DNA of 64,000 bases from Nitrospira moscoviensis (GTDB taxonomy: Bacteria; Nitrospirota; Nitrospiria; Nitrospirales; Nitrospiraceae). The stretch's first letter is position 1; the number at the start of each line of letters is the position of its first letter. Of this stretch, positions 1 through 64,000 are shown one piece after another. Where the stretch lies: the NCBI RefSeq assembly GCF_001273775.1, contig NZ_CP011801.1, positions 3,016,001-3,080,000 on the forward strand, given 5' to 3'. A program made the translations under genes and the position numbers. The notes beneath the pieces were generated by a model. It was not told the DNA's origin. It did no database searches and saw only the letters and a program-made list of their open reading frames with translations.

Positions 1-771
1 AGCAATATTGGTAAAACAAAGACTTCCTTCAGGCTTGAGCATTTCATACACATGCTGCAGTAGCCATGACGCATGTCGATCCTCCAAATAATCGAACAAG
101 CCGCCGGCTATAATGACATCGTACGGGCCCCCACGCTTCATAGCACGCACCGTGTGAAAGGCGTCTCCAGCGATCGCTTGTACAGTCCCGCCCAAGAGCG
201 GAAGCGTCGCCAAACTGTATTCCAATGCACCTGAATCCAAATCGTTCAGGACAATGGTTGGCTTCATAGCGGCCAGTTCATGCTGAATCGCTCGGATATC
301 GCGTGAACTGCCGCAAGCCATGGAGAGGATTCGGCAATCACTTCCCCGCTCTCTGCAGGTCTGCAATAGACGCGTGGCTTGCCATGCCACTTTATTTCTG
401 TGCTGCTGCGCAACTCCGGAGCTTAAGGCGTACCGTTCTATGGAGTGTGCAACCGTACCAGTCTCCGCTCGATTCTTTGCCTCGCATAAATATTCGATCG
501 TTTGGAAATCTCCCGCATAGCCCCGAGGCCACGCCTGAAGCCGTGCGACGAAAGGGGACTGCGCATGGAGCGTGCGAGCCGGGCCGAGATAGGTGAGGAT
601 CATTGTGCGTCCGAGTCCCTGCAATTCCGCCTCTCGCACTGCTGCACATAGCGCGTGCATTTGGGACACGACCTGGTGAAAAAGGCTTTGGGGATCATTG
701 GACATCGTCGGCAGCTCCGAAAACCGTTCTACGATTTTTGGTAGCTCAAGGAGAATAACGTCCTCGTCCAT
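1..771 (-). CDS. Class I SAM-dependent methyltransferase (3' end beyond window)
   Basis: The minus strand reads open from an ATG at 771 to the left window edge, giving 257 residues without a stop. A stop codon lies three codons before the ATG, and GGTAGGGG precedes it as a ribosome site. The nucleotide-binding segment ILSMACGSSRDI is a Rossmann motif I, followed by LNDLDSG (motif II region) and DVIIAGGLFDYLED, then MLKPEGSLCFTN, the usual post-motif strand. The upstream segment RGYAGDFQTIEYLCE resembles, from memory, the PhcB-like family annotated as 3-hydroxypalmitate methyl ester synthases. That substrate assignment is inference; the methyltransferase fold is well supported. The gene lies 25 bp downstream of an HTH-only gene on the same strand and is divergent from a LuxR gene pair. 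Confidence 0.75.
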   Translation of the reverse strand, partial: MDEDVILLELPKIVERFSELPTMSNDPQSLFHQVVSQMHALCAAVREAELQGLGRTMILTYLGPARTLHAQSPFVARLQAWPRGYAGDFQTIEYLCEAKNRAETGTVAHSIERYALSSGVAQQHRNKVAWQATRLLQTCRERGSDCRILSMACGSSRDIRAIQHELAAMKPTIVLNDLDSGALEYSLATLPLLGGTVQAIAGDAFHTVRAMKRGGPYDVIIAGGLFDYLEDRHASWLLQHVYEMLKPEGSLCFTNIA

Positions 772-796
772 GATCCCCTACCGCCATGTGACCGGC

Positions 797-997
797 TCAT
801 CGCCCAAAATGGGCGTTTCCCTTGTAGAGCGCCGCAGCCGTACGATTCTCCACTCCGAGTTTCTTAAAAATCCGCTCCAAGTGCTTCGCGACCGTCTTTG
901 GCTCGATGCCGAGAACGACGGCAATCTCCTTATTACTTTTTCCCTGTCGCACCCACTTCAGCACTTCCGTTTCCCGTCGCGTCAGAGGTCCCAACAT
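797..997 (-). CDS. HTH-only LuxR-type regulator (possible C-terminal remnant)
   Basis: This encodes 66 residues that are essentially one LuxR/NarL-type DNA-binding domain (RRETEVLKWVRQGKSNKEI, then a TVAKHLERIFKKLGVENRTAA recognition region). It closely resembles the C-terminal domains of the two full-length regulators at 1346-3552 on the other strand. No sensor domain is attached: an in-frame TGA lies nine bases before the ATG, and the upstream sequence in other frames shows no recognisable sensor. The ribosome site is poor (AAAAAGG directly abutting the ATG). It is either a free-standing HTH regulator co-transcribed with the methyltransferase or the surviving tail of a decayed paralogue. 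Confidence 0.6.
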   Translation of the reverse strand: MLGPLTRRETEVLKWVRQGKSNKEIAVVLGIEPKTVAKHLERIFKKLGVENRTAAALYKGNAHFGR

Positions 998-1196
998 CCT
1001 TTTTCAATTGCGCCAGAAATCGTGGTCGCACTTTAGTTTGGAGGCCAAGGATTTGCCAATACGTCTTTTGCCGTACAAGAAATGAGCGTATTTAATTGTT
1101 CGGCGTTTCACTAAGGAGGTATTGAGCCCGGCTTTCGCCTGTGCTATGCGTACCGAGCATTTCTCCGACCTAACGATATAGCGAGGCGGGGCGTCT

Positions 1197-1349
1197 ATGG
1201 AGACGTTGGCACAGAAGGATGTACGGCGGCTGTTTGAATCGTTGCTGGAGTTGTACGCCTTTCGGAACCATCAAAACTTCGTCCGCCATCTCCTCACTCA
1301 CCTCCCATCGCTGCTGCCCTGTTGGAGGAGCAGGCCGCAACTATCATGA
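1197..1349 (+). pseudogene. N-terminal remnant of a third LuxR-type regulator copy
   Basis: A 50-codon frame starts with ATG at 1197 behind GAGGCGGGG. It reads METLAQKDVRRLF and continues to FVRHLLTHLPSLLPCW. This lines up with the starts of both downstream regulators (KDFYRLSNFLVEIYRLG to VNHLLPSLHTLIPSD, and KDFHLLFGALSELYRLG to VGHLLPTLRTLIPSD). After LLP, where the paralogues continue IPSDR, the frame departs and stops just inside the start of the next gene. I read it as the first 40 or so codons of a third tandem copy whose remainder is gone. A short functional peptide cannot be excluded. Confidence 0.55.
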
Positions 1350-2437
1350 GCGAGATGCCCAAACTCAGCTCGAAGGATTTTTACCGGCTCTCCAACTTTC
1401 TCGTTGAGATCTACCGCCTCGGCACTCACAACGAATGGGTCAATCATCTGCTGCCGTCGCTGCACACGCTCATTCCCTCAGATAGGGCGTCCTATAACGA
1501 GATGCGCTATGGCAAAACCAACCATATCTCAGTAAAGACGTACCCAGACGACAGCGCATTGCGACGGCCGCTTGTTCCTGTGTTTGAGCAATATACACAC
1601 GAGCATCCGTCAGCAAGCTATGTCCGGAAAACGGGATTGAGACCGGCGCTGCGATGGTCTGACGTCCAGGATCCTAAAGACTTTGAAAAGACTACCTTAT
1701 ACAACGAATATTTCCGGCATTTCGACACGCGACACCAACTTGCTGTCGCGCTGTCGATGAGCCCGTCATTGCTGGTCCCTGTTGCGTTGAATCGTGGGAG
1801 TAGGGACTTCAGCGACCGAGAGACACTCATGCTAAATCTCTTGCGCCCTCACCTCATTCAATCGTTTCGGAATAGCCGAACTTTGACGGCGCTTAAGAGC
1901 CGCTCGCGTGCGCTCGAACATGCGATGGATGAGCTGAACCGCGGCCTGTTGGAATTTACGCGCCGGCACACCATTCGGTGGGCCAGTCCACAAGCGCTTC
2001 GTTGGCTTTCGGTTTATTGGCCTGGTGAAGCGACCGGCGACCAGTTGCCACCCTCCCTTACCGAGTGGATCAAACAACAGGAGGCCTCGTTCAAAAACAA
2101 CAAGGCCATTCCCGTTCCGCAATCCCCCTTGTCGGTCGACCAAGGGCAGCGGAGAGTTCTTGTTCGACTTCTCCGGGAGGGGCAACAGCGTTTTCTCTTT
2201 TTTGAAGAGAGAACCGATGGCCCGAGTCCCGAAGACTTGGTGCAGTTGGGGCTCGGTCACCGAGAGAGCGAAGTCCTCGCGTGGGTGTCCCGCGGCAAGA
2301 CCAACGAAGAGATCGCCAGCATTATGGGGCTGAGCATTAAGACCGTGAAAAAGCATTTGGAACGGATCTTTGACAAACTCGGCGTCGAATCGCGGACAGC
2401 CGCTGCGCGCATGGCGCTCGGCCTCTCGGGCAACTGA
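1346..2437 (+). CDS. LuxR-family transcriptional regulator, tandem copy 1
   Basis: About 363 residues. The last 60 form a LuxR/NarL helix-turn-helix (HRESEVLAWVSRGKTNEEI, then SIKTVKKHLERIFDKLG). The first 300 show no receiver aspartate pattern; instead they look like a GAF-like sensor (LHTLIPSDRASYNEMRYG) followed by a second, PAS-like region, so the regulator probably binds a ligand. It is clearly homologous along its length to the next gene. ATG 1346 follows GGAGGAG at a rather long spacing; ATG 1355 (MPKLSSKDF) aligns with the paralogue's start and is an equally good choice. The ligand and target genes cannot be read from the sequence. Confidence 0.82.
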   Translation: MSEMPKLSSKDFYRLSNFLVEIYRLGTHNEWVNHLLPSLHTLIPSDRASYNEMRYGKTNHISVKTYPDDSALRRPLVPVFEQYTHEHPSASYVRKTGLRPALRWSDVQDPKDFEKTTLYNEYFRHFDTRHQLAVALSMSPSLLVPVALNRGSRDFSDRETLMLNLLRPHLIQSFRNSRTLTALKSRSRALEHAMDELNRGLLEFTRRHTIRWASPQALRWLSVYWPGEATGDQLPPSLTEWIKQQEASFKNNKAIPVPQSPLSVDQGQRRVLVRLLREGQQRFLFFEERTDGPSPEDLVQLGLGHRESEVLAWVSRGKTNEEIASIMGLSIKTVKKHLERIFDKLGVESRTAAARMALGLSGN

Positions 2438-2466
2438 TCGGCGTGTGGTTTCATGGGGCGGCGAGA

Positions 2467-3552
2467 ATGGGACGACTTCGAGCCAAGGACTTCCATCTCC
2501 TGTTTGGCGCCCTGTCGGAGCTCTATCGCCTCGGCACCCACGAGGAGTGGGTGGGGCATCTGCTGCCTACCCTCCGGACATTGATCCCCTCCGACCGGGC
2601 CACCTACAACGAGCTTCGGTACGGCGCGCACAACCATTTCGTCGTGCGGGACGATACGTTGGATAGCTCCTTCTTACGATCCATGTTGCCGGTGTTCGAA
2701 GCCTATGGCACTCAGCATCCCTCTGCCGAGTATATCCGGAAGACACGGACCAAAGAGGCCGTCCGGTGGTCCGACGTGGTGCCGTTCCACCTGTTTGAAC
2801 GGACGCCGCTGTACAATGAATACTTCACCCGCCTCCGAACCAAAGCACAGCTCGGCATCCCCTTGTCCGTCGGTCCGTCTTTCCTCATCCCCGTGGCCGT
2901 CAACCGGTGCCACGGCGACTTTACCGACCGTGACCGGCTGATGCTCACGCTGCTTGGCCCTCATCTGACGCAATCGTTTCTCAACGCACGGCTCCTGACG
3001 CGTCTCAAGAAGCGCTACCACACCATGGAATCCGCGGTCGAAGACGGCCGCCACGGCATCCTGGAGCTGGGGCCGAAAGAGAGCATTCGATGGGCGACGC
3101 CTCGCGTTTCTCATTGGCTCGCGCTCTACTGGCCCGAGACCGAGAGGCAGAGGGACCGATTGCCCGAAACCATCGCGCAGTGGCTTCGCCGGGAGGAGGC
3201 GGAACTGGGCGGCGCCAAGCATGTGCATGTTCCTCAGCGTCCACTGGTCGTTGAGCGGGGCCCGCACACACTCCGTGTTCGACTCTTGCGTGAGGGAGCG
3301 CGTCGCCTCTTGTTCTTCGATGAGACGACCGACGGCGTGGATGTGGAACGCTTGCGGCGAACCGGCCTGGGGCGGCGTGAGAGCGAGGTGCTTCATTGGG
3401 TGGCCGGCGGGAAGACAAATCAGGACATCGCGGTGATTATGGACATCAGCGTGAAGACCGTGAAGAAACATTTGGAGCGTATCTTCGAGAAACTCGGCGT
3501 GGAATCGCGCACGGCGGCAACGGCGAGGGCATTAGAACTATGCCATTTGTGA
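2467..3552 (+). CDS. LuxR-family transcriptional regulator, tandem copy 2
   Basis: About 361 residues, paralogous to the preceding regulator throughout: the same N-terminal sensor (LRTLIPSDRATYNELRYG, then RWSDVVPF and LYNEYFTR) and the same C-terminal LuxR HTH (RRESEVLHWVAGGKTNQDI, then SVKTVKKHLERIFEKLG). A GTG at 2443 is an alternative start; ATG 2467 (MGRLRAKDF) matches the paralogue's N-terminus. The end overlaps the start of the alpha/beta-hydrolase gene by 13 bp, so the two are probably translationally coupled. The sensor halves have diverged more than the HTH domains, which suggests two related ligands or a heteromeric regulator; that is inference. Confidence 0.82.
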   Translation: MGRLRAKDFHLLFGALSELYRLGTHEEWVGHLLPTLRTLIPSDRATYNELRYGAHNHFVVRDDTLDSSFLRSMLPVFEAYGTQHPSAEYIRKTRTKEAVRWSDVVPFHLFERTPLYNEYFTRLRTKAQLGIPLSVGPSFLIPVAVNRCHGDFTDRDRLMLTLLGPHLTQSFLNARLLTRLKKRYHTMESAVEDGRHGILELGPKESIRWATPRVSHWLALYWPETERQRDRLPETIAQWLRREEAELGGAKHVHVPQRPLVVERGPHTLRVRLLREGARRLLFFDETTDGVDVERLRRTGLGRRESEVLHWVAGGKTNQDIAVIMDISVKTVKKHLERIFEKLGVESRTAATARALELCHL

Positions 3553-4376
3553 CCGTCAACGAGACGAAACTATTCTATGAGACCGTAGGACAGGGGGAAC
3601 CGTGCATCGTGCTGCATGGCGGGTTCGGCTTCGATCACGCCTACCTCAAGCCATGGCTGGACCCGCTGGCAAAGCACTTCCGGCTAATCTATTTGGATCA
3701 GCGCGGACACGGGCGGTCGGAACGCACTGAGCCGGATCAGGTTACGTTACACCAACTGGCCGAAGATCTGGAGGCGCTTCGTCTGCAATGGGACATGCCT
3801 TCTCTTTCTCTTCTCGGGCAATCGGTCGGCGCGGCGGTCGCGCTTGAATACGCTCTTCGCTGGCCTACCAACCTCTCCCGCTTGATGCTCATCACACCGG
3901 TGTGGAAAAGGTTGTTCGGTCCTTCTTCGCTTGAGCATGCCGAACGTAAAGGCGCCACTCCGGAGATGCTCGCCCTGCTCGCCCTGAACGGCCCGCTCAC
4001 CGACGACCAATTCCGTGAGGGGTTTCGCATGATCGCACCACTCTACTTCCATCGTTTTGACGCCGAGCTATTCGACAAACTCTGTAGCGGGATTCGTTAC
4101 GATGCTGCGCTCTTAGGCCGCACGGTACCGGCCTTGGCGGACGCGCAGCTCGCACGGCGCCTCCACCGACTGTCCTGCCCGGGCTTGATCCTCGCCGGAG
4201 ACGACGACTTTGCCTGTCCGGTTTCGGACGCGCAGGAGCTTGCGAAGAAGGCGGGTCTCCCACTCACCATCATTCCCGGCACAGGTCACTTCCCTTACGC
4301 CGAGAATCCTTCCGCCTTCTTCCAACGCATCGAAGAGTGGCTGCATCGCTTGCCTTTTTCTAAACTGGTTGAGTAG
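3540..4376 (+). CDS. Alpha/beta-fold hydrolase
   Basis: 278 residues with the full alpha/beta-hydrolase layout: oxyanion segment LHGGFGFD, YLDQRGHGRS, the nucleophile elbow LGQSVGA (Ser95), an acid in AGDDDFACP, and the catalytic histidine in GTGHFPYAE near the C-terminus. There is no signal peptide, so it should be cytoplasmic. The start ATG lies inside the end of the upstream LuxR gene. The closest general matches would be proline iminopeptidase or 3-oxoadipate enol-lactonase type proteins, but sequence alone does not fix the substrate. Next to LuxR-type sensors and a methyltransferase, an esterase or lactonase acting on a signal molecule is possible, not shown. Confidence 0.85.
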   Translation: MPFVTVNETKLFYETVGQGEPCIVLHGGFGFDHAYLKPWLDPLAKHFRLIYLDQRGHGRSERTEPDQVTLHQLAEDLEALRLQWDMPSLSLLGQSVGAAVALEYALRWPTNLSRLMLITPVWKRLFGPSSLEHAERKGATPEMLALLALNGPLTDDQFREGFRMIAPLYFHRFDAELFDKLCSGIRYDAALLGRTVPALADAQLARRLHRLSCPGLILAGDDDFACPVSDAQELAKKAGLPLTIIPGTGHFPYAENPSAFFQRIEEWLHRLPFSKLVE

Positions 4377-4407
4377 CCTGGTCGGCATGAGGAAGCAGAC
4401 GGTCCGG

Positions 4408-4656
4408 ATGAAGGACAGTAAGATCGGAGCGTTCGAGGCCAAAACTCATCTGGCTGACTTGCTGCGCCAGGTGGAGCAAGGACGATCGTTTGAGATTTGC
4501 CGCCGTGGGCGGCCTATCGCGCGCCTCGTCCCTCCTGCACCCGATGAGGAATCGGCAAGCCCGGAGGCCGTTCGGGAGGCGTTCCGCAAGATTCGACAAC
4601 GAATCTCCGGCCCTGTCAACATTCGAGCGCTGATTGAGGCCGGTCGGCGGCGGTAG
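4408..4656 (+). CDS. Type II toxin-antitoxin antitoxin, Phd/YefM family
   Basis: 82 residues beginning MKDSKIGAFEAKTHLADLL, the characteristic start of prevent-host-death antitoxins (a beta strand followed by the EAK-THL helix), then VEQGRSFEICRRGRPIARLVP, the usual second strand pair. ATG 4408 is chosen because it fits family N-termini; AGGAAG lies about 12 bases upstream, and ATG 4387 is an alternative. The gene ends exactly where the PIN toxin begins (stop then ATG with no gap). The family normally binds its own promoter and the partner toxin. Confidence 0.85.
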   Translation: MKDSKIGAFEAKTHLADLLRQVEQGRSFEICRRGRPIARLVPPAPDEESASPEAVREAFRKIRQRISGPVNIRALIEAGRRR

Positions 4657-4956
4657 ATGGAATGCGTCGTCGACAGCTCGTTCGCCTTGGCGTGGGCCCT
4701 ACCTGACGAACGCTCGTCGCGCGCCGATCGTATAATGGATCGGCTGGCGGCCGAGGATCGGTTCTGGGTGCCGGCGCTCTGGTGGTATGAGGTCGCCAAC
4801 GTGCTTCTGATTCAGTCGCTCGCTCTGGCGCACGGCCTTTCAGCCTACGATGCTTCCTGCCTCGAACTTGCCATACGCAAAGACCTCCCGCTTGCCACAC
4901 TCGACAAGCCACTCACGAAAGCGGCCAAGGAAGCCGGGCTAACCAGTCCGATCTAA
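4657..4956 (+). CDS. PIN-domain (VapC-like) toxin with internal shortening
   Basis: 99 residues. It begins with VVDSSFALAWALPDE (first acidic residue), has WYEVANVLL (second), then LSAYDASCLELA and LPLATLDKPL (third and fourth). All four acidic positions of a PIN nuclease are therefore present. The family is usually about 130 residues, with 30-40 residues of helices between the EVAN helix and the L-AYDA helix; here VANVLLIQS runs almost directly into LALAHGLSAYDA. It looks like an in-frame deletion of the central helices, which normally shape the dimer and RNA groove. Activity is doubtful. Confidence 0.8.
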   Translation: MECVVDSSFALAWALPDERSSRADRIMDRLAAEDRFWVPALWWYEVANVLLIQSLALAHGLSAYDASCLELAIRKDLPLATLDKPLTKAAKEAGLTSPI

Positions 4957-5018
4957 CCCGGCTTTCGCTCAGGACACCATTGCCGGTCGTTTGCCGTTGA
5001 CGATCGCATGAGCCGTTT

Positions 5019-6338
5019 ATGTTTTCAACTCCGGCCGGGATCGCCGTGAGCCCTGCGTTGACAGGTCTTCGACTTGCGCCGAGAATCGCTCTTGTGATGG
5101 CCGATGAGATGGAGATAACCGTGAGCCGCCCGGCTGGGACCGCCAGGGACGAGGAGCCGACATTTCCCCGTTACGACGGCCCGGCGTTCTTGTCGTACGG
5201 ATTCAGGCCGTTCTTTCTCGGCGCCGCGTTGTTCGCCGGCCTGGCCGTGCCCGCCTGGGTCTGGGTGTTTGCCGGCGTGGGTGAGGTGGAGTTCCTCTAC
5301 AGGCCCCGCGAGTGGCACGTGCATGAGATGCTGTTCGGGTTTCTGCCGGCGGTGATGGCGGGGTTTCTGCTCACGGCCATTCCCAATTGGACCGAGCAGG
5401 CTCCGCTGAGAGGCCTGCCGCTGTTGTCCTTGTTCCTCCTATGGCTGGCAGGACGGCTGTTCATGGCTTGGCCCCGGCCCGGTGCCTCTGCAGCGGCCGT
5501 CGTCGATACAGCCTTTCTGGTCATCGTGGCCGCTTTCGTCTGGTGGCAGATTGCGGCAGCCGGAAGATGGGACCGGGCGCCCATCGGCGTCCTGATCAGC
5601 CTGTACGCCGGCGCCAACGGTTGGTTTCACCTCCTGGTGTTGCGCGGCGCGGCGACGGACCTTCCCGAGCGCCTCGCGCTCGCCGTCATGCTGCTTCTCT
5701 TGACGCTCATCGGCGGGCGCATCATTCCGACATTTACCGGCGAATTTCTAGAACAACAGAACCAGGCCGGGCCGCCCGTATCCTCTCATATCGATGTCCT
5801 GACGATCCTCCTGGTCCTCGCGGCCGCCGTGACATGGATCATCCGGCCGGAGAGCATGGCGGCAGGAGGCTTGTTGATACTGGCAGGGTCGGCGAGCGGG
5901 ATCCGCCTGTTGCGGTGGCGCGGGTGGAGGACATGGCGCGAACCGCTCGTGCTGATCCTGCACGTCGGCTATGCCTGGGTGGCGCTGTCGTTGTTGGCTC
6001 TTGGGGGAGCGGCTCTTGGCATCGGGCTGCCGGCCGGGAACGCGGTGCACGTGCTCACCGGCGGAGCGGTGGGGGCCATGACCTTGGCGGTCATGACGCG
6101 TGCCAGTCTCGGCCATACAGGGCGGCCGCGGCACGCCGATGGATTCACCGTTGTCATCTATGCGCTGGTCAACGTGGGCGCGCTGCTGCGCGTCTTGACG
6201 CCGAATGCCGAGGCTCCAACCGCTTTGACCCATTGGATGCTCGGCGCGGCGGCACTCGGCTGGAGCGGCGCCTATTTGCTCTTCGCGCTGGTCTACGGCC
6301 CCATCGTGATCCGGCGAAGCCTGGATGAGGCGGAGTGA
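5019..6338 (+). CDS. NnrS family heme/copper membrane protein
   Basis: 439 residues from ATG 5019 with about twelve hydrophobic segments. NnrS hallmarks are YGFRPFFLGAALFAG, REWHVHEMLFGF (paired histidines), AIPNWTEQAPLRG, LIGGRIIPTFTGEFL and MTRASLGHTGRP. In bacteria the family is linked to nitric oxide stress and denitrification, and NnrS proteins are described as heme- and copper-containing. The first 26 residues are not membrane-like and no ribosome site is clear; ATG 5097 (MADEMEITV) or 5109 may be the true start. The gene stands alone, without visible nitrite or NO reductase genes. Confidence 0.85.
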   Translation: MFSTPAGIAVSPALTGLRLAPRIALVMADEMEITVSRPAGTARDEEPTFPRYDGPAFLSYGFRPFFLGAALFAGLAVPAWVWVFAGVGEVEFLYRPREWHVHEMLFGFLPAVMAGFLLTAIPNWTEQAPLRGLPLLSLFLLWLAGRLFMAWPRPGASAAAVVDTAFLVIVAAFVWWQIAAAGRWDRAPIGVLISLYAGANGWFHLLVLRGAATDLPERLALAVMLLLLTLIGGRIIPTFTGEFLEQQNQAGPPVSSHIDVLTILLVLAAAVTWIIRPESMAAGGLLILAGSASGIRLLRWRGWRTWREPLVLILHVGYAWVALSLLALGGAALGIGLPAGNAVHVLTGGAVGAMTLAVMTRASLGHTGRPRHADGFTVVIYALVNVGALLRVLTPNAEAPTALTHWMLGAAALGWSGAYLLFALVYGPIVIRRSLDEAE

Positions 6339-6353
6339 GCGGACGGGAGGCTT

Positions 6354-6671
6354 TCAGTACACGACCGCCGGGCGCTTGCCTTTGATGATCAGCATCAGCC
6401 GTTTGCGCTTCAGCGGTTTGTCGGGATCGCGGGTGTAGTGCCCGAGATCCTCCGAGACCTCCACCTCGCTCAGCGGGATCGAAATTTCTTGTCGCATGTG
6501 CGGCACCGGCGTATCCAGCGCCAGGTCGACTAATTGCCCGCTGCAGCCGGTGACTTCGGCGTTGAGGCCGCGCTGATCGTCGAATTGCACCGACACCCGC
6601 TCCTCGGGATTGATCCACTTCCTGATCACGGCCGCCTTTTCCTCATTGTTCGACGCCGTTCGATGCTCCAT
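6354..6671 (-). CDS. Hypothetical protein, 105 aa
   Basis: The start is well defined: AGGAGG lies six bases before the ATG at 6671. The protein is soluble, without a signal peptide, and mixed in charge. It contains RKWINPEERVSVQFDDQRG, then ALDTPVPHMRQEISIPL, and ends basic (KPLKRKRLMLIIKGKRP). The alternation of short hydrophobic strands resembles a small beta-barrel, vaguely PilZ-like, but the RxxxR and DxSxxG signatures are absent, so I do not assign a family. It is convergent with the NnrS-like gene and divergent from the TPP-enzyme gene. Confidence 0.7.
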   Translation of the reverse strand: MEHRTASNNEEKAAVIRKWINPEERVSVQFDDQRGLNAEVTGCSGQLVDLALDTPVPHMRQEISIPLSEVEVSEDLGHYTRDPDKPLKRKRLMLIIKGKRPAVVY

Positions 6672-6815
6672 CGTTCCCTCCTGTTCCGGCTAAGGACCGC
6701 AAGCAGCACTCAGCTCTTCAGCCATTCTTTATAGTCATGTATAGCCCAAGCTGGACCGGCCGCCACTCGGGCTTCCACCAGGCATGCCGGCTGCGCCGTC
6801 ATGTGCGGCGCACGA

Positions 6816-6832
6816 AGGGCATTTCGCTTGCA
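6816..6832 (+). promoter_or_regulatory. Candidate sigma-54 (-24/-12) promoter of the TPP-enzyme operon
   Basis: The sequence AGGGCATTTCGCTTGCA has GG and GC separated by exactly 10 bases and a TTGCA -12 box. The base before GG is G rather than the usual T. It lies 48 bases before the start codon of the thiamine-diphosphate enzyme. Confidence 0.4.
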
Positions 6833-6879
6833 CCCTCTATATTAGCCGAAACCCATTCGGCTGAAGCAGGGAGGACGCC

Positions 6880-8631
6880 ATGGCCAACACCGTCGCGGGG
6901 ATCCTTGTCGATCGGCTCGTGGATTGGGGAGTGCGCACCATCTTCAGCCTTCCCGGCGACGGGATTAACGGGATCTTCGAAGCGCTCCGCACCAGAAGCC
7001 AAGAGATTCAGCTGATCCAAGTACGCCATGAAGAAGCGGCGGCGTTCGCCGCCTGTGCCTATGCCAAGTTCTCCCGGCGCCTCGGCGTCTGCTTGGCGAC
7101 GTCCGGCCCGGGCGGCATCCATTTATTGAACGGGTTGTACGATGCGAAGTTCGACGGCCAACCGGTGCTCGCCATTACCGGTCACACGTTTCACGATCTG
7201 ATCGGTACGCACTATCAGCAGGACGTCGACCTCGACAAACTGTTTATGGACGTGGCCGCCTACAACGAGCGCGTCATGGGGCCGGACCATGTCTGTAACG
7301 TAGTCGATGAGGCCGTCAAGACGGCGATTTCTAAGCGCACCGTCGCCCACATCACGATCCCCAAGGATATTCAAGACTGGTCCGGCGATGGAGCCCGATC
7401 CAAGGCGAACATCGCAAAGCACAGCGGCGACCTCTACACCGATCCCCTGCCGTTGCCGCCGCCGGCCCTCCTGGAGCAAGCGGCTCAGATCATCAACCAA
7501 GGGTCGAAGGTGGCGATTCTTGCCGGGCGCGGCTGTCTGACGGCGCGGAACGAAGTGCTCGAATTGGCCGAAAAACTCGGAGCCCCCATTATCAAACCGC
7601 TGCTGGGGAAAGCCGTCGTCCCCGATGACCATCCCTATACGACGGGCGGGGTGGGACTGCTCGGGACGGCGCCGTCGCAAGAAGCGCTGCAGGAATGCGA
7701 CACGCTCATCCTGGCCGGCACCAGTTTTCCGTATATGGAGTTCTACCCCCGGCCGGGACAGGCGCGGGCCGTCCAAATCGATCTCGACCCGGCGCGCATC
7801 GGCCTCCGCTATCCCGTCGAAGTGGGCCTCGTCGGCCAATGTTGGGACGTGCTGCGCGCGTTGTTGCCGCTGGTACGGCACAAGCCCCATCGCGACTTTT
7901 TGTCCCGCACCCAAGACAAGATGCGCCGGTGGAACGAGCTGATGGCGGAGCGCGGCACCAGGACCGACATGCCGATGAAGCCGCAAGTGATCGCCCACCG
8001 GCTGAACGACGTCCTGGCCGACGACGCGATCATCTGCTGCGACACGGGGACGGTCACCACCTGGGCCGCCCGCCACATCAAGATCCGGGGCACGATGGAA
8101 TTCTCCGCCTCCGGCACGCTGGCGACGATGGCCTGCGGATTGCCGTACGCCGTCGGCGCGGCCGTCGCGCATCCGGGCCGGCAGGTCGTCTGCTTCGCCG
8201 GCGACGGCGGGTTCACCATGTTGATGGGCGAGCTGGCGACCATGGTGAAATATCGGCTGCCCGTCAAAATCATCGTGATCAAGAACAACGTCCTCGGGAT
8301 GATCAAGTGGGAGCAGCTCGCCCTGGAAGGTAATCCGCAGTACGGCGTGCAGCTGCAGCCCATCGACTTCGCCGCCTTCGCGCGGGCCTGCGGGGCGGAT
8401 GGGTACAGCGTGGACGATCCGGCTCACGTCCCCGACATCCTGCGGCAAGCGTTCCGGCAGCAGGGACCGGCCGTGATCGAGGCGGTGGTGGATCCGAGCG
8501 AGCCGCCGCTCCCGGGCAAAATCACGATGGAACAGGCCTGGCATTTCGCCAAGGCGCTGGCCCGCGGACAGAAGGATCGCTGGGAGATCATCAAGACGGT
8601 CGTCGAAGACAAAGTGCGGGAAGTGGTGTGA
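6880..8631 (+). CDS. Thiamine-diphosphate-dependent enzyme, pyruvate oxidase/acetolactate synthase family
   Basis: 583 residues with the standard three-domain layout. The N-terminal PYR domain has the catalytic glutamate in QVRHEEAAAF and the ATSGPGGIHLLNGLYDA loop; the middle domain includes ILAGRGCLTARNE; the C-terminal PP domain has the Mg/ThDP motif FAGDGGFTMLMGEL ending KNN. The opening IFSLPGDGINGIFEAL is typical of PoxB-like pyruvate:quinone oxidoreductases and related enzymes. Length matches PoxB (about 570). AGGGAGGA precedes the ATG. The next gene encodes a membrane cytochrome b/molybdopterin protein, so an electron-transferring oxidase role is plausible; the substrate (pyruvate or another 2-oxo acid) is not determined by sequence. 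Confidence 0.85.
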   Translation: MANTVAGILVDRLVDWGVRTIFSLPGDGINGIFEALRTRSQEIQLIQVRHEEAAAFAACAYAKFSRRLGVCLATSGPGGIHLLNGLYDAKFDGQPVLAITGHTFHDLIGTHYQQDVDLDKLFMDVAAYNERVMGPDHVCNVVDEAVKTAISKRTVAHITIPKDIQDWSGDGARSKANIAKHSGDLYTDPLPLPPPALLEQAAQIINQGSKVAILAGRGCLTARNEVLELAEKLGAPIIKPLLGKAVVPDDHPYTTGGVGLLGTAPSQEALQECDTLILAGTSFPYMEFYPRPGQARAVQIDLDPARIGLRYPVEVGLVGQCWDVLRALLPLVRHKPHRDFLSRTQDKMRRWNELMAERGTRTDMPMKPQVIAHRLNDVLADDAIICCDTGTVTTWAARHIKIRGTMEFSASGTLATMACGLPYAVGAAVAHPGRQVVCFAGDGGFTMLMGELATMVKYRLPVKIIVIKNNVLGMIKWEQLALEGNPQYGVQLQPIDFAAFARACGADGYSVDDPAHVPDILRQAFRQQGPAVIEAVVDPSEPPLPGKITMEQAWHFAKALARGQKDRWEIIKTVVEDKVREVV

Positions 8632-8652
8632 GGGACAGTCTCCGGGGCACAC

Positions 8653-10140
8653 GTGGATACGACCGATCTCGGCTTTCCGATTTGGCTGCGGATCAATCAC
8701 TTCATCAATCTGTTCTGCATCTTCTTCCTGATGCGGAGCGGGCTCCAGATTCTGGCCGACCATCCCAAGCTCTATTGGGACGATCATTGCCGGCCGGGCA
8801 GCGAGTGGGTGAAGTTCGGCAAAAAAAAGATGCCGACGAACCGGCTGTTCACCTCGATGGACGAGGCGGAGGACGTGTCGCCGGTCTTCGCGATTCCCGG
8901 CGGCCATCACAATCTCGGCGCCGGCCGCAATTGGCATTTTCTGATCGTGCCGCTATGGGTGCTGAACGGCTTGTCGTACGTCGGCTTACTCTTCGCGACC
9001 GGCCAATGGCGCCGGTTGATCCCGACGAGCTGGTCGGTCATTCCGGAAGCCTGGCAGAGCGCCCTGACCTTCGCCAGCCTCCATGCGCCGCCGCAATCCT
9101 CGTTCGATCCGTATGACTCGCTCCAGCAACTGGTCTATGCCGCGGTGGTGTTCGTGCTCGCTCCGTTCATGATCGCGACGGGCCTCGCGCAATCGCCGGC
9201 GCTGATCGCCCGTTATCCCTGGTACGCGCGCCTGTTCGGGGGCCGGCAAGGCGCGCGCAGCCTGCACTTCATCGGCCTCCTGCTGATGGTGGGCTACGTC
9301 CTGATCCATCTCACCATGGTCATCCTCGTGCATTTCCCCCGCGACGTGGAACGGATGTTCACGATGTTCGGCTCCCCCGGCACGTCGTCGGCCGCGGCGT
9401 TCGCCCTCTCCACCGCCGCGCTGCTCTTCGTGATCGGATTCCATGTCGCCGCGACGGTCTACACCCGCCGGCACCCGCGCGGGTTCCAAGAGCGCGCGAC
9501 GACGATCGTGGAGCCGCTCATGCGGTTCTTCTTCGGTGGGCTGGAATCGCATCAGCGCTTCGACCGGAGCGACGTGACGGCCGAGCACCACGTCAACGGC
9601 TATCCGCCCGAGAACGGCGACTATCGGCGGCAGGCCGAGACCGGTTTTCGAGACTGGCGTCTCCGCGTGAGCGGGCTGGTCGATCGGCCGCTGGAGCTCT
9701 CATTGAACGACCTCAAGCGCATGCCGAAACAGGAGCAAACCGTCCGGCACAATTGCATTCAAGGCTGGACCGGCATCGCGACCTGGGGAGGCGTGCGGGT
9801 CCAGGATCTCTTGCATCGCTGTCGCCCGAAACCCGGCGCGCAGTGGATCGTATTCCATGCGTTCGTCCAGGAAGAATACGCGCCGGACCACTACTATGAA
9901 GCCTTCAGGCTGGATGAGGTGCAGGGCCCGCAAACGATTCTGGCCTACGAGATGAACGGCCGCCCGTTGCCCTCTCAGCACGGCGCCCCCTGCCGCCTTC
10001 GTCTGGAAACGAAAGTCGGCTATAAGATGGTGAAGTATCTCCGGCACATCGAGCTGGTGGCCTCGCTCGACCAGGCCGGCTTGGGCCACGGAGGCTATCG
10101 GGAAGACTACCAGTTTTACGATAAAGTGGCGTCGATCTGA
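8653..10140 (+). CDS. Cytochrome b-like membrane domain fused to sulfite-oxidase-type molybdopterin domain
   Basis: 495 residues starting at GTG 8653. The first 300 form a di-heme cytochrome b561/formate-dehydrogenase-gamma-like membrane domain with several hydrophobic helices and histidines in helix settings (LRINHFINLFCIF, RSLHFIGLLLMVGYVLIHL). The last 170 are an oxidoreductase molybdopterin-binding domain: RVSGLVDRPLELSLNDLKR, then VRHNCIQGWTGIATWGGV with the presumed Mo-ligand Cys368, then HGAPCRLRLETKVGYKMVK. In YedY/MsrP the catalytic subunit and heme subunit are separate proteins; here both are one chain and no Tat signal precedes the Mo domain. It follows the TPP enzyme by 21 bases and is probably co-expressed. 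Likely role: passing electrons to or from quinone at a Mo centre; substrate unknown. Confidence 0.8.
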   Translation: MDTTDLGFPIWLRINHFINLFCIFFLMRSGLQILADHPKLYWDDHCRPGSEWVKFGKKKMPTNRLFTSMDEAEDVSPVFAIPGGHHNLGAGRNWHFLIVPLWVLNGLSYVGLLFATGQWRRLIPTSWSVIPEAWQSALTFASLHAPPQSSFDPYDSLQQLVYAAVVFVLAPFMIATGLAQSPALIARYPWYARLFGGRQGARSLHFIGLLLMVGYVLIHLTMVILVHFPRDVERMFTMFGSPGTSSAAAFALSTAALLFVIGFHVAATVYTRRHPRGFQERATTIVEPLMRFFFGGLESHQRFDRSDVTAEHHVNGYPPENGDYRRQAETGFRDWRLRVSGLVDRPLELSLNDLKRMPKQEQTVRHNCIQGWTGIATWGGVRVQDLLHRCRPKPGAQWIVFHAFVQEEYAPDHYYEAFRLDEVQGPQTILAYEMNGRPLPSQHGAPCRLRLETKVGYKMVKYLRHIELVASLDQAGLGHGGYREDYQFYDKVASI

Positions 10141-10174
10141 TAATCGAATATGGCTGTCCCAGACGGACATCGCG

Positions 10175-10429
10175 ATGGCGACGTATTTTTTCCATGAAGA
10201 AACGCTCCCGACCGGCGAGCACGGCAAGGTGAAACTGATCCGCTATTACTACGACGACATCTCGGCGGAAATCTTGACGCGTTCGTTCTTTCTGTTTCCG
10301 GCGACGGCCGGCAAGGAATTTCTCGACAACGAGCGCGTGCCGTTCGCCGACCTCCGGCCCGATCTTAAGGCGCACTTGATTCGATTTCTCTTTCGGCGGG
10401 ACCAAGCCGCCATGCGGGCCGCCTCATGA
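10175..10429 (+). CDS. Hypothetical protein, 84 aa
   Basis: A small soluble protein (MATYFFHEETLPTGEHGKV, then LIRYYYDDISAEILTR) rich in aromatic and charged residues. The ATG follows the cytochrome b/Mo gene by 34 bases and its stop overlaps the next start as ATGA, so it belongs to the same operon. I do not recognise a family. The operon position suggests an accessory to the membrane oxidoreductase. Confidence 0.6.
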   Translation: MATYFFHEETLPTGEHGKVKLIRYYYDDISAEILTRSFFLFPATAGKEFLDNERVPFADLRPDLKAHLIRFLFRRDQAAMRAAS

Positions 10430-10542
10430 CGTTCGTCCTGCTCATCCTGGTCGGCATTCCCCTCCTCTGGCTATTGGGCCTCATCTTCTATCTGCTGTCG
10501 TGGTTCGATTGGGACCGGAAGCAGGCCTACATCCCGAAGTGA
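10426..10542 (+). CDS. Small single-span membrane protein, 38 aa
   Basis: A 38-codon frame starts in an ATGA overlap with the preceding gene. It encodes one hydrophobic helix (MTFVLLILVGIPLLWLLGLI) followed by a short polar tail (FDWDRKQAYIPK). The overlap and clean helix-plus-tail pattern argue for a real gene. Small single-helix subunits of this kind often accompany membrane oxidoreductases, so it may be an accessory of the cytochrome b/Mo protein; that is inference. Confidence 0.6.
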   Translation: MTFVLLILVGIPLLWLLGLIFYLLSWFDWDRKQAYIPK

Positions 10543-10589
10543 TTCGAACCTTCCTCCCGCTGACATCGCTTCACCTAAGACGAGCGCGC

Positions 10590-10671
10590 GTGTGGATCTA
10601 TCGAACCCGCCCGTGGTAAGCCCGTCGAACCATGAGCGGGTTCGCACAACCCGCTCGGATGAAATCCACAC
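10590..10671. repeat. Nested inverted repeat between operons
   Basis: GTGTGGAT (10590) pairs with ATCCACAC (10664), and inside it CGAACCCGC (10602) pairs with GCGGGTTCG (10636). It could form a branched hairpin ending the upstream operon. No T-run follows, so terminator function is uncertain. Confidence 0.4.
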
Positions 10672-10741
10672 GATCGAATCGCCGCCTCGGCCCTTGTGCT
10701 GAGATCACGCGACTTTTTGCAGCTGTCGCTTGCTGCCCCCG

Positions 10742-10758
10742 CTGGCCTCGAAGTTGCT
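10742..10758 (+). promoter_or_regulatory. Candidate sigma-54 (-24/-12) promoter of the Emr-type efflux operon
   Basis: CTGGCCTCGAAGTTGCT matches the CTGGC and TTGCT halves of the -24/-12 consensus with GG and GC exactly 10 bases apart. It is about 41 bases before the transporter start codon, leaving room for a short leader. Confidence 0.5.
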
Positions 10759-10799
10759 GTGCTCGCTATCGAGATCACGACGGTTCGTTCCGATGAAGC

Positions 10800-12401
10800 A
10801 TGATGGCGCTGGTCGATCACACACAGCCCCGCCTCCGTGGATGGCACTTCATCCTCTTCAACCTCGTCTTGGGTCTGGCCCACATGGTCGTGCTGTTCAA
10901 CGCCGGCTCGTACGTGGCGCTGCTGCCGCACGCGGCGGGCGACTTGGGCGGCGTGCTGCCGAGCTTCGGCACGTGGGCACAGACGGATTTCATGATCGCC
11001 CTGGCCCTCGCCTTCCCCCTCGCGCGCTGGCTCTCCTGCCGCTATGGAGAGCAGCGCGTCTTTGTCGCCGCCTTTGTCGTCTATGCGGCGGCGTCGGCGC
11101 TCTGCGCGATCGACGGCAGCATCGCGGCCTTCGTGCCGGCCCGCATCCTGCTCGGCCTCGCCGGCGGCGTCACCTTGCCGCTGAGCCAATCCCTCTTGCT
11201 CCAGGAATATCCGGATCGTGTGAAGTCGTTGGGGCTGGCGATCTGGGGACTCTTTACGCTGATGCCCTTTACGGTGGGGCTGGGGGCGGGCGGCTGGCTC
11301 GCGGACCATTGGGGCTGGCGCGCGCTGTTCTATCTCAACATTCCCGTGGCCTTGCTCATCGCCGCGCTAACCGCCGCCCTGCTCCATGGACGAAGTCATG
11401 TGGTCCGCTGCGAGCGGTTCGATCTGGTGGGATTCCTCCTGCTCGCCGTGATCTTCGGCGGCCTTCAGACGATGTTGAACGAAGGCAACGACTACGATTG
11501 GTTCGACGATCCGTTCTTGCGCGGCATGTTGGTGCTCGTCATCGTGGCGGTCCCCGTCTGGATAGTCTGGGAGCTCGGGGAGCGCCGGCCGGCGGTGGAT
11601 CTCCGGCTGTTCGCGCATCGCAATTTCGCGGTCGGCTTGCTCTGCCTCGGGTTGGGCTTTCTGTCGATTCAAGGCTTGCTCGCCCTCTTCGTCGTGCAAC
11701 TGCAGGTGTTGATGGGCTACTCCTCGGAGCTGGCCGGCCTGGTGTTCGTACCCATGATGCTGTTGGGCCTGCCGACGATCGCCGTCATGCATGACGTGGC
11801 GAAGCGGTTGGACGTCCGGTGGCTGGCCTGCGTGAACGGATTGGGGTTCGCCGCCACATTCTATTGGATCGGCCTCTTCGACGATCCGCACTCCTACGAT
11901 CAGATTTTTTGGCCGATGGTGCTGGAAGGCGTCTTCCTCGGCTCGTTCTTCACGCCGTTGACCGTGCTGACGCTGCACGGCCTCTCCGGCGAGCAGATGC
12001 TCCGCGCGGCGGAGGCGGCGAACATCTTTCGCATCGCGGCGGGCGCGCTGGGCATTTCATGGCAGGGCGTCGTGGTCTTCAGGCGCATGCCGTTTCATCA
12101 CCTGCAACTGAGCGACCATTTCGGCGGGCGCATGTCGGCGTCGTATGACGCGCTCCACCAGCTGACGTCCAAGCTCCAGGCGCTCGGCTTCGATCCCGCC
12201 ATGATCCAGCGCCAGCTGCAACTGGCGATCAAACAGGAAGCCGGCATCCTCGCCTTGAACGACGCCTTTCTCCTGTCGAGCGCGCTCTGCATGGTCCTCG
12301 CGGTACTCGTCTGGTTCGCGCACTCCAGCCGCGTGCCGGCGCTCAAGCCGGCGGAAGCAGTGCGCGAGCTGCAGGCGGAGGAGCTGATGGAGCAGCCATG
12401 A
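10800..12401 (+). CDS. MFS drug efflux permease, DHA2/EmrB-like
   Basis: 533 residues with about 14 hydrophobic helices, the number usual for the DHA2 (EmrB/QacA) branch. Features are FILFNLVLGLAHMVVLFNAG, the motif C-like stretch ILLGLAGGVTLPLSQSLLL, and GWLADHWGWRALFYLNIPVALL, the DHA2 signature after helix 5. It exports small molecules by proton antiport across the inner membrane and normally works with an EmrA-type adaptor and outer-membrane channel, both encoded immediately downstream (the next start overlaps its stop as ATGA). ATG 10803 is an alternative start. The substrate cannot be predicted. Confidence 0.88.
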   Translation: MMALVDHTQPRLRGWHFILFNLVLGLAHMVVLFNAGSYVALLPHAAGDLGGVLPSFGTWAQTDFMIALALAFPLARWLSCRYGEQRVFVAAFVVYAAASALCAIDGSIAAFVPARILLGLAGGVTLPLSQSLLLQEYPDRVKSLGLAIWGLFTLMPFTVGLGAGGWLADHWGWRALFYLNIPVALLIAALTAALLHGRSHVVRCERFDLVGFLLLAVIFGGLQTMLNEGNDYDWFDDPFLRGMLVLVIVAVPVWIVWELGERRPAVDLRLFAHRNFAVGLLCLGLGFLSIQGLLALFVVQLQVLMGYSSELAGLVFVPMMLLGLPTIAVMHDVAKRLDVRWLACVNGLGFAATFYWIGLFDDPHSYDQIFWPMVLEGVFLGSFFTPLTVLTLHGLSGEQMLRAAEAANIFRIAAGALGISWQGVVVFRRMPFHHLQLSDHFGGRMSASYDALHQLTSKLQALGFDPAMIQRQLQLAIKQEAGILALNDAFLLSSALCMVLAVLVWFAHSSRVPALKPAEAVRELQAEELMEQP

Positions 12402-13906
12402 CCGTACGGTTCTCCAGGATTGTCCGGCGCATTGCGAGCCTGCTCCTGTCGAGCGTGGTGGCGGCAGCCGGCTGCGCCTGGATCCCCCAAGGCGATCCGC
12501 CGGCTGTTTATTTGGAGCCGCCGGAGCTGAAAGAAACGCTCGCGGAAGTGACCAGCCGGCTGCAGCAGTGGCCGGAGGACCGCTGGTGGGAACAATTCAA
12601 CAACGGCGAGATCAACCAACTCATGGAGGCGGCGCTCCGCGACAATCCGGGACTCAAGGTGGCCTCGGCCCGCTTGCGGGAAGCGCAGGGGCTGGTGCGC
12701 GTGGAAGGCGCGCGGCTCCTGCCCTTCCTGGAAGCCGATGCGTCGCTCACCTACGAGCGGATTTCGCAACACGGCGTGTTCGCGGCGTTGAATCCCGAAG
12801 TCGCCGGCGCCCGCATTCTGTTGGGCATCATCAATCCGCTCAGTTTTCGATACGAGTTCGACTTCTGGGGCAAGAACCGCGCGACCCTGGAAGCAGCCTT
12901 GGGACAAGCGGCAGCGGAAGAAGCGGAACGGGCCGAAGTCCGGCTCCGGTTGACCACCGGCATCGCCCGCGCCTACTTCCGTGGACAGGCGCTGCACCGG
13001 CAGTTGGAATTGGTCCGGGCCATCGTGGACCTGCGCAAGCGTCTCCGCCGGCTTGCGGAAACTCGCTACGCGCTCGGACTGGACAACGACCTCGCCGTGA
13101 AACAAGCGATCGCCGACTATGAAGCGGCCGTCACACGCTGCGCCGGCGTCCGCGATCAGTTGGACGTCCAGCGCCACCTGCTCGCTCGGCTCATCGGCAA
13201 GGGACCCGATGACGCCCGGCATCTGTTCGAACAGTCGGCTCCGGTCATTCCCGAACAGGCACCGGTTCCGGAGCACCTGTCGATCGGGTTGCTGGTCCAC
13301 CGGCCCGATCTGGCCGCCGCGCTGTACCGGGCCGACTCGGCCGCGCGGATGGTCAAAGTCGCGAAGACGCAGTTTTATCCCACGATCGATTTGACGGCCT
13401 TCGTCGGCTTCAATGCGCTGACGCTGACGAATGGCGCCGACAAGCTGGCGAATTTTCTGTTCTCCGGGCAAAGCTTTTCCTACGGCGTCGCGCCCGGCTT
13501 TCGCTTGCCGATCTTCGAAGGCGGCCGCTTGCGGGGCGAATTGGCGGTGCATCGGGCGGAGTACGATGCCGCGGTGGAGTTGTATAACGACACCCTGCTC
13601 GGCGCCCTGCGGGAAGTCGCCGACAGCTTGAGCGCCTGGCAGGCCACGCGGGACATGCTGGAGTCGCATCACCGCCTCGTCGCCTCGCTCACCGAGGACT
13701 GGCGCCTGGCGAACGTGCGGCTGGTGTCCGGTCTGGATGACGACCGGGAAGTGCTGCGCCATCGCTATCCGGTGCTGGAGCAGGAATATGCCCTGCGGGC
13801 TCTGGAGAGCGACCAGTTGGTAGCGGCCGTGGATCTGATCGAAGCCTTGGGCGGCGGGTACCACAATCCCGACATCGCGAAGCGGCCGGCGCAGCCGGCG
13901 AGTTGA
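12398..13906 (+). CDS. Outer-membrane efflux lipoprotein (TolC/OprM/NodT type)
   Basis: 502 residues. A basic start and hydrophobic stretch end in a lipobox (AAAGC, Cys about residue 27), so the mature protein should be a lipoprotein. The OEP repeat pattern appears twice: MEAALRDNPGLKVASARLREAQG and, in the second half, LLVHRPDLAAALYRADSAARMVKVAKTQFYP. Such proteins trimerise into an outer-membrane barrel with a periplasmic tunnel. The ATG overlaps the permease stop and the adaptor starts four bases after its stop, so the operon order is permease, channel, adaptor. Confidence 0.88.
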   Translation: MTVRFSRIVRRIASLLLSSVVAAAGCAWIPQGDPPAVYLEPPELKETLAEVTSRLQQWPEDRWWEQFNNGEINQLMEAALRDNPGLKVASARLREAQGLVRVEGARLLPFLEADASLTYERISQHGVFAALNPEVAGARILLGIINPLSFRYEFDFWGKNRATLEAALGQAAAEEAERAEVRLRLTTGIARAYFRGQALHRQLELVRAIVDLRKRLRRLAETRYALGLDNDLAVKQAIADYEAAVTRCAGVRDQLDVQRHLLARLIGKGPDDARHLFEQSAPVIPEQAPVPEHLSIGLLVHRPDLAAALYRADSAARMVKVAKTQFYPTIDLTAFVGFNALTLTNGADKLANFLFSGQSFSYGVAPGFRLPIFEGGRLRGELAVHRAEYDAAVELYNDTLLGALREVADSLSAWQATRDMLESHHRLVASLTEDWRLANVRLVSGLDDDREVLRHRYPVLEQEYALRALESDQLVAAVDLIEALGGGYHNPDIAKRPAQPAS

Positions 13907-13910
13907 CGTC

Positions 13911-15413
13911 ATGAGCACCACCCATTCCGTCCCCCCTCCGGCGCCCCATCTGTACGAAGAATCGCTGCATGCCCAGCGCAATCGGCGCCTCTTGCTCGTG
14001 GCCCTCGTGCTGGCCCTCGCCGGCTTGGCGTACGGCGTCTATTGGTGGACGACGGCACGGTATTGGATTCAGACCGACAATGCCTATGTCACCGGCAACC
14101 TCGTGCCGGTCGCGGCGCAGGCCAGCGGCATCATCACGCAGGTCCTGTTCGAGGAAACGCAATTCGTGAACCGGGGCGATGTGATGATCCGTCTGGACGA
14201 GCATGAAGCCTATGCGGCGTTGGGTCGCGCGCGGGGCCGGCTGGGCGACACGGTCCGCCGGATCAACTCGCTGTTCTTCACGCAGCGCCAACTGGCGGAA
14301 AAATTGGCCGCCCGCCGGGCCCGGCTGGACGTGATCCGGCATGACGTGGACCGCTATCGCCGCGCGGCGCCGAGCGGGGCCGTCTCGAAGCAGATCTTAC
14401 AGAACGCGCTCGATCAGTTGCAGGCGCTGGACGCCGACGTGCGGGAGACGCAGGCCGAATATGACGCGCTCGACGCGCAGATCGGCGGCACCACGGTCAT
14501 GGAACACCCGGCCGTCGAGCTGGCGAAGCACGAGTTCATCAACGCGCATCTCGAATACGCGCGGCAGCAGATCCGCGCCCCGGTGTCCGGCTACGTCGCC
14601 AAACGCAAGGCGCAAGTCGGCGACCGGGTGAAGCCGGGCACGAATCTCATGACGATCGTCCCGCTGGACCATCTGTGGGTGGAAGCCAACTTGCGGGAGA
14701 CCGAATTGCGCGACATCCGGCCCGGACAACCGGCCGAAGTGCGCGTGGATCTCTACGGCGACAGACATACGTTTCACGGCACGGTGGAAGGCCTCGTGCC
14801 GGGCACCGGCAGCCCCTTTGCCCTGCTGCCGCCCGACAATTCCACGGGCAACTTCATCCACATCACCGAGCGGGTCCCCGTCCGCATCGCGCTCGCCGCA
14901 GACGAAATCCGCGAGCATCCGATCAGGCCGGGCCTCTCGACCGTCACGAAGATCCGCGTCAGCGACGCAGGCAATTCGGTCTGGACGTCTCTCGCCAAAG
15001 CCGACACCGAGGAGTATCACACGGACGTCTACGGAGACGAGTTGACCAGCGCGGAACTGCTGGCGCAGGGCGTCATCGCCGGGAACGTACGCGTCACAGG
15101 CCAGGGTCTGAACGTGGCCGCCGGCCGCCCGGTTGGATTGGATTCCACGGCGCCCCACGATCCGACGACGCTCTCGGACCTCGGTCGTTCGGCAGATGGA
15201 TTGTATGAGGGACCGCGCCGCTCCCCACCTGACGTAGAACCGCACTCCTCTGTCCCGCCCAGAAGCCCGGATCTGGGCGAGGCTTTCTTTCCCCTCTCCC
15301 CCTCGATCGGCCCGGGGTCGGACCGCTTGGGTCCGGCCGCCGGTCCGCCGCCCGCCGTTCCCGAGCCGCTCGATCGACGGCGATCCGGAGAAAGGAATCT
15401 CACGGATCGATGA
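13911..15413 (+). CDS. EmrA/HlyD-type membrane fusion protein with long C-terminal tail
   Basis: 500 residues: a short cytoplasmic start, one inner-membrane helix (RRLLLVALVLALAGLAYGVYW), the lipoyl-type barrel half YWIQTDNAYVTGNLVPVAAQ, a coiled-coil hairpin, and the returning half IRAPVSGYVAKRKAQVGDRV. EmrA proteins are typically about 390 residues. Here, after the adaptor fold ends near residue 400, a tail of roughly 90 residues rich in Pro, Ser, Gly and Arg continues (SPPDVEPHSSVPPRSPDLGE and on). It could be a genuine periplasmic linker or read-through after loss of the original stop. Confidence 0.85.
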   Translation: MSTTHSVPPPAPHLYEESLHAQRNRRLLLVALVLALAGLAYGVYWWTTARYWIQTDNAYVTGNLVPVAAQASGIITQVLFEETQFVNRGDVMIRLDEHEAYAALGRARGRLGDTVRRINSLFFTQRQLAEKLAARRARLDVIRHDVDRYRRAAPSGAVSKQILQNALDQLQALDADVRETQAEYDALDAQIGGTTVMEHPAVELAKHEFINAHLEYARQQIRAPVSGYVAKRKAQVGDRVKPGTNLMTIVPLDHLWVEANLRETELRDIRPGQPAEVRVDLYGDRHTFHGTVEGLVPGTGSPFALLPPDNSTGNFIHITERVPVRIALAADEIREHPIRPGLSTVTKIRVSDAGNSVWTSLAKADTEEYHTDVYGDELTSAELLAQGVIAGNVRVTGQGLNVAAGRPVGLDSTAPHDPTTLSDLGRSADGLYEGPRRSPPDVEPHSSVPPRSPDLGEAFFPLSPSIGPGSDRLGPAAGPPPAVPEPLDRRRSGERNLTDR

Positions 15414-15570
15414 CCGGATGGAACGGTAGGGATCACAAGAGAACCGATGTCGGGATCAGCGGCACCGGCCAGCGGGGCAGACGTGAGATCATAAAAGGCG
15501 GCCGCCGCCAAGGCGGCGTTCAGAAGAGAAGACCCGGAGGGAGGGTGGTCTCGACGTCGCGCTGCCGTTC

Positions 15571-16377
15571 TTAACCCGTCACGGCGTGGGACAGCACCGG
15601 ATCGAACCCGTACTGGATCATGAGTTTTTGGATGCGGGGGCTCGTGACGAAATCGAGAAACTTGGCCGCGATCTGAAGGGACTCCGGCCGGCAGGTCGAG
15701 ACGACCGCTCCGGCGAACTGAACCGGCGCATACGTCCCGGTCGGGATCTCGTCGATGATCCGCACGCCTCCGTTGTTGATCGCATCGACGCGATACAAAA
15801 CGCCCACGTCGGCTTTGCCGGTCCGGATGAGATCCACGACCTCCCCGCCGTGCGGTCCATACGTCAGCCGGGCATGCTTTCGGTAGCTCGGATCGAACTT
15901 GGCAAACACCCGGGCCGTAATGTCGCCGAGCGCCGAGGTGGTCGGGTCGCCGAGCGCGATACGGACCGAGCCGTTCGGCAATACATCGGAAAACGAGACC
16001 GCTAAAGCTGACGAGGCGGCCGACATGACCAGCACGAGAGACGTTTCCGCATAGACCCGCGGTTTGCCGCTGAGCACCAGGCCTTTGTCCTGGAGCTTCC
16101 TGAGTTCCTCGACCGAGGCCGGGAGAAACAGGTCGATCGGCGCCCCGCCTTCGATTCGCCGGCGCTGCGTCTGAGACGGGCCATATTCGACGCGGACGGC
16201 CGCGCCATATTCCTTCTCGAACATCGGCACGATGTGCTGAAAGACCGCCTTCAAACTCGGAGCCGCGGCGACGGTCAAAGTTTCCGTTTGAGCATACGCT
16301 CCGGGGGCCGCGAAGGCCGCCACTGCACCCGCGAACAATGCTGCTGCACTCAATTTCACACATCGCTCCATCGTCAT
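15571..16377 (-). CDS. modA: Molybdate ABC transporter substrate-binding protein ModA
   Basis: 268 residues from ATG 16377, chosen because AGGAG lies just upstream; ATG 16389 is the longer alternative. An N-terminal signal peptide ends in a PGAYAQ-type cleavage region. The mature protein shows the ModA pattern: LTVAAAPSLKAVFQHI, GAPIDLFLPASVEELRKL, IALGDPTTSALGDITARV, and GKADVGVLYRVDAI. It should bind oxyanions such as molybdate in the periplasm for an ABC importer. No modB or modC is present here, so it is an orphan gene. It lies about 5 kb from a molybdopterin-domain gene. Tungstate, or another oxyanion, is possible as ligand. Confidence 0.85.
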   Translation of the reverse strand: MTMERCVKLSAAALFAGAVAAFAAPGAYAQTETLTVAAAPSLKAVFQHIVPMFEKEYGAAVRVEYGPSQTQRRRIEGGAPIDLFLPASVEELRKLQDKGLVLSGKPRVYAETSLVLVMSAASSALAVSFSDVLPNGSVRIALGDPTTSALGDITARVFAKFDPSYRKHARLTYGPHGGEVVDLIRTGKADVGVLYRVDAINNGGVRIIDEIPTGTYAPVQFAGAVVSTCRPESLQIAAKFLDFVTSPRIQKLMIQYGFDPVLSHAVTG

Positions 16378-16719
16378 TGCTCTCCTCATGTTCTAGGGCT
16401 GGCGGCCTTGGGAAATGGAAGAACAGCAAGACCGATACCCGGGCGGTCTCTCATGGATACGGTGCAAACAACGGGGCTTCGCGAACCTTCGGCTATGGGC
16501 CAGCGGTCAAACTGTGAGTTTTCGCACATGACGCTCAGTGCGAAAGTCAAAGACCCCGAGAATCGCCGGCGCCTCGAGGCTGCCGTGGTTATCCCTGGTT
16601 CATTGCCGCGGTAATCCTCGGGTTCACTTTTAGAGGGGAAGATCGTCTTATTTTCTTGTCTGCAAGGGACACAACGAGTTGGCAAGGGATTTGCTCGCTT
16701 CGCTTATCGGGATCAGTGC
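16378..16719. other. Divergent intergenic region, modA / RND operon
   Basis: About 340 bases with no convincing gene; the open frames here have neither ribosome sites nor recognisable protein patterns. Apart from the sigma-54-like element at its right end I see no repeat or hairpin. Confidence 0.5.
16679..16695 (+). promoter_or_regulatory. Candidate sigma-54 (-24/-12) promoter of the RND operon
   Basis: TTGGCAAGGGATTTGCT is a near-consensus -24/-12 element (TTGGCA and TTGCT, GG and GC exactly 10 bases apart). It is about 25 bases before the start codon of the first RND gene. The same operon ends with a kinase and a sigma-54 activator. Confidence 0.6.
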
Positions 16720-18219
16720 ATGAATCAGATCGTCCTCATCGCCCTCCGCCGCCCTTACACGTTCGTCGTGATGTCGATCCTCATCGTGCTGTTCGGGGGG
16801 CTCACGATCCTCCACATGCCGACCGACGTGTTTCCGAATATCACGATTCCCGTCACCTCCGTCGTCTGGATCTATTCCGGCCTGCTGCCGCAGCAGGTGG
16901 AAGGGCGCATCACCTATCTGTTCGAGCGCTTTTTGACCTCGACGGTGGAAGGCATCAAGTACATCCACAGCCATTCCTACTATGGGAGCAGCATCACCAA
17001 CATTTTTCTCCAGGACAATGTGGATGTGGGCCGGGCCGAAGCGGATATCGTGGGCATCGCGCAGAACGTCGTGAAGGCGCTGCCGCCGGATATTTCGCCT
17101 CCGATGGTCATGCGGCTCGCGCCCTCCTCCATCCCGGTGGCCATGCTCCAAATCAGCGCCGACCACATGACGCCCGCGGAGCTCTACAACCTCGCCTACA
17201 TGCGCATCCGCCCCCTGCTGGTGACGGTCCCGGGGATCGTGCTGCCGCACCCCTATGGGGGCCAGGACATGCAGGTCATGGTCAACCTCGATCAGCAGAA
17301 GTTGCTCGCGCGCCGCCTCACGCCCAAGGACGTTCACGATACCCTCATGAAGCAGTATCTCGTGCTGCCGTCCGGTGACATCAAGATCAAGCAGACCGAC
17401 TGGATCGTGCAAACGAACGCGTCGCCGCCCAAGATCGAGGACTTCGCCAACATCCCGATCAAGCGGGAAGGGAACGCGTTCGTGTACCTGCGCGACGTGG
17501 CGACGGTGCGTTTGATGGGCCGGGTGCAGCAGAACGCCGTGCTGGTGAAGGGCAAACAGACCGTCATCATCGTCGCGATGAAGAGCACCGAGGCCTCGAC
17601 CCTGGACGTGGTCAACGGCATCAAGAAGATGATCCCGCGCGCCAAAGCAGTCTCCCCGGAGGGCGTGGAAATCAAGCTCCTCGACGACGCCTCGACCTTC
17701 GTCAAAGATTCGATCTCGGACGTGGTGCACGAAATGGCGACCGCCGGCGCGCTGGTCGGGCTCATCGTGCTCCTGCTCCTCGGTTCCTGGCGGGCGACCG
17801 TCATCGTCTGGACCTCCATCCCGCTGTCCATCCTGACCGCCATCATCGGCCTGCATTGGCTGGGGGAGACGATCAACGTCATGACCTTGGGGGGACTGGC
17901 GCTGGCGGTCGGCATTCTGGTCGACGATGCGACGGTGATGATCGAGAATATCGACCGCCATCTCGACATGGGCAAACCGCTCGAACAGGCGATCATCGAC
18001 GCGGCCAATCAGATCGTCGTCCCGACGCTCGTCGCCACCCTCTGCATCGCGATCGTCTGGCTCCCGCTCTTCGAGCTCGGCGGCGTCGCGGGGTATCTGT
18101 TCAAGCCCATGGCGGAGGCGATCATTATCGCGATGCTTGCGTCCTTCATCCTCTCGCGCACGCTCGTCCCGACCATGGCGAAATATATGCTGAAGAGTCA
18201 CCATGCCGCAGCCGCATGA
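16720..18219 (+). CDS. RND efflux permease, N-terminal half
   Basis: 499 residues covering transmembrane helices 1-6 and the first periplasmic loop of an AcrB-type pump: RRPYTFVVMSILIVLFGGL, MPTDVFPNITIPVTSV, the porter domain, then GLALAVGILVDDATVMIEN in helix 4 with the paired Asp residues used for proton transfer. A full pump has about 1050 residues; this gene stops after helix 6 (LVPTMAKYMLKS) and the second half is encoded by the next, overlapping gene in another frame. The break falls in the cytoplasmic loop between helices 6 and 7, where two polypeptides could still assemble. Confidence 0.85.
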   Translation: MNQIVLIALRRPYTFVVMSILIVLFGGLTILHMPTDVFPNITIPVTSVVWIYSGLLPQQVEGRITYLFERFLTSTVEGIKYIHSHSYYGSSITNIFLQDNVDVGRAEADIVGIAQNVVKALPPDISPPMVMRLAPSSIPVAMLQISADHMTPAELYNLAYMRIRPLLVTVPGIVLPHPYGGQDMQVMVNLDQQKLLARRLTPKDVHDTLMKQYLVLPSGDIKIKQTDWIVQTNASPPKIEDFANIPIKREGNAFVYLRDVATVRLMGRVQQNAVLVKGKQTVIIVAMKSTEASTLDVVNGIKKMIPRAKAVSPEGVEIKLLDDASTFVKDSISDVVHEMATAGALVGLIVLLLLGSWRATVIVWTSIPLSILTAIIGLHWLGETINVMTLGGLALAVGILVDDATVMIENIDRHLDMGKPLEQAIIDAANQIVVPTLVATLCIAIVWLPLFELGGVAGYLFKPMAEAIIIAMLASFILSRTLVPTMAKYMLKSHHAAAA

Positions 18220-19900
18220 CAGCCGGGGAGAGGCCGGCGCGAGCCCGTCGCGGAACCCCTTCGTCCGCTTTCAGAAAGCGTTCGAGCGGCGCTTCGATCG
18301 CTTTCGCGAGCGCTACGGCGCGCTGCTCGAACAGGCGATCGCCCGCCGCCGCGCCTTCGTCTCGGTCTCTCTGGCGATCGCGGTGGCCTCCCTCTCCCTG
18401 TTCTTCTTCCTCGGCCGCGATTACTTCCCGGAAATCCGATCGAACGTCATTCAGATGCACATGCGGGCGCCGCTCGGCACGCGCATCGAGGTATCGGGGC
18501 GCATCGCCACGCTCGTCTCCAATTCCGTTGAGGAGTTGCTGCCCGGCCAGGTCGAACACATCGTGAGTAACTGCGGCCTGCCGGTCGGACCGCACAACCT
18601 CGCCTTCATCCCGACGCCGACGATCGGCTCGCAGGATTGCGATCTGACGATCCTCTTGAAGAACGAAAAGTCGCCGGTCTGGGAATACCGGCGTATTCTG
18701 CGGAAAGGTTTGAAGGAGCGTTATCCGGGCACCGAGTTCACGTTCCAGCCGTCCGATCTGACGGCGAAGATTCTCAATTTCGGCGCGCCGGCGCCGATCG
18801 ATGTGCAGGTCAACGGTCCAGAGATGTCTCCCAACTACGAGTTCGCCCGCAAACTGGCGGGCAAGTTCCGCGAGATCCCCGGGGCCGCGGACGTGGTGAT
18901 CCAGCAGACGATGCGCACGCCGACTCTCCTGGTCGAAGGCGACCGCACGTTCGGACTCGGGGTGAACAAAACGCTGAAGGACATGGCCGACAATCTGCTC
19001 ATGACGACCGCCGGGAGCCAGCAGGTGGACCAGATCTATTGGCTCGACCCCTCGACCGGCATGTCGTACCTGATCAACGTCTACACGCCGCAACCGCAAG
19101 TGAACAGCGTGAATACCCTCAAGACCGTTCCGGTCGACTCCTCGGACAGCCCGTCCACCGACGGCGACGTGCAGCTGCTGGGAAACCTGGCCGACATGAC
19201 GCCGGAGGGCACGCCGGGCGTCATCACACACGGGAACATCATGCCGCTGTTCAACATCTATGTCTCGGCCGAAGGACGCGATCTCGGCGGGGTGCTGGCC
19301 GAGGTCCAGAAGATCACCCGGAACCTGACATCCGAGAAGCCGCGCAGCGCGGAGGTCGAAATCCATGGCCAGGCCTCCCTGATGTACGACGCCTATGCCG
19401 AGCTGATCTTCGGATTGCTGGCCGCGGTCGCGCTGGTCTATCTGCTGATCGTCGTCAACTTTCAATCGTGGCTGGACCCGTTCATCATCATCACGGCCCT
19501 GCCCGGCGCATTGGCGGGCATCGCCTGGTCGTTGTTCCTGACCCATACGAGGCTGTCGGAGCCGGCATTGACGGGGGCCATCATGACGATGGGCACCGGG
19601 ACGGCCAATTCGATCCTCGTCGTGTCCTATGCCCGCGAACGGCTGCACGAGCACGGCGACGCGCTGCGGGCCGCCATCGAAGCCGGAACGACCCGCTTCC
19701 GTCCGGTGCTCATGACCGCCTCGGCCATGATCATCGGGATGGTACCCATGGCGACCGGCTATTCCCAGAATGCGCCCCTGGGCCGCGCCGTCATCGGCGG
19801 CCTCCTCGTCGCGACCCTCTTCACCCTGTTTTTCGTGCCCTGCGTGTACGCCATCGTCTACGGCCGGCGAGCCGCGCGGCACAAGGAACCGGCCTCATGA
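18203..19900 (+). CDS. RND efflux permease, C-terminal half
   Basis: 565 residues carrying the second half of the same pump. After a basic cytoplasmic linker (RFQKAFERRFDRFRERYGAL) come helix 7 (FVSVSLAIAVASLSLFFFLG), GRDYFPEIRSNVIQMHMRAP, the second porter loop, and helices 8-12. It starts 17 bases inside the first-half gene in a different frame, with GAAGAG before the ATG. In helix 10 the segment is GTGTANSILVVSYA: where AcrB has Lys940 (in AKNAIL) this protein has Ala. The split may be natural or a frameshift. The stop overlaps the adaptor start as ATGA. Confidence 0.85.
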   Translation: MPQPHDSRGEAGASPSRNPFVRFQKAFERRFDRFRERYGALLEQAIARRRAFVSVSLAIAVASLSLFFFLGRDYFPEIRSNVIQMHMRAPLGTRIEVSGRIATLVSNSVEELLPGQVEHIVSNCGLPVGPHNLAFIPTPTIGSQDCDLTILLKNEKSPVWEYRRILRKGLKERYPGTEFTFQPSDLTAKILNFGAPAPIDVQVNGPEMSPNYEFARKLAGKFREIPGAADVVIQQTMRTPTLLVEGDRTFGLGVNKTLKDMADNLLMTTAGSQQVDQIYWLDPSTGMSYLINVYTPQPQVNSVNTLKTVPVDSSDSPSTDGDVQLLGNLADMTPEGTPGVITHGNIMPLFNIYVSAEGRDLGGVLAEVQKITRNLTSEKPRSAEVEIHGQASLMYDAYAELIFGLLAAVALVYLLIVVNFQSWLDPFIIITALPGALAGIAWSLFLTHTRLSEPALTGAIMTMGTGTANSILVVSYARERLHEHGDALRAAIEAGTTRFRPVLMTASAMIIGMVPMATGYSQNAPLGRAVIGGLLVATLFTLFFVPCVYAIVYGRRAARHKEPAS

Positions 19901-21132
19901 TGACACGCATCGCGGGCAGACACATCGCCTTGTCGGTCATTGTCCTGCTCGTCGTGTATCTGGGCTATCGCGTCTACGAAAGCAGAAGCGATGCCGCGTC
20001 GCTGCGCGAGCAGACGCTTGAAGATGCCGTGCCCACCGTGGCCGTCGTCTACCCAAAGCCGGTGCCCGCGACCGAGACGATCACGCTGCCCGGCAATATC
20101 GTCGGCTGGTACGAGGCGCCGATCTACGCGCGCGTCACCGGCTACGTGAAGATGTGGTACAAGGACTACGGCGCGCTGGTGCAGAAAGGGGATGTCCTGG
20201 CCGAAATCAACGCGCCGGATCTCGACGCGGAATATAACCAGGCCAAGGCGGATCTGGAATCGGAGCGCGCCAAGTATCGGCTCGCCGAGGTGACGGCGAA
20301 GCGCTGGGCGGCGCTGCGCCCCAATCATGCGGTCTCCGAGCAGTCGATCACCGTGCAGGAGCAGAACCTGAAAGTCCAAGCCGCAGTGGTGAGCGCGGCG
20401 GAGCAAAAGGTCCGGAACATCGAGGCGTTCATCAAGTTCAAGACGATCGTCGCCCCTTTCGACGGCGTGGTCACCCAGCGGAACATCAACGTGGGCGACC
20501 TGGTCAGCAAAGAAGGGAACCTGGCCACCCCGAGCGCGAAAACCAACCTCTTCACCGTGGCCGACGTCCACGTCATGCGGCTCTTCGTAAACGTGCCGGC
20601 GGCGTTCGGCCCCTTCCTCCAGCCCGGCTTGGCCGCCGAGGTGACGGTCCCGCAGTTGCCCGACCGCCGCTTCACCGCCAAATTCCTGACCGTCGCGAAA
20701 GGATTCGACGTGAGCACGCGGACGGCGGTGACCGAGTTCACTATCGACAATGAAGACCACGCCCTCTGGCCCGGCTCCTACGCCGAGGTCCGCCTCACGG
20801 CGCCGGTCGATCGGCAAGCCTTCACGATGCCCTCCACCGCGCTGGTGTTCCAGGAGCACGGCACGCAAGCGGCCGTCGTGACGGAGGGCGACCGCGTCCA
20901 CTTGAAACCCATCACCGTGAGCAAACTCATGGACCAGGTTGTCGAAGTGTCGGAGGGGCTCGCCGCGGGCGACCGCATCATCAACAATCCGAGCGCCGCG
21001 CTGCTCGAAGGGGACCCGGTGCGGGTCGTCACACCGGCGCCCGGCTACGACCTCGTCAATACCGAACCGCCGGAGCCGAAGGCGGAGCCGACCGCGCAAC
21101 CGGTCCTGCCGTCGTCTTCGGCGTCGCCATGA
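19897..21132 (+). CDS. RND periplasmic adaptor (membrane fusion protein)
   Basis: 411 residues from ATG 19897. One N-terminal membrane helix (IALSVIVLLVVYLGYRVY) anchors it. PGNIVGWYEAPIYARVTGYV begins the lipoyl domain, a helical hairpin spans about residues 110-180, and FKTIVAPFDGVVTQRNINVGDLV completes the lipoyl fold, followed by beta-barrel and membrane-proximal domains. The tail is Pro/Glu/Ala rich. It links the RND pump to the outer-membrane channel encoded next. A start codon in an ATGA overlap and the same strand make it part of the operon. Confidence 0.88.
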   Translation: MMTRIAGRHIALSVIVLLVVYLGYRVYESRSDAASLREQTLEDAVPTVAVVYPKPVPATETITLPGNIVGWYEAPIYARVTGYVKMWYKDYGALVQKGDVLAEINAPDLDAEYNQAKADLESERAKYRLAEVTAKRWAALRPNHAVSEQSITVQEQNLKVQAAVVSAAEQKVRNIEAFIKFKTIVAPFDGVVTQRNINVGDLVSKEGNLATPSAKTNLFTVADVHVMRLFVNVPAAFGPFLQPGLAAEVTVPQLPDRRFTAKFLTVAKGFDVSTRTAVTEFTIDNEDHALWPGSYAEVRLTAPVDRQAFTMPSTALVFQEHGTQAAVVTEGDRVHLKPITVSKLMDQVVEVSEGLAAGDRIINNPSAALLEGDPVRVVTPAPGYDLVNTEPPEPKAEPTAQPVLPSSSASP

Positions 21133-21142
21133 CGGGCGGCGC

Positions 21143-22756
21143 ATGAGACCAGAGCTGTCATCCCGTTCGCCTCGCTGGCGCGGCGGCCTGCTCCTCCTGG
21201 CCCTCGCCCTGCCGGCCTGCGGCACCGATTGGTTGCCGCACGCGGATCTGGCGCCTGTCTATCATCCGGCTGAATTCGTCGTCCCCGCATCGTGGAAAGG
21301 TGCCAGTCCCTTCGTCGAAGCCGATCCGGCGGACGACGAGCTGCGGCCGGATTGGTGGAAGCTGTACAACGACCCTATGCTCGACACCCTCATCGAACAA
21401 GCGATGGCGACCAATCCGGACTTGCAGGCCGCCGCCGAGCGGTTCGTCCAGGCCCGCGACGTGATGATGCAGGTCCGCTCGCAACGGATCCCGCAGGTCG
21501 GCCTCGGCGGGAAAGCGACGGACAGCCACCTGCACATCAATCCCGACATCTACGACCCTGAGACGCCGTTGACCGGCCCCGTGGCGGCCGGTGGCGGTAT
21601 CGCGTCCTGGGAGCCTGATTTCTGGTCGGCGATCCGCAACGCCACGCGCGTCGAAACTTATCGCGCCCAGGAGCGGGCCGCCGATTGGGGGCTCGCGCGC
21701 CTCAGTCTTCAGGCGGAGATCGCCTCCGACTATTTCACGCTGCGCGGGTACGACGCGCAGGCCGCGATCTATCAGCACTCGATCGATCTCTATAAGCGAT
21801 CGCTCGCCCTCGTCAACGCCCAGTTCGCCGGCGCCATCGCCTCGGCGCTCGACGTCGCCCGCGTCGAATCCCTCCTGTACAGCACCGAGACAAAATACGC
21901 GCAGATCCAAGGCCAGCGCCAGATCACCGAACAGGCGCTCGCCATTCTCGTCAATATGGCCCCCGCCAGTTTCACGATCGAGCCGGTGGATGAGCTGCGC
22001 GTCGTGAAGTTCGCGGCCCCGGCGAGCCTTCCTTCCAGACTGCTGGAACGGCGGCCGGACATCGCCGCGATGGAGCGCCGGATGGCGGAGGCCAACCGCG
22101 CCATCGGCATCGCCCGCGCCGCCTTCTTTCCCGACGTGCGGTTCCGAGCCGATGGAGGCATCCTCGACGTCGGTTTCAACGCCGTCGAAATCGCCAAGTT
22201 CGTCACCGGGTTCTGGTCCTATGGCTCCTTGGTGTCGGTGCCGGCCTTCCAGGGCGGGTATCGCCGCGCCCAACTCCAGAAGTCCTGGTCGGCATACCGG
22301 GAAACCGAAGACCGTTACCGCTCCACAGTGCTCAACGCCTTCCGTGAGGTTGAGAACAATTTGAGCCTCACCAACCGGTTGACGGTCGCGGCCGGCCGGC
22401 AGGACGCCGCCGTGGGGGCGAACCTCAAGGCACAAAATCTGACGACGGAACTCTATCAGGGCGGCCTGGCGTCCAGCCTGGAGCTGATTTTCGCGCAGGT
22501 CAACACCCTGACGGCGCGCATCGACGCCGTGCAGATCAAGACCGAGCTCATGCGGGCCTCCGTGGCGCTCATCCGCGCGCTCGGCGGAGGCTGGGACCGC
22601 CGGCAATTGCCGAAGGACGAGCAGATCCAGCCCTTCGGCACGTTCCAGTACGTCGATCTCGACAAACCGCCGCCGGCCGGGGGCATCGACGTCAATGCGG
22701 ACAATAACTGGCTGCATAACGATCTGACCAAGTTCTCCGTTCCCGGACGGCGGTGA
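21143..22756 (+). CDS. Outer-membrane efflux lipoprotein of the RND system
   Basis: 537 residues. The signal ends in a lipobox (LALPAC), so the mature protein should be lipidated. OEP repeats are seen as IEQAMATNPDLQAAAERFVQARD and LLERRPDIAAMERRMAEANRAIGIARAAFFPDV. It forms the outer-membrane exit duct for the RND pump. It starts 10 bases after the adaptor stop. A C-terminal extension of about 60 residues after the last helical repeat (from LPKDEQIQPFG onward) has no evident function. Confidence 0.87.
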   Translation: MRPELSSRSPRWRGGLLLLALALPACGTDWLPHADLAPVYHPAEFVVPASWKGASPFVEADPADDELRPDWWKLYNDPMLDTLIEQAMATNPDLQAAAERFVQARDVMMQVRSQRIPQVGLGGKATDSHLHINPDIYDPETPLTGPVAAGGGIASWEPDFWSAIRNATRVETYRAQERAADWGLARLSLQAEIASDYFTLRGYDAQAAIYQHSIDLYKRSLALVNAQFAGAIASALDVARVESLLYSTETKYAQIQGQRQITEQALAILVNMAPASFTIEPVDELRVVKFAAPASLPSRLLERRPDIAAMERRMAEANRAIGIARAAFFPDVRFRADGGILDVGFNAVEIAKFVTGFWSYGSLVSVPAFQGGYRRAQLQKSWSAYRETEDRYRSTVLNAFREVENNLSLTNRLTVAAGRQDAAVGANLKAQNLTTELYQGGLASSLELIFAQVNTLTARIDAVQIKTELMRASVALIRALGGGWDRRQLPKDEQIQPFGTFQYVDLDKPPPAGGIDVNADNNWLHNDLTKFSVPGRR

Positions 22757-22819
22757 TCCGCGAGCGACCGTTTGACTCCGTGTCGGTCGCGCCACTACGA
22801 TGAGCAGGCGAGGTTGTCG

Positions 22820-24751
22820 ATGCGCCGTCTCCTCCAATTGTTCAACGATCTTCCGATCGCCAGGAAACTCCTTCTGACGGCGCTGATTCCCTTGGCCGCC
22901 TTCCTCGTCCTGGCGGTGCAGACCTATCGCAGTCTCGAAACCTTGACGGAACACGAAGAAGAGTTGGATCGCGTCTACGTGACGCAACGGACTGCGGCGG
23001 AATATATGCGGTTGGTCGTGGACTACGAGACCGGCTTCCGCGGCTATGTCCTGACCGGCCAGGACACGTATCTGGAGCCGTCGAAGAACGCGCACCAGCA
23101 CCTACCTTCAATCGAGCACGCCCTCATCACGCTGACCCGCCCCCACCAGGCGCAGTATGAAGCCGTGCTGGCAGCCCAGCGTTTGGTCAAGCAGATGCTG
23201 GACGAAAAAGGCGCGCTGATCCAGTCGGTCAAGCACGGGCAGCGTGCCGAAGCGCTGGAGTACATCGAACAGGGCCGGGGGCAGTCGCTGATGCGGCGCG
23301 TGCGCGGCCATATGGCGCGCTTTGACCGGCTCGAGCAGAGCGCGCTCAATGACGCGCTCGCGAACATGGGCCGGGCGCGCAACGCCATGGTGAAGCAGAC
23401 GCTCGTCGGCATGGCGCTGGTGTTCGTGCTGATCGTGTTCGCGCTGCAGTTGATCGCCCGCTCCATCACCGGTCCCTTGGTCGGCTTGGCCAAATCCGTG
23501 CGATCCTCCGACGGCATCGTCCCGGCCGATATCCCGGTGCTCGCCCGGCGGGACGAGCTGGGCGAATTGACCCGCGTCATGAGCCAGATGAGCCGGCAGG
23601 CGCGCCGGTATCTCGACGATGTCCGGAAGACCGAGGCGGACTTGCGGGCCCTGAACGACGATCTGGCGGCGTCCGAAGCGAAGTACCGCAGCATCGTCGA
23701 TCATGCGCCCTTCGGCATCTTTACGACCAGCGGGATGCGCGTCACCTTCAGCAACCGGTATGACCGGGTCCTGGCCGGCCTGAATCCCGATGAAGCCGGC
23801 GAGCCGGAAGATTTTCGCCGCATGATCCATCCGGAAGACCGCGAGCGCGTGCTCCGGGAATATGCGGCGGCGGTCGCCGACGATAAACCTTACGAGACGA
23901 TCTTCCGGTTCGTGCGGCCCGATGGCACGGTCCGCAAGGTGCTGAGCCGGCGCATTCCCATCCGGGACGAAGCGGGCCGGACCACGATGTACCAGGGATT
24001 CAATATCGACATCACGGCGCTCGACGCCATGCAAGTGCAGCTGAGCCGGGCGGAACGGCTGGCGACCCTGGGCCAGGTCGCCGCCGGCATCGCGCATGAG
24101 CTCAGGAATCCCCTCGTCGGCATCGGCTCCACGGCCGCTCTGCTGCGCGACGAGATCGATCCCGCCGACGGCAAGCGCGCCGATCTCGACATCATTTTGA
24201 ACGAGACGCGGCGCCTCGACCGCATCGTCAACCAAATCATCGATTACGCGCGGCCGCGGGACGTGTTGCCGTCCACCTGGACGGTGGGCGACGTGATCGA
24301 GGAGGTGCTGAAGCTGCTCGACACGCGGATCGTCGCGCAGCGGATCGCGGTGGGCCGCCCGCCGTCCCCGGCGCTCGTGGTCCAGGCGGACCGGGACCAG
24401 ATCAAGCAGGTGCTGCTCAACTTGTGCCAGAACGCGTTGGACGCCATGCCGGAGGGCGGCGAGCTCAAGCTCACCGCGACGGCCACGCGGCAGGGCGACA
24501 TCCCGGGGGTGTCCATGGACGTCGCGGACAACGGGTCCGGCATCGATCCGAAAGACCTGCCGCACGTGTTCCAGCCGTTCTTCACCGTTCGCAAACGGCA
24601 GGGCACCGGCCTGGGGCTGGCCATCTGCCGGAATATCGTGGAGGCGCACGGCGGCGACATTTCGCTGACGAGCGAGCCGGGGCGCGGGACAACGGCCAAG
24701 CTCTGGCTTCCGCAGGGAGCGTCGCCGGGCGGCGCGAGGCCGATCGTATGA
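22820..24751 (+). CDS. Membrane sensor histidine kinase (CHASE3-HAMP-PAS-HisKA-HATPase)
   Basis: 643 residues. One helix near the start (LLLTALIPLAAFLVLAV), then a periplasmic helical domain with the CHASE3-like pattern (VDYETGFRGYVLTGQDTYL), a second helix (LVGMALVFVLIVFALQLI), a HAMP segment, a PAS domain (YRSIVDHAPFGIFTTSG), then HisKA with the phospho-acceptor His426 in GIAHELRNPLVG and an ATPase domain (NALDAMPEGG, DNGSGI, GTGLGLAI). ATG 22820 is preferred because AGGCGAGG precedes it. It overlaps the sigma-54 activator by four bases; the pair probably senses envelope or efflux stress and controls the upstream pump operons. Confidence 0.9.
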   Translation: MRRLLQLFNDLPIARKLLLTALIPLAAFLVLAVQTYRSLETLTEHEEELDRVYVTQRTAAEYMRLVVDYETGFRGYVLTGQDTYLEPSKNAHQHLPSIEHALITLTRPHQAQYEAVLAAQRLVKQMLDEKGALIQSVKHGQRAEALEYIEQGRGQSLMRRVRGHMARFDRLEQSALNDALANMGRARNAMVKQTLVGMALVFVLIVFALQLIARSITGPLVGLAKSVRSSDGIVPADIPVLARRDELGELTRVMSQMSRQARRYLDDVRKTEADLRALNDDLAASEAKYRSIVDHAPFGIFTTSGMRVTFSNRYDRVLAGLNPDEAGEPEDFRRMIHPEDRERVLREYAAAVADDKPYETIFRFVRPDGTVRKVLSRRIPIRDEAGRTTMYQGFNIDITALDAMQVQLSRAERLATLGQVAAGIAHELRNPLVGIGSTAALLRDEIDPADGKRADLDIILNETRRLDRIVNQIIDYARPRDVLPSTWTVGDVIEEVLKLLDTRIVAQRIAVGRPPSPALVVQADRDQIKQVLLNLCQNALDAMPEGGELKLTATATRQGDIPGVSMDVADNGSGIDPKDLPHVFQPFFTVRKRQGTGLGLAICRNIVEAHGGDISLTSEPGRGTTAKLWLPQGASPGGARPIV

Positions 24752-26139
24752 ACGCCACGATCTTTGTGACCGACGATGAGCCGGCGATCCGATCCGCGTT
24801 GGTGAAGCGCCTGTCCCGCCGCCAGCATCGCGTGACGGCCTTCGAATCCGGCGACCTGCTGGCCAAGGCGCTGGATCACGACGTGCCGGATCTCGTGCTG
24901 CTCGACTTGAAGATGCCGGGGCTGTCCGGTTTGGACGCCTTGAAAGTCTGCCGAGCCAAGGCTCCCTTCGCGCTCGTCATCATGCTCACCGCGTATGGAA
25001 CGGTGCAGGACGCCGTCGAAGCGATGAAGCTCGGCGCCTATGACTTCGTCATCAAGACGGTCGATCTCGACGGATTGGAACAGGTGCTGGACCGCGCCTT
25101 GGAGCTCCTGACGCTCCGTCGGCGCGTGACCTATCAGGCCGAGCGCGACCTGCATCAGTACGACATCAACCATGTGATCGCCGACAGTCCGGCGATGCAG
25201 GGGCTCTTGGCGCAGATCCGCGAAGTCGCGCAGAATCCCAAGAGCACCGTCCTGCTGCTCGGAGAAACGGGCACCGGGAAAGAATTCGTCGCCCGCGTGC
25301 TGCACCACAACGGCGGCCGCGCGGTCGGACCGTTCATCGGCGTCAATTGCACCGCCATCCCCCGGGATCTGTTCGAAAGCGAGCTTTTCGGCTATGAGCG
25401 CGGCGCCTTCACGGGCGCGCATCAGCGGAAGCTGGGCCTGCTCGACCGCGCGGAAGGCGGCACATTGTTTCTGGACGAAATCGGCGATCTCGATCTGGGG
25501 ATGCAGGCCAAACTCTTGCGGGTGCTGCAGGAACGCACATTCCGCCGATTGGGCGGCACCGCGGACATCGCGGTGGATTTCCGCCTGATCGCCGCCACGA
25601 ATCAGGATCTGAAGAAACACATCGCCGCCGGATTGTTCCGCGAAGACCTCTTCTTCCGGCTCAACGTCGTCGCGCTTGAGCTGCCTCCCTTGAGGCAGAG
25701 GATGGAAGACATTCTCCCGCTCTGCATGAAAGCCCTGCTTCACTATGGGAAGGAGTTCGGCAAAGACGTCACCGACATCGATCCGGACGCCAGGGCTCTG
25801 TTGGAGCGGTACCACTATCCCGGCAACATCCGCGAGCTGCAGAACATCATCGAGCGGGCCATGATCTTCTGCCAGGGGCGGACGCTCACGGCCGGCCATC
25901 TCCCGCGTGAATTGCACGACCAGGCCAAACAGCCGGCCACCTCGGTCACGCAAGGAGCGGAGCAGCGCATCCGCGTCGAGATGGAGCTCGGCAAACACAC
26001 GCTGGGGGAAATCGAAGACTCGATCATCGAAGAGACGCTGCGGCTGGCGGATTACAACAAAAGCCTGGCGGCGAAGCAGCTCGGCCTCACACGCTTCGCG
26101 CTGGACCGGCGGCTGAAGAAGATCAGTAAAGACGAGTGA
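24748..26139 (+). CDS. Sigma-54-dependent response regulator (NtrC family)
   Basis: 463 residues: receiver domain with phospho-acceptor Asp53 (LVLLDLKMPG), AAA+ domain with Walker A GETGTGKE, the sigma-54 contact loop GAFTGA, Walker B LFLDEIGD and arginine-finger region FREDLFFRLN, and a C-terminal Fis-type HTH (YNKSLAAKQLGLTRFALDRR). It should activate -24/-12 promoters after phosphorylation by the kinase it overlaps. Candidate promoters with that architecture stand before the RND operon (16679) and the Emr operon (10742). It is followed by an inverted repeat at the convergent junction with the cupin gene. Confidence 0.92.
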   Translation: MNATIFVTDDEPAIRSALVKRLSRRQHRVTAFESGDLLAKALDHDVPDLVLLDLKMPGLSGLDALKVCRAKAPFALVIMLTAYGTVQDAVEAMKLGAYDFVIKTVDLDGLEQVLDRALELLTLRRRVTYQAERDLHQYDINHVIADSPAMQGLLAQIREVAQNPKSTVLLLGETGTGKEFVARVLHHNGGRAVGPFIGVNCTAIPRDLFESELFGYERGAFTGAHQRKLGLLDRAEGGTLFLDEIGDLDLGMQAKLLRVLQERTFRRLGGTADIAVDFRLIAATNQDLKKHIAAGLFREDLFFRLNVVALELPPLRQRMEDILPLCMKALLHYGKEFGKDVTDIDPDARALLERYHYPGNIRELQNIIERAMIFCQGRTLTAGHLPRELHDQAKQPATSVTQGAEQRIRVEMELGKHTLGEIEDSIIEETLRLADYNKSLAAKQLGLTRFALDRRLKKISKDE

Positions 26140-26221
26140 TGAGTGATCGGTGATGCGTGATGAGCCGGAACAACGGGCGGCGGTACTCCCCCTGATCACT
26201 CATCACCCATCACTGATCACC
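26137..26221. repeat. TGATGAG-type inverted repeat at a convergent junction
   Basis: The left arm is built of heptamers such as TGATGAG, TGATCGG and TGATGCG; the right arm (26193-26221) carries the complements (TGATCACTCATCACCCATCA). Similar units occur at 33587, 41831 and 60586. It overlaps the activator's stop and ends just before the cupin gene, so it is placed to act as a two-way terminator. Confidence 0.6.
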
Positions 26222-26225
26222 TTCC

Positions 26226-26543
26226 TTATGGATTCGGCGCGACGAAGACCAACACTTTGAGCCGCTGGTTCGTATGATTCTTCACTCCGTGCTCCTCGCC
26301 GGCCGGCGCCATGGTGCCTTGACCCGGTCCTAACACCTGTTTCTCCGCCCCCACCTGAAACGTGCCCTGCCCCTCCAAGACGAGGTAGACCTTGTCCTGC
26401 TCGCCGTGGATATGGCCCTTCTGCTCCTGTCCCGGCTCGAAACAGTAGACGTCGCAGAAAAACCGCTCGGTTTGAAAGATATTGTTCTTCTTCATCTTTT
26501 CAGAGCTAAACTGCTGATATTCCGAGAGACTGATAATTTTCAT
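26226..26543 (-). CDS. Cupin-domain protein
   Basis: 105 residues from ATG 26543, which follows AGGAG. A single conserved beta-barrel: motif 1 is GHIHGEQDKVYLVLEGQG (two histidines and a glutamate for metal binding), and motif 2 ends in PAGEEHGVKN with the third histidine. Single-domain cupins bind a metal and can be enzymes or small-molecule sensors. It lies 28 bases downstream of the coiled-coil protein gene on the same strand, so the two may be co-transcribed. Confidence 0.82.
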   Translation of the reverse strand: MKIISLSEYQQFSSEKMKKNNIFQTERFFCDVYCFEPGQEQKGHIHGEQDKVYLVLEGQGTFQVGAEKQVLGPGQGTMAPAGEEHGVKNHTNQRLKVLVFVAPNP

Positions 26544-26571
26544 CGGCACGATCTCCTTGTGAGAACGGAAC

Positions 26572-27009
26572 TTACGGCAAGCGGGACAAGGCTTTCTGAT
26601 AGGACTCTTTGAGCTCATCCAGCGCTGAATTGACGCCGGATTTCACCTCCGTCCACTTCGTATCCGTGGCGGAGCGCAGTTCATCCAGCTTGTTCTTGGC
26701 GGCGTCCTTCTTCTTCTCCAGCTCGGCGATCGATTTCTGCAATTCGGCCCGCGCGGCGGTCGAGGCTTCGCTCACCTTGCCCTTTAGCGCGATGATCTGC
26801 TTTTGAAGCGCGGCCAGCTCTTCATGCGCTTTCCGCTGAAACGCTTCTTTCTGCTGGGCCGTGTATTCCTTCGTCGCCTCGACGGCCTCGCGCGTCTCTT
26901 TCGTGATCTTTTCCGTGCCGGACGGCTGATCGGCCGCCGCCTCCAGAGCGGCAAGCCCGGCAACCGATGCCGCAAGGAGCGCTGCCGCCCATCTCCTGTT
27001 CATGCTCAT
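26572..27009 (-). CDS. Exported coiled-coil protein
   Basis: 145 residues. A signal peptide (RRWAAALLAASVAGLAALEAAA) is followed by an almost wholly helical, Lys/Glu/Ala-rich mature protein with heptad spacing (AELQKSIAELEKKKDAAKNK). ATG 27009 is chosen because AAGGGG lies six bases before it. It is likely a periplasmic, stress-type coiled-coil protein; no enzymatic motif is visible. TATACT about 40 bases upstream may be its -10 box. Confidence 0.75.
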   Translation of the reverse strand: MSMNRRWAAALLAASVAGLAALEAAADQPSGTEKITKETREAVEATKEYTAQQKEAFQRKAHEELAALQKQIIALKGKVSEASTAARAELQKSIAELEKKKDAAKNKLDELRSATDTKWTEVKSGVNSALDELKESYQKALSRLP

Positions 27010-27394
27010 GTGTAACCCCTTGTTCATCCGAGTCGTCATCCGCCAACGAGGCACGAGTATAGCAGGCTGTTGAAAAAGTCCGCCAGCGGCGTTCTCCCGG
27101 CGCTCAGAGGCTCAACGTACAGAGCAAAGTACGCCTCGCCTCTTCGCTCGGTGCGGCCTTGCTGGACGGCCTTTTTGAACAGCCTGCGGGCTCTTGTGAG
27201 ACCGTCTGAAACCTTTCGGTTCCCCGTTCTGCCACACTTGGAAAATAGTTTGCCAACATCCTGATAGTCGGCCGGCCCGCCAAAGTCACGGCGCAGGATC
27301 GCCCGATGTCCGGCTAAACTTTCCGCGTCCAGCAACCGACAAAGGAAGGCATCAGAAAGAACCGGGCAGCAACCAACGAGGAGCAGCACCCGCT
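27010..27394. other. Divergent intergenic region with a repeat element
   Basis: Holds the 126-bp inverted-repeat element (27062-27187) and, near 27238-27254, a weak -24/-12-like element TTGGAAAATAGTTTGCC (GG and GC 10 bases apart, but ending TTGCC) about 140 bases before the HDOD gene. No gene is visible. Confidence 0.5.
27062..27187. repeat. MITE-like element with TGTTGAAAAAG termini
   Basis: The ends are GCAGGCTGTTGAAAAAGTCC on the left and, read on the other strand, GCAGGCTGTTCAAAAAGGCC on the right: 18 of 20 bases agree. The 126-bp interior has no gene. A larger relative with similar ends lies at 29706-29964. Confidence 0.7.
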
Positions 27395-28258
27395 ATGCCC
27401 CCTGACACGCAGTCCGCCACCACCCCGCTGGAGCAGCTGGAACAGGCTCTCGTGCAGAAGATCGAGAAGGGCGAGGTGGAGCTGCCGTTATTGCCGCAGG
27501 TCGCGAGCCAGGTCATGGCGCTCACATCCGACCCCTCGGCCGACGCGGCGAAGCTGTCGTCGCTGATCCATCAAGACCAGGCGCTGGCCGCGCATGTGCT
27601 CCGCATCGCCAATTCGCCGGCCTACATGCCACGCAGCCCGGTCGTGTCGCTCCAACACGCGGTCGCCATGCTCGGCATCAATCTGTTGTCCGAAATCGCC
27701 TTTACCGCCTCGCTCAAGACCGGCGCCTTTCAAGTCCCCGGCCACGAGGACGAAGTGAAGCGCCTCTGGCGGCACTCGCTGGCGAGCGGCGCCTTCGGCA
27801 AAGAAGTGGCCCGCGCCCGGCGGGTCAATGTCGAAAGCGCCTATCTCTGCGGCTTGCTCCATGGAATCGGCAAACCGGTCGTGCTGCGGACCGTGGCCAC
27901 GTTGACCCGCGACAAGAAGCTGCCGGTGGACAAACCGGAGTTCGGCGTCTTGATCGAGGGCTATCACACCCGCGTGGGCGGCCTCATCGCCGACAAGTGG
28001 GGCTTGCCGAAGCAGGTCGCCGAAGCCATCCATTACTACGCCGACTACGACCATGCCGCGTCCTTTCGCCAGGAATGCATGCTCACCTGCGTGGCCGATC
28101 GGCTGGCCACGCATCTGCTGAGCCCCGGCGAGATGCCCGAAGAGCAACTGCGCGACCATCCGGTGTTCGCCGAACTGAACCTCTACCCCAACGACATCGA
28201 TCAGTTGATCGCCGGCAAGGACAAGGTGCTGGCGATGGTCAACGCGATGAACCTATGA
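27395..28258 (+). CDS. HDOD-domain signalling protein
   Basis: 287 residues that are almost entirely one HDOD domain: LPLLPQVASQVMALTSDPSA, LIHQDQALAAHVLRIANSPAY, LQHAVAMLGINLLSEI, and the degenerate HD motif HGIGKPV in which the metal-binding Asp is replaced by Gly. HDOD proteins lack phosphohydrolase activity and usually act as adaptors in signal transduction. Its stop overlaps the sthA start (ATGA), so it may be expressed with the transhydrogenase. Confidence 0.88.
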   Translation: MPPDTQSATTPLEQLEQALVQKIEKGEVELPLLPQVASQVMALTSDPSADAAKLSSLIHQDQALAAHVLRIANSPAYMPRSPVVSLQHAVAMLGINLLSEIAFTASLKTGAFQVPGHEDEVKRLWRHSLASGAFGKEVARARRVNVESAYLCGLLHGIGKPVVLRTVATLTRDKKLPVDKPEFGVLIEGYHTRVGGLIADKWGLPKQVAEAIHYYADYDHAASFRQECMLTCVADRLATHLLSPGEMPEEQLRDHPVFAELNLYPNDIDQLIAGKDKVLAMVNAMNL

Positions 28259-29670
28259 GCGCGCCCATCGCCTTCGACATCATCGTGATCGGAGCCGGAC
28301 CGGCGGGCCAAAAGGCCGCCGTGCAGGGCGCCAAGGCCGGCAAGCGCGTGGCCCTGATCGAGCGCGAGCGTGGTATCGGCGGGAGTTGCGTCTACCGCGG
28401 AACCATCCCCAGCAAGACGCTCCGCGAAAGCGCGCTGCAGTTGGATCGCCTGAAACGCGCAGGCGGCGCCTTCGAATTCAGCCTGAAGCCGGACACGCAG
28501 ATTTCGACGCTGCTCGGCCGCCTGGAGGACGTCGTGAAGACGCACGACGACTTCATGAGCAAGCAACTGCGGCGCAACGGCATTGCGCTCTTTCACGGGC
28601 GCGCGCGCTTCGTCAGCGATCGGATCGTCGAGATGCAGGCCGTCGACGGCGCCGTGCAGCAATTCACGGCCGGCTGCATCGTGATCGCCACCGGCTCCCG
28701 CCCCGGGAATCCGTCCGACATTCCCGTCGATCACGAACACATTCTCGACAGCGACTCGCTCCTCTCGATGATCTACCTGCCGCGCTCCCTGGCGATCATC
28801 GGCGGCGGGGTCATCGGATGCGAATACGCGTCCATCTTCGCGCTGCTCGGCGTGCACGTGACGCTCATCGATCGCGCGCCGGCGCCGCTGCAATTTATGG
28901 ATCAGGAGCTGGTCCGGCAGTTCATCGAGAGCTTCGAACAGCAAGGCGGACACTATCTCGGAAGCCGGACGGTCAAGGAAGTCCGGTGGGACGGGGCCGC
29001 GCACGTCGTGACGACCTTAGGCGACGGCGTGGCGATCAAGAGCGAAAAACTGCTGGTGGCGCTCGGGCGGCAGGCGAACGTCGAAGATCTCAACCTGGGC
29101 GCGGCCGGCCTCATGGTGACCATCAAAGGCACGCTCGCCGTCAATCAGTATTGCCAGACGGAGGTGCCGCACATCTACGCCGTCGGCGACATGGTGGGCG
29201 CGCCGGCCCTCGCATCGAAGGCCATGGAGCAAGGCCGCCGCGCGGTCCGCCATGCGTTGAACATGCCGGTCGGCGACGCGGCCTCCACGATCCCGCTCGG
29301 GATCTATACGATTCCGGAGATGGCAAGCATCGGATTGGACGAGAAAGCCGCGAAGGAGCGGTACCGCGAACCGCTCATCGGGCGGGCGAAGTTCGAAGAA
29401 GTAGCCCGCGCCCAGATCTCCGGGAGCGGCCACGGCCTCTTGAAAATGATCGCCGACCCCGCCGGCGAACGCCTGCTCGGCGTGCAGATCGTCGGCGATC
29501 AAGCGACCGAGCTCGTGCACGTCGGCCAATCCGCTCTGCAGCAAGGCGCCACGATCGAATCCTTCATCGACAACGTGTTCAACTTCCCCACCTACGCCGA
29601 AGCCTATCGCGTCGCGGCCCTCGACATCCTCGGCCAAGCCGCCAAGCGCCAGACGGCCGCTGCGGCGTAA
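28255..29670 (+). CDS. sthA: Soluble pyridine nucleotide transhydrogenase (SthA type)
   Basis: 471 residues of the two-dinucleotide-binding flavoprotein family: FAD motif IIVIGAGPAGQKAAVQGAK, the modified disulfide region GGSCVYRGTIPSKTLRE, NAD motif LAIIGGGVIGCEYASIFALL, FAD motif IYAVGDMVGAPALASKAMEQG and the C-terminal dimer domain. In lipoamide dehydrogenases the active site is GGTCxxxGCxPSK; here the second cysteine is Thr (RGTIPSK), as in SthA, which points to NADPH/NAD+ transhydrogenation rather than disulfide chemistry. The start overlaps the HDOD stop. Confidence 0.88.
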   Translation: MSAPIAFDIIVIGAGPAGQKAAVQGAKAGKRVALIERERGIGGSCVYRGTIPSKTLRESALQLDRLKRAGGAFEFSLKPDTQISTLLGRLEDVVKTHDDFMSKQLRRNGIALFHGRARFVSDRIVEMQAVDGAVQQFTAGCIVIATGSRPGNPSDIPVDHEHILDSDSLLSMIYLPRSLAIIGGGVIGCEYASIFALLGVHVTLIDRAPAPLQFMDQELVRQFIESFEQQGGHYLGSRTVKEVRWDGAAHVVTTLGDGVAIKSEKLLVALGRQANVEDLNLGAAGLMVTIKGTLAVNQYCQTEVPHIYAVGDMVGAPALASKAMEQGRRAVRHALNMPVGDAASTIPLGIYTIPEMASIGLDEKAAKERYREPLIGRAKFEEVARAQISGSGHGLLKMIADPAGERLLGVQIVGDQATELVHVGQSALQQGATIESFIDNVFNFPTYAEAYRVAALDILGQAAKRQTAAAA

Positions 29671-29705
29671 ACCTCTTTCATCGGCGTCTTCTGTATAAGC
29701 TCTTA

Positions 29706-29964
29706 CAGACTGTTCAAGACGCCCGTCCTTCTCACCCGCCCACCCCGGCGCACCGGGATGCGCCGCTCCGCGGCAAGGCCGCAGGGCGGACGGCGACTGA
29801 GACGTACCCTTCTCACCCGCCGCACCCCGGAGCCGCCAAGACGGCTCCTTTCCCGGTGCGGTACGTCGCAGCGAGAGCCGTGACTGAGAACGCAGCTCGG
29901 TGAAAAGCGCGTCTCGGCGCGCTGGGGCGGGTGGGTGTAATGGTGGGCCTTTTTCAACAGCCTA
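29706..29964. repeat. MITE-like element, larger relative of the 27062 element
   Basis: Left end CAGACTGTTCAAGACGCCC, right end GGGCCTTTTTCAACAGCCTAC; the right end closely matches the termini of the 27062 element. The interior has two CCTTCTCACCCGCC units and GC-rich hairpins but no gene. It fills the gap after sthA and ends exactly at the stop codon of the minus-strand gene at 29965. Confidence 0.6.
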
Positions 29965-30423
29965 CTACGGGAGGTATTCGCCGCCGACCCATGCCGGCAT
30001 CCCATCGTCGCGGCGTAATCGCATCCCTTCTTCCCGGCGGTCGTTATACAACCGCGCGGCCACGAACACCGACTGCCCGGCAATCGTTTCGAACGAGCCT
30101 TGCACTTCGATCTCCCGCCCGACGTCCAGCTCCATCACATGTCGGTTTTCTTCCATGAACCACGAAGGGCCGAGATGGACCGGGATCACCCGATCGTCGG
30201 GCGTCTTGAGCTGCAGCCGCGCGAACTGCGCGTCATCCTTGAGCTTCACCGTCTCCTGATCTTGAATGACTCCCCGGATGGTCCGCGCGCGATCTTCATG
30301 ATAAATGCGCTCGGATTCCGTGACGGACTGGTACGGAACCTCATGGGTGACGGGAACGAGCTGCGAAGTTGGCGCACCGCCGCCCTGGAACAGCGGGAAG
30401 ATCAACAAGACGAGAACCAACAC
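29965..30423 (-). CDS. Exported protein of unknown function
   Basis: 152 residues from GTG 30423, which is preceded by AAGGAGATCGATCC; the long open frame further upstream is antisense to the next gene and is ignored. A hydrophobic start (LVLVLLIFPLFQGGG) suggests export. The mature part looks all-beta: VIQDQETVKLKDDAQFARLQ, then TPDDRVIPVHLGPSWFM and IEVQGSFETIAGQSVFVAARL, which fits a small OB-like barrel. I do not recognise a family. The TAG stop is formed at the junction with the repeat element. Confidence 0.65.
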   Translation of the reverse strand: MLVLVLLIFPLFQGGGAPTSQLVPVTHEVPYQSVTESERIYHEDRARTIRGVIQDQETVKLKDDAQFARLQLKTPDDRVIPVHLGPSWFMEENRHVMELDVGREIEVQGSFETIAGQSVFVAARLYNDRREEGMRLRRDDGMPAWVGGEYLP

Positions 30424-30555
30424 GGATCGATCTCCTTCACTGTTGAATCGATCTGTGCAAGTGAGGTGCCTCTCGGTTCGGCAACAGAATCGCTCTTGGC
30501 AAGAGGCCCGAACGGGACAATCTGTCCCAACCGCAGGACAGCTCGTCTCCACCCT

Positions 30556-30585
30556 TTGACCGCAGGCGCACGTTTCGGATAGGCT
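30556..30585 (+). promoter_or_regulatory. Candidate sigma-70 promoter of the TPR-oxygenase gene
   Basis: TTGACC (30556) and TAGGCT (30580) are separated by 18 bases, 31 bases before the start codon. Confidence 0.4.
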
Positions 30586-30615
30586 CTTTTCACTTCGATT
30601 GCGGGGCGAAAGACG

Positions 30616-32313
30616 ATGAACCGATCCGAGCGGCGGCGGCAGGAAGCGATCCGGGGGCGCGGCGCCCAGCAGGCTGACAGCTTTGCCCTGCGTACGCTGC
30701 TGGAGGAAGGCACGCGGCACCACCAAGCCGGCCGATTGTCGGAAGCGGAGCGGTCGTACCGCTTGGCGCTGGAGATGACTCCGGGCCATCCGGACGCGCT
30801 GCATTTGCTCGGTCTGCTCGCCTATCGCGCCAATCGACCGGACCAAGCCATCGAGCTCATCACGCAAGCCATCGACGCCTCCCCGTCGAATGCCCTCTAT
30901 TGGTTCAATCTCGGCGTCGTCTCGCAACGAGCCGGCAGGAAAGACGACGCCGTGCGCGCCTACGAGCGGGCGCTCGCGTTGAATCCCACGTATGTCGACG
31001 CGCTCATCAATCTGGGAAATGTTCTCAAGGACCTCACTCGCCCGGAAGACGCCGTCCGGGCCTATCGGAAAGCGTTGGCACTGAATCCCGGCCATGCGGA
31101 CACGCACAACAACCTCGGCGTCGCGCTGAAAGAGCAGGGCTGTCTTTCCGACGCGATCACGGCGTATCGCGAAGCCTTGCGCCTGAAACCGTCACACCTG
31201 GAAGCGCTCAACAATCTGGGGCTCGCGTTGCTGGAGACTCGATCGATCGACGGCGCGATCGCCTCGTTCGAACGGGCCCTCGCCGTCCAGCCGGCCTACG
31301 GCAAGGCGCTGTATAATCTCGGCATCGCCTCGATTTGGAACGGCGACGATCGGCGCGCCATCGACTGTCTCTCGCGGGCCGCGCAGGCGAAACACAACCA
31401 TGGTCAGCCGGTCGCGGAAGGCGTGGTTTACCGCTCCCGGCTCAAACACGACATCGAGCAGGTCCGTTATCTGCTGAGCCGCCGGCTGCTGGGGCCTGAG
31501 GTGATGGGCTATCTGCAGGCGTTGGAGCACTTGGATCGCTCGTTGTCTGCTCACCATCCGGACCGCAATCGCTGTTCGATCGAACCGGCGCAGGCCGCCG
31601 CCATCGCGCCGTCGTTCAACCGCTTTCTGCATCTCGCGCCTTGCGATCGCCTCCTTGCCGGCGCGCTGAATCCGGCGCTGGACGTCGCGGAAGTGGAAGC
31701 CCGTTACCTCGGCCGACAGCCGGAAGTCACCTACATCGACCATCTGCTGAACGACGAGGCCTTGGCCGCGCTCCGGCGGTTTTGTTGGGAATCGACGATC
31801 TGGAAGAAGGACTACGAGAACGGCTATCTCGGTGCCTTTTTGGGAGACGGCTTTGCGACGCCGCTCTTGCTGCAGATCGCCGAAGAGCTGCGCCTGAAGT
31901 TCCCCCGCATTTTCAAGCAGCATCGATTGACGCAAGCCTGGGCCTTCAAACAAGACAACGCCCGGCGAGGATTGAACATCCATGCGGACGCCGCGGCGGT
32001 GAATGTGAATTTTTGGATCACCCCGGACGAGGCGAACCGCGATCCGGACACAGGCGGGTTAGTCGTCTATGACAAGGAAGCGCCGCGCGACTGGAATTTC
32101 GCGGCCTATAACAGCGAACAGAACAAGCCGAAGATCATGGAGTGGCTGAAGGAATCAGGCGCGCAGGCCATCCGCATCCCGTACCGAGCCAACCGGGCGG
32201 TCGTGTTCAACTCCGACCTCTTTCATGAAACCGACGAGATCCACTTCAAAGACGAGTATCTCAACCGGCGCATCAACATCACGCTGCTGTACGGACACCG
32301 GCATCAGGACTGA
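30616..32313 (+). CDS. TPR protein fused to a 2-oxoglutarate/Fe(II) oxygenase-like domain
   Basis: 565 residues. About six tetratricopeptide repeats span residues 30-260 (units such as YWFNLGVVSQRAGRKDDAVRA and ALINLGNVLKDLTRPEDAVRA). The C-terminal 200 residues have the double-stranded beta-helix signature of 2OG oxygenases: His456 and Asp458 in NIHADAAAVNVNFW, a distal His537 in LFHETDEIHF, and Arg551/552 in NRRINITLL as the likely 2OG-binding residue. The TPR part probably recruits a protein or peptide that the oxygenase part hydroxylates. No signal peptide. The gene stands alone between a divergent exported-protein gene and repeats. Confidence 0.82.
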   Translation: MNRSERRRQEAIRGRGAQQADSFALRTLLEEGTRHHQAGRLSEAERSYRLALEMTPGHPDALHLLGLLAYRANRPDQAIELITQAIDASPSNALYWFNLGVVSQRAGRKDDAVRAYERALALNPTYVDALINLGNVLKDLTRPEDAVRAYRKALALNPGHADTHNNLGVALKEQGCLSDAITAYREALRLKPSHLEALNNLGLALLETRSIDGAIASFERALAVQPAYGKALYNLGIASIWNGDDRRAIDCLSRAAQAKHNHGQPVAEGVVYRSRLKHDIEQVRYLLSRRLLGPEVMGYLQALEHLDRSLSAHHPDRNRCSIEPAQAAAIAPSFNRFLHLAPCDRLLAGALNPALDVAEVEARYLGRQPEVTYIDHLLNDEALAALRRFCWESTIWKKDYENGYLGAFLGDGFATPLLLQIAEELRLKFPRIFKQHRLTQAWAFKQDNARRGLNIHADAAAVNVNFWITPDEANRDPDTGGLVVYDKEAPRDWNFAAYNSEQNKPKIMEWLKESGAQAIRIPYRANRAVVFNSDLFHETDEIHFKDEYLNRRINITLLYGHRHQD

Positions 32314-32402
32314 CCCTTCGACAGACTCAGGGCAGGCTCCTTCGACAAGCTCAGGGTGAGCGGATGATTGCAGCAGACCCGCTCATGAATAACGCAGGCT
32401 AG
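32314..32402. repeat. Composite interspersed repeat with CTAG terminus
   Basis: Two imperfect copies of CCTTCGACARRCTCAGGG are followed by a segment (32363-32402) shared with the right end of the 51864-52126 element: GATTGCAGCAGA, then CGCTC, then TGAATAA, ending in GGCTAG. The terminal CTAG provides the TAG stop of the minus-strand gene at 32399. Confidence 0.6.
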
Positions 32403-33121
32403 CTCACTTTCCGAAGCCAAGGCTGCTGTGCTTCGGCCTCATCCGTCTCTTCCAGCATGTCGGCCATCACACCTTGAATCTGCTTGCGGATCGTTCCCGT
32501 CGCAAGCTTCATCGCCAGGCCGACGCCGATCAGCAGAAATAGACCGATCGGAGCCATCAGACGCCCGACTTCCATCATCCGGTCTTCCGGCGCGCGCAGG
32601 GCGGGCCGACGATCGGGCGCCGCAAACACGAGCATCATCCAGGCCAAGACGTCGCCTTTGTCGGCCAGGGGCTCGACGACGACGAACACCGGCTGACCGG
32701 ACTGGTCCACCGCCCGCTGCGCCACCGCGCGGTTCTGGCTCTTCCAGGCAGCCCAGGTCGGGTCCTGAAAGGTTTGGCCCACCTGCGCGGGATTGCGCGC
32801 CGCCAGCACGGTATTGTCGCGATTGACGATCATGGCATCACGCAGGCCGTCGAGCCGTTGAAGCGAGGTCACCACGTCCTGCAGCCGGGCCACATCCGCC
32901 AGCATCACCGAGCGCGACGCCGCGGCGAAGATGCGCCCTGCCGCGATGGCGTGCTCTTCGCCGGCCCGTTCGGTCGCCTGCGCCACCTCCTGGACCCGCG
33001 CCAGGTCATGCCGCTTCAACGTGTAGTACAGCATGCTGCCGATCAGGAGCGTCGTGAGCGTACTGATCGCGATGGTTGGAAGGATCGTCTGCTTCGGCCA
33101 ACGCTTGTCCCGTTCGCTCAT
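32399..33121 (-). CDS. Two-helix membrane sensor protein without output domain
   Basis: 240 residues. A first helix (ILPTIAISTLTTLLIGSMLYY) and a second (LMAPIGLFLLIGVGLAMKL) flank about 150 residues of periplasmic domain whose middle (DGLRDAMIVNRDNTVLAARNPAQVG) resembles a single-Cache-type ligand domain. Only about 35 residues follow the second helix, so there is no kinase, cyclase or methyl-accepting part. It is followed upstream by a PilZ gene on the same strand (48 bases apart), suggesting both act in one signalling path. The C-terminus is set by the stop codon inside the adjoining repeat. Confidence 0.72.
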   Translation of the reverse strand: MSERDKRWPKQTILPTIAISTLTTLLIGSMLYYTLKRHDLARVQEVAQATERAGEEHAIAAGRIFAAASRSVMLADVARLQDVVTSLQRLDGLRDAMIVNRDNTVLAARNPAQVGQTFQDPTWAAWKSQNRAVAQRAVDQSGQPVFVVVEPLADKGDVLAWMMLVFAAPDRRPALRAPEDRMMEVGRLMAPIGLFLLIGVGLAMKLATGTIRKQIQGVMADMLEETDEAEAQQPWLRKVS

Positions 33122-33169
33122 GAGGCCTCGTTCGTGGTGAGGGTCCGGGTCGGAGATATCGAGAGCCGG

Positions 33170-33526
33170 CTACACACTCTGTTCCTGCGTGTCCCGCTGA
33201 TAGGGCTCCAGTTCCAGCTCTTTCACGACATGTTGGAGTCTCGCCCATTCGTCCGGCGTCAACGTCATGAATTCCAGCCCGAAACTGCCGCCGCGAGACC
33301 AGCGGACGACGGCCTGGCTCACTTGTATCGGGGGCTCCCCGCTGGAAACCTCGATGCGCAGTTGCAACGCCGTGCCGACCTTGACGTCGATCAGGCTGAA
33401 GACGCGGCAGCCTCGGATGGAGAGGTCGCCTAAATTGCCGTCGCCGGAGACGATGTTGGCGGAGCTGAACGAGCTGCGGAACTGGACGGGGAACCGGGGA
33501 TGTTGACGGTGTTCCATGGTCTTCAT
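33170..33526 (-). CDS. PilZ-domain protein
   Basis: 118 residues, essentially one PilZ domain: the RxxxR motif in HRQHPRFPV and the DxSxxG motif in GDLSIRGCRV, followed by beta strands ending FGLEFMTLTPDEW. These motifs bind cyclic di-GMP, so the protein is likely a receptor for that messenger. Start ATG 33526 (MKTMEHRQ) or 33517. It lies upstream of the membrane-sensor gene. Confidence 0.85.
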   Translation of the reverse strand: MKTMEHRQHPRFPVQFRSSFSSANIVSGDGNLGDLSIRGCRVFSLIDVKVGTALQLRIEVSSGEPPIQVSQAVVRWSRGGSFGLEFMTLTPDEWARLQHVVKELELEPYQRDTQEQSV

Positions 33527-33586
33527 CAAGCGAGAGGAGCGGAGGAGCGAGAGGGGCGCGACGAGCCTTCCCGTATCTAAATCTTA

Positions 33587-33614
33587 CGCCTCACTCGTCA
33601 CCGATCACTCATCA
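33587..33614. repeat. TCACTCG/ATCACTC-type repeat
   Basis: Tandem units CACTCGTCACCGATCACTCATCACG lie between the PilZ and rtcB genes, of the same family as the arrays at 26137, 41831 and 60586. Confidence 0.5.
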
Positions 33615-33622
33615 CGTCTGGG

Positions 33623-35074
33623 CTAGCCCTTTATATTGCCGATCGGCCGCAATTCCGCCACTGTTTTTGTAATTCCTGCGCGGTCGACCGACGCCACCAC
33701 CTCCGAAATGTTCTTGTAGGCGAAGCCCGCTTCCTCGGCGAGCCCCGACATGGAGACCGCCTTGACGAGGATGCCCTGCCGTTTCATCTGTTGCTGCACC
33801 TGCTCGCCGCGGACCGCCTTCTTGGCCTGTCCGCGCGACATCGTACGGCCGGAGCCGTGCATGGTCGACGCAAACGTCTCGCGCATCGCGCCTTCGGTGC
33901 CGGCCAACAGATACGAGCCGGTCTCCATCGAGCCCCCGCAGATCACCGGCTGGCCGGTCTTCCGGTAGCGTTCCGGCAGCGCCGGGCTCCCGGGCCCGAG
34001 CGCCCGCGTCGATCCCTTGCGATGCACCACCAACTCGCCCTCGGGATACCGCTCGACCTTCGCGATGTTGTGCGCGACGTCATAGACGAGCTCCATGCCC
34101 AGCTCTTCGGCCGACTTGCCGAAGACGTCGGCGAAGGCCTCGCGGATCCGATGCGTGATGACCTGGCGATTGGCAAAGGCCGCGTTCGCGGCGCAGTTCA
34201 TCGCGGCGAAGTAGTCTTGGCCTTCTTCGGACCGGAACGGCGCGCAGGCCAACTGCTGGTCCTTGACGGTCATGCCGTAGCGCCGCATGGCTTTCTCAAA
34301 GACGTTGAGGTAGTCGCTCGCCACCTGGTGTCCGAACCCGCGGGAGCCGCAATGGACCATCACGACGATCTGATCGTGGCCCGTGATGCCGAAGGCCGCC
34401 GCCGTCTCCCGGTCGAAGACCCGTGCGTTCTCGACGACCTGCACTTCCAAATAGTGGTTGCCGGCCCCCAACGTCCCGAGCTGGTTGATTCCGCGGTTCA
34501 CCGCATGATCGCTGATCTTGGACGGATCGGCTCCCGCAAGACAGCCGCCTTCTTCGATCCGCTCGAGATCCTGATGCCACCCGTATCCCTGGGCGATGCA
34601 CCAGCGAGCCCCTTCCCTCATCACATCCTCGAACGATGTGCGATTCAGCCGGACGAAGCCGCTCGAACCCACGCCGGCGGGCACCCGGCGGAACAATTCG
34701 GTCATCAACCGTTCGAGGTGAGGCTGCACCTCGCTTCGCGTGAGATCGGTCCGGATCAGCCGCATGCCGCAGTTGACGTCGTAGCCCACCCCTCCCGGTG
34801 AGATGATCCCTGAACGCACATCGAAGGCCGCGACGCCGCCGATCGGAAAGCCGTAGCCCCAATGACCGTCCGGCATGCAGAGCGCATAGCGCCGGATGCC
34901 CGGCAGGCACGCCACATTCGTGACTTGCTCGAAGACGCCTTCGTCCATCGCTTCGAGAATCGTCGGCGTGGCGTAGATGCGCGCCGGCACCAGCATGCCG
35001 GATTTCTCCGACGGGGCGATCTCCCAGACTGCGTCCGAGATGCGGTCGACTCTCATTGATGTGTTGAGTTTCAT
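33623..35074 (-). CDS. rtcB: RNA-splicing ligase RtcB
   Basis: 483 residues from ATG 35074, matching RtcB length; the frame is open further upstream only because it runs through a direct-repeat array. RtcB hallmarks are MPDGHWGYGFPIGGVAAF, the metal-binding cysteine in GYDVNCGMRLI, GAGNHYLEVQ, VHCGSRGFGHQ, DVAHNIAKVE, and HGSGRTMSRGQAKK with the guanylylated histidine region. It joins RNA 2',3'-cyclic phosphate or 3'-phosphate ends to 5'-OH ends using GTP, in RNA repair. The archease gene lies upstream on the same strand, separated by the repeat array. Confidence 0.95.
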   Translation of the reverse strand: MKLNTSMRVDRISDAVWEIAPSEKSGMLVPARIYATPTILEAMDEGVFEQVTNVACLPGIRRYALCMPDGHWGYGFPIGGVAAFDVRSGIISPGGVGYDVNCGMRLIRTDLTRSEVQPHLERLMTELFRRVPAGVGSSGFVRLNRTSFEDVMREGARWCIAQGYGWHQDLERIEEGGCLAGADPSKISDHAVNRGINQLGTLGAGNHYLEVQVVENARVFDRETAAAFGITGHDQIVVMVHCGSRGFGHQVASDYLNVFEKAMRRYGMTVKDQQLACAPFRSEEGQDYFAAMNCAANAAFANRQVITHRIREAFADVFGKSAEELGMELVYDVAHNIAKVERYPEGELVVHRKGSTRALGPGSPALPERYRKTGQPVICGGSMETGSYLLAGTEGAMRETFASTMHGSGRTMSRGQAKKAVRGEQVQQQMKRQGILVKAVSMSGLAEEAGFAYKNISEVVASVDRAGITKTVAELRPIGNIKG

Positions 35075-35234
35075 GGTCTCGTCTATTTGGTCTATCTCGT
35101 CTATCTGGTCTATCTGGTCTATCTCGTCTGTCTGGTCTGTCTGGTCTTTCTCGTCTATCTGGTCTGTCTGGTCTATTCGGTCTGTCCGGTCTTCGCACCA
35201 GATGGACCAGACAGACCTTGCACTAGATAGACCA
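35075..35234. repeat. GTCTATCTGGTCT-type direct-repeat array in the rtcB leader
   Basis: About 20 six-base-period units alternate GTCTATCTG, GTCTATCTC and GTCTGTCTG on the plus strand, followed by a complementary stretch (ACCAGATGGACCAGACAGACC, split near 35195-35219). The transcript of the minus strand could fold into a long hairpin ahead of rtcB. Related sequence occurs at 60502-60608 and 60884-61012. Confidence 0.75.
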
Positions 35235-35238
35235 CGCG

Positions 35239-35673
35239 TCACACATCCACCACCACCTGCGCCGTCCAGCGGCCGGCGTGCTGCGTGACCTCATACAGAT
35301 GCTTGGTCACGCCTTTGACATCCGCTCGCAACGCCTGTTTCGCCGGATCGACCGGTTCGCCGTGCACCATCGCCGTGAGCCGCCACCGATCGCCGGATTG
35401 AACGAGGTGCAGATCGACTTTGCTGAAGACCACGCCGGCCGCGTCCTTATAGTAGACCAAATCGGACAGCCAATCGAACAGCAGCGCGGCGGGATCCTGG
35501 TCTTCGCGTTCGACTTTCTGCTCCCACGCCGTTCCAACAGTGGCGGGATCCGCCATCGCGTCAATCAACGCGCCGGTCGCCGCGACAAACACGTCCTGCA
35601 GCGAATCACCCGTCGCCTCAAAGGCCAGATCCGCCACCGCCACATCATCGAGAAATCGATAGGAGAACGCCAT
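35239..35673 (-). CDS. Archease (RtcB activator)
   Basis: 144 residues from ATG 35673. Archease features: an N-terminal YRFLDDVAVADLAFEATG (typical start is Y-x-x-x-x-H-T/D-A-D), a central LLFDWLSDLVYYKDAAG helix, and the C-terminal VKGVTKHLYEVTQHAGRWTAQVVVDV with the conserved K-x-x-T-x-H. The usual His-Thr-Ala-Asp start is DVAVAD here, with Asp and Val in place of His and Thr. Archease promotes RtcB guanylylation. Its place directly upstream of rtcB supports the assignment. Confidence 0.88.
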   Translation of the reverse strand: MAFSYRFLDDVAVADLAFEATGDSLQDVFVAATGALIDAMADPATVGTAWEQKVEREDQDPAALLFDWLSDLVYYKDAAGVVFSKVDLHLVQSGDRWRLTAMVHGEPVDPAKQALRADVKGVTKHLYEVTQHAGRWTAQVVVDV

Positions 35674-35734
35674 GGAGGTCCGCCGCGACCAGTGGAAGGG
35701 ATGGAGGGAAGAAGCGGATGGCGCAATCCGCTCG

Positions 35735-36886
35735 CTACCCGAGCTCGAAGATCTTCGGGAAGTCGGTGAGGTTCCGGCAGCCGTCCGCAGTGACGAGCAC
35801 CATGTCTTCGATGCGCACGGCGCCGAGGCCCGGATAATAGAGGCCGGGTTCGACGGTGACGACATGGCCTTCCTGGAGCAGGGAGCCGGTGCGGCTGATA
35901 CGCGGCGCTTCGTGGATGTCCAATCCGACGCCGTGGCCGGTGCCGTGAAAGTAGCCCTGCATCCGGCCGTTCACGAGGCCGGTCTTGTAGCCGGCCTTCT
36001 CGAACCGCTCGCAGATGCCTTGGTGGATCTTCATCCCGTCGGCGCCGTCCTTGATCTTGCCGATCGCCTCTTCCTGCGCGTCCTTCACCGTCTGATAGAG
36101 CCGCTTGAGCTCGGGGCTCGCGGTGCCGCGGATCACCGTGCGGGACATGTCGGCGAAGTACCGGCTCGCGGCGGAGCGCGGGAACACGTCGAAGATGATG
36201 CTGCGGTCGGCCGGCAAAGGCCCCGTGCCTTCGTTGTGCGGATCGCAGGCCTGCTCGCCTCCCGCCACGATCGTGTGCTGAGCCACGCAGTCCCGCTCCA
36301 TCAGCTTGACGTTGATCAGCTTTTTGATCCGCTCGGAAGTCAGCACGTCGCCATCCAGCCACAGCGCGTGATCGCGGATCTCCGCCCGGCGCAGCGCGTC
36401 GTGCGCGGCCGCAACCGCCTCTTCCGTCGCCCGTTGCGAGGCTTCGATCAGGCGCACTTCTTCGGCCGTCTTTACGACGCGCCGCTCGTAAAACGGATCG
36501 CGCTTGGGCTTCAGGCTGTAGCCCAATTCCTGCAGCCGCGTCGCATGGATGAACGGAAAATTGGCCGGCACCGACAACTGTCTGATTTTCGCCTCTTTCA
36601 GGACCACGTTGACAATATCGACGGTGTTCGGCTCCTTGACGCCCTGCTTTTTCGCCCGCTGTTCCACCTCGGAATACGACAAGACGCGATCGACGCTCGC
36701 CTGCGTCCTGGCGCGATCCATTTCCAAATCGCTCATCACCAACAGCCGCTCGCCTTTGATCTCCATATAGATGAAGGGATCGGGCGCGATGAATTTGGTG
36801 GCGTAGTAGAGATTCGAATCGTGTTCGCTCGCGGCGATGAACAGCGTGGCGATTTCAGGTTGCTGGTGAGAGGCGGCGCGCTTCAT
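35735..36886 (-). CDS. M24 family metallopeptidase (Xaa-Pro aminopeptidase-like)
   Basis: 383 residues with an N-terminal creatinase-like domain and a C-terminal pita-bread domain. Metal ligands are recognisable as FDVFPR (Asp), YFADMSRT (Asp), GTGHGVGLDIHE (His), TVEPG (Glu) and RIEDMV (Glu). It should remove N-terminal residues before proline or cleave X-Pro dipeptides in the cytoplasm. The stop is 61 bases from the archease start; the two could be one transcript from the promoter upstream of this gene. Confidence 0.88.
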   Translation of the reverse strand: MKRAASHQQPEIATLFIAASEHDSNLYYATKFIAPDPFIYMEIKGERLLVMSDLEMDRARTQASVDRVLSYSEVEQRAKKQGVKEPNTVDIVNVVLKEAKIRQLSVPANFPFIHATRLQELGYSLKPKRDPFYERRVVKTAEEVRLIEASQRATEEAVAAAHDALRRAEIRDHALWLDGDVLTSERIKKLINVKLMERDCVAQHTIVAGGEQACDPHNEGTGPLPADRSIIFDVFPRSAASRYFADMSRTVIRGTASPELKRLYQTVKDAQEEAIGKIKDGADGMKIHQGICERFEKAGYKTGLVNGRMQGYFHGTGHGVGLDIHEAPRISRTGSLLQEGHVVTVEPGLYYPGLGAVRIEDMVLVTADGCRNLTDFPKIFELG

Positions 36887-36933
36887 GACAATACAATTTT
36901 GAATTGTAAATTTTTAATTTCCTCGGTGCGCCC

Positions 36934-36963
36934 ACAGTACCATCGGCGTCGGAGATCGGTCAA
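36934..36963 (-). promoter_or_regulatory. Candidate sigma-70 promoter of the peptidase-archease-rtcB set
   Basis: On the minus strand TTGACC and TACTGT are separated by 18 bases, followed by an AT-rich leader of about 50 bases to the peptidase ATG. Confidence 0.5.
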
Positions 36964-36988
36964 TCCTTCGGCGACTCCCGCCGGCGCG

Positions 36989-39900
36989 TCACGGCGTCGC
37001 CGGCGCCGGCATCTGGAGGCTTTCCGGCACGTCGGACTTTTCTCCGTCCGGCGTCATCAAATCGAACGGCAACGTGAGCGTATTCTTCAACACATCGACC
37101 GCCAACTGGGCGAGCCCCGAGAGGCCGGTTGCGAACGACTTCATCGGCAGATAGGAGACCTCCGGGTCCTCCACCGCCCCCTTGACCGAGAACATCGCGG
37201 TGGCCAACCCCTTCCGATCGCCCGCGAAAATCCGGCCGAACAACGGAATGGTTTTCAAAAACTGCGAGTAGGACCCGAAGGGACTCACCGCCACGACCGC
37301 GTCGAGCTGGTCCGTCGGCAAATCGTAGTTGCCGGCGGCGGTGATCTTGAGGATGGGGCTGTCGATGATGAAGTTTTCCGTCTGGAACAGACCGTTGTGC
37401 ACGACCACGGTGCCGACGATCTTGTCATACGGCAACCCTTCCTTTTCCAGGTCCACTTTGCCCTGCAGCACGGCCGGCAGGTTCAAAAGACTGATGATCT
37501 TCCACACGGCGCGCTCTTTGGCTTTCAGGATGCGGCCGTTTTCCAGGAGCACTTCCGCCCGCCCGTTCAACGTCGGGTACACGCCGTGGGGATTCCGTCC
37601 ATGGCCCCGCATGGACCCACTGATCCGCATCTGGCCGGAGATGCCCTGGATCGACGTGTTGGTCAGCCTGAGCAAATCCTGCACTTGCAACCCGGTCGCC
37701 CGGACGGAGAATTCGATATCCGCCGGCTCCTTGCGCGGCAGCTGCACCACGATGCGGCCGGCCAGCTGCCCGTGCGTGGAGTTGCCCGCGATGCGGTCGA
37801 CGTCGAGCACGCCGTCCTGAATGTTCACGCGCGCGGAGAGACCGCCGAACTTCAGATGCTTGTAATGGCCGCGCGTCACCGACGCCAGCATCGTGACCTG
37901 GCTCGTAGCCGCCAGGGTTTCCAAAAACTCCCGCATGGGCGAGCGCTCGCCTTTGGGAATGAGCAGATCGATGTCGAGCTGGTTCGATTCGATTTTGCCG
38001 GTAATGACGGGCTTGGTCGTCCAGTTTCGGATCGCCGCTTCGAGCGCCACGTCGCTGTCCTGCAGGCGGAACGACAGGCGCTTCACTTCGGCGCCGTTGC
38101 GGACGAGCTTCACGCGCGCGTAGAGATCCTGCACATGCCCGTCCAGGCCCTTCGCGAGCATCAGGCCGTTGGTCAACGCCACCCATCCCGTGATGCGCCA
38201 GGCCTTCCAATCGGTGTCTTTGCCTTTGACGTCGAGCGACACTTCCAAGTTGCCCGCTTCGAACCCGCCCTTGGAAATCCACTCGGGCAAACCGGAGAGC
38301 GACAAGGTGCCCGTCGCGAGCGACGCGTCGATGCTGAACCGCCGGCCGACGTGCAACGTGCCTTTCACCGGAATGCGGACCGAGGGCAGGATCAATTCCA
38401 CCCGGTTCACGGTGGCGCTGTCGGCCTTGGCCAACTCGCCCTCGAACTCGATCGTGGCCGGCGCGCCGACGGGTTTTTCGACGAGCCCGGGCCAGGCCGC
38501 TTTCGCCTCATCCAGAACCAGCACCCCTTTCACATGCGGCGTCGCCGTCGGCCCGGTCAAGAGCACCGCCGCGCTCAACAATCCTTCGAACATGCCGGGC
38601 GGGATGGCGGCAGCGGGCACAAGGCGGGACACCTGCGCCGCATCGCCTCGTGTCCGGACGACAAAGTCCTGAAACGTCCCGGCCTGGCCGCCCGTCATAG
38701 TCCCTTCCACCTGGACCGCCGTGTCGCCGAGATGGCCGGTCACATGGTCGAACTGGGTCGCACCGTCGGCGAGGACGAACCGTCCCTGCATGCCGGTCAG
38801 GCGCTCCGGCAGCCCCGCATGCGTAAAGCTCACATAGCGGGCCGTGACCTCTCCGCCGGCGAACGTAATGCCGCCCGGCTGGTTCAACGGCCCCACGAGG
38901 CGGAACGTCGGCTGCGCCATGCCTTCGACATCGCGGATGCCGGCGAAGAACGCCGACAGGCGCTCGGCCTTCACCGTCTTGGCCAAAAATTGCACGAGGT
39001 TCGACGCGGCCATGTTGCCGCTGATTTCCAATTCAAGCCAGGGACCCGCTTCGAGGAAGGACACCGTCGCCTTGCCGTCCGTCATCTGGATCGCCCCGTA
39101 CGACCCCGTGATGCCGAACACCCGGACACGGCCGGTTTCCACCTGCACGAGCGCCGCCACGTCTTTCGCCGGCACCCGCTCCTGGCCGAGCAACGCCTGC
39201 CCGTCCTGAATCCGGAATTCGCCGGTCATGGACAGTTGCGGCCCGGCCGCGGCGGTTCCGGTGATCGTCGCATTGACCACCTGGACCTTGCCGTCGATCT
39301 GATGGTCGGCCAGCACGGCCGGGATCTGCGGGTGAATCCATTCGGCCGGGATCGCGGTCAACAGCTGCGGCAGGCCCACCGGCGAGCTGCTGAAGGTCAC
39401 GGCAAAGGTCGGCTGCGGCGTGAGCAGCCCCGCCAGATTGGCGCCCCCCGTGAGCGTCATCTCGTTGAGCCGCGCCGTCATGTCGGACAACACCATGTCG
39501 TAGCCGGCCACGCCGGGTATCACGCGCACGACGCTCTGGACGTTGACGACGCCGTGCAGATGCTCCGGCACCGGCCGGGGACCGAGAAAATCCGCCGCCT
39601 CCCGCAGTTGCAGGTCGGCGGCCTCGACGCGGCCCTCGAACTGAAACACGGAGGACGGCCCAGTCCCCTCTTCGGCGCTGAGCGACAGCGGCTGCTCGGA
39701 CTTGCGCACCACGCCGCTGAGCGACACGGCGGACGCTCCCTGCTCGCCCGGATGGGCGGCCGACACGTGAAGCTCGGCCAGCCCGCGATCGGCGCGGATG
39801 AGGAGCCCCGCTTCGACGCGGTCAAACGTGACGGAGCGCACGCCGTCCGGCCGGGCCGCGTCGACGATCGTCACGGCGCCGTTGACGATCGTCGCCTGGC

Positions 39901-40381
39901 GGATCATGAAGACGCGGGTCATCATCTCCATCGTGCGGCGGTCGGTGGCGTCCCGATCGCTCACGCCATCGAGCACATTCCAGTGGCCGGATTCGCTGCG
40001 CCGCAAGGTCAACACCGGTTGCTCGATCGTCAATCGCTTGCCGACCACTTGCTTCTTGAACAAGGGAATCAGCCGCAGCACGAGATCGACCCGCTTGGCG
40101 GACAGCAGCGCCTCGTCCGACTCGCGGTCATGAATCACCACGTCGGAGAGCTCCACCCGAACGCGCGGGAACAGCACGACTTTGACGCGGTGCACGTCGA
40201 TCTTGCGCCCGAGACTCTGCTCGAGCTGCTGCAGGACGAAATCTTTGAGATAGTCTTCTCCGGTGAACGTACCCGAAAGGAGCAGGAACGTAGCGGCGAG
40301 CACGACGGCGGCGAGAACGACGACAAGTCCGAGCCTGAAACGGGACACTCCACCCCCTCGGTACGTAGAATCCTGCGGCAT
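36989..40381 (-). CDS. Large AsmA-like envelope protein
   Basis: 1130 residues. One N-terminal helix (LGLVVVLAAVVLAATFLLLSG) anchors a very long periplasmic beta-rich region. LKDFVLQQLEQSLGRKIDVHRVKVVLFPRVRVELSDVVI (shown here in part) is the AsmA-type opening, and the C-terminal third (GISGQMRISGSMRGHG, LNGRAEVLLENGRILKA, DYDLPTDQLDAVVAVSPFG-like) matches the AsmA-like C-terminal domain with YhdP/TamB relatives. Such proteins form hydrophobic grooves that carry phospholipids between membranes. Start ATG 40381; an internal GTG twelve codons on has a better ribosome site. The opposite strand is open for more than 1500 codons, a codon-bias artefact. Confidence 0.82.
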   Translation of the reverse strand: MPQDSTYRGGGVSRFRLGLVVVLAAVVLAATFLLLSGTFTGEDYLKDFVLQQLEQSLGRKIDVHRVKVVLFPRVRVELSDVVIHDRESDEALLSAKRVDLVLRLIPLFKKQVVGKRLTIEQPVLTLRRSESGHWNVLDGVSDRDATDRRTMEMMTRVFMIRQATIVNGAVTIVDAARPDGVRSVTFDRVEAGLLIRADRGLAELHVSAAHPGEQGASAVSLSGVVRKSEQPLSLSAEEGTGPSSVFQFEGRVEAADLQLREAADFLGPRPVPEHLHGVVNVQSVVRVIPGVAGYDMVLSDMTARLNEMTLTGGANLAGLLTPQPTFAVTFSSSPVGLPQLLTAIPAEWIHPQIPAVLADHQIDGKVQVVNATITGTAAAGPQLSMTGEFRIQDGQALLGQERVPAKDVAALVQVETGRVRVFGITGSYGAIQMTDGKATVSFLEAGPWLELEISGNMAASNLVQFLAKTVKAERLSAFFAGIRDVEGMAQPTFRLVGPLNQPGGITFAGGEVTARYVSFTHAGLPERLTGMQGRFVLADGATQFDHVTGHLGDTAVQVEGTMTGGQAGTFQDFVVRTRGDAAQVSRLVPAAAIPPGMFEGLLSAAVLLTGPTATPHVKGVLVLDEAKAAWPGLVEKPVGAPATIEFEGELAKADSATVNRVELILPSVRIPVKGTLHVGRRFSIDASLATGTLSLSGLPEWISKGGFEAGNLEVSLDVKGKDTDWKAWRITGWVALTNGLMLAKGLDGHVQDLYARVKLVRNGAEVKRLSFRLQDSDVALEAAIRNWTTKPVITGKIESNQLDIDLLIPKGERSPMREFLETLAATSQVTMLASVTRGHYKHLKFGGLSARVNIQDGVLDVDRIAGNSTHGQLAGRIVVQLPRKEPADIEFSVRATGLQVQDLLRLTNTSIQGISGQMRISGSMRGHGRNPHGVYPTLNGRAEVLLENGRILKAKERAVWKIISLLNLPAVLQGKVDLEKEGLPYDKIVGTVVVHNGLFQTENFIIDSPILKITAAGNYDLPTDQLDAVVAVSPFGSYSQFLKTIPLFGRIFAGDRKGLATAMFSVKGAVEDPEVSYLPMKSFATGLSGLAQLAVDVLKNTLTLPFDLMTPDGEKSDVPESLQMPAPATP

Positions 40382-40583
40382 CTTACCGGATCGACCCGGT
40401 GAAATCCATCAAGCCTGCGTCTTTTAAGAGGAATTCCACAGCAAATTCGGCCGAGCCGGCGCCGCGACGACTGGTGCGGGGACCGCCGACCCGCTATACT
40501 CGCCGCGCTGAAACGGTTCACCGGTTGGATGGTTTGTTTGGTTCGTAACAAACCCCTGACCCGCCGAATAAGCCGCTACTCGC

Positions 40584-41849
40584 ATGCGCTGGCTGATACT
40601 GACTCTGCTCTTCTGCATCAGCGTCGTCACCTACATCGATCGAGTCAACATCTCCGTCACGGCGCGGCAGATGATGCCGGCGTTCGGATTGACGGACCAG
40701 GAGATGGGATGGATTTTTTCGGCTTTCGTCACCGGCTACGCGTTGTTTCAAATTCCCGGCGGCTGGTTGGCCGACCGGTGGGGCGCGCGCGCCGTGCTCA
40801 CCGGAGCCCTCGTGTGGTGGTCGCTCTGCACCGCCTTCACCGCCATGGCCGCCGTGTCGCCGCTGGCGGAGGCCGTGGGGATCGTCGGCGCCCTCCTCGC
40901 CGTGCGGTTCACGTTGGGCATGGGCGAAGCCGTGGCGCTGCCGACGTTCAATCGCGCGGTGGCGAATTGGATGCCGGCAGGGTCGCGCGGCATCGGGATC
41001 GGCATCGCCATCGGCGGCATTGGCCTCGGCTCCGCCGTCACGCCGCCGATCGCCGCCTGGATCATGGTCAATTGGGGCTGGCAGACGGTGTTCTATCTCT
41101 CGGCGGTCATCGGATTGGCGATGGCCGTCCTCTGGTGGGCCATCGCCCGCAACCATCCCCGTGAGCATCCTTGGGTCCGCCGGCCGCCTGCACCGGAGGC
41201 CTCTCCCCAGGCGGCCGATTCGCAGTTCCACACACTCTGGCGGTTGCTCGCCGGCAACCGCACCGTCTGGTGGCTGGTCCTCAGTTACAGTTGCCTCGGA
41301 TACGCCGCCTATTTTTACATGTCCTGGTTTTACCTCTATCTCGTGACGGTGCGCGGATTCGACGTGCTGACGGGCGGGCTGTACGCGTCCGCGCCCTTTC
41401 TGGCGATGCTGATCGGCTGTCCCGTCGGCGGCTGGGTCACGGATCGGCTGGCAGCGCGCTACGGTATCACGGCCGGACGGGCCTCGACCGGCATGGCGGG
41501 GATGACGGCGGCCGGCGTCGCGATCGCATTCGGCGGCTTCGTGGAGTCTCCGCCGGCGGCGCTCGCCGGGTTGTCGCTCGGCGCCGGCTGTCTCTATTTC
41601 ACCGTCGGCGCCTACTGGGCGTCGACGACCGATCTGTCCAAAGCCCATGCGGGAACCCTGTCGGGTCTGATGAATACGGGCGCCAATCTCGGCGGCGCCC
41701 TCTCACCGGTGCTCACGCCATGGATCGCCGCGCACTGGGGCTGGCCCGCCTCCTTCGCCGTGGCGGGATTGGTCGCGCTGGCCGGAGCGGCGCTCTGGTG
41801 GTGGATCGATCCGGGAAAGGGACTAAACTCGGTGACGCGTGACCAGTGA
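40584..41849 (+). CDS. MFS transporter, anion:cation symporter (ACS)-like
   Basis: 421 residues and about 12 helices. The signature YIDRVNISV after helix 1, then FQIPGGWLADRWGAR, is typical of the ACS family (glucarate, galactonate, phthalate and similar organic-anion carriers). RFTLGMGEAVALPTFNRAVANW and NTGANLGGALSPVLTPWIA also fit. The last residues (NSVTRDQ) and the stop are encoded by the repeat array that begins at 41831. Substrate unknown. Confidence 0.86.
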   Translation: MRWLILTLLFCISVVTYIDRVNISVTARQMMPAFGLTDQEMGWIFSAFVTGYALFQIPGGWLADRWGARAVLTGALVWWSLCTAFTAMAAVSPLAEAVGIVGALLAVRFTLGMGEAVALPTFNRAVANWMPAGSRGIGIGIAIGGIGLGSAVTPPIAAWIMVNWGWQTVFYLSAVIGLAMAVLWWAIARNHPREHPWVRRPPAPEASPQAADSQFHTLWRLLAGNRTVWWLVLSYSCLGYAAYFYMSWFYLYLVTVRGFDVLTGGLYASAPFLAMLIGCPVGGWVTDRLAARYGITAGRASTGMAGMTAAGVAIAFGGFVESPPAALAGLSLGAGCLYFTVGAYWASTTDLSKAHAGTLSGLMNTGANLGGALSPVLTPWIAAHWGWPASFAVAGLVALAGAALWWWIDPGKGLNSVTRDQ

Positions 41850-41928
41850 CGCGTGACGAGACCGTCCAGTCTCCGGCCCATCACCCATCACCCATCACTC
41901 ATCACTCGTCACTCATCACTCGTCACTT
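41831..41928. repeat. TGACGCG/TCACTCG heptamer inverted repeat
   Basis: Left units GTGACGCGTGACCAGTGACG, right units CATCACCCATCACTCATCACTCG repeated to 41928. The left arm contains the transporter's stop; the right arm lies just before the cyclophilin start. Can form a long hairpin. Confidence 0.6.
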
Positions 41929-41975
41929 TTATGCCCATTGCCTCTCACCTCGCGCCCTTGTTACATTCACCCGCC

Positions 41976-42497
41976 ATGACGATGCAATTTCAAAAGAAGG
42001 ATCCCCGGGCGACGATCGTGACGAAGTTCGGGGAGATCAAGATTCGCTTCTATCCCGACGACGCGCCGCGCCACGTGGAGAATTTCGTCAACCTCGCCAA
42101 GATGGGCTTTTACGACGGCACGACCTTTCATCGCATCGTGCCCGGCTTCATCATTCAGGGCGGCGATCCGCTGAGCAAGAATCCCGACCGCACCTTGCAC
42201 GGCACAGGCGGCCCCGGCTACTTCCTTTCCCCCGAACCGAACGACCGCCCGCACAAGCGCGGTGCCGTTTCCATGGCCAAGATGCCGCGCGAGAGCAACA
42301 GCACCCGCGACTTCAACGACAACGGCTCGCAGTTCTTCATCTGCGTGGGGGACAACAGCGGTCTCGACCGGCGCTACACGGTCTTCGGCGAGGTCTTCCG
42401 CGGCCTCGACGTCGTCGATAAGATCGTCGCCGCCGCCCGCGACTCCGCCGACAATCCGCTGGAGCCCATCACCATGACGGTGACGGTGAAGGAATAG
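41976..42497 (+). CDS. Cyclophilin-type peptidyl-prolyl cis-trans isomerase
   Basis: 173 residues from ATG 41976 (41931 and 41982 are other possible starts). Cyclophilin motifs: NFVNLAKMGFYDGTTFHRIVPGFIIQGGDP with the catalytic Arg in FHRIVPG, AVSMAKMPRESNSTRDFNDNGSQFFI and FGEVFRGLDVVDKI. No signal peptide from the chosen start, so cytoplasmic. It is separated from the transporter by a hairpin repeat and probably has its own transcript. Confidence 0.9.
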   Translation: MTMQFQKKDPRATIVTKFGEIKIRFYPDDAPRHVENFVNLAKMGFYDGTTFHRIVPGFIIQGGDPLSKNPDRTLHGTGGPGYFLSPEPNDRPHKRGAVSMAKMPRESNSTRDFNDNGSQFFICVGDNSGLDRRYTVFGEVFRGLDVVDKIVAAARDSADNPLEPITMTVTVKE

Positions 42498-42576
42498 CGG
42501 CTGTCTCAATGGTACGTGTGCCTTTGCACTGGCGTGCACAGACGCACGCCTGCTCTGTCTAATCTTTCAGCATTCA

Positions 42577-42591
42577 CCTCTCCTAGAGAGG
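42577..42591. promoter_or_regulatory. Short inverted repeat upstream of dabB
   Basis: CCTCTC-CTA-GAGAGG is a perfect 6-bp palindrome with a 3-base spacer, and two more ACCTCT copies follow within 35 bases. It may be a regulator site for the carbon-uptake operon; this is speculative. Confidence 0.35.
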
Positions 42592-42654
42592 CGCACCTCT
42601 ATTATAAGGATTACCTCTCCTTCATAATTCACCCTACCCGGGCCAGTTGTCATA

Positions 42655-42671
42655 TCGGTACCTTTCTTGCT
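42655..42671 (+). promoter_or_regulatory. Candidate sigma-54 (-24/-12) promoter of dabB
   Basis: TCGGTACCTTTCTTGCT has GG and GC 10 bases apart and a TTGCT -12 box; the base before GG is C instead of T. It lies 39 bases before the dabB ATG, and a sigma-54 activator gene stands at the end of the cluster. Confidence 0.45.
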
Positions 42672-42709
42672 GAAGCCTCTGTTCAGCAGTGCCCTTGCCG
42701 AGAGGTGGT

Positions 42710-44392
42710 ATGCAGTCACTCCCTGCTATTGTCTCCATCATCGCTCCCCTGGTCGCCAGCGGACTCATCGCCCTGCTGGGGACGTCTTGGGGTGAGCGTG
42801 TCGCGGCGATCGGCATTTGGGCCGTGGCGATTTCGGCCGGCTCGGCGCTCGTCTCCTTGTATCAAGTCGTCCAGTTCGATCCGGTCCTCGTGAAACTCTC
42901 GGGCCTCCCCGACGCGGTCGCCCCGATCGTCTTGGTGGACCGTCTCGCCGCGGTCATGATGGTGTTGATCACCGGCGTCAGCCTGGTCATCCACGTCTAT
43001 TCCCGCCGCTACATGCAGGGCGACCGCGGGTATGTGAAGTTTTTCAGCCTCACGAGCCTGCTGACTTTCGTGCTCTTGAGCCTCGTCACAAGCGGGCATC
43101 TCCTGTGGCTCTTCGCCGCGTGGCATGCCGTCACCTGGCTGCTGACGACACTGCTCTCGTTCAACGACGCGAGCCCGGCGGCGCGGCGGGCCGGGCGCAC
43201 GACGTTGCGCGTGCAGGGCATCGGCGACGCGGCGCTCTTGTGCGGCATTCTGCTCCTGTACCAAGCGTTCGGCACGTTCGACATTCCGGCGCTCTTTCAG
43301 ACGCTGAAGGCGGGAGCCGTGCCGATGTTCGGCGCGGGGACTTGGTGGGAGACCGACGTGGTAAGCGCGGTCACGTTGCTGCTCGTGCTGTCGATCATGA
43401 CGAAATCCGCGCAGTTCCCCTTCCATATCTGGCTGCCCGGCACCATCGAAGCGCCGACGCCGGTGTCCGCCATGCTGCATGCCGGCATCGTGAACGCCGG
43501 CGGCTTCCTGGTGAACCGCTTGGCGCCGCTCTATGGCCTGGCCCCCGACGCCCTCTACGTGCTGTTCGTCATCGGCGCGCTCACGGCCCTCATCGGCGCG
43601 TCCACGATGCTGACGCAGCCGAGCATCAAACGGACGCTCGTCTATTCGACGATGGGACAGATGGGCTACATGGTGATGGAATGCGGATTGGGCGCCTTCG
43701 CCTTGGCGATCTTCCATCTGTGCGCCCACGGCCTGTTCAAGGCGACGCTGTTCCTGAACTCCGGAGCCAACATTCACAAGGCCAGAACCGAATTCAAGCT
43801 CCCCGAGCAGCACACCGTGCGCGACGCGACCGGCTTCGCCTTGATGCCGTGGGCCACCGGGTTGGGCATCACGCTCATCCTGCCCTTGCTGATCCTCTTG
43901 ATGGCTCACGGACTCGTCAACATTCCGCTCTTCGAAGCGCAGGGCACGACCATCTTCCTGTTCTTCGCCTGGGTCACCTCGGCGCAGGCCATCTTCAGCC
44001 TCTACCGCATCAACGCCGTCGGGTCGTGGAAAGTGTCGCTCACGATGATTGCCGCCTTGGCGTTCATCGGCTTCACCTATCTGTGGGCCGGCGAATCGTT
44101 CACGCATTTTCTCTATCCCGAGCCGGGAGAGGCAGCCGCCTACTTCCAGGCAGCCGCATGGAACGAGATGTTGTTCGAAGCCTTTGTCGCGCTCGCGGCG
44201 CTCGCCATCGTGGGGGTGTGGGTCGTGCTGTACGCCAAAGCGCACGGATTCGGGCTCCTGCTCCCCGCCTGGCTGGACCCGCTGCGCACCAGACTCTACG
44301 TCGCTTTCCTGAACGGGCTGTATGTGGAAGACCTGCTGCGGGCCCTGAGCCCGCGCTCGACGCCATCGACGTGGCGCAAACGGGCGACCTGA
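42710..44392 (+). CDS. dabB: Inorganic carbon transporter membrane subunit DabB
   Basis: 560 residues from ATG 42710, which follows AGAGGTGG. It is a proton-pump-like subunit of the NADH dehydrogenase ND5/NuoL family with about 14 helices: DRLAAVMMVLITGVSLVIHVYS, MTKSAQFPFHIWLPGTIEAPTPVSAMLHAG (the key Lys and His of the proton path), and STMGQMGYMVMECGLGAFALA. In the DabAB system DabB energises bicarbonate/CO2 uptake by DabA. No other complex I genes are near, and DabA follows 16 bases later, so this is DabB rather than a respiratory subunit. Confidence 0.88.
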   Translation: MQSLPAIVSIIAPLVASGLIALLGTSWGERVAAIGIWAVAISAGSALVSLYQVVQFDPVLVKLSGLPDAVAPIVLVDRLAAVMMVLITGVSLVIHVYSRRYMQGDRGYVKFFSLTSLLTFVLLSLVTSGHLLWLFAAWHAVTWLLTTLLSFNDASPAARRAGRTTLRVQGIGDAALLCGILLLYQAFGTFDIPALFQTLKAGAVPMFGAGTWWETDVVSAVTLLLVLSIMTKSAQFPFHIWLPGTIEAPTPVSAMLHAGIVNAGGFLVNRLAPLYGLAPDALYVLFVIGALTALIGASTMLTQPSIKRTLVYSTMGQMGYMVMECGLGAFALAIFHLCAHGLFKATLFLNSGANIHKARTEFKLPEQHTVRDATGFALMPWATGLGITLILPLLILLMAHGLVNIPLFEAQGTTIFLFFAWVTSAQAIFSLYRINAVGSWKVSLTMIAALAFIGFTYLWAGESFTHFLYPEPGEAAAYFQAAAWNEMLFEAFVALAALAIVGVWVVLYAKAHGFGLLLPAWLDPLRTRLYVAFLNGLYVEDLLRALSPRSTPSTWRKRAT

Positions 44393-44408
44393 TCGGACAG
44401 CCGCCGCC

Positions 44409-47400
44409 ATGACTCGACCGACGACCGAACGATTCACCGATACGCAGCGGATGGAGCTGCGTTCGTACGTTCAGTTGGCCGGCGAAGTCATCGCCCAATA
44501 CTGGCCGATGCGGACCTTCATCCATCACAACCCGCTGCATGGGTTGGAATCGCTGCCCTTCGAGCAGGCGGTGCAGCACGGACGGCAACTCTTCGGCGGG
44601 CGGGGCTATCTGCCCAATGAGGAGTACCGGCGGCACGTGGCCGGCGGGCGCATCGCCGAGGACGATGTGCGGGCCGCGCTCGAGCCCCTGGCGCAGGACA
44701 AGTCCGTCGTGTTCGGCGGCCGGCGGCTCAGCCATCTCGACCTCCTCGCCGCCTCGATGCTCTACGGCGTGGCCGAGGATGTCCCAGCGGCATCGATAGC
44801 CGAGGCGGATAGGGCGGCGGCCGACCGGATCGTCTCATGGTTGGAATCCGCCGTGGTGCCGGGGCCATCCGGCGCGGGCATGCCATCGGCCTCCGTGTCG
44901 GGCCTCCTGCCCGCTCGTGAGCCGCTCGGCGTCTGGTGCGATCGCACGTGCGGAACCGCCGTCGTCGAGACGATCAATCGCGAGATGGTGAAGTGGTGCA
45001 GCGCGTTTCTCGATGAGGGCGAAGCCGGCTGGTCCATGCCGGGGCGGGAGCACACGTTTTACCGGTCCTGGAAGTCGCTCGCGCAGCACGATCTCACCCT
45101 GGGGTTGCTCGGCATCCGCGACGCCGCCGCGCGTCTGCGATCGTTGCCGGATCGCCCGGAGGACGCGCTGCTGGAACACCTGACCGCCATGCGCGTCCCC
45201 AAGGGAGCCTGGGAGCCGTACCTCTCGCTCCACCTCGCCGCGCTGCCCGGCTGGACCGGCTACATCAAGTGGCGGTCGCATCAGACGGGCTATCCCTGGC
45301 AGGAGGAGTTTCCCATCGATGTCGTCAAATATCTGGCCGTGCGTCTGTTTTACGAACGGGAATTGGCGGACGCGGCTTGCCGCGCCCACCTGGCTCTCCC
45401 GGCGCAAGACGATCTGATCCAAGGCTACATGGATGAGTACCCCCACGCCTGCCGGTTGCGACAGGCCTGGGTCGCGGGACTGCTTCCGGCAGGAATGAGA
45501 AAAGAAGTCCGGCTGCTGATGAGGACGAAGACGAGGTACGATCATCGCGCATGGGAAGAGCTGGGACGGCGCTACCAGGCGGCCCATCGCGAGGAGCTGT
45601 CGCGGCGGCAGAGGGAGACGGCGGCGCGCGCACTGGTGCGCCTCGCCCGCGCGCTGGGTCTCGACGAGGGGGCGATCGAATCGACCAGCCCCTCGGACCT
45701 CCGCACGCTGCTCGACTGGCTCGCCGCCTTTCCGCCTCACGATCACGGCCCTGTCTGGCTGAACGCGTTTGAAACCAGCCATCGAAGGCGGGTGCTGGCC
45801 GATTTGACCGCGAGCCTCGCCGCCGCCGACGAGGCGGCCGACGTCCACGACTCCTCGTCGAGGCCGCTCGCGCAGGTGGTCTTCTGCATCGACGTCCGCT
45901 CGGAAGTCTTCCGCCGCCATCTCGAACACCTGGGCGGCTACGAGACGTTGGGGCTCGCCGGCTTCTTCGGCGTGCCGTTGGACTATCAGCCCTTCAGCGC
46001 CTCGCACGCCGTCGCCCACTGCCCGGTGCTGCTGAAACCCAAGAATCAGGTGCGGGAAGTCCCGCGCAGCTATCACGGCGTGCTGGCGGAGCGCCACAAA
46101 ACCGCGGCCCAGGTGAACCAGGCGGCCAGGGACCTGCTGCATGACTTGAAGGAAAACGTCGTGACGCCGTATGTGATGGTGGAGGCGCTCGGCTGGTGCT
46201 TCGGCCTGCCTCTCTTTTTCAGGACGCTGGTCCCCCGCTGGTACGAGGCGATCAGACGCTGGTTCGGCCGCGCCGCCCTGCCGTCCATCGCGACCACGCT
46301 GACGGTGGAGAAGCTCGCCCGCGAAGAGGCCGAAGAAATGGTGGCGACGGAACAGCAGGCCGTCATTCGGCAAGTCGTGCGCGACCGGTTCGGCTTGAGC
46401 GGCGCGGCGCTGTCGTCCACGCTCCTGGACAAGATCCGCAAGAACGCCGTCGGCAACGCCGAAGGCCTCAACGGAGAAGTGGCGAAGGCGCTGGGCCTCA
46501 CGCCGGAGGCGGAAGCGGCGTTCTACGAAGACCTGCGCGAGCGCTACCGCATCAGCCCGCGCGGCATTTCGACCCGCCTGGACCGCCTGACGCACACCGG
46601 CTTTTCGGTCGCCGAGCAGGCGTATTTCGTCGAAGCGGCGCTGCGGCTGATGGGCCTCACGTCGAACTTCGCCCGCATCGTGCTGTTCTGCGCCCACGGC
46701 AGCACGTCCCAGAACAATCCCTACGAGTCGGCGCTCGACTGCGGCGCCTGCGGCGGCAACCACGGGCTGCCGAACGCCAGAGCCATTGCGGCCATGGCGA
46801 ATAAGCTCACCGTCCGGGAGATCCTGAACCAGCGCGGGGTGAGGATTCCCCACGACACGCAGTTCCTCGCCGCCGAACATGACACGACGACGGATACCGT
46901 CCGCATCGTCGACCTGGAGGACGTGCCCGCGACGCATCGGAAGGACCTGCAGCGCCTGCTGGCCGATCTGGACGAAGCGGGCCGGCACGCGGCCTATGAA
47001 CGGGCCGGTACCCTGCCGCAGGCCGCGCCGCCCGAGCCGCGCGCCGCCCGGCGCGCCGCGGCACGGCGCAGCCAGGATTGGGCCGAAGTGCGCCCGGAAT
47101 GGGGCTTGTCCAAAAACAGCCTGATCGTCATCGGGCGGCGGACGTTGACGCAGCGGGTGAACTTGCAAGGCCGCTCCTTTCTCCATTCGTACGACCATCA
47201 ACAGGACGGCTCCGGCAAGTTGCTGGAAACGATCATGACCGCGCCGCTCGTCGTCGCCCAGTGGATCAACATGGAGCATTATTTTTCGACGGTCGACAAC
47301 GAGATCTACGGCAGCGGCAGCAAGGTCTATCACAATGTGGTGGGCCGCGTCGGGGTGATGACCGGCGTGTGGAGCGACCTGCGGATCGGCCTGCCGGCGC

Positions 47401-47711
47401 AGACGGTCTTGAACGGGTCGGCGCCCTACCATGAGCCGATGCGGTTGCTCGCCGTGATCGAGGCGCCGCGCGAGCGGATCCAGGGCGTGATCGAGCGGCA
47501 TCCCCTGCTCGATCAACTGTTCAACCGGGGATGGGTGACGCTGATCGCGCTCGATCCGCGGGACAAACACTTCTATCGTCATGAACGGGGCGGAGGATGG
47601 ACACGAGAGGCACGGGCGCGAGGAGGATTGAACCATGATGGGGTTGACGCTGCATCCGATGAAGGAAATCAAGATTGTCGTGCAGGGCGATCAATTGAAG
47701 TTTGTCACTGA
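44409..47711 (+). CDS. dabA: Inorganic carbon transporter subunit DabA (DUF2309)
   Basis: 1100 residues. DabA is a cytoplasmic, membrane-attached protein with a beta-carbonic-anhydrase-like zinc site. The expected residues are present: Cys493 and Asp495 in VVFCIDVRSEV, His763 in FCAHGSTSQNNPYES and Cys778 in ALDCGACGGNHG. The His-Cys spacing (15) is the canonical one. The opening MRTFIHHNPLHGLESLPFE is the DUF2309 start. The protein is larger than the Halothiobacillus prototype (about 830 residues), with extra sequence between the two zinc-ligand pairs. Its last 77 bases overlap the P-II-like gene. Confidence 0.92.
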   Translation: MTRPTTERFTDTQRMELRSYVQLAGEVIAQYWPMRTFIHHNPLHGLESLPFEQAVQHGRQLFGGRGYLPNEEYRRHVAGGRIAEDDVRAALEPLAQDKSVVFGGRRLSHLDLLAASMLYGVAEDVPAASIAEADRAAADRIVSWLESAVVPGPSGAGMPSASVSGLLPAREPLGVWCDRTCGTAVVETINREMVKWCSAFLDEGEAGWSMPGREHTFYRSWKSLAQHDLTLGLLGIRDAAARLRSLPDRPEDALLEHLTAMRVPKGAWEPYLSLHLAALPGWTGYIKWRSHQTGYPWQEEFPIDVVKYLAVRLFYERELADAACRAHLALPAQDDLIQGYMDEYPHACRLRQAWVAGLLPAGMRKEVRLLMRTKTRYDHRAWEELGRRYQAAHREELSRRQRETAARALVRLARALGLDEGAIESTSPSDLRTLLDWLAAFPPHDHGPVWLNAFETSHRRRVLADLTASLAAADEAADVHDSSSRPLAQVVFCIDVRSEVFRRHLEHLGGYETLGLAGFFGVPLDYQPFSASHAVAHCPVLLKPKNQVREVPRSYHGVLAERHKTAAQVNQAARDLLHDLKENVVTPYVMVEALGWCFGLPLFFRTLVPRWYEAIRRWFGRAALPSIATTLTVEKLAREEAEEMVATEQQAVIRQVVRDRFGLSGAALSSTLLDKIRKNAVGNAEGLNGEVAKALGLTPEAEAAFYEDLRERYRISPRGISTRLDRLTHTGFSVAEQAYFVEAALRLMGLTSNFARIVLFCAHGSTSQNNPYESALDCGACGGNHGLPNARAIAAMANKLTVREILNQRGVRIPHDTQFLAAEHDTTTDTVRIVDLEDVPATHRKDLQRLLADLDEAGRHAAYERAGTLPQAAPPEPRAARRAAARRSQDWAEVRPEWGLSKNSLIVIGRRTLTQRVNLQGRSFLHSYDHQQDGSGKLLETIMTAPLVVAQWINMEHYFSTVDNEIYGSGSKVYHNVVGRVGVMTGVWSDLRIGLPAQTVLNGSAPYHEPMRLLAVIEAPRERIQGVIERHPLLDQLFNRGWVTLIALDPRDKHFYRHERGGGWTREARARGGLNHDGVDAASDEGNQDCRAGRSIEVCH

Positions 47712-47964
47712 GCTGCTGGACCGCACCGGGGCGACCGGCTACACGATCATCAACAACGTGTCCGGCAAAGGGCATCACGGGTTCCACGAGGGGCACCTGC
47801 TGTTCAACGATACGAGCAGCCAGGTCATCGTGTTCACCGTCGTGCCGGACAGCAAGGTGGAGCCGATCCTGGCCGGCCTCGGGCCCCTGTTCAACCGCCA
47901 CTCCGGCGCCATGTTCGTCACCGATGTCGCCGTGAGCCGGAGAGAGCATTTTGTCGGCAAGTGA
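47635..47964 (+). CDS. P-II-like signalling protein of the Dab operon
   Basis: 109 residues. It has P-II-like ferredoxin-fold order: MKEIKIVVQGDQLKFVTELLDRTGATGYTIINNVSGKGHHG, then a shortened T-loop region and the C-terminal strand SRREHFVGK (parts). Small P-II-like proteins accompany carbon-uptake genes such as dabBA and sbtA and are thought to regulate transport through nucleotide binding. The start lies 77 bases inside dabA; ATG 47659 (MKEIKIVV) would shorten the overlap and is an alternative. GAGGATTG precedes ATG 47635. Confidence 0.8.
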   Translation: MMGLTLHPMKEIKIVVQGDQLKFVTELLDRTGATGYTIINNVSGKGHHGFHEGHLLFNDTSSQVIVFTVVPDSKVEPILAGLGPLFNRHSGAMFVTDVAVSRREHFVGK

Positions 47965-47980
47965 CGGGGCTGTCCGATAG

Positions 47981-48001
47981 CCTCTCCCCTCGCGGGAGAG
48001 G
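47981..48001 (+). terminator. GC-rich hairpin after the P-II-like gene
   Basis: CCTCTCCC and GGGAGAGG pair around CTCGC, 17 bases after the stop. No clear T-run follows, so it may be partial termination or a repeat-family hairpin. Together with the following GC-rich stretch it lies before the kinase start. Confidence 0.5.
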
Positions 48002-48119
48002 GAAGGGTGAGGGGGGGAAGAACGAGGGGACTCCGTTGACTCGACGGGCCCGCCTCCAGGCGACTATACTACGGTCCAATCGCAACCGGCGCTCCGCGGA
48101 GCGTCAGACGCGCCACACC

Positions 48120-50096
48120 ATGCCTGCTGCCCAACGTCCCGGCAAGACCCCCCTTCCGGCCCAGTCGGAAGTCGCCGCCGCCGAAGTATTGGCTTGGGTG
48201 AGCGACTGCATCGAAGGCGGGCTCTGCTTCCTGTCCCGCGGCATTCTGATTTTTGAAAACGGGCAGTTCGGCGAGCTGGTCGAATCCGCCACCGTGCCGG
48301 ACCACGACACGGGCCGCTCCGCGTCGCTCCGCGCCAGGCTCTTTGCCGACGCCACCGCCTGGAACCAGGAATCGCTCGGCACCCGCCGCGCCACGACCTA
48401 TCGCCTTACGGATCGTCAGGGCCAGCCCCTCACCTATCACTGCCGTTTCAACGTCGTGCCCTATCACGGCGGCACCGGCGTGCTGCTGGTGCTGCAGGAC
48501 GTCACGGAGCATACGGCGCTGGCGCAGGAAGCCTCCCAGGTCGCGCGGTTTCAATCCGTCCTGGCCCGCATCGGCACGCTGGCGGTGAGCGACGCCTCGG
48601 CGCAAGCGCTGATGAACGAGGCGGTGCGGCATACGGCGGAGGCGCTCGACGTGGAGCTGTGCAAGATTTTGATCGCCCGCGAAACCGACGACCATCTCGC
48701 CGTCGTCGCCGGGATCGGCATCGAAGCCGAATGGATCGGCAAATTGACCATCGAAGGCGGCACCCATTCGCAAGCCGGCTTCGCCATCCGCGAGCGGCTG
48801 CCGGTCGTCGTCCGCGATCTGCGCAAAGAAACCCGGTTCACGCCGTCGAAGCTCTTGACCGAGCACGGCGGGATCGCCGGCATGTGCGTGCCGATGTTGG
48901 TGGAGGAACGGGTCTACGGCGTCATGACGGCCCATTCCAAGCGCGTGCGCGACTTCACGGACAAGGAGCAGGAATTCCTCTGCACCGTGGCCAATACCGT
49001 GGCGACGGTGCTCGAACGGCGGCGGCGGGCCGACACGCAGCGCGATTTTTATCACCGCCTCTTCATGTCGGCGCAGGACGGCATCATGCTGACCGACACC
49101 GACGGGCGGATCTTGGAATGGAATCCCGCGCTGGAGCGGATGACCGGCTGGACCCGCGGCGAAGCGCTGGGCCAGCGGCCCGCCATCCTGAAATCCGGGA
49201 AACACTCGCCGGAATTCTACGACCGGCTCTGGCAGGCGATCCGATCGGGGCAGGCGTTCGTCGATCGCTTCGTGAACCGTCGCAAGGACGGCTCCGAATT
49301 CCTGGTCTGGGAAAGCGTCAGTCCGGTGAAGGACCGCGACGGCACCACGCAATACTACATGGCGATCCTCACGGACCTGAGCGAGCGGGAGCAGATGTTG
49401 GAGGCCTTGCGGCATACGGAACAGGTGAAGCTCGTGGGACAACTGGCGGGAGGCATTCTGCACGAAGTGCGCAATCCGCTGATCGGCCTGGGGAGCCTCG
49501 CGACGCATCTCGCCGAGCAGGATCAGTTGCCGCAGGCGGCCCGCGACCGCTGCCGCCTCATCGCCCGCGAAGCCGCGCGGATCGATGAACTGTTGGAATC
49601 GCATCTCGGCCAGCTGCGGCCGCGTCCCTTCGATCTCCGCCCCTGCGATCTGCCCTCGCTGATCGACGACACGCTGACGTTGCTGCGTCCTAATCTGAAA
49701 AAGCAACGGGTCGCGGTCAAGGCCGCCATCGCGCCGGATCTCCCACCGGTCGAGGCGTCCCGGGCGCATCTCCAACAAGTTTGCCTGAACATCTCGATGA
49801 ATGCGATCGATGCGATGCCGAACGGCGGGGAGCTGATCATCACGGTGAAGCCCGAAACCAAACGGGTCGCCGGCATCCTGCTGACCTTCGCCGATACGGG
49901 CAAGGGCATCCCGCCGGACGATTTGAAGCGGATTTTCGAGCCGTTCTTCACCAGCGGCAAGGCGAAGGGCGTGGGCCTCGGCCTGACGATCACCCACGAC
50001 ATCATCGAGCGGCACGGCGGACAACTGGCGATCAGCAGTCCTCCGGGAAGCGGGGCGGTCGTGGAGGTCTGGCTGCCATTGCGAGGCGCCGCATGA
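48120..50096 (+). CDS. Soluble sensor histidine kinase (PAS-GAF-PAS-HisKA-HATPase)
   Basis: 658 residues from ATG 48120; the open frame upstream runs through the hairpin and lacks a plausible protein. A PAS-like region (to about residue 125), a GAF domain (LARIGTLAVSDASAQALMNE to VANTVATVLERR), a PAS domain (MSAQDGIMLTDTDGRILEWN) and then HisKA (GGILHEVRNPLIGLGS) with an ATPase domain (NAIDAMPNGG, DTGKGIPPDD, GVGLGLTI). No transmembrane helix, so the signal is internal. It overlaps the sigma-54 activator by four bases and follows the carbon-uptake genes, implying it responds to carbon or redox state; inference. Confidence 0.88.
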   Translation: MPAAQRPGKTPLPAQSEVAAAEVLAWVSDCIEGGLCFLSRGILIFENGQFGELVESATVPDHDTGRSASLRARLFADATAWNQESLGTRRATTYRLTDRQGQPLTYHCRFNVVPYHGGTGVLLVLQDVTEHTALAQEASQVARFQSVLARIGTLAVSDASAQALMNEAVRHTAEALDVELCKILIARETDDHLAVVAGIGIEAEWIGKLTIEGGTHSQAGFAIRERLPVVVRDLRKETRFTPSKLLTEHGGIAGMCVPMLVEERVYGVMTAHSKRVRDFTDKEQEFLCTVANTVATVLERRRRADTQRDFYHRLFMSAQDGIMLTDTDGRILEWNPALERMTGWTRGEALGQRPAILKSGKHSPEFYDRLWQAIRSGQAFVDRFVNRRKDGSEFLVWESVSPVKDRDGTTQYYMAILTDLSEREQMLEALRHTEQVKLVGQLAGGILHEVRNPLIGLGSLATHLAEQDQLPQAARDRCRLIAREAARIDELLESHLGQLRPRPFDLRPCDLPSLIDDTLTLLRPNLKKQRVAVKAAIAPDLPPVEASRAHLQQVCLNISMNAIDAMPNGGELIITVKPETKRVAGILLTFADTGKGIPPDDLKRIFEPFFTSGKAKGVGLGLTITHDIIERHGGQLAISSPPGSGAVVEVWLPLRGAA

Positions 50097-51496
50097 CCTG
50101 GCACCTGCTGCTGGTGGAGGATGAGGAATCGGTCCGCGAAGCCTTTGCGCTTCGCCTCACCGATCACGGCTACGTCGTACAGACGGCCGGCTCCGGCGAA
50201 GAAGCGCTGGCGCTGCTGCGCGCCTTCGAACCGGACATTCTCGTGCTGGACCTCGTCATGCCGAATCTCTCCGGGCTCGACGTCCTCGCCCGGGTAAAGC
50301 AGACCTCGCCCAATCTGCTCGTCATCCTTCTGACCGCCCGCGGCACGGTGAAAGACGCGGTGGAGGCGACCAAGCTCGGCGCCTTCGACTTCGTCGCCAA
50401 ATCGATCGACATGGAGGACTTGAATCACGCGCTGGCCCGCGCCACGGAATTCCTGACCTTGCAACGCCAGGTTCGCCTGCAGACCGGGCAGGAAACGGAA
50501 CGCTATGCCTTGGACCGCCTCGTCGCCAAAAGCCCCGCCACCCAGGCGTTTCTGAGCCAGATTCGCGAGCTGGCCAAGAACGACCGCGTGACGGTGCTCC
50601 TGCAAGGCGAAACCGGCACCGGCAAGCAGTACATGGGCCGGGTCATCCACTTCAACGGCGCCCGGGCGCACAAGCCCTGCGTCGAAGTGGACTGCCCGTC
50701 GATTCCCCGGGATCTGTTCGAGAGCGAGCTATTCGGCCACGAAAAGGGCTCGTTCACCGGCGCGGCCGGCCGGAAGAGCGGATTGATTGAGATGGCCGAC
50801 GGCGGCACGGTGCTCTTCGATGAGATCGGCGACTTGCCGCTGCCCCTGCAAGCGAAGCTGCTGCGGGTGATCGAAGAACGGACGTTCCGCCGTGTGGGGG
50901 GCTCCGCCATCATTCCGGTGGACGTGCGGTTTATGGCGGCGACGAATCGCAATCTGCGGGACGCCGTCGCCAAAGGCGAATTCCGCGAGGATCTCTACTT
51001 TCGCTTGAACGTCGTGACGCTGACCGTGCCGGCTTTGCGGGAACGACGCGACGACGTCATCCCGCTCGCCGAGCAGTTTCTGGCCCGTTCCGCCCTCACG
51101 CTCAGAAAGCCGGTCCGCTCGCTGGGCGAGAGCGCAAAGGCCCTGTTGACGCAGTACCGGTTTCCGGGCAACGTCCGAGAATTGAGCAATTTGATCGAAC
51201 GGGCCGTCCTCTTTTGCTCCGGAGAGACGCTGGAAGCGTCCCACTTCCCCGCCGACCTCTCCGGCCATCTCGCGCCCGCCGCCGATCGGACCTCCGCCGT
51301 CTCCGGCAGCGAGGCCCGGCCCGATCCCGACGCCGTGACCATTTCGTTTCGCGTCGGTGAGCAGTCCCTGAGCGATCTCGAAGACCGCATCATCATCGAA
51401 GTGCTGCAGCGCTCCGGCGGCAACAAAACCCTCGCCGCCAAACACCTCGGCATCACCCGCTGGATGCTCGACCGGCGGCGCAAGCCGCAGAAGTGA
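50093..51496 (+). CDS. Sigma-54-dependent response regulator (NtrC family), GSFTGA variant
   Basis: 467 residues: receiver with Asp53 (LVLDLVMPN), AAA+ domain with Walker A GETGTGKQ, contact loop GSFTGA, Walker B LFDEIGD, FREDLYFRLN, and a C-terminal HTH (NKTLAAKHLGITRWMLDRRR). The loop is GAFTGA in most active sigma-54 activators; Ser for Ala is a tolerated natural variant in some. It pairs with the upstream kinase and is a good candidate for the regulator of the dabB -24/-12 promoter. Its 3' neighbour is convergent vapC, five bases away. Confidence 0.9.
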   Translation: MTWHLLLVEDEESVREAFALRLTDHGYVVQTAGSGEEALALLRAFEPDILVLDLVMPNLSGLDVLARVKQTSPNLLVILLTARGTVKDAVEATKLGAFDFVAKSIDMEDLNHALARATEFLTLQRQVRLQTGQETERYALDRLVAKSPATQAFLSQIRELAKNDRVTVLLQGETGTGKQYMGRVIHFNGARAHKPCVEVDCPSIPRDLFESELFGHEKGSFTGAAGRKSGLIEMADGGTVLFDEIGDLPLPLQAKLLRVIEERTFRRVGGSAIIPVDVRFMAATNRNLRDAVAKGEFREDLYFRLNVVTLTVPALRERRDDVIPLAEQFLARSALTLRKPVRSLGESAKALLTQYRFPGNVRELSNLIERAVLFCSGETLEASHFPADLSGHLAPAADRTSAVSGSEARPDPDAVTISFRVGEQSLSDLEDRIIIEVLQRSGGNKTLAAKHLGITRWMLDRRRKPQK

Positions 51497-51501
51497 CCGC
51501 G

Positions 51502-51861
51502 TCAATATTCGCAATGCAATTTCCTGGCGGCGGTTCTTAACGACTGATCGAACGTCCACAGTGAGACCCGTTCGAGCACCGCCGAAGCCAGCAGATGCAC
51601 ATCGATCCACCCCAAACCCTGCCCATAGAGTTTATGAGCCTCTATAAACGTGAGCAGCTCTTCATGGTCGATCGTGGGCGCAGCGGGCAGCATCGCGAGC
51701 GCCCCCAGCACTTGCGATCGCTGCCGTAAGTTCCCGCAAGCCAGTTCACCGATAACAAGCGGGTGACAGACGACCTGGTCATCGTCCAACAGCCGGCGAA
51801 GGGAAGGAGAGTCGACGCGGAAGTGATCGATCCATACCGACGTATCCACAAGAGTCGGCAT
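51502..51861 (-). CDS. vapC: VapC-type PIN ribonuclease toxin
   Basis: 119 residues. PIN acidic residues: LVDTSVWIDHFR (first Asp), HPLVIGELACG (Glu), GWIDVHLLASA and LWTFDQSL (last two Asp). Length fits a VapC. It cuts specific RNAs when freed from its antitoxin. The VapB gene lies upstream on the same strand, separated by about 260 bases of repeat element instead of the usual few-base overlap. Confidence 0.87.
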   Translation of the reverse strand: MPTLVDTSVWIDHFRVDSPSLRRLLDDDQVVCHPLVIGELACGNLRQRSQVLGALAMLPAAPTIDHEELLTFIEAHKLYGQGLGWIDVHLLASAVLERVSLWTFDQSLRTAARKLHCEY

Positions 51862-51863
51862 AC

Positions 51864-52126
51864 CTAGCCCGCATTATTCATGACGGTTCGTCGCGAAATC
51901 GCGGAGCCGCGTCGCGAGGTCCGCGGCTCGACGAATAAGTCGAGCCATGCTTGCGGACGCCGGCGAGTTGGTGAGCCGGCCGTGTCTTGGCGCGCGGAGC
52001 CCTGAGGACCCGAGGCGTACTCGTGCAGTACGTCGAGGGCCCGAAAGGCGAGCCCGCCGGCCGAAGGCTCGTCGCAGCAGCGGATCGGCGATTGCAGCAG
52101 AAGCGCTCGTGAATAATGCGGGCTAG
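51864..52126. repeat. CTAG-ended inverted-repeat element between vapB and vapC
   Basis: Left end CTAGCCCGCATTATTCATGA, right end TCGTGAATAATGCGGGCTAG: 19 of 20 bases are complementary. The 263-bp interior has no gene. The CTAG on the right forms the TAG stop of vapB; the left end lies two bases from the vapC ATG. Flanking CTAG copies look like a 4-bp target duplication of the sort made by IS5-group transposases. Confidence 0.7.
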
Positions 52127-52314
52127 GCAGAGCGACGCCGGTGGATGTCTTTAAGACGAGGTTCGCTGCCGCCCAGCCGGGCGAGCCGTTTGGCAGCTTC
52201 ACGTGAAATGAGGGCCTCAAGCCCCAGATGCACCAGCAGCGTCTTTTCTTGGACTCCCGTGAGCTTGATGGCCCGCTTGATCAGGTCATCATCGATGTTG
52301 AGCGTCGTGCGCAT
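52123..52314 (-). CDS. vapB: VapB-type antitoxin
   Basis: 63 residues, MRTTLNIDDDLIKRAIKLTG, the usual ribbon-helix-helix start of the VapB type-II group (RTTL-xIDDxL). ATG 52320 (MHM) is an alternative. No clear ribosome site. Its TAG stop is contributed by the repeat element that separates it from vapC, so the natural C-terminus may have been altered (ends KDIHRRRSA). Confidence 0.83.
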   Translation of the reverse strand: MRTTLNIDDDLIKRAIKLTGVQEKTLLVHLGLEALISREAAKRLARLGGSEPRLKDIHRRRSA

Positions 52315-52330
52315 ATGCATGAATATGCAT
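52315..52330 (-). promoter_or_regulatory. Palindrome at the vapB start (possible operator)
   Basis: ATGCAT-GAAT-ATGCAT is a perfect 6-bp inverted repeat around four bases overlapping the first vapB codons. VapB proteins usually repress their own promoter at such palindromes. Confidence 0.4.
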
Positions 52331-52402
52331 GCGACAGGCATCGTTTGTCAAACAACACGCCGCACCGCTCTCCTGCGCCACACCGCCGGAATCCGCGCCG
52401 CC

Positions 52403-54058
52403 TCACCGCTGCTGCTTGCCCGCCACGGCCTCCTGAATCGCCCCGTAAAGTTGCTCCACGGCGGCTTCCTTGGTCATCAATATGGACGCGCCGGCCTTCA
52501 GCATGGCGTGCTGATTGTCGTTCCCCGCGTTGACGGACAACCCGATCACGATCGTCTCCGGCCACCGCGCCGCGATCTGCGTCGTTGCGTCGATGCCATT
52601 CATGCGCGGCATATTGACGTCCATCACCACGATCCGCGGACGAAGCTCCCCCGCAAGCTTCACCCCTTCCGCCCCGTCCCCCGCTTCCCCGACGACCTCG
52701 ATGTCCGCATAGCCGTCCAGAATCGCGCGCAAGCCCTGTCGGACCATGGCGTGGTCGTCGACCAGCAAGACGCGAACTTTCGCGTCTTGGAGCTTTGAGC
52801 CAGAAAGCGTTGAGCGTTGAGGTCCAGCGTTTAGACTTCCGGAGTGTCTTACTTCGTTCTCAACCTCAATGCCCAATGCTTTCCCACTCAATGCTTCACT
52901 GCCGCCGAGCGGCAGCGTCAGCGTCGCCGTGGTCCCCTTCCCCCGCGCCGATTCGATTTCAAACGACCCGCCCAGCGCTTTCATCCGTTCCCGGATACTG
53001 TAGAGGCCGAATTTTGAGGAGAGACCACCCGTAGGTGTTGCAGCGGCGGCAGCAGCAGCGGCAGCAAGATCGAAACCCGCCCCTTCGTCGCGGACCTTGA
53101 TCCGCAACTCGCCGGCGTCATGGCTCATGGACACCGTCGCTTCGCCGGTGCCGGCATGTTTCCAGGAGTTGAGCAGGAGCTCGCGGACCGATTGGAACAG
53201 CAGCACCGTCTGGTCTTCGGGCAGCGTCAACCCGTTGTCCTCCGGCACCTGCACCGCCACCGTCACATCGTGTTTCTTCATGGATTCGCCCAGCCATTTC
53301 AAGCCGGCGGCGAGGCCATGGTCGCGCAAGACGGGTGGGCTCAACTCCGCCACCAGAGTGCGCGTGTAGGTGAGCGCGTCGGACAGCACGTCGTCCACTT
53401 GCTTCATGATCTCCACACAGGCCGGCAGCGGAAAGGCCAGACGTTTGCCTTGCCCGAGCTTCAGCTTGCCCAGCACCAGCATCTGTTGCAGATGGTCGTG
53501 CAGCTCCGTCGCGAGCCGACGCCGCTCCCGCTGCTCGGCCACAGTGAGCTGGGACGCCATTTGACGGACTTGTTCACGCTCACGGATGAGCTCCTCTGTA
53601 CGCTGCAGAAGTTCGGTCTGTGAGAGTTGGAGCTGCTCGAACGCCTCTTGGCGTTGAGCCAAGGCGGCACCCAGATTTGCATTCAGCCTTTCCAGCTCGG
53701 ACGGACTGCGCAGCGCCATCGCCTTGGGCAGGAGCGGCACCAGCAGCAGTCCCGTGGACAACGACAGTGTCGCCGTCGCCGCCTTGACCGCACCTTCGGT
53801 CCAATAATCCGGATGCCACACGGTCCAGGCCCCCAGCAGATGCGTCGTGCCGCAGGCAAAGATGAAGAGGCCGAACAACACGAACATCCAGCGGAACGGC
53901 ACATCGCTGCGTTTGTAGAGCAAGTAAAAGAGGCTGACAGAAATAATGTAGTACGCAGCCATGATGACGACATCCGATCCGACGTTGAGCCATAGCACAC
54001 CGGGCTGCCACAAAAAACATTGTCCGTGCGGCATGAAGGTATCCTGCAACTCGGTCAT
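52403..54058 (-). CDS. Ethylene-receptor-type hybrid histidine kinase (EBD-HisKA_3-HATPase-REC)
   Basis: 551 residues from ATG 54058 (GGAGACGCGCC upstream). Residues 25-115 are three helices matching plant ETR1: GSDVVIMAAYYIISVSLFYL, then RWMFVLFGLFIFACGTTHL and a third helix. The ETR1 residues needed for copper and ethylene (Asp25, Tyr32, Ile62, Cys65, His69) correspond to Asp29, Tyr36, Ile66, Cys69 and His73 with one constant offset. A coiled coil, HisKA_3 (LATELHDHLQQMLVLGKL) and an ATPase domain with an odd nine-alanine run follow, then a receiver (VVMDVNMPRMNG). The receiver is of NarL type but has no HTH after it. Ligand could be ethylene or another Cu(I)-bound gas. Confidence 0.85.
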   Translation of the reverse strand: MTELQDTFMPHGQCFLWQPGVLWLNVGSDVVIMAAYYIISVSLFYLLYKRSDVPFRWMFVLFGLFIFACGTTHLLGAWTVWHPDYWTEGAVKAATATLSLSTGLLLVPLLPKAMALRSPSELERLNANLGAALAQRQEAFEQLQLSQTELLQRTEELIREREQVRQMASQLTVAEQRERRRLATELHDHLQQMLVLGKLKLGQGKRLAFPLPACVEIMKQVDDVLSDALTYTRTLVAELSPPVLRDHGLAAGLKWLGESMKKHDVTVAVQVPEDNGLTLPEDQTVLLFQSVRELLLNSWKHAGTGEATVSMSHDAGELRIKVRDEGAGFDLAAAAAAAAATPTGGLSSKFGLYSIRERMKALGGSFEIESARGKGTTATLTLPLGGSEALSGKALGIEVENEVRHSGSLNAGPQRSTLSGSKLQDAKVRVLLVDDHAMVRQGLRAILDGYADIEVVGEAGDGAEGVKLAGELRPRIVVMDVNMPRMNGIDATTQIAARWPETIVIGLSVNAGNDNQHAMLKAGASILMTKEAAVEQLYGAIQEAVAGKQQR

Positions 54059-54380
54059 GGCGCGTCTCCTTTTCGCTGTCGACCGCTGCGTGTCGTGCAC
54101 CAGTGTCTCGTCTCCTCGCCGCGGAAATCAAGCGATGGGCCCGCCGCATGCCTTTCCCTTTCGTCCATTATGCCTCGCGATCCACACCATCAGTGTCCGT
54201 CCGGAACGGAGCCGGCCAGATATTCGTGCGGTACACGACCGTCCCGAGATCCATGTCGCGAAAGAGAGGAGGACGAAGAGGAGCAGCAGGATCACGCCCT
54301 ACAGGACGGTTCTCCGCTACAAGAGCAGGTGGAAGGCAACGGCTCCAACAACGGCGTTGCGAGATAACGAGATGGCGGAA
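54059..54380. other. Intergenic region upstream of the ethylene-receptor kinase
   Basis: About 320 bases without a convincing gene. A 55-codon minus-strand frame (54128-54295, GTG start, hydrophobic VILLLLFVLLSFATWI) lacks a ribosome site. No repeat seen. Confidence 0.45.
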
Positions 54381-54779
54381 TCACGTCGCCATCGGCTTGT
54401 GAGAATGGTCGAAGGTCCCGAGTACGGTGCTCATAGCATGGAGGAGGTCCCGCTTCTCGAACGGTTTTCGAAGAATCTGGTGGGCACCGAGCAGTTCTGC
54501 CGCGTGAGCGATCTCAATCATTTGGGATTGTCCGCCTCCGGTCATGGCGATGATCTTGGTCTCCGGACACGACCGCTTCAACTCCATGAGAATCTCGATC
54601 CCGTCTTTATTCGGCATGAAGATGTCGGTGATGACGACATCTGGCCGGTGCTTGTGGATGAGCGCAAGACCGGCCCGACCGTCCGCGGCTTCCTCGATGC
54701 TGAAGCCTTCTCGGCTCAGAATCGCGACGATCGTCGAACGGATCAGCCGCTCATCATCTATGACAAGAATCCGTGGCAT
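54381..54779 (-). CDS. Receiver-only response regulator
   Basis: 132 residues from ATG 54779 (GGGAGG seven bases upstream). A single receiver domain: ILVIDDERLIR (acidic pocket), VVITDIFMPNKDG (phospho-acceptor), IAMTGGG and QILRKPFEK (conserved Lys). No output domain. It is CheY/sporulation-like in size and may act by protein contact with a kinase or relay. It belongs to a minus-strand group of receiver genes that continues to 59501. Confidence 0.87.
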   Translation of the reverse strand: MPRILVIDDERLIRSTIVAILSREGFSIEEAADGRAGLALIHKHRPDVVITDIFMPNKDGIEILMELKRSCPETKIIAMTGGGQSQMIEIAHAAELLGAHQILRKPFEKRDLLHAMSTVLGTFDHSHKPMAT

Positions 54780-54870
54780 GGGATACCTCCCAACCGGTGT
54801 GCTGTACGACAAGCTTTCCCTCTGGCCCCGCGCCGATTACTTTCGGTTTGGACAGCGATCGGCGACTGTT

Positions 54871-55299
54871 CTATCGGGGCACCCGTGAGACCATGGTCCA
54901 ATAGAGCTCGAAATCCTTCACCACTTTGGCGAATTGGTCCAGGCTCATAGGCTTTCGGATGTACGAGCAGGCCCCGCCGGCGTAGGACCGGACGATGTCG
55001 TCTTCGCGGTCGCTCGTCGTGAGCATCACGACGGGGAGCGATTGAAGTTGCGGATCCGCCTTCATGGCGTCCAGCACTTCAAACCCGTTTTTCTTGGGCA
55101 GGTTGATGTCCAACAGGACCAGCCCGGGCCGTCTGGTCTGCCGATAAGGTCCTTCTTGTCGCAAGTACGCCAAGGCTTCCTCGCCGTCCCGCACCTTGCT
55201 GATCACGTTCATCAACCTGGCGTCCGCGAAGGCTTCTTCGATGAGCACGATGTCGTCTTCATTGTCCTCCACCAACAGCAGCTCCACCGGTTCCGTCAT
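54871..55299 (-). CDS. Receiver-only response regulator, Rcp1-like
   Basis: 142 residues. The start VELLLVEDNEDDIVLIEEAF, LVLLDINLPKKNGFEVL and TSDREDDIVRSYAGGACSYIRKP are typical of the Rcp1 group that partners phytochrome-type kinases. The relative at 57353 is close in sequence. No output domain. Its likely partner is the PAS kinase at 57792 or another kinase of the cluster. Confidence 0.88.
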   Translation of the reverse strand: MTEPVELLLVEDNEDDIVLIEEAFADARLMNVISKVRDGEEALAYLRQEGPYRQTRRPGLVLLDINLPKKNGFEVLDAMKADPQLQSLPVVMLTTSDREDDIVRSYAGGACSYIRKPMSLDQFAKVVKDFELYWTMVSRVPR

Positions 55300-55337
55300 T
55301 GTCGCGGCCTCCCGTGCTTGTCAGAGTGAACTGCCCG

Positions 55338-55736
55338 TCACGCACGACGACCGGACAGGGGCTGATTCGGCTCAGAGGAGGGCAGGACCTTCTTCAGGGC
55401 CGCCCCCAACTCGTGCAGCGAGAACCCTTTCGCAAGAAAATCGGTCACGCCGAGTGCACGGGCTCGAGCCTCCCGCTCCTCCGTGCCGGCCCCGGTGAGC
55501 ATGATGACCGGAGCCAGCGGATCAATCGCACGAATCTCTTTCAGCACGGCCAAGCCGTCCATCTCCGGCATCTCAAAATCGAGGATCGTCGCCTGGGGCC
55601 GTTCCCGCCGGAACAGGTCAATCCCTTGTTGCCCATGATTCGCCGTCAGCACATGGTGCCCTTTGCGCGCCAGCAGCGTGGCCAGCAGGCCCCGAATTTT
55701 TGCGTCGTCGTCCACCGCCAGAATGGTCGCCATCAT
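55338..55736 (-). CDS. Receiver-only response regulator
   Basis: 132 residues from ATG 55736, with AGGAGGAAG just upstream. Receiver pattern: ILAVDDDAKIRGLL, ATILDFEMPEMDG, VIMLTGAGT, and TDFLAKGFSLHEL, where the usual KP is KG. No output domain. It lies 29 bases from the hybrid kinase gene on the same strand, so the two are probably co-transcribed. Confidence 0.87.
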   Translation of the reverse strand: MMATILAVDDDAKIRGLLATLLARKGHHVLTANHGQQGIDLFRRERPQATILDFEMPEMDGLAVLKEIRAIDPLAPVIMLTGAGTEEREARARALGVTDFLAKGFSLHELGAALKKVLPSSEPNQPLSGRRA

Positions 55737-55765
55737 CCTTCCTCCTGTGAATTGCTCTTCTTGGG

Positions 55766-57343
55766 CTAGGCCGCGCGGCCAGCGAGATTCGGGTGCGGAG
55801 CCGCCAGTATTTCCCGAACTTTGCGACCCAACGTATCGGGTGTAAACGGTTTTTGCAGAAACGCGGGGCCCGGCGCCTGGACGGCGCCGGGGGCGAACGC
55901 CTTGTCCGTATATCCGGACATATACAGAACCCGCAGGCCTCGACGGATTGAGCAGGCGCGTTGTGCAAGCTCGGGCCCGCTCATCCCGGGCATGATCGTG
56001 TCCGTCAACAGCAGATGGAGGGGCCGGGGGTCCTCCTCCACAATGCGCAGGGCGTCCGAGACGTTCTTCGGGGCGAGTACGGCATAGCCTTGTCGCTCGA
56101 GAATCGCCTGTGCGAGCGCCCGCACCATTTCCTCATCTTCCACAAGGAGAATGGTTTCAGCCCCGCGGAGTGACGCCGTGGGAGCCGAAAGCGGCGCCGG
56201 CTGCTCGGCCGCCCCTTCGAACCGCGGCAAGTAAATCTTGAAGGTGGTCCCCTTGCCCGGCTCACTCAGCACGACAATACTCCCCCCGCTCTGTTTAACG
56301 ATCCCATGGACGGTCGCCAAACCCAAGCCGGTCCCTCGCCCGGGACCTTTGGTGGTGAAAAAGGGCTCGAAGATTCGCGCCTGCGTCTCGCCATCCATGC
56401 CGCATCCCGTATCGCTGACCGCCAGCATCACGTACGACCCCGGCTCGAGGGACAGGTCGTTGGAGGTCACGGCGCCGCTCAGCTCCACGTTCCTGGTTTC
56501 AATGGTTAGTTCGCCGCCGCCCGGCATGGCGTCCCGCGCGTTGACCGCCAAGTTCATGATGATCTGCTCCATCTGTCCCGGGTCGACCTTGACGCGTCCC
56601 AGCGTCGGGTCGGGGCAGAGGATCAACGCAATGTCTTCGCCGATCAGCCGGCGCAGCAGCTTGGTCATATTGGAGGCGACCTCATTCAAGTCCAGCACCT
56701 TCGGCTCCAGGAGCTGCCGCCGGCTGAACGCGAGCAATTGGCGAGTCAGCGAGGCGGCCCGATGCCCGGCCTCCTTGATCTGATCGAGGCCGTTTCGCAC
56801 AAAGGGATCGGAAAACCCGATATCGCCCAGCAGCATGTCGCTGTAACTGTTGATGACGGTCAGGAGATTGTTGAAGTCGTGCGCGATGCCGCCGGCAAGC
56901 TGCCCGATGCCTTCCATCTTCTGCGATTGGCGCAGCCGCGCTTCGCTGTCCCGCAGGGCTCGTTCCGCCTGTTTGCGTTCGACCGCGTAGCGCACGGCGC
57001 GCGTGAGCAGATGACTGTCCAGCCGCCCTTTGACCAAATAGTCCTGCGCGCCCCCGCGGACCGCCTGGCTCGCCAACCCTTCGTCATCCAGCCCCGTGAG
57101 CACGACGATCGGCACGTCTTGCGCGCGACTATGCAGTGTCTCGAACGTCGCCAGCCCATGACTGTCCGGCAGGGACAGGTCCAGCAACACCAAGTCATGC
57201 CGGCCTTGGGCCAACTGCGTCAGCCCCCCGCTCAGGCGGTCGGCCCATTCCAGTTGGATGCCGGCGTCTTCCTTCTCCCTCAACAGTTCTCGGATCAGAC
57301 AGGCGTCGTCTTCGTTGTCTTCAATGAGCAGTACATGCATCAT
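55766..57343 (-). CDS. Hybrid histidine kinase (REC-HisKA-HATPase-REC)
   Basis: 525 residues. An N-terminal receiver (VLLIEDNEDDACLI, LVLLDLSLPDSHG, DYLVKGRL), then HisKA (GGIAHDFNNLLTVINSYSDM) and an ATPase domain (NARDAMPGGG, DTGCGMDGE, GTGLGLATV), and a C-terminal receiver (LLVEDEEMVRALA, LLTDTIMPGMSG, FLQKPFT). No membrane helix. It can both receive and donate phosphate, as expected for an internal step of a phosphorelay with the neighbouring receivers. Confidence 0.88.
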   Translation of the reverse strand: MMHVLLIEDNEDDACLIRELLREKEDAGIQLEWADRLSGGLTQLAQGRHDLVLLDLSLPDSHGLATFETLHSRAQDVPIVVLTGLDDEGLASQAVRGGAQDYLVKGRLDSHLLTRAVRYAVERKQAERALRDSEARLRQSQKMEGIGQLAGGIAHDFNNLLTVINSYSDMLLGDIGFSDPFVRNGLDQIKEAGHRAASLTRQLLAFSRRQLLEPKVLDLNEVASNMTKLLRRLIGEDIALILCPDPTLGRVKVDPGQMEQIIMNLAVNARDAMPGGGELTIETRNVELSGAVTSNDLSLEPGSYVMLAVSDTGCGMDGETQARIFEPFFTTKGPGRGTGLGLATVHGIVKQSGGSIVVLSEPGKGTTFKIYLPRFEGAAEQPAPLSAPTASLRGAETILLVEDEEMVRALAQAILERQGYAVLAPKNVSDALRIVEEDPRPLHLLLTDTIMPGMSGPELAQRACSIRRGLRVLYMSGYTDKAFAPGAVQAPGPAFLQKPFTPDTLGRKVREILAAPHPNLAGRAA

Positions 57344-57352
57344 TTGGCCTCT

Positions 57353-57808
57353 CTAACAGGTTTTGTGGGCCACGGGGATTCTGGAGATCACGGTCCAATA
57401 CAGCTCGAACCCCTTGACGACCATGTGGAACTGAGCCAAATCGACGGGCTTCCGGATGTACGAGCAAGCGCCGCTGGCATACGACCGGACGATGTCCTCT
57501 TCGCGGTCGCTCATTGTGAGCATGACGACAGGCAGAGACCGCAAGCCTGGATCGGCCTTCATCGCCTGAATTACTTCAAACCCGTTCTTCTTCGGCATAT
57601 TGATGTCCAGCAGGACTAAGGTCGGGAGAGGCGCGACGTGGTATCGTCCCTCGCGCCGCAGATAGGCCAAGGCCTCTTCTCCGTCAGAAACGGTGTTCCT
57701 GATGGTGACCAGCCGAGATTCGGCAAACGCTTCTTGAATAATGACCACATCGTCTTCGTTATCTTCGACGAGCAAGATGTCGACCGGCCGGTTAGTCACG
57801 GCGGTCAC
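57353..57808 (-). CDS. Receiver-only response regulator, Rcp1-like
   Basis: 151 residues: VDILLVEDNEDDVVIIQEAF, LVLLDINMPKKNGFEVI, and TMSDREEDIVRSYASGACSYIRKP. A close paralogue of the gene at 54871. Its start overlaps the end of the PAS kinase gene by 17 bases, the usual pairing of Rcp1-type receivers with phytochrome-like kinases. Confidence 0.88.
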   Translation of the reverse strand: MTAVTNRPVDILLVEDNEDDVVIIQEAFAESRLVTIRNTVSDGEEALAYLRREGRYHVAPLPTLVLLDINMPKKNGFEVIQAMKADPGLRSLPVVMLTMSDREEDIVRSYASGACSYIRKPVDLAQFHMVVKGFELYWTVISRIPVAHKTC

Positions 57809-59501
57809 CGCCTGTCTCGCAGCCGGCCTGCCCGAACGTCAGAATGAATTCCGCCCCGCCTCCCTCGCGTGGCTGGACCCAGGCGCGCCCGCCATGCCGC
57901 TCGGCCACCTGCCGGACGATGGCCAATCCCGCTCCGGTGCCCTCGACCTCCCGTCCCACAGCCCGCTGAAAGAGCTGAAAGATGCGTTCCGCGTGCTCGG
58001 GAGCCACGCCGGGCCCGCGATCGCGAACCATGAGGCCGACTTCCCCGCACCCTGCGCCGAGTGAATAATACGGCGCAACCTCCACCTCGGGCGGTTGTCC
58101 ATCGCGCGTGAACTTCAGCGCATTGGCAATCAGGTTCGAGAGACCCTGGGTCGCCCACGTCTTATTCACCCGCAAGCGAGGGAGATCCGTCGCCACCCGA
58201 ACGCGGGCGCCCGTCTCCCTGATTTTCGCCTCCAGCTGCCGCAGCGCTTCCTGCACCAGGCTCGCGCCGTCGATCTCTTCGGCGGGCTGCTCCATCCGTT
58301 GCGCCCGCGAGAGCGCCAGCAGGTCGGTCATCAGCCGGTCCATGCGTTGCGCGCCACGGACCACCCGCCGGAGAAAATCCTTGCCCTTGTCGTCCAGGCG
58401 CTCCGCATAACGGTCGTAAACGAGGCGCGAGAAGTTTTCGATCGCGCGGAGCGGCTCGCGCAGATCGTGCGACGTCACATAGAGGAGCGTCTCCAAGTCG
58501 CGATTCTTGTGTTGAAGCTCCACGGTGCGCTCCTGGACGCGCCTTTCCAACTCGTCGTGCGCGCGACGGAGAGCCTCCTCCGCCCGCGTGCGGTCGGTGA
58601 TGTCGCGCGCGATGGCATACATGCGCCCGTCCGGTTGGGGGGTGGACTTCCACGACAGCACGCGCCAGGAGCCGTCCTTGTGCTGATACCGGTTGTGAAA
58701 TTCAAGAACCTGTTCGCCGGCCGCGGTCTGCCGCTCGATTTCACGCACGGTGTCCGCTCGGTCGTCGGGGTGTACGAAATCAAGAAACGGTCGCGCCAGC
58801 AAATCTTCGGTGCTCCAGCCCAGCGTCTCGGTGAAGGCGGGACTGACGCGCTTGAAGTAGCCGTCCTTGCTGGCAATACAGAGCATGTCGAGCGAGAGGG
58901 TGAAAAACCGATCCACTTCCTGCTGCGCCTGGCGGCGCGCGTCCAGTTCCGCCCGCAATCGGCTGTTGACCGCCTGGATCTCCTGCGCTCTTCGGATGAT
59001 CTCCGCTTCCATCTCGCCTGTCCGTGTCCGGAGTTCCTCCGTGATTTTCTGTTGCTCATGCCCTGCTTGCTTCAGACGAACGAACTCCGTGACATCCTCC
59101 ACGCGGTGGATGATATAGGCCACTTCTCCATTGGTCCCGAAGACCGGCGAATTGACCGGGCTCCAATAATGCTCCTCGAATCCCCCGCCCTCCGAATCGG
59201 GACGGCGAATGTCGTATTTTTGGACGGCCATGGTATCCGGCATGCGGTGCTGCAGCACCCTGTTCAGCGATGCGCATAAATTGGATACGCCGGTGGCCGC
59301 CGGGTCGTCGGGATTGTCAGGGAACACGTCGAACAGATACCGCCCCACGATGCCCTCGCGCGTGGTCATGGTCGCCCGCAGATATCCGTCGCTCACGGCC
59401 GTGATCAGGAATGCGGGAGTCAGGACGAGATACGCGCCGGGAGCCGACTCGAAGAGCGCGCGAAAATCAGGCTGGACAAGGCCGCTTGCAGGCGTCGTCA
59501 T
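57792..59501 (-). CDS. PAS histidine kinase, phytochrome-kinase-like (two PAS)
   Basis: 569 residues from ATG 59501 (GGGGAG before it; GTG 59519 is the longer choice). The first PAS region is residues 10-130 (FRALFESAPGAYLVLTPAF), a coiled coil follows, then a second PAS (LSLDMLCIASKDGYFKRVSPAF) and the kinase: LETLLYVTSHDLREPLRAIENF with the phosphorylated His, and an ATPase domain (NLIANALKFT, RDRGPGVAP, GTGAGLAI). The kinase type is that found in Cph1-like and other Rcp1 partners; no chromophore domain is present. It overlaps the Rcp1-like gene. Confidence 0.88.
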   Translation of the reverse strand: MTTPASGLVQPDFRALFESAPGAYLVLTPAFLITAVSDGYLRATMTTREGIVGRYLFDVFPDNPDDPAATGVSNLCASLNRVLQHRMPDTMAVQKYDIRRPDSEGGGFEEHYWSPVNSPVFGTNGEVAYIIHRVEDVTEFVRLKQAGHEQQKITEELRTRTGEMEAEIIRRAQEIQAVNSRLRAELDARRQAQQEVDRFFTLSLDMLCIASKDGYFKRVSPAFTETLGWSTEDLLARPFLDFVHPDDRADTVREIERQTAAGEQVLEFHNRYQHKDGSWRVLSWKSTPQPDGRMYAIARDITDRTRAEEALRRAHDELERRVQERTVELQHKNRDLETLLYVTSHDLREPLRAIENFSRLVYDRYAERLDDKGKDFLRRVVRGAQRMDRLMTDLLALSRAQRMEQPAEEIDGASLVQEALRQLEAKIRETGARVRVATDLPRLRVNKTWATQGLSNLIANALKFTRDGQPPEVEVAPYYSLGAGCGEVGLMVRDRGPGVAPEHAERIFQLFQRAVGREVEGTGAGLAIVRQVAERHGGRAWVQPREGGGAEFILTFGQAGCETGGDRRD

Positions 59502-59946
59502 GGAAACGCTCCCCGACACGAGGAACTTAGCTCAGAGCCTCCGGAGACATGCACGAGACAACCTGCTGGATCTCTAAAGGTGCACAGGCAGGTATGAACC
59601 GAGGATATCGAATCCGTGATTCACGACAAGTTATTTGGCGTTCTCGCGCATCGCAATGAACTGGTAGTCCTACCTGCGATGCCGTCCATGCGCAGCTTAT
59701 GCAGCAGTGAAGCCGTACCGCCCGCCGGCAATGACGGTAGCTGGCATGATGGCGGGATAGAAGGTGATGAAGGTATAGCCGCTCCCGAAGACTGGCGTGA
59801 GGGCGACGCGGGCGAGCGTCGCCGCTGGCAAGGCCGCTCCAGTCAACATGGACGGATTGACGGTGGCTAGCTTCGTGAGCTCCGGCTTGCGCTTATCCCC
59901 GACCCTTGCTAGTCTGTGAGAACCTTTCCCAGAGAGACGGTACGCT
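59502..59946. other. Divergent intergenic region between kinase and Uma2 genes
   Basis: About 445 bases. The minus strand carries a possible remnant of a membrane sensor (59697-59849). The rest, 59502-59696, holds nothing I recognise beyond the kinase leader. Confidence 0.45.
59697..59849 (-). pseudogene. Remnant resembling a DUF4118-type membrane sensor domain
   Basis: A 50-codon minus-strand frame ends VFGSGYTFITFYPAIMPATV and then IAGGRYGFTAA before a stop. The pattern (P/G-Y-TFITFYPA followed by a GG-RYG turn) resembles helices 2-3 of DUF4118/MASE-type sensor domains that normally lead into kinases. It stops where the next helix should begin. It could be an old kinase N-terminus; the match is from memory and modest. 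Confidence 0.35.
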
Positions 59947-60501
59947 ATGTCCCGCTCGTCCACAAAACTGACCTACGAAGAGCTTGCTCTTCTTCCCAAC
60001 GACGGGAAGCGCCATGAATTGATCGATGGAGACCACTTCATGACCCCTTCCCCGAATACGAGACACCAGCGTGTGCTCAGCAGACTCCACTATGCTTTGA
60101 TGTCCTTCCTCGACCGGCATCCTCTTGGCGAGCTGTTCATCGCACCCTACGACGTCGTCATGTCTCCCCACGATGTCTGCGAACCCGACCTCGTCTTCGT
60201 CTCGAAAGACCGGTCCTCCATCGTGACCGACTCCAATATTCAAGGCGTGCCGACCTTGTTGGTCGAAGTACTCTCCCCGGGGACTCGCAAGCTCGATGAA
60301 GTCTACAAGCGCGACCGCTATGCCCAGTTCGGCGTCCAAGAATATTGGATCATCGACCCGGAAATCGACATCGTGAAAATATTTCGTCTCACGGAGCACG
60401 GCTACGGTCAACCTCATGAACTGCGGCTGGAACCAGGCGCCGCGTTGACCTCTTCTCAGCTCCCAGGATTCTCTCTCCCCCTCGCCACGCTCTTCAGATA
60501 G
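59947..60501 (+). CDS. Uma2-family (DUF820) putative endonuclease
   Basis: 184 residues of the restriction-endonuclease-like fold: LTYEELALLPNDGKRHELIDG start, HQRVLSRLHYAL, EPDLVFVSKDR (acidic), LLVEVLSPGTRKLD (Glu of the metal site) and YAQFGVQEYWIIDPE. These proteins are abundant in some phyla, notably cyanobacteria; their biological role is unclear. It is followed by repeat DNA and the HigA-like gene, not by an obvious partner. Confidence 0.85.
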   Translation: MSRSSTKLTYEELALLPNDGKRHELIDGDHFMTPSPNTRHQRVLSRLHYALMSFLDRHPLGELFIAPYDVVMSPHDVCEPDLVFVSKDRSSIVTDSNIQGVPTLLVEVLSPGTRKLDEVYKRDRYAQFGVQEYWIIDPEIDIVKIFRLTEHGYGQPHELRLEPGAALTSSQLPGFSLPLATLFR

Positions 60502-60608
60502 GTCTGTCTCGTTTGTTTGGTCTGTTTGGTCTGTCTCGTCTGTCTCGTTTGTCTGGTCTATCTCGTCTGTCTGGTCTATCTGGTCACTCGTCACTCGTCG
60601 CTCGTCAC
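60502..60608. repeat. GTCTGTCTCGT/GGTCTATCTGG direct-repeat array
   Basis: Six-base-period units like those in the rtcB leader, followed by TCACTCG heptamers (60586-60608). The HigA-like frame reads through it as a Leu/Ser/Arg/Gly repeat. Confidence 0.6.
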
Positions 60609-60863
60609 TGTATCGATCCGCTTAATCTGAGCGTTACCGATGCCGCCAAGCATCTGCGCGTGACCCGCCAGACGCTCAATAACCTGGTGAACGAAAAAGC
60701 GGGCATCTCGCCGGACATGGCGATCCGGCTGTCCAAGGCCTTCGGCAGCAGTCCGGAGACCTGGCTCGGCTTGCAGATGGATTACGATCTTGCCCAAGCC
60801 GAGAAAAAGGCCTCCGCCCTGAAGATCGCGCGCATCGGTGCGCAGCATGCCGTAGCTTCCTAA
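60513..60863 (+). CDS. HigA-like antitoxin with N-terminus replaced by repeat
   Basis: 116 residues. From residue 35 the protein is a HigA-type XRE helix-turn-helix: PLNLSVTDAAKHLRVTRQTLNNLVNEKAGIS, then MAIRLSKAFGSSPETWLGLQMDYDLA (parts quoted). HigA proteins usually begin with K-P-x-H-P-G-E-x-L-x-E-x-F; that start is missing and the frame instead runs through the direct-repeat array (GLSRLSRLSGLSRLSGLSG). No HigB toxin lies upstream. Probably a broken or domesticated antitoxin, possibly translated from an internal start. Confidence 0.6.
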   Translation: MFGLFGLSRLSRLSGLSRLSGLSGHSSLVARHCIDPLNLSVTDAAKHLRVTRQTLNNLVNEKAGISPDMAIRLSKAFGSSPETWLGLQMDYDLAQAEKKASALKIARIGAQHAVAS

Positions 60864-60883
60864 ATCCGGCAGCGGGATGGGCA

Positions 60884-61012
60884 CCGTTTGTTTGGTTTGT
60901 CTGGTTTATTTGGTTCGTCTCGCTGTCCTCTCCCGGCACAAAAGAAACCAGACAAACCTTCTTTCAACCAGTTCCGGTTACAAAACAAACAAAACAAACC
61001 AAATAAACCTTC
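60884..61012. repeat. GTTTGTTTGGTTTGTCTGG / complementary repeat (possible two-way terminator)
   Basis: GGTTTGTCTGGTTTATTTGGTT on the left pairs with AAACCAGACAAACC and ACCAAATAAACC on the right. It sits between convergent genes. Smaller copy at 40531-40554 (GGTTTGTTTGGTTCG and AACAAACC). Confidence 0.6.
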
Positions 61013-61029
61013 CTCAAACAGCACCGTGC

Positions 61030-64000
61030 TCAGGTCCCATTGAGCGTTTGATGAATCGCCCGATACAGATGCTCGACCGCCGCTTCCTTCGTGAGCAATG
61101 TGGCGGCGCCGGCCTGGCGCATGGCGCCGTCGTTCTCCGGGCCGGCGTTGACGGAGAGGCCGATCACCACCGTATCGGGCGAGTCCCTTTTGATCCGCGC
61201 GGTCGCCTCGATGCCGTTCATCCGTGGCATGTTGATGTCCATCACGACTACGCGAGGCCGCAGTTCGCCGACGAGCGCGACTGCCGCCGCCCCGTCCGGC
61301 GCTTCGCCGACGACCTCGATGTCCGCATAGCCCTCCAGAATCGCCCGCAAGCCCTGCCGTACCATGGCGTGATCGTCGACCAGCAAGACGCGAACTTTCG
61401 CGTCTTGGAGCTTTGAGCCAGAAAGCGTTGAGCGTTGAGGTCCAGCGTTTAGACTTCCGGAGTGTCTTACTTCGTTCTCAAGCTCAATGCCCAATGCTTT
61501 TCCACTCAATGCTTCACTGCCGCCGAGCGGCAGCACCAGCGTCGCCGTGGTTCCCTGCCCCGGTGACGATTGAATGTCAAACGACCCGCCCAGCGCTTTC
61601 ATCCGCTCGCGGATGCTGAAGAGCCCGAATTTGGAGGAGAGGCCGCCGGTAGGTGTTGCAGCAGCAGCAGCAGCAGCAGCAGCAAGATCGAAGCCCGCGC
61701 CTTCGTCCCGCACCTCGATCCGCACCATGTTGGAGTCCTGCTCCATAAGCACCCAGGCGCGCCCCGTGCCGGCATGTTTGGACGAATTGATTAGCAGCTC
61801 GCGCACGGACTGGAAGAGCAAGATGGCTTGGTCCTCCGGAATGACGCCATGGCTCGCCTCCGGAACCGTCACCGTCACCGTCATCTCATACTTCTTCATG
61901 TACTCGGCCAACCACGTCAAGCCGGACGCCAGCCCCTGCTCGCGCAGGCCCGGCGGGCTCAGCTCGGCGACGAGCGTGCGGGTGTACTTGAGCGCCTCGG
62001 AAAGCACTTCGTCGGTCTCCTTCATCACCTTCGACGCGGCCGGCGTGGTGTCGGCGAAGCGCTTGTGCACACCGAGCTTCAACCGGCCCAGCACCAGCAT
62101 CTGCTGCAGATGGTCGTGCAACTCCGCGGCGAGTCGCTTGCGCTCCCGCTGCTCGGCCAAATTGAGCTCGGTGGCGAGCATGCGCAACCGGGCCTCCGAT
62201 TGCACCAACTCGGATGTCTTCTCGTTGACCGCCTGCTCCAACTCGAGGTTCCAGCTTTGCAATCTCTCTTGCGCCTCGCGCAGCGCCAGCTCAGCCTGCG
62301 CCCTGGCCGTGACGTCGGTCAGTGTCACTAACACGCGCCGCCACTCCAGATCATGCTTCGGGGCTACGAGTGAAAATTGGACGTTCAACGGCTCACCGTC
62401 CAGCCTGCGCAACAGAACCTGCCAATTAAGCAGATCGCGCCCTTCGGCGAGCGCCACCATCTCTTCAAGGAACACAGCGGCGGTTTCCGGAACGAAAATA
62501 GCCTCGAGCGAGTGGAGGAGATTTCCTTTGGAGCCCGCTTTGAACATGCGCACCGTTTCTTCGTTGACATCGCACACCCGCACAAGTTGAACCGCCCGTT
62601 GCACGACTTCCGGATGGCGCTGCAAATGCGTGCGGAGATCGGTGATTCCCTGTCGATCGATGTCGTCGAGCAGCGCTTTGACGCCCGACCAATCCTCTTC
62701 CCAAATCGAAACGCCCGCGCTCTCGAAGGTGTAGCGATACTTCGCCTCGCTCGCGCGCAACCATTCTTCCGCCCGCTTGCGCTCGGTGATGTCGAGCGAC
62801 ACGCCGCTGAACCGTACGGCCTCGCCCTGCTCGCCGTAGTAGAATCGTCCGTACAAGGAGAGCCACCGCTGTTCGCCGTTGTCGGCCCGGAAGAGGCGAT
62901 GTTCTTCGGCGAAGAAGCCTCGATCGCGTTTGGCCCGTTCCACCGCCGCCATGACGCGGGGAAGGTCCTCAGGATGCACCCGTTCTTGCCATCGCTGCAT
63001 CGAGACCGGTCCGGCCTCAGATTCATAGCCCTGCATCTGCGCATGCCGCTGATTCCATGTGGCGGCCCCCGTTCGAACATCGACGTCCCACGATCCGAGA
63101 TCGGCGCCTTCGAGCGCGAGCCGCAAGCGCGCTTCGCTTTCGCGCAGCTTCTCCTCAGCCCCCTTCCGCTCGGTAATGTCTTGCACGATCCCCACCATGC
63201 ACGCTGGTTGCCTTCGCGCCGCCGCTTGGCCGGTGCTGTGGAACCAGCGAGTCGAGCCGTCGATGCGGACTACCCGGAACTCCGCGTCGAACAGTGTGCC
63301 TTCCCGGCAGGCCGTGGCAAGCAGGTCCAGCACGCGCGGGCGATCCTCGGGATGGATGAACTCGACCCACCGGCGGGCGGCGTCGGCGGCCTGCTCCGCA
63401 GGCACGCCGAGCAGCTCGGGCAGTCCCTCACCCCAGCGATTGGCACCGGTCGCGATGTCGGTTTCCCAGGCGCCCAAATTCGCGGCGGCCATGGCTTGCC
63501 GGAGGCGCTCCTCGCTTTCGCGGAGTCTCTCCTCCGCCTGCTTGCGCTCGATGATATCGGCGGCCAGTCGCGCGAGCACATCGAGCCGCCGGCAATCCGA
63601 CTCCGGCGGCCGGTGCGGCGCCCGCCAGTGCGTCGAAATCATCCCGAGCAAACGACCGTCACGTGAGCACAGAGGCGTCGTCTGTACGCCGCGGATGCCG
63701 GTTTGCAAATACGTGGCAAGGTCGTCGGTGCCGACCATCCAGTCGCAGTCTGTCACGTCCGGGACGACGACACGTTCGCAGGCTCGCATGGCCATTCCGC
63801 ACGTACTCCTCGACACGGGTCGGACCCATTCCCAAAAGCGCGCGGCCTCGGGAGTGAAACCGCGGGAGCCCAGAAGCCGCAGCTCGCCGCGTATCGGGTC
63901 GGACATCTGCAGACTCGCGAACTCCGAACCCATCACTGCGACGGCCGCATCCAAGATGCGCTCATACAGCATGGCTACGTCGTCGGTGGCGACCAACGCG
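61030..64000 (-). CDS. Multi-PAS hybrid histidine kinase (GAF-PAS-PAS-PAS-HisKA_3-HATPase-REC), 5' end beyond window
   Basis: At least 989 residues; the frame is open to the right edge, so the start is outside. GAF (LYERILDAAVAVMGSEFASL), two PAS domains with PAC segments (each ending in DITERK), a third PAS-like region (SAGVSIWEEDWSGVKALLDD), then HisKA_3 (LAAELHDHLQQMLVLGRL), an ATPase domain containing a run of nine alanines, and a C-terminal NarL-type receiver (VVMDINMPRMNG) without HTH. The kinase-receiver half is a close paralogue of the gene at 52403. No membrane helix in the visible part. Confidence 0.88.
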   Translation of the reverse strand, partial: ALVATDDVAMLYERILDAAVAVMGSEFASLQMSDPIRGELRLLGSRGFTPEAARFWEWVRPVSRSTCGMAMRACERVVVPDVTDCDWMVGTDDLATYLQTGIRGVQTTPLCSRDGRLLGMISTHWRAPHRPPESDCRRLDVLARLAADIIERKQAEERLRESEERLRQAMAAANLGAWETDIATGANRWGEGLPELLGVPAEQAADAARRWVEFIHPEDRPRVLDLLATACREGTLFDAEFRVVRIDGSTRWFHSTGQAAARRQPACMVGIVQDITERKGAEEKLRESEARLRLALEGADLGSWDVDVRTGAATWNQRHAQMQGYESEAGPVSMQRWQERVHPEDLPRVMAAVERAKRDRGFFAEEHRLFRADNGEQRWLSLYGRFYYGEQGEAVRFSGVSLDITERKRAEEWLRASEAKYRYTFESAGVSIWEEDWSGVKALLDDIDRQGITDLRTHLQRHPEVVQRAVQLVRVCDVNEETVRMFKAGSKGNLLHSLEAIFVPETAAVFLEEMVALAEGRDLLNWQVLLRRLDGEPLNVQFSLVAPKHDLEWRRVLVTLTDVTARAQAELALREAQERLQSWNLELEQAVNEKTSELVQSEARLRMLATELNLAEQRERKRLAAELHDHLQQMLVLGRLKLGVHKRFADTTPAASKVMKETDEVLSEALKYTRTLVAELSPPGLREQGLASGLTWLAEYMKKYEMTVTVTVPEASHGVIPEDQAILLFQSVRELLINSSKHAGTGRAWVLMEQDSNMVRIEVRDEGAGFDLAAAAAAAAATPTGGLSSKFGLFSIRERMKALGGSFDIQSSPGQGTTATLVLPLGGSEALSGKALGIELENEVRHSGSLNAGPQRSTLSGSKLQDAKVRVLLVDDHAMVRQGLRAILEGYADIEVVGEAPDGAAAVALVGELRPRVVVMDINMPRMNGIEATARIKRDSPDTVVIGLSVNAGPENDGAMRQAGAATLLTKEAAVEHLYRAIHQTLNGT

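Follow-up and report, generated by a model that had tools for sequence, protein, structure and literature searches.

A probable IS1380-type MITE with an embedded 71-nt structured unit in a vapBC operon of Nitrospira moscoviensis

We found that the vapBC toxin-antitoxin operon analyzed here contains, between its antitoxin and toxin genes, a MITE of a known kind; this is well supported, and the placement of the element is neat but expected. The MITE is very probably of the IS1380 type, and that identity, taken jointly with the insertion history that we propose at vapBC, makes a likely account as a whole. The element is common in Nitrospiraceae. Its most novel part is an embedded 71-nt unit, which covaries strongly and is without a known family or mobilizer. 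We found no description of either the MITE or the 71-nt unit in the literature (openly licensed PubMed Central papers). The window, as the term is used below, is the whole stretch of 64,000 nucleotides that was analyzed, positions 3016001-3080000 of a genome that consists of a single contig of 4589485 bases; the G+C content of the window is 63%.

The element and its insertion site

Both genes of the operon lie on the minus strand: vapB at 52123..52341 (72 aa; Pfam VapB_antitoxin, 1.1e-15) and vapC, with an intact frame and a PIN domain, at 51502..51861 (119 aa; Pfam PIN, 3e-10). This order, a VapB antitoxin followed by a PIN-domain VapC, is that of VapBC type II toxin-antitoxin operons, among which the locus probably belongs. 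No NCBIfam family matched the VapB product, and the NCBIfam VapC model gave the vapC product 31.1 bits, below its cut-off of 80. A VapC relative is known in a Nitrospira defluvii MAG.

The initial annotation described a 263-bp element with 20-bp inverted ends, bounded by CTAG, in the space between these genes. Its sequence and coordinates stand, and the inverted arms (51864-51883 and 52107-52126) do agree at 19/20 positions. What changes is the reading of the two CTAGs, which are the target duplication (51864..51867 on the vapC side and 52123..52126 on the vapB side), so that the element proper is 51868-52122, a long form of 255 bp without the duplication, and its ends are 16 bp long. These terminal inverted repeats are CCCGCATTATTCATGA at 51868..51883 (plus strand) and, with one mismatch, CCCGCATTATTCACGA at 52107..52122 (minus strand). 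The fit to the genes is as first described: the TAG stop of vapB sits inside the right-hand CTAG, and vapC starts two bases past the left-hand one. We read the CTAGs as target duplications because of the pattern of flanks in 33 end-paired copies (from 35 loci, after exclusion of L045 and L056, in which a second end is missing): the flanking tetranucleotides are identical in 17/33 copies (16 YTAR, 1 ATAG), are two different YTAR sequences in 6/33, and include at least one other tetranucleotide in 10/33.

The MITE also has a short form, of 188 bp without the duplication and 196 bp with duplications. Five clear copies and a divergent sixth (L023) are present in this genome; duplications included, the window copy measures 263 bp and the other four clear copies 196 bp. 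These four further copies dispose of the objection, anticipated in the initial annotation, that the element might have no second copy in the genome. Short (188-255 bp), multi-copy and without a transposase, the element is what is called a MITE; the 118-aa frame that runs through it has no Pfam match. The end motif, with up to three mismatches, has 3 matches in the window versus 0.32 expected (two at the element, and one solo fragment at 32383) and, with up to two mismatches, 14 matches in the genome versus 0 for a reversed control. In 53/79 genus genomes the 16-base end is found with at most one mismatch (831 matches, versus 5 for the reversed control). Some part of the 263-bp stretch is matched in 66/79 genus genomes, a count that includes matches to the 71-nt unit only, and the 196-bp short form, which is without that unit, has matches in 89/345 genomes and 19/155 genera of the phylum sample.

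Several smaller features of the MITE were observed. The solo fragment is one of its right end, at window 32359-32402; it is 81% identical and adjoins a TTCGACAAGCTCAGGGTGAGC repeat. At L037 and L048, a TTCGACARGCTCAGG-type repeat lies about 27 bases inside the MITE left end; repeats of more than one kind are therefore found in this MITE. Read outward, the vapC-side end (51864-51881, minus strand) is ATGAATAATGCGGGCTAG, a five-codon frame MNNAG for which the duplication supplies the stop, two bases before vapC, with no evident ribosome site; the other end of the MITE, read outward, would begin with GTG.

That a repeat element was inserted between vapB and vapC, as had been suggested at the outset, finds support both in further copies at other places and in the empty sites that relatives show. 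VapC relatives occur in 24/79 genus genomes, this one included, and 21/25 VapC loci were read, the partial matches L109-L112 being left out. The vapB stop, two bases and the vapC start follow one another in 18 of the 19 relatives whose vapC start could be read, while in the nineteenth, L105, six bases separate stop and start; among the 18, a GTG start was placed by eye in L101 and L104, and the start codon of L106 reads CTG. The end sequence, as an exact 12-base string, is absent from the 260 bases upstream of vapC in all 19 relatives. A further VapC relative, L143, has no vapB stop at that position. Insertion at CTAG, with duplication of that tetranucleotide, reproduced the arrangement of stop, two bases and start before vapC: since CTAG now stands on either side of the element, the vapB stop is kept, and vapC keeps its ancestral spacing. 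In the history that we propose, an IS1380-family transposase most likely mobilized the MITE in the past; entry of the MITE into a YTAR target (CTAG) overlapping the vapB stop, and duplication of that target, are borne out by the copies, the duplications and the empty sites.

Such a placement could also reflect a targeting mechanism that directs insertion to stop codons and so spares genes, and in the window copy and several others a reading frame does terminate at the duplication. For the 17 copies with a matched duplication (L023 was left out), we counted landings on stop codons and took the other YTAR sites of the flanks concerned as the expectation. With frames of at least 60 codons, 6/17 copies land on a stop versus 5.3 expected; with frames of at least 100 codons the count is 5 versus 2.5 expected (17 copies; small numbers), and with frames of at least 150 codons it is 4/17 versus 1.4 expected (again small numbers). 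The result for the longest frames favors targeting, but that for frames of at least 60 codons argues against it, as does the observation that 8/67 YTAR sites in the window fall on a stop anyway (27/67 lie outside the greedily chosen frames). We regard targeting as very unlikely. Selective insertion at stop codons was rejected: in this sample, with frames of at least 60 codons, it is not in excess of the YTAR background.

The probable mobilizer of the MITE

The mobilizer of the MITE is probably an IS1380-type transposase, to judge from sequence comparison, because the MITE ends resemble those of IS1380 elements of the genus, some of which likewise duplicate CTAG. Our sample consisted of 30 fetched loci with PF13701 transposases. 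Inverted end pairs were present in 6/30 of these loci, with each end showing 1-4 mismatches in 16 to the MITE end and with CTAG or TTAG adjoining on at least one side; a single end match (1-4 mismatches), in some cases probably due to chance, was present in 10/30, and none in 14/30. By eye, one IS1380 end equals the MITE left end at 19/20 bases. The terminal inverted repeats in the six paired loci are thus similar, not identical, to those of the MITE, and no IS1380 element bearing exactly the MITE's ends was found among the 30 loci. Only three of the six paired loci (L061, L062 and L063) have CTAG on both sides, and it is in these that the target duplication of the MITE is like that of an autonomous IS1380 element; the flanks are unequal in L059 (CTAG/CTAT), L060 (CTAG/TTAG) and L082 (TTAG/CTAA). 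The NCBIfam transpos_IS1380 proteins in L059, L060, L061 and L063 score 332-372 bits, with a cut-off of 180.

The distribution of the MITE was compared with that of IS1380. The 263-bp query has a match in 36/37 genomes with IS1380 versus 30/42 without (p 0.002). Because this query also counts matches to the 71-nt unit only, the comparison was repeated with the unit-free short form, which has matches in 23/24 IS1380-positive and 16/25 IS1380-negative genomes (p 0.011; 49 genus genomes). The co-occurrence of MITE and IS1380 survives the unit-free query, in weaker form, and genome completeness may confound it.

In this genome (G000), a search for PF13701 that was positive in other genomes gave no match; the L060 transposase, used as a query in a search without a positive control, had no match either; and no pair of ends with up to two mismatches brackets anything of insertion-sequence size. 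The MITE looks stranded here, because neither an IS1380 transposase nor an end pair of that size was found in the genome.

The lead given in the initial annotation was a different one, an IS5-group transposase. IS5 itself also uses a 4-bp YTAR target, which we count in favor of an IS5-group MITE. However, the ends and the target duplications look like those of IS1380-family elements instead, and the genome is without an insertion-sequence-sized pair of such ends, so that an IS5-group identity appears extremely improbable. Judged on the element ends alone, an IS5 origin is disfavored.

A larger structure with ends of this type was observed in G001 (L276:470-2569), where a 2.1-kb stretch with MITE-type ends has CTAG on both sides. 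This cassette holds an AAA_14/DUF4143 protein and a CopG antitoxin; an HTH protein lies alongside, and a Pfam scan of three frames showed no transposase. The MITE leads on to a cargo cassette that shares its ends.

Possible consequences for vapC

The insertion had been thought at first to uncouple translation of the toxin from that of the antitoxin. One part of that proposal fits our data: the direct adjacency of the genes in relatives has been lost. Against the other part, folding calculations suggest that the vapC start is hidden and that translation of vapB could reopen it. On the mRNA strand, both ends of the MITE are predicted to pair in a long helix (-161 kcal/mol, z -7.2). In these calculations, which describe equilibrium folding only, the cost of opening the vapC start is 27.9 kcal/mol when the element is present, 17.8 in the empty allele and 14.1 when a ribosome terminates at the vapB stop. 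With 12 shuffles of each kind, the mean cost is 14.5 kcal/mol for a shuffled vapB-side end and 26.1 for a shuffle confined to the interior; we attribute the predicted closing of the vapC start to the paired ends because only the shuffle of the vapB-side end removes it.

These energies allow the tentative proposal that translation of the antitoxin gates that of the toxin. The MITE ends would pair in the vapBC mRNA and so close the vapC start, which would become free again when a ribosome finishing at the vapB stop opened the base of the hairpin; the hairpin opened by vapB translation would in this way take the place of the former coupling by direct adjacency. Beyond the vapB stop, translation of vapC would still require that a new ribosome be loaded at that gene or the old one re-engaged, and neither allele has a strong Shine-Dalgarno match at the vapC start.

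The same paired-end helix might instead serve as a substrate: RNase III (or RNase E) would cut the hairpin, leaving separate vapB and vapC parts with different stabilities. The length and computed stability of the helix favor such cutting, and by analogy so do precedents in Correia and ERIC elements, as given in an excerpt of PMC10969869. We hold this outcome, too, to be possible and short of probable.

A further explanation is that the insertion silences or polarises vapC, by way of an untranslated GC-rich spacer and a hidden start, and that the element is a neutral passenger, loss of the toxin being harmless. In its favor, a simple consensus scan found no promoter-like site in the element able to serve vapC, the sole promoter-like match of the scan lying at the start of vapB. 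The vapC gene is interrupted by stop codons in L106, L107 and L108 (3/19 relatives with an alignable start), suggesting that the operon decays in the genus and that loss of vapC is tolerated. The VapC of the window also appears to change at a somewhat raised rate, as would be in keeping, too, with a relaxation in how the toxin is used: measured against outgroups, its pN is higher than that of the G001 homologue in 5/5 comparisons, and in the five comparisons with the L093 homologue one value is equal and one nearly equal. On the other hand, the consensus scan found no terminator-like site in the element, the vapC frame is intact with its PIN match, and pN (0.12-0.19) is far below pS (0.64-0.89) in ten of ten comparisons, of which several show saturation at silent sites. 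Silencing is accordingly a serious candidate, though the odds are somewhat against it, and RNase III cutting and plain silencing are about as likely as gating.

The vapBC operon with and without the 259-bp insertion, stop and start intact, constitutes a clean natural experiment: since the same operon exists in both forms, the need for translational coupling of toxin and antitoxin becomes measurable.

The 71-nt unit and comparison with known elements

What sets the window copy apart from the short copies is an insert containing the 71-nt structured unit, GAGG...GTGTC, at 51916..51986 (plus strand). The unit has three stems: stem A (51919-51924/51953-51958) is followed inward by stem B (51925-51932/51939-51946, with the loop GAATAA) and a bulge (51947-51952), and stem C lies at 51959-51964/51975-51980. 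Long-form MITE copies with nearly the same insert junction occur in G053 and G063. Of 42 sequences compared, the one most like the window unit, apart from that unit itself, lies in a long-form fragment of G063 (92%).

A covariance model built from six sequences found the unit in 25/79 genus genomes and in 62/345 phylum genomes (17/155 genera), with 12 copies in the genome studied here. Two-sided changes are seen at 18/20 pairs (100 matches, 96 distinct), and the covariation score of these 100 matches is 0.579, versus 0.170 in shuffles and at most 0.094 in slid versions, for an alignment fitted to the structure, which favors covariation. The first six sequences, aligned without structure, gave 13/20 pairs and a score of 0.597 versus 0.200. 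In roughly half of the sequences, two of the stem B pairs do not form. The sequence set has 83 sources, with L001, L113, L116, L138, L183 and L187 dropped as repeats and L137 as a weak match. Across 98 flanks, conservation starts at GAGG and stops at GTGTC. G-U pairs make up 30/1757 standard pairs of the unit, versus 18/225 in minimum-energy folds of nine tRNAs, which are a crude control. According to crude patterns, 40 of 118 unit loci (some of them overlapping) have nearby an end motif (CAGGATGTT-like) that belongs to a different repeat family, 6 have an IS1380-type end and 72 have neither.

We give roughly even chances to the reading that the unit is a mobile structured element, hitherto undescribed, of Nitrospirota, and that selection probably acts on it as folded single-stranded DNA and not as RNA. 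Its mobility is suggested by sharp bounds in unrelated flanks, by its presence in this MITE and in a second repeat family and by self-nesting seen by eye; its structure, by paired changes that conserve it across the class; and folded single-stranded DNA is favored over RNA because G-U pairs are scarce in the unit.

Other features of the unit loci were noted. One unit lies inside another, by eye, in L153, L168 and L169, and the unit is also present at L010, L012-L014, many of L113-L199 and others. A tRNA gene lies within about 300 bases of the unit in 5/118 loci (L171, L173, L176, L189 and L194), and in four of these, from four different genomes, it is tRNA-Leu; a smaller set of 60 loci contains these same five. 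The possible association with tRNA genes is a suggestive, uncontrolled and post hoc observation.

Candidate identities for the unit were sought among known families. Rfam scans of window 51500-52500 and of 18 loci gave no match at the 71-nt unit, and the only match inside the element is Ms_IGR-2 at 52002-52047 (E 0.89; 16.3 bits, with a cut-off of 45). A known Rfam family for element or unit was therefore rejected, nothing having exceeded threshold in the scans run, and the identity of the unit as a HEARO/IscB guide RNA was rejected on the lack of an Rfam match. Y1/RAYT was likewise rejected as the mobilizer of the unit: 0/30 fetched Y1 loci carry it, this genome has no Y1 match despite its 12 units, and the rank correlation between unit and Y1 counts is 0.19 (p 0.09). 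In G063, one unit pair was observed about 1.6 kb from a Y1 gene.

Among known systems, the REP sequences mobilized by Y1/RAYT are like the 71-nt unit in being short, discrete, multi-copy and hairpin-forming, and the 5' GAGG of the unit resembles what we take to be REP head motifs; unlike them, the unit has three stems. The MITE itself has several counterparts among short inverted-repeat elements. The ends of Correia and ERIC elements differ from its own, and the original paper on the Chunjie MITE of Geobacter uraniireducens reportedly announces in its title an insertion without disturbance of operon structure. In an excerpt of PMC10969869, Chunjie is like the present MITE in its size (178-235 bp) and in its insertion into an operon, an operon for phosphate uptake of which it disrupts one copy; Correia and ERIC elements are, in the same excerpt, likewise short inverted-repeat elements within transcripts, and may be cut by RNase III or alter RNase E access. 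The closest comparison is with the IS1380 family, whose elements in the genus share with the MITE the 16-bp ends (CCCGCATTATTCATGA in the MITE, roughly CCSGSATWATTCAYGA in the IS1380 elements) and the CTAG or TTAG flanks; unlike them, the MITE is without a transposase, measures 188-255 bp and has its own internal sequence. For IS1247, a member of this family, a 5-bp duplication is given in an excerpt of PMC3281130. The IS1380 family comprises the bacterial relatives of piggyBac, and in the excerpted text of PMC10813416 IS1380 transposases serve as the outgroup to piggyBac, which duplicates TTAA, occasionally CTAA or TTAG, and has the end motifs CCCTC, CCCTT, CCCAT or CACTA.

Follow-up and report, generated by a model that had tools for sequence, protein, structure and literature searches.

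Locus and gene content

The window, by which we mean the whole stretch of 64,000 nucleotides from Nitrospira moscoviensis, contains on its minus strand a complete open reading frame of 551 aa, with its ATG at 54058 and its stop at 52403, exactly where a preliminary description made from the letters alone had placed it. That description proposed a profile search of the N-terminus, and Pfam PF25487 (ETR1_N) does match there, with E = 8.1e-37 and 125.8 bits against a curated cut-off of 27, far beyond chance. The features of this gene and its surroundings, all on the minus strand, are listed below with the evidence for each.

52403-54058, minus: ethylene-binding-type hybrid histidine kinase, 551 aa, ordered ETR1_N - HisKA_3 - HATPase_c - receiver (ORF and Pfam)
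53711-53998, minus: PF25487 ETR1_N domain, aa 21-116, the sole copy in the genome (Pfam)
53912-54004, minus: predicted transmembrane helix 1, aa 19-49, with Asp29, Tyr36, Ile39 and Ser40 (ETR1 Asp25, Tyr32, Ile35 and Pro36) (AlphaFold2 and alignment)
53816-53893, minus: predicted transmembrane helix 2, aa 56-81, with Ile66, Cys69 and His73 (AlphaFold2 and alignment)
53840-53854, minus: putative Cu(I) ligands, Cys69 to His73 (CGTTH) (homology to ETR1 Cys65/His69)
53717-53806, minus: predicted transmembrane helix 3, aa 85-114, with Lys92 (ETR1 Lys91) (AlphaFold2 and alignment)
53612-53704, minus: predicted signalling helix to the kinase, aa 119-149 (AlphaFold2)
53327-53527, minus: HisKA_3 dimerisation/phosphoacceptor domain, aa 178-244, phospho-His H187 in ELHDHLQQ (Pfam and motif)
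52907-53206, minus: HATPase_c catalytic domain, aa 285-384, with N, G1 and G2 boxes (Pfam and motifs)
52787-52906, minus: inter-domain linker, aa 385-424, encoded by a palindromic repeat that seven paralogous kinases also have (DNA comparison)
52436-52771, minus: NarL-type receiver, aa 430-541, with D434/D435, phospho-Asp D480, S508 and K530, followed by no DNA-binding domain (Pfam and motifs)
54381-54812, minus: stand-alone receiver, by its position a possible relay partner (domain search)
54871-55299, minus: stand-alone receiver (domain search)
55338-55736, minus: stand-alone receiver (domain search)
55766-57343, minus: Receiver-HisKA-HATPase-receiver hybrid kinase of the same-strand two-component run (domain search)
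61030-63996, minus: paralogous kinase with GAF/PAS sensors, its HisKA_3-HATPase-receiver body 71% identical, over the whole body, to that of the ethylene-type kinase; it runs past the window end

The features of a hybrid histidine kinase are all intact (H187, the N, G1 and G2 boxes, D480 and K530). The nearest relatives of the fused receiver are NarL/VraR-type regulators, and no DNA-binding (LuxR-type) domain was found C-terminal to it, the protein ending 10 residues past the receiver. The architecture first proposed, a HisKA_3 kinase fused to a NarL-type receiver without a DNA-binding domain, is thus borne out. Judged by its sequence, the protein is a true sensor kinase of the ethylene-receptor (ETR1_N) family, as a kind already known in hundreds of bacteria.

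The three stand-alone receivers (54381-55736) lie directly upstream of the kinase gene on the same strand, across a gap of 322 bases. No ethylene-related gene was found next to the kinase. A search for ACC deaminase, which is not required for ethylene sensing, did not find it, and one for ammonia monooxygenase, which would link the host to ethylene chemistry, gave no match either here or in the control genomes. Elsewhere in the window are DabA, a probable inorganic-carbon transporter subunit (44409-47711), and a plus-strand ORF of 1576 aa (35672-40402) without a Pfam match at E 0.001, overlapped by an opposite-strand ORF of 1130 aa. On the other side of the kinase gene, a short element with terminal inverted repeats (CCTAGCCCGCATTATTCA...) occupies 51861-52128, between a VapB-like gene (52123-52314, minus strand, read by hand), whose stop codon it overlaps, and a PIN/VapC gene (51502-51861, minus strand). 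The genome contains 11 copies of the 17-bp end of this element at no more than 1 mismatch; most form facing pairs with a spacing of about 196 bp (263 bp here), a MITE-like arrangement.

Binding residues and predicted fold of the sensor domain

Wang et al. (2006) reportedly identified seven ETR1 residues, Asp25, Tyr32, Ile35, Pro36, Ile62, Cys65 and His69, a list that agrees with both of the papers cited next. PMC11819568 cites mutagenesis by which ethylene binding to ETR1 needs seven residues, and Ile35, Pro36 and Ile62 are essential besides Cys65 and His69 (PMC6586836). Five of these had already been recognized at Asp29, Tyr36, Ile66, Cys69 and His73 (ETR1 Asp25, Tyr32, Ile62, Cys65 and His69, offset +4), and all five are indeed present. 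The two that had been left out are Ile35, kept as Ile39, and Pro36, replaced by Ser40. The domain is therefore not the complete ethylene-binding domain that it was taken for: when all seven residues are asked of a functional ethylene receptor, the window protein has six, and we class it with the sensors of the ethylene-receptor family and not among the proven ethylene receptors. The constant, gapless offset of four holds as far as His73; beyond it ETR1 Lys91 corresponds to Lys92, the loop between helices 2 and 3 being three residues shorter than in ETR1, and the His-to-Lys spacing is the same as in AzoEtr1 (His79 to Lys98).

We aligned 103 bacterial ETR1_N copies, 96 without duplicates. The equivalents of Asp25, Tyr32, Ile35, Ile62, Cys65, His69 and Lys91 are nearly invariant among the 103, and all are in the window protein; invariant positions beyond the Cys/His pair include HG-C--W ahead of helix 1. 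Among the 96, all seven binding residues are found in 84 and the proline is absent from 11, ten of which have the remaining six unchanged. Of the seven positions, then, only the proline is given up by bacteria that hold on to the rest. The window protein belongs to this proline-less group that retains the other six, and in other, mostly non-cyanobacterial, members the position is Ser, Ala or Thr. Such natural replacements of Pro36, with the rest of the site kept, offer a direct test of the role of that residue. The eleventh proline-less copy, from G038 of the same order (L002 / L036), is a natural degenerate one without either copper ligand (Cys to Val, His to Gln) and with Asp and Tyr gone too.

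For the sensor domain, AlphaFold2 run on 79 aligned domains gave helices at residues 19-49, 56-81, 85-114 and 119-149 with a mean pLDDT of 88.6, below 50 for the first 14 residues only. The first three helices are hydrophobic, and the N-terminus is predicted to form the expected three-helix membrane sensor followed by a signalling helix. Structure prediction had been proposed as a check on the early reading, and it places both Cys69 and His73 on helix 2 of three membrane helices; a separation of the two, which was to have counted against that reading, is a weak criterion because any two residues spaced i and i+4 along a single helix lie near each other. Searching the PDB with the sensor domain, by sequence and by fold, produced no sequence match and no convincing fold match.

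Distribution of ETR1_N proteins

The statement that ethylene-binding-type kinases are known in plants and cyanobacteria proved too narrow, as other bacterial phyla carry the family and ethylene binding has been shown in Azospirillum (PMC11819568). A survey of one genome per species, scanned for two conserved motifs, confirmed at least 583 relatives. The best 80 of these are mainly cyanobacterial and also include Myxococcota, Marinobacter, Ectothiorhodospiraceae, Methylobacter, Bdellovibrio, Acidobacteriota and Verrucomicrobiota; plasmid records contribute further carriers, among them Azospirillum, Rhizobium and Novosphingobium. Across these sources the family occurs in Alpha- and Gammaproteobacteria, Myxococcota, Bdellovibrionota, Verrucomicrobiota, Acidobacteriota and others. 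A domain scan of 65 ETR1_N proteins found HATPase in 52, HisKA in 37, HisKA_2 in 10, HWE in 10 and HisKA_3 in 7, along with receivers in 16 and GGDEF/EAL in 5, in agreement with a review that describes a known family with diverse outputs (PMC7700396).

In the host phylum 16 of 396 sampled genomes score above the ETR1_N cut-off; 15 of the matches are full-length, the other is borderline. The domain is rare in the host family (5/175 genomes, three of them in the host genus), and no paper tying ethylene receptors to Nitrospira or Nitrospirota was found in the literature library searched. Some ETR1_N proteins of the same phylum (L003, L004, L005, L008 and L010) are about 200 aa long, lack a kinase and share a C-terminal motif, RE.RMIELK.EIN.L; these may act on kinases in trans. 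A search of phage records for ETR1_N relatives found none. Two contigs classed as viral (L155 and L156) encode stand-alone ETR1_N-like proteins, with CGTTH kept in L155, and the predicted viral protein A0A8E4UZR7 gave a fold match to the sensor domain.

In a tree built on few columns, which does not settle its deeper forks, the window domain clusters with copies from two members of the host family, G335 and G196, with SH-aLRT 100 and a long stem. These two nearest relatives share both Ser40 and the HisKA_3 body with the window kinase. The reading frame of the G196 copy is broken inside the HisKA_3 region (possibly a sequencing error), and most of the catalytic domain is gone from that of G335; with the kinase half damaged in both, the system appears dispensable in relatives. 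Conservation is highest in the sensor domain, which is 75-76% identical to the two sister copies against 50-64% elsewhere, has a dN/dS of about 0.10, a rough value since dS is high, and is under purifying selection. The surroundings of both sister genes are unlike the window, so synteny names no partner gene.

The kinase-receiver body and its linker

A search of the host's own genome with the kinase core found 31 places, 14 of them, including itself, at 50% identity or more. The nearest paralogues of the body are 78, 78, 74 and 71% identical, and the paralogues carry PAS, GAF, receiver or other modules as sensors, in contrast to the ETR1_N of the window kinase; most paralogues end in a like receiver without a DNA-binding domain. 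Since 14 copies share the body and differ in their sensors, ETR1_N is here one interchangeable sensor on a lineage-specific body, a shared chassis that shows fusion as a route by which such sensor domains spread. The close likeness of the bodies makes shared receivers likely as well. At 2.387-2.401 Mb of the same genome (L136), five paralogous HisKA_3 kinases with differing sensors stand in an array.

The linker between catalytic and receiver domains is an imperfect palindrome at the DNA level, with the repeat at window position 52788-52898 (36-nt arms, 78% complementary, DNA fold z = -3.8), and its DNA is 84-97% identical to the linkers of seven paralogues, eight kinases in all. The repeat also occurs around window position 61422-61437, and related palindromes lie between genes of the same signalling regions at 2.37-2.61 Mb, e.g. 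L136:1644-1727 with arms 87% complementary. Half-sites of the palindrome number 29 in the genome, versus 0 for a reversed control pattern. This pattern suggests an intergenic palindromic repeat that inserted into the linker first and multiplied along with the kinase body afterwards. The repeat is reminiscent of the palindromic elements that Rickettsia proteins contain as in-frame insertions.

Proposed mechanism and alternatives

We think it probable that the window kinase is a copper-dependent gas sensor of the inner membrane, of the ETR1_N family, in which an ETR1_N domain is joined to the shared kinase-receiver body. Its domain content and homology, six of the seven binding residues, the purifying selection and the paralogy of the body are shown above, along with the predicted fold; copper binding, the ligand, the direction of signalling and the output partner enter the following scheme as we infer them. 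By homology, a dimer of the kinase would hold Cu(I) at Cys69/His73 of helix 2, near the dimer interface. Ethylene or a similar small Cu(I) ligand would bind there and shift the packing of helices 1-3, and the signal would travel along the helix at aa 119-149 to HisKA_3, altering autophosphorylation on His187, from which phosphate would move on to Asp480 in the fused receiver. Since the kinase lacks an output domain, its effect should be exerted via other proteins, whether it relays phosphate to separate receivers or competes for it. Its origin would lie in the fusion of an ethylene-binding domain to a kinase-receiver body that the genome pairs with many different sensors.

Against this explanation stands Ser40, in place of a proline (Pro36) that is essential for ethylene binding to ETR1. 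The lack of an ethylene-related neighbour and the damaged kinase halves of both sister copies also weigh against it, and the PDB searches turned up no solved relative of the domain with which the model could be compared. A possible reading, to which we give a minor share of the probability, keeps the Cu(I) site and supposes that the natural signal is not ethylene; it would be another small Cu(I) ligand, such as CO, NO or another unsaturated gas, or else the copper or redox state itself, with the change from Pro36 to Ser marking an altered pocket. Cys, His, Asp, Tyr and both Ile have been kept under purifying selection with the proline replaced, and other copies that keep the same six are likewise free at that position, which suits such a reading; however, the window domain shares about half its residues with a proven ethylene binder. 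The same lost proline could instead belong to a vestigial receptor that no longer binds a ligand and persists as a constitutive member of an amplified kinase family, or is in the course of being lost. The frame-broken or deleted kinases of the two sister copies, and the presence of any such domain in just five of the 175 family genomes, would accord with decay, but a dN/dS of about 0.10, an identity to the sisters above that of the rest of the protein, and catalytic motifs that are all intact in the window copy make it quite improbable.

An ordinary three-helix membrane domain with an accidental Cys/His pair has next to no probability: the match (E = 8e-37) runs across the whole domain and the invariant residues extend well beyond that pair, HG-C--W before helix 1 among them. 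Chance resemblance of the sensor domain is refuted by the ETR1_N profile match. Returning to the copper-dependent gas sensor, we favour the statement that the window kinase works like an ethylene receptor; that it is one is not established, and ethylene as its putative physiological ligand is plausible. If ethylene is sensed, a bacterium of a nitrifier-like group for which no plant partner is known would be responding to a gas that plants and soil microbes produce, and the case would bear on the role of ethylene receptors before plants acquired them. A more speculative and rather doubtful idea is that this clade of the family retuned its copper pocket, by way of Pro36 to Ser, to some other small gas or alkene, feeding many look-alike kinases on one body whose sensors converge on common receivers.

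Comparison with known ethylene receptors

The window kinase is ordinary as a kind; it is unusual for the host family and in its single-residue departure, and the evolutionary history of its kinase half is of interest. Ethylene-binding-type kinases have been proven in Synechocystis and Azospirillum, and AzoEtr1 of Azospirillum brasilense binds ethylene (PMC11819568). The window domain is 49% identical to that of AzoEtr1 over 84 aa. The two proteins are alike in an N-terminal ethylene-binding domain (about 50% identical, with the same His-Lys spacing) and in a histidine kinase that adjoins a small receiver gene (PMC11819568). AzoEtr1 has all seven residues and a PAS domain but lacks a fused receiver, a separate small receiver being its partner, whereas the window kinase has Ser for Pro36 and a NarL-type receiver fused to a HisKA_3 kinase. 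SynEtr1 (Slr1212) of Synechocystis and other cyanobacterial receptors similarly carry the binding domain on a phosphorelay histidine kinase, but SynEtr1 also senses light (PMC11819568), and the sampled homologues, mainly cyanobacterial, mostly combine PAS with HisKA, unlike the window kinase. Closer in kinase type are four cyanobacterial proteins (L056, L081, L089 and L115) with ETR1_N on a HisKA_3-type kinase, by motif match; they differ in having about 285 residues after the domain, a length that would be too short for a fused receiver. Plant ETR1 shares the Cys/His copper site, six of the seven essential residues and the hybrid kinase with receiver, and differs in its GAF domain, its location in the endoplasmic reticulum and its established signalling through CTR1 (PMC7700396).
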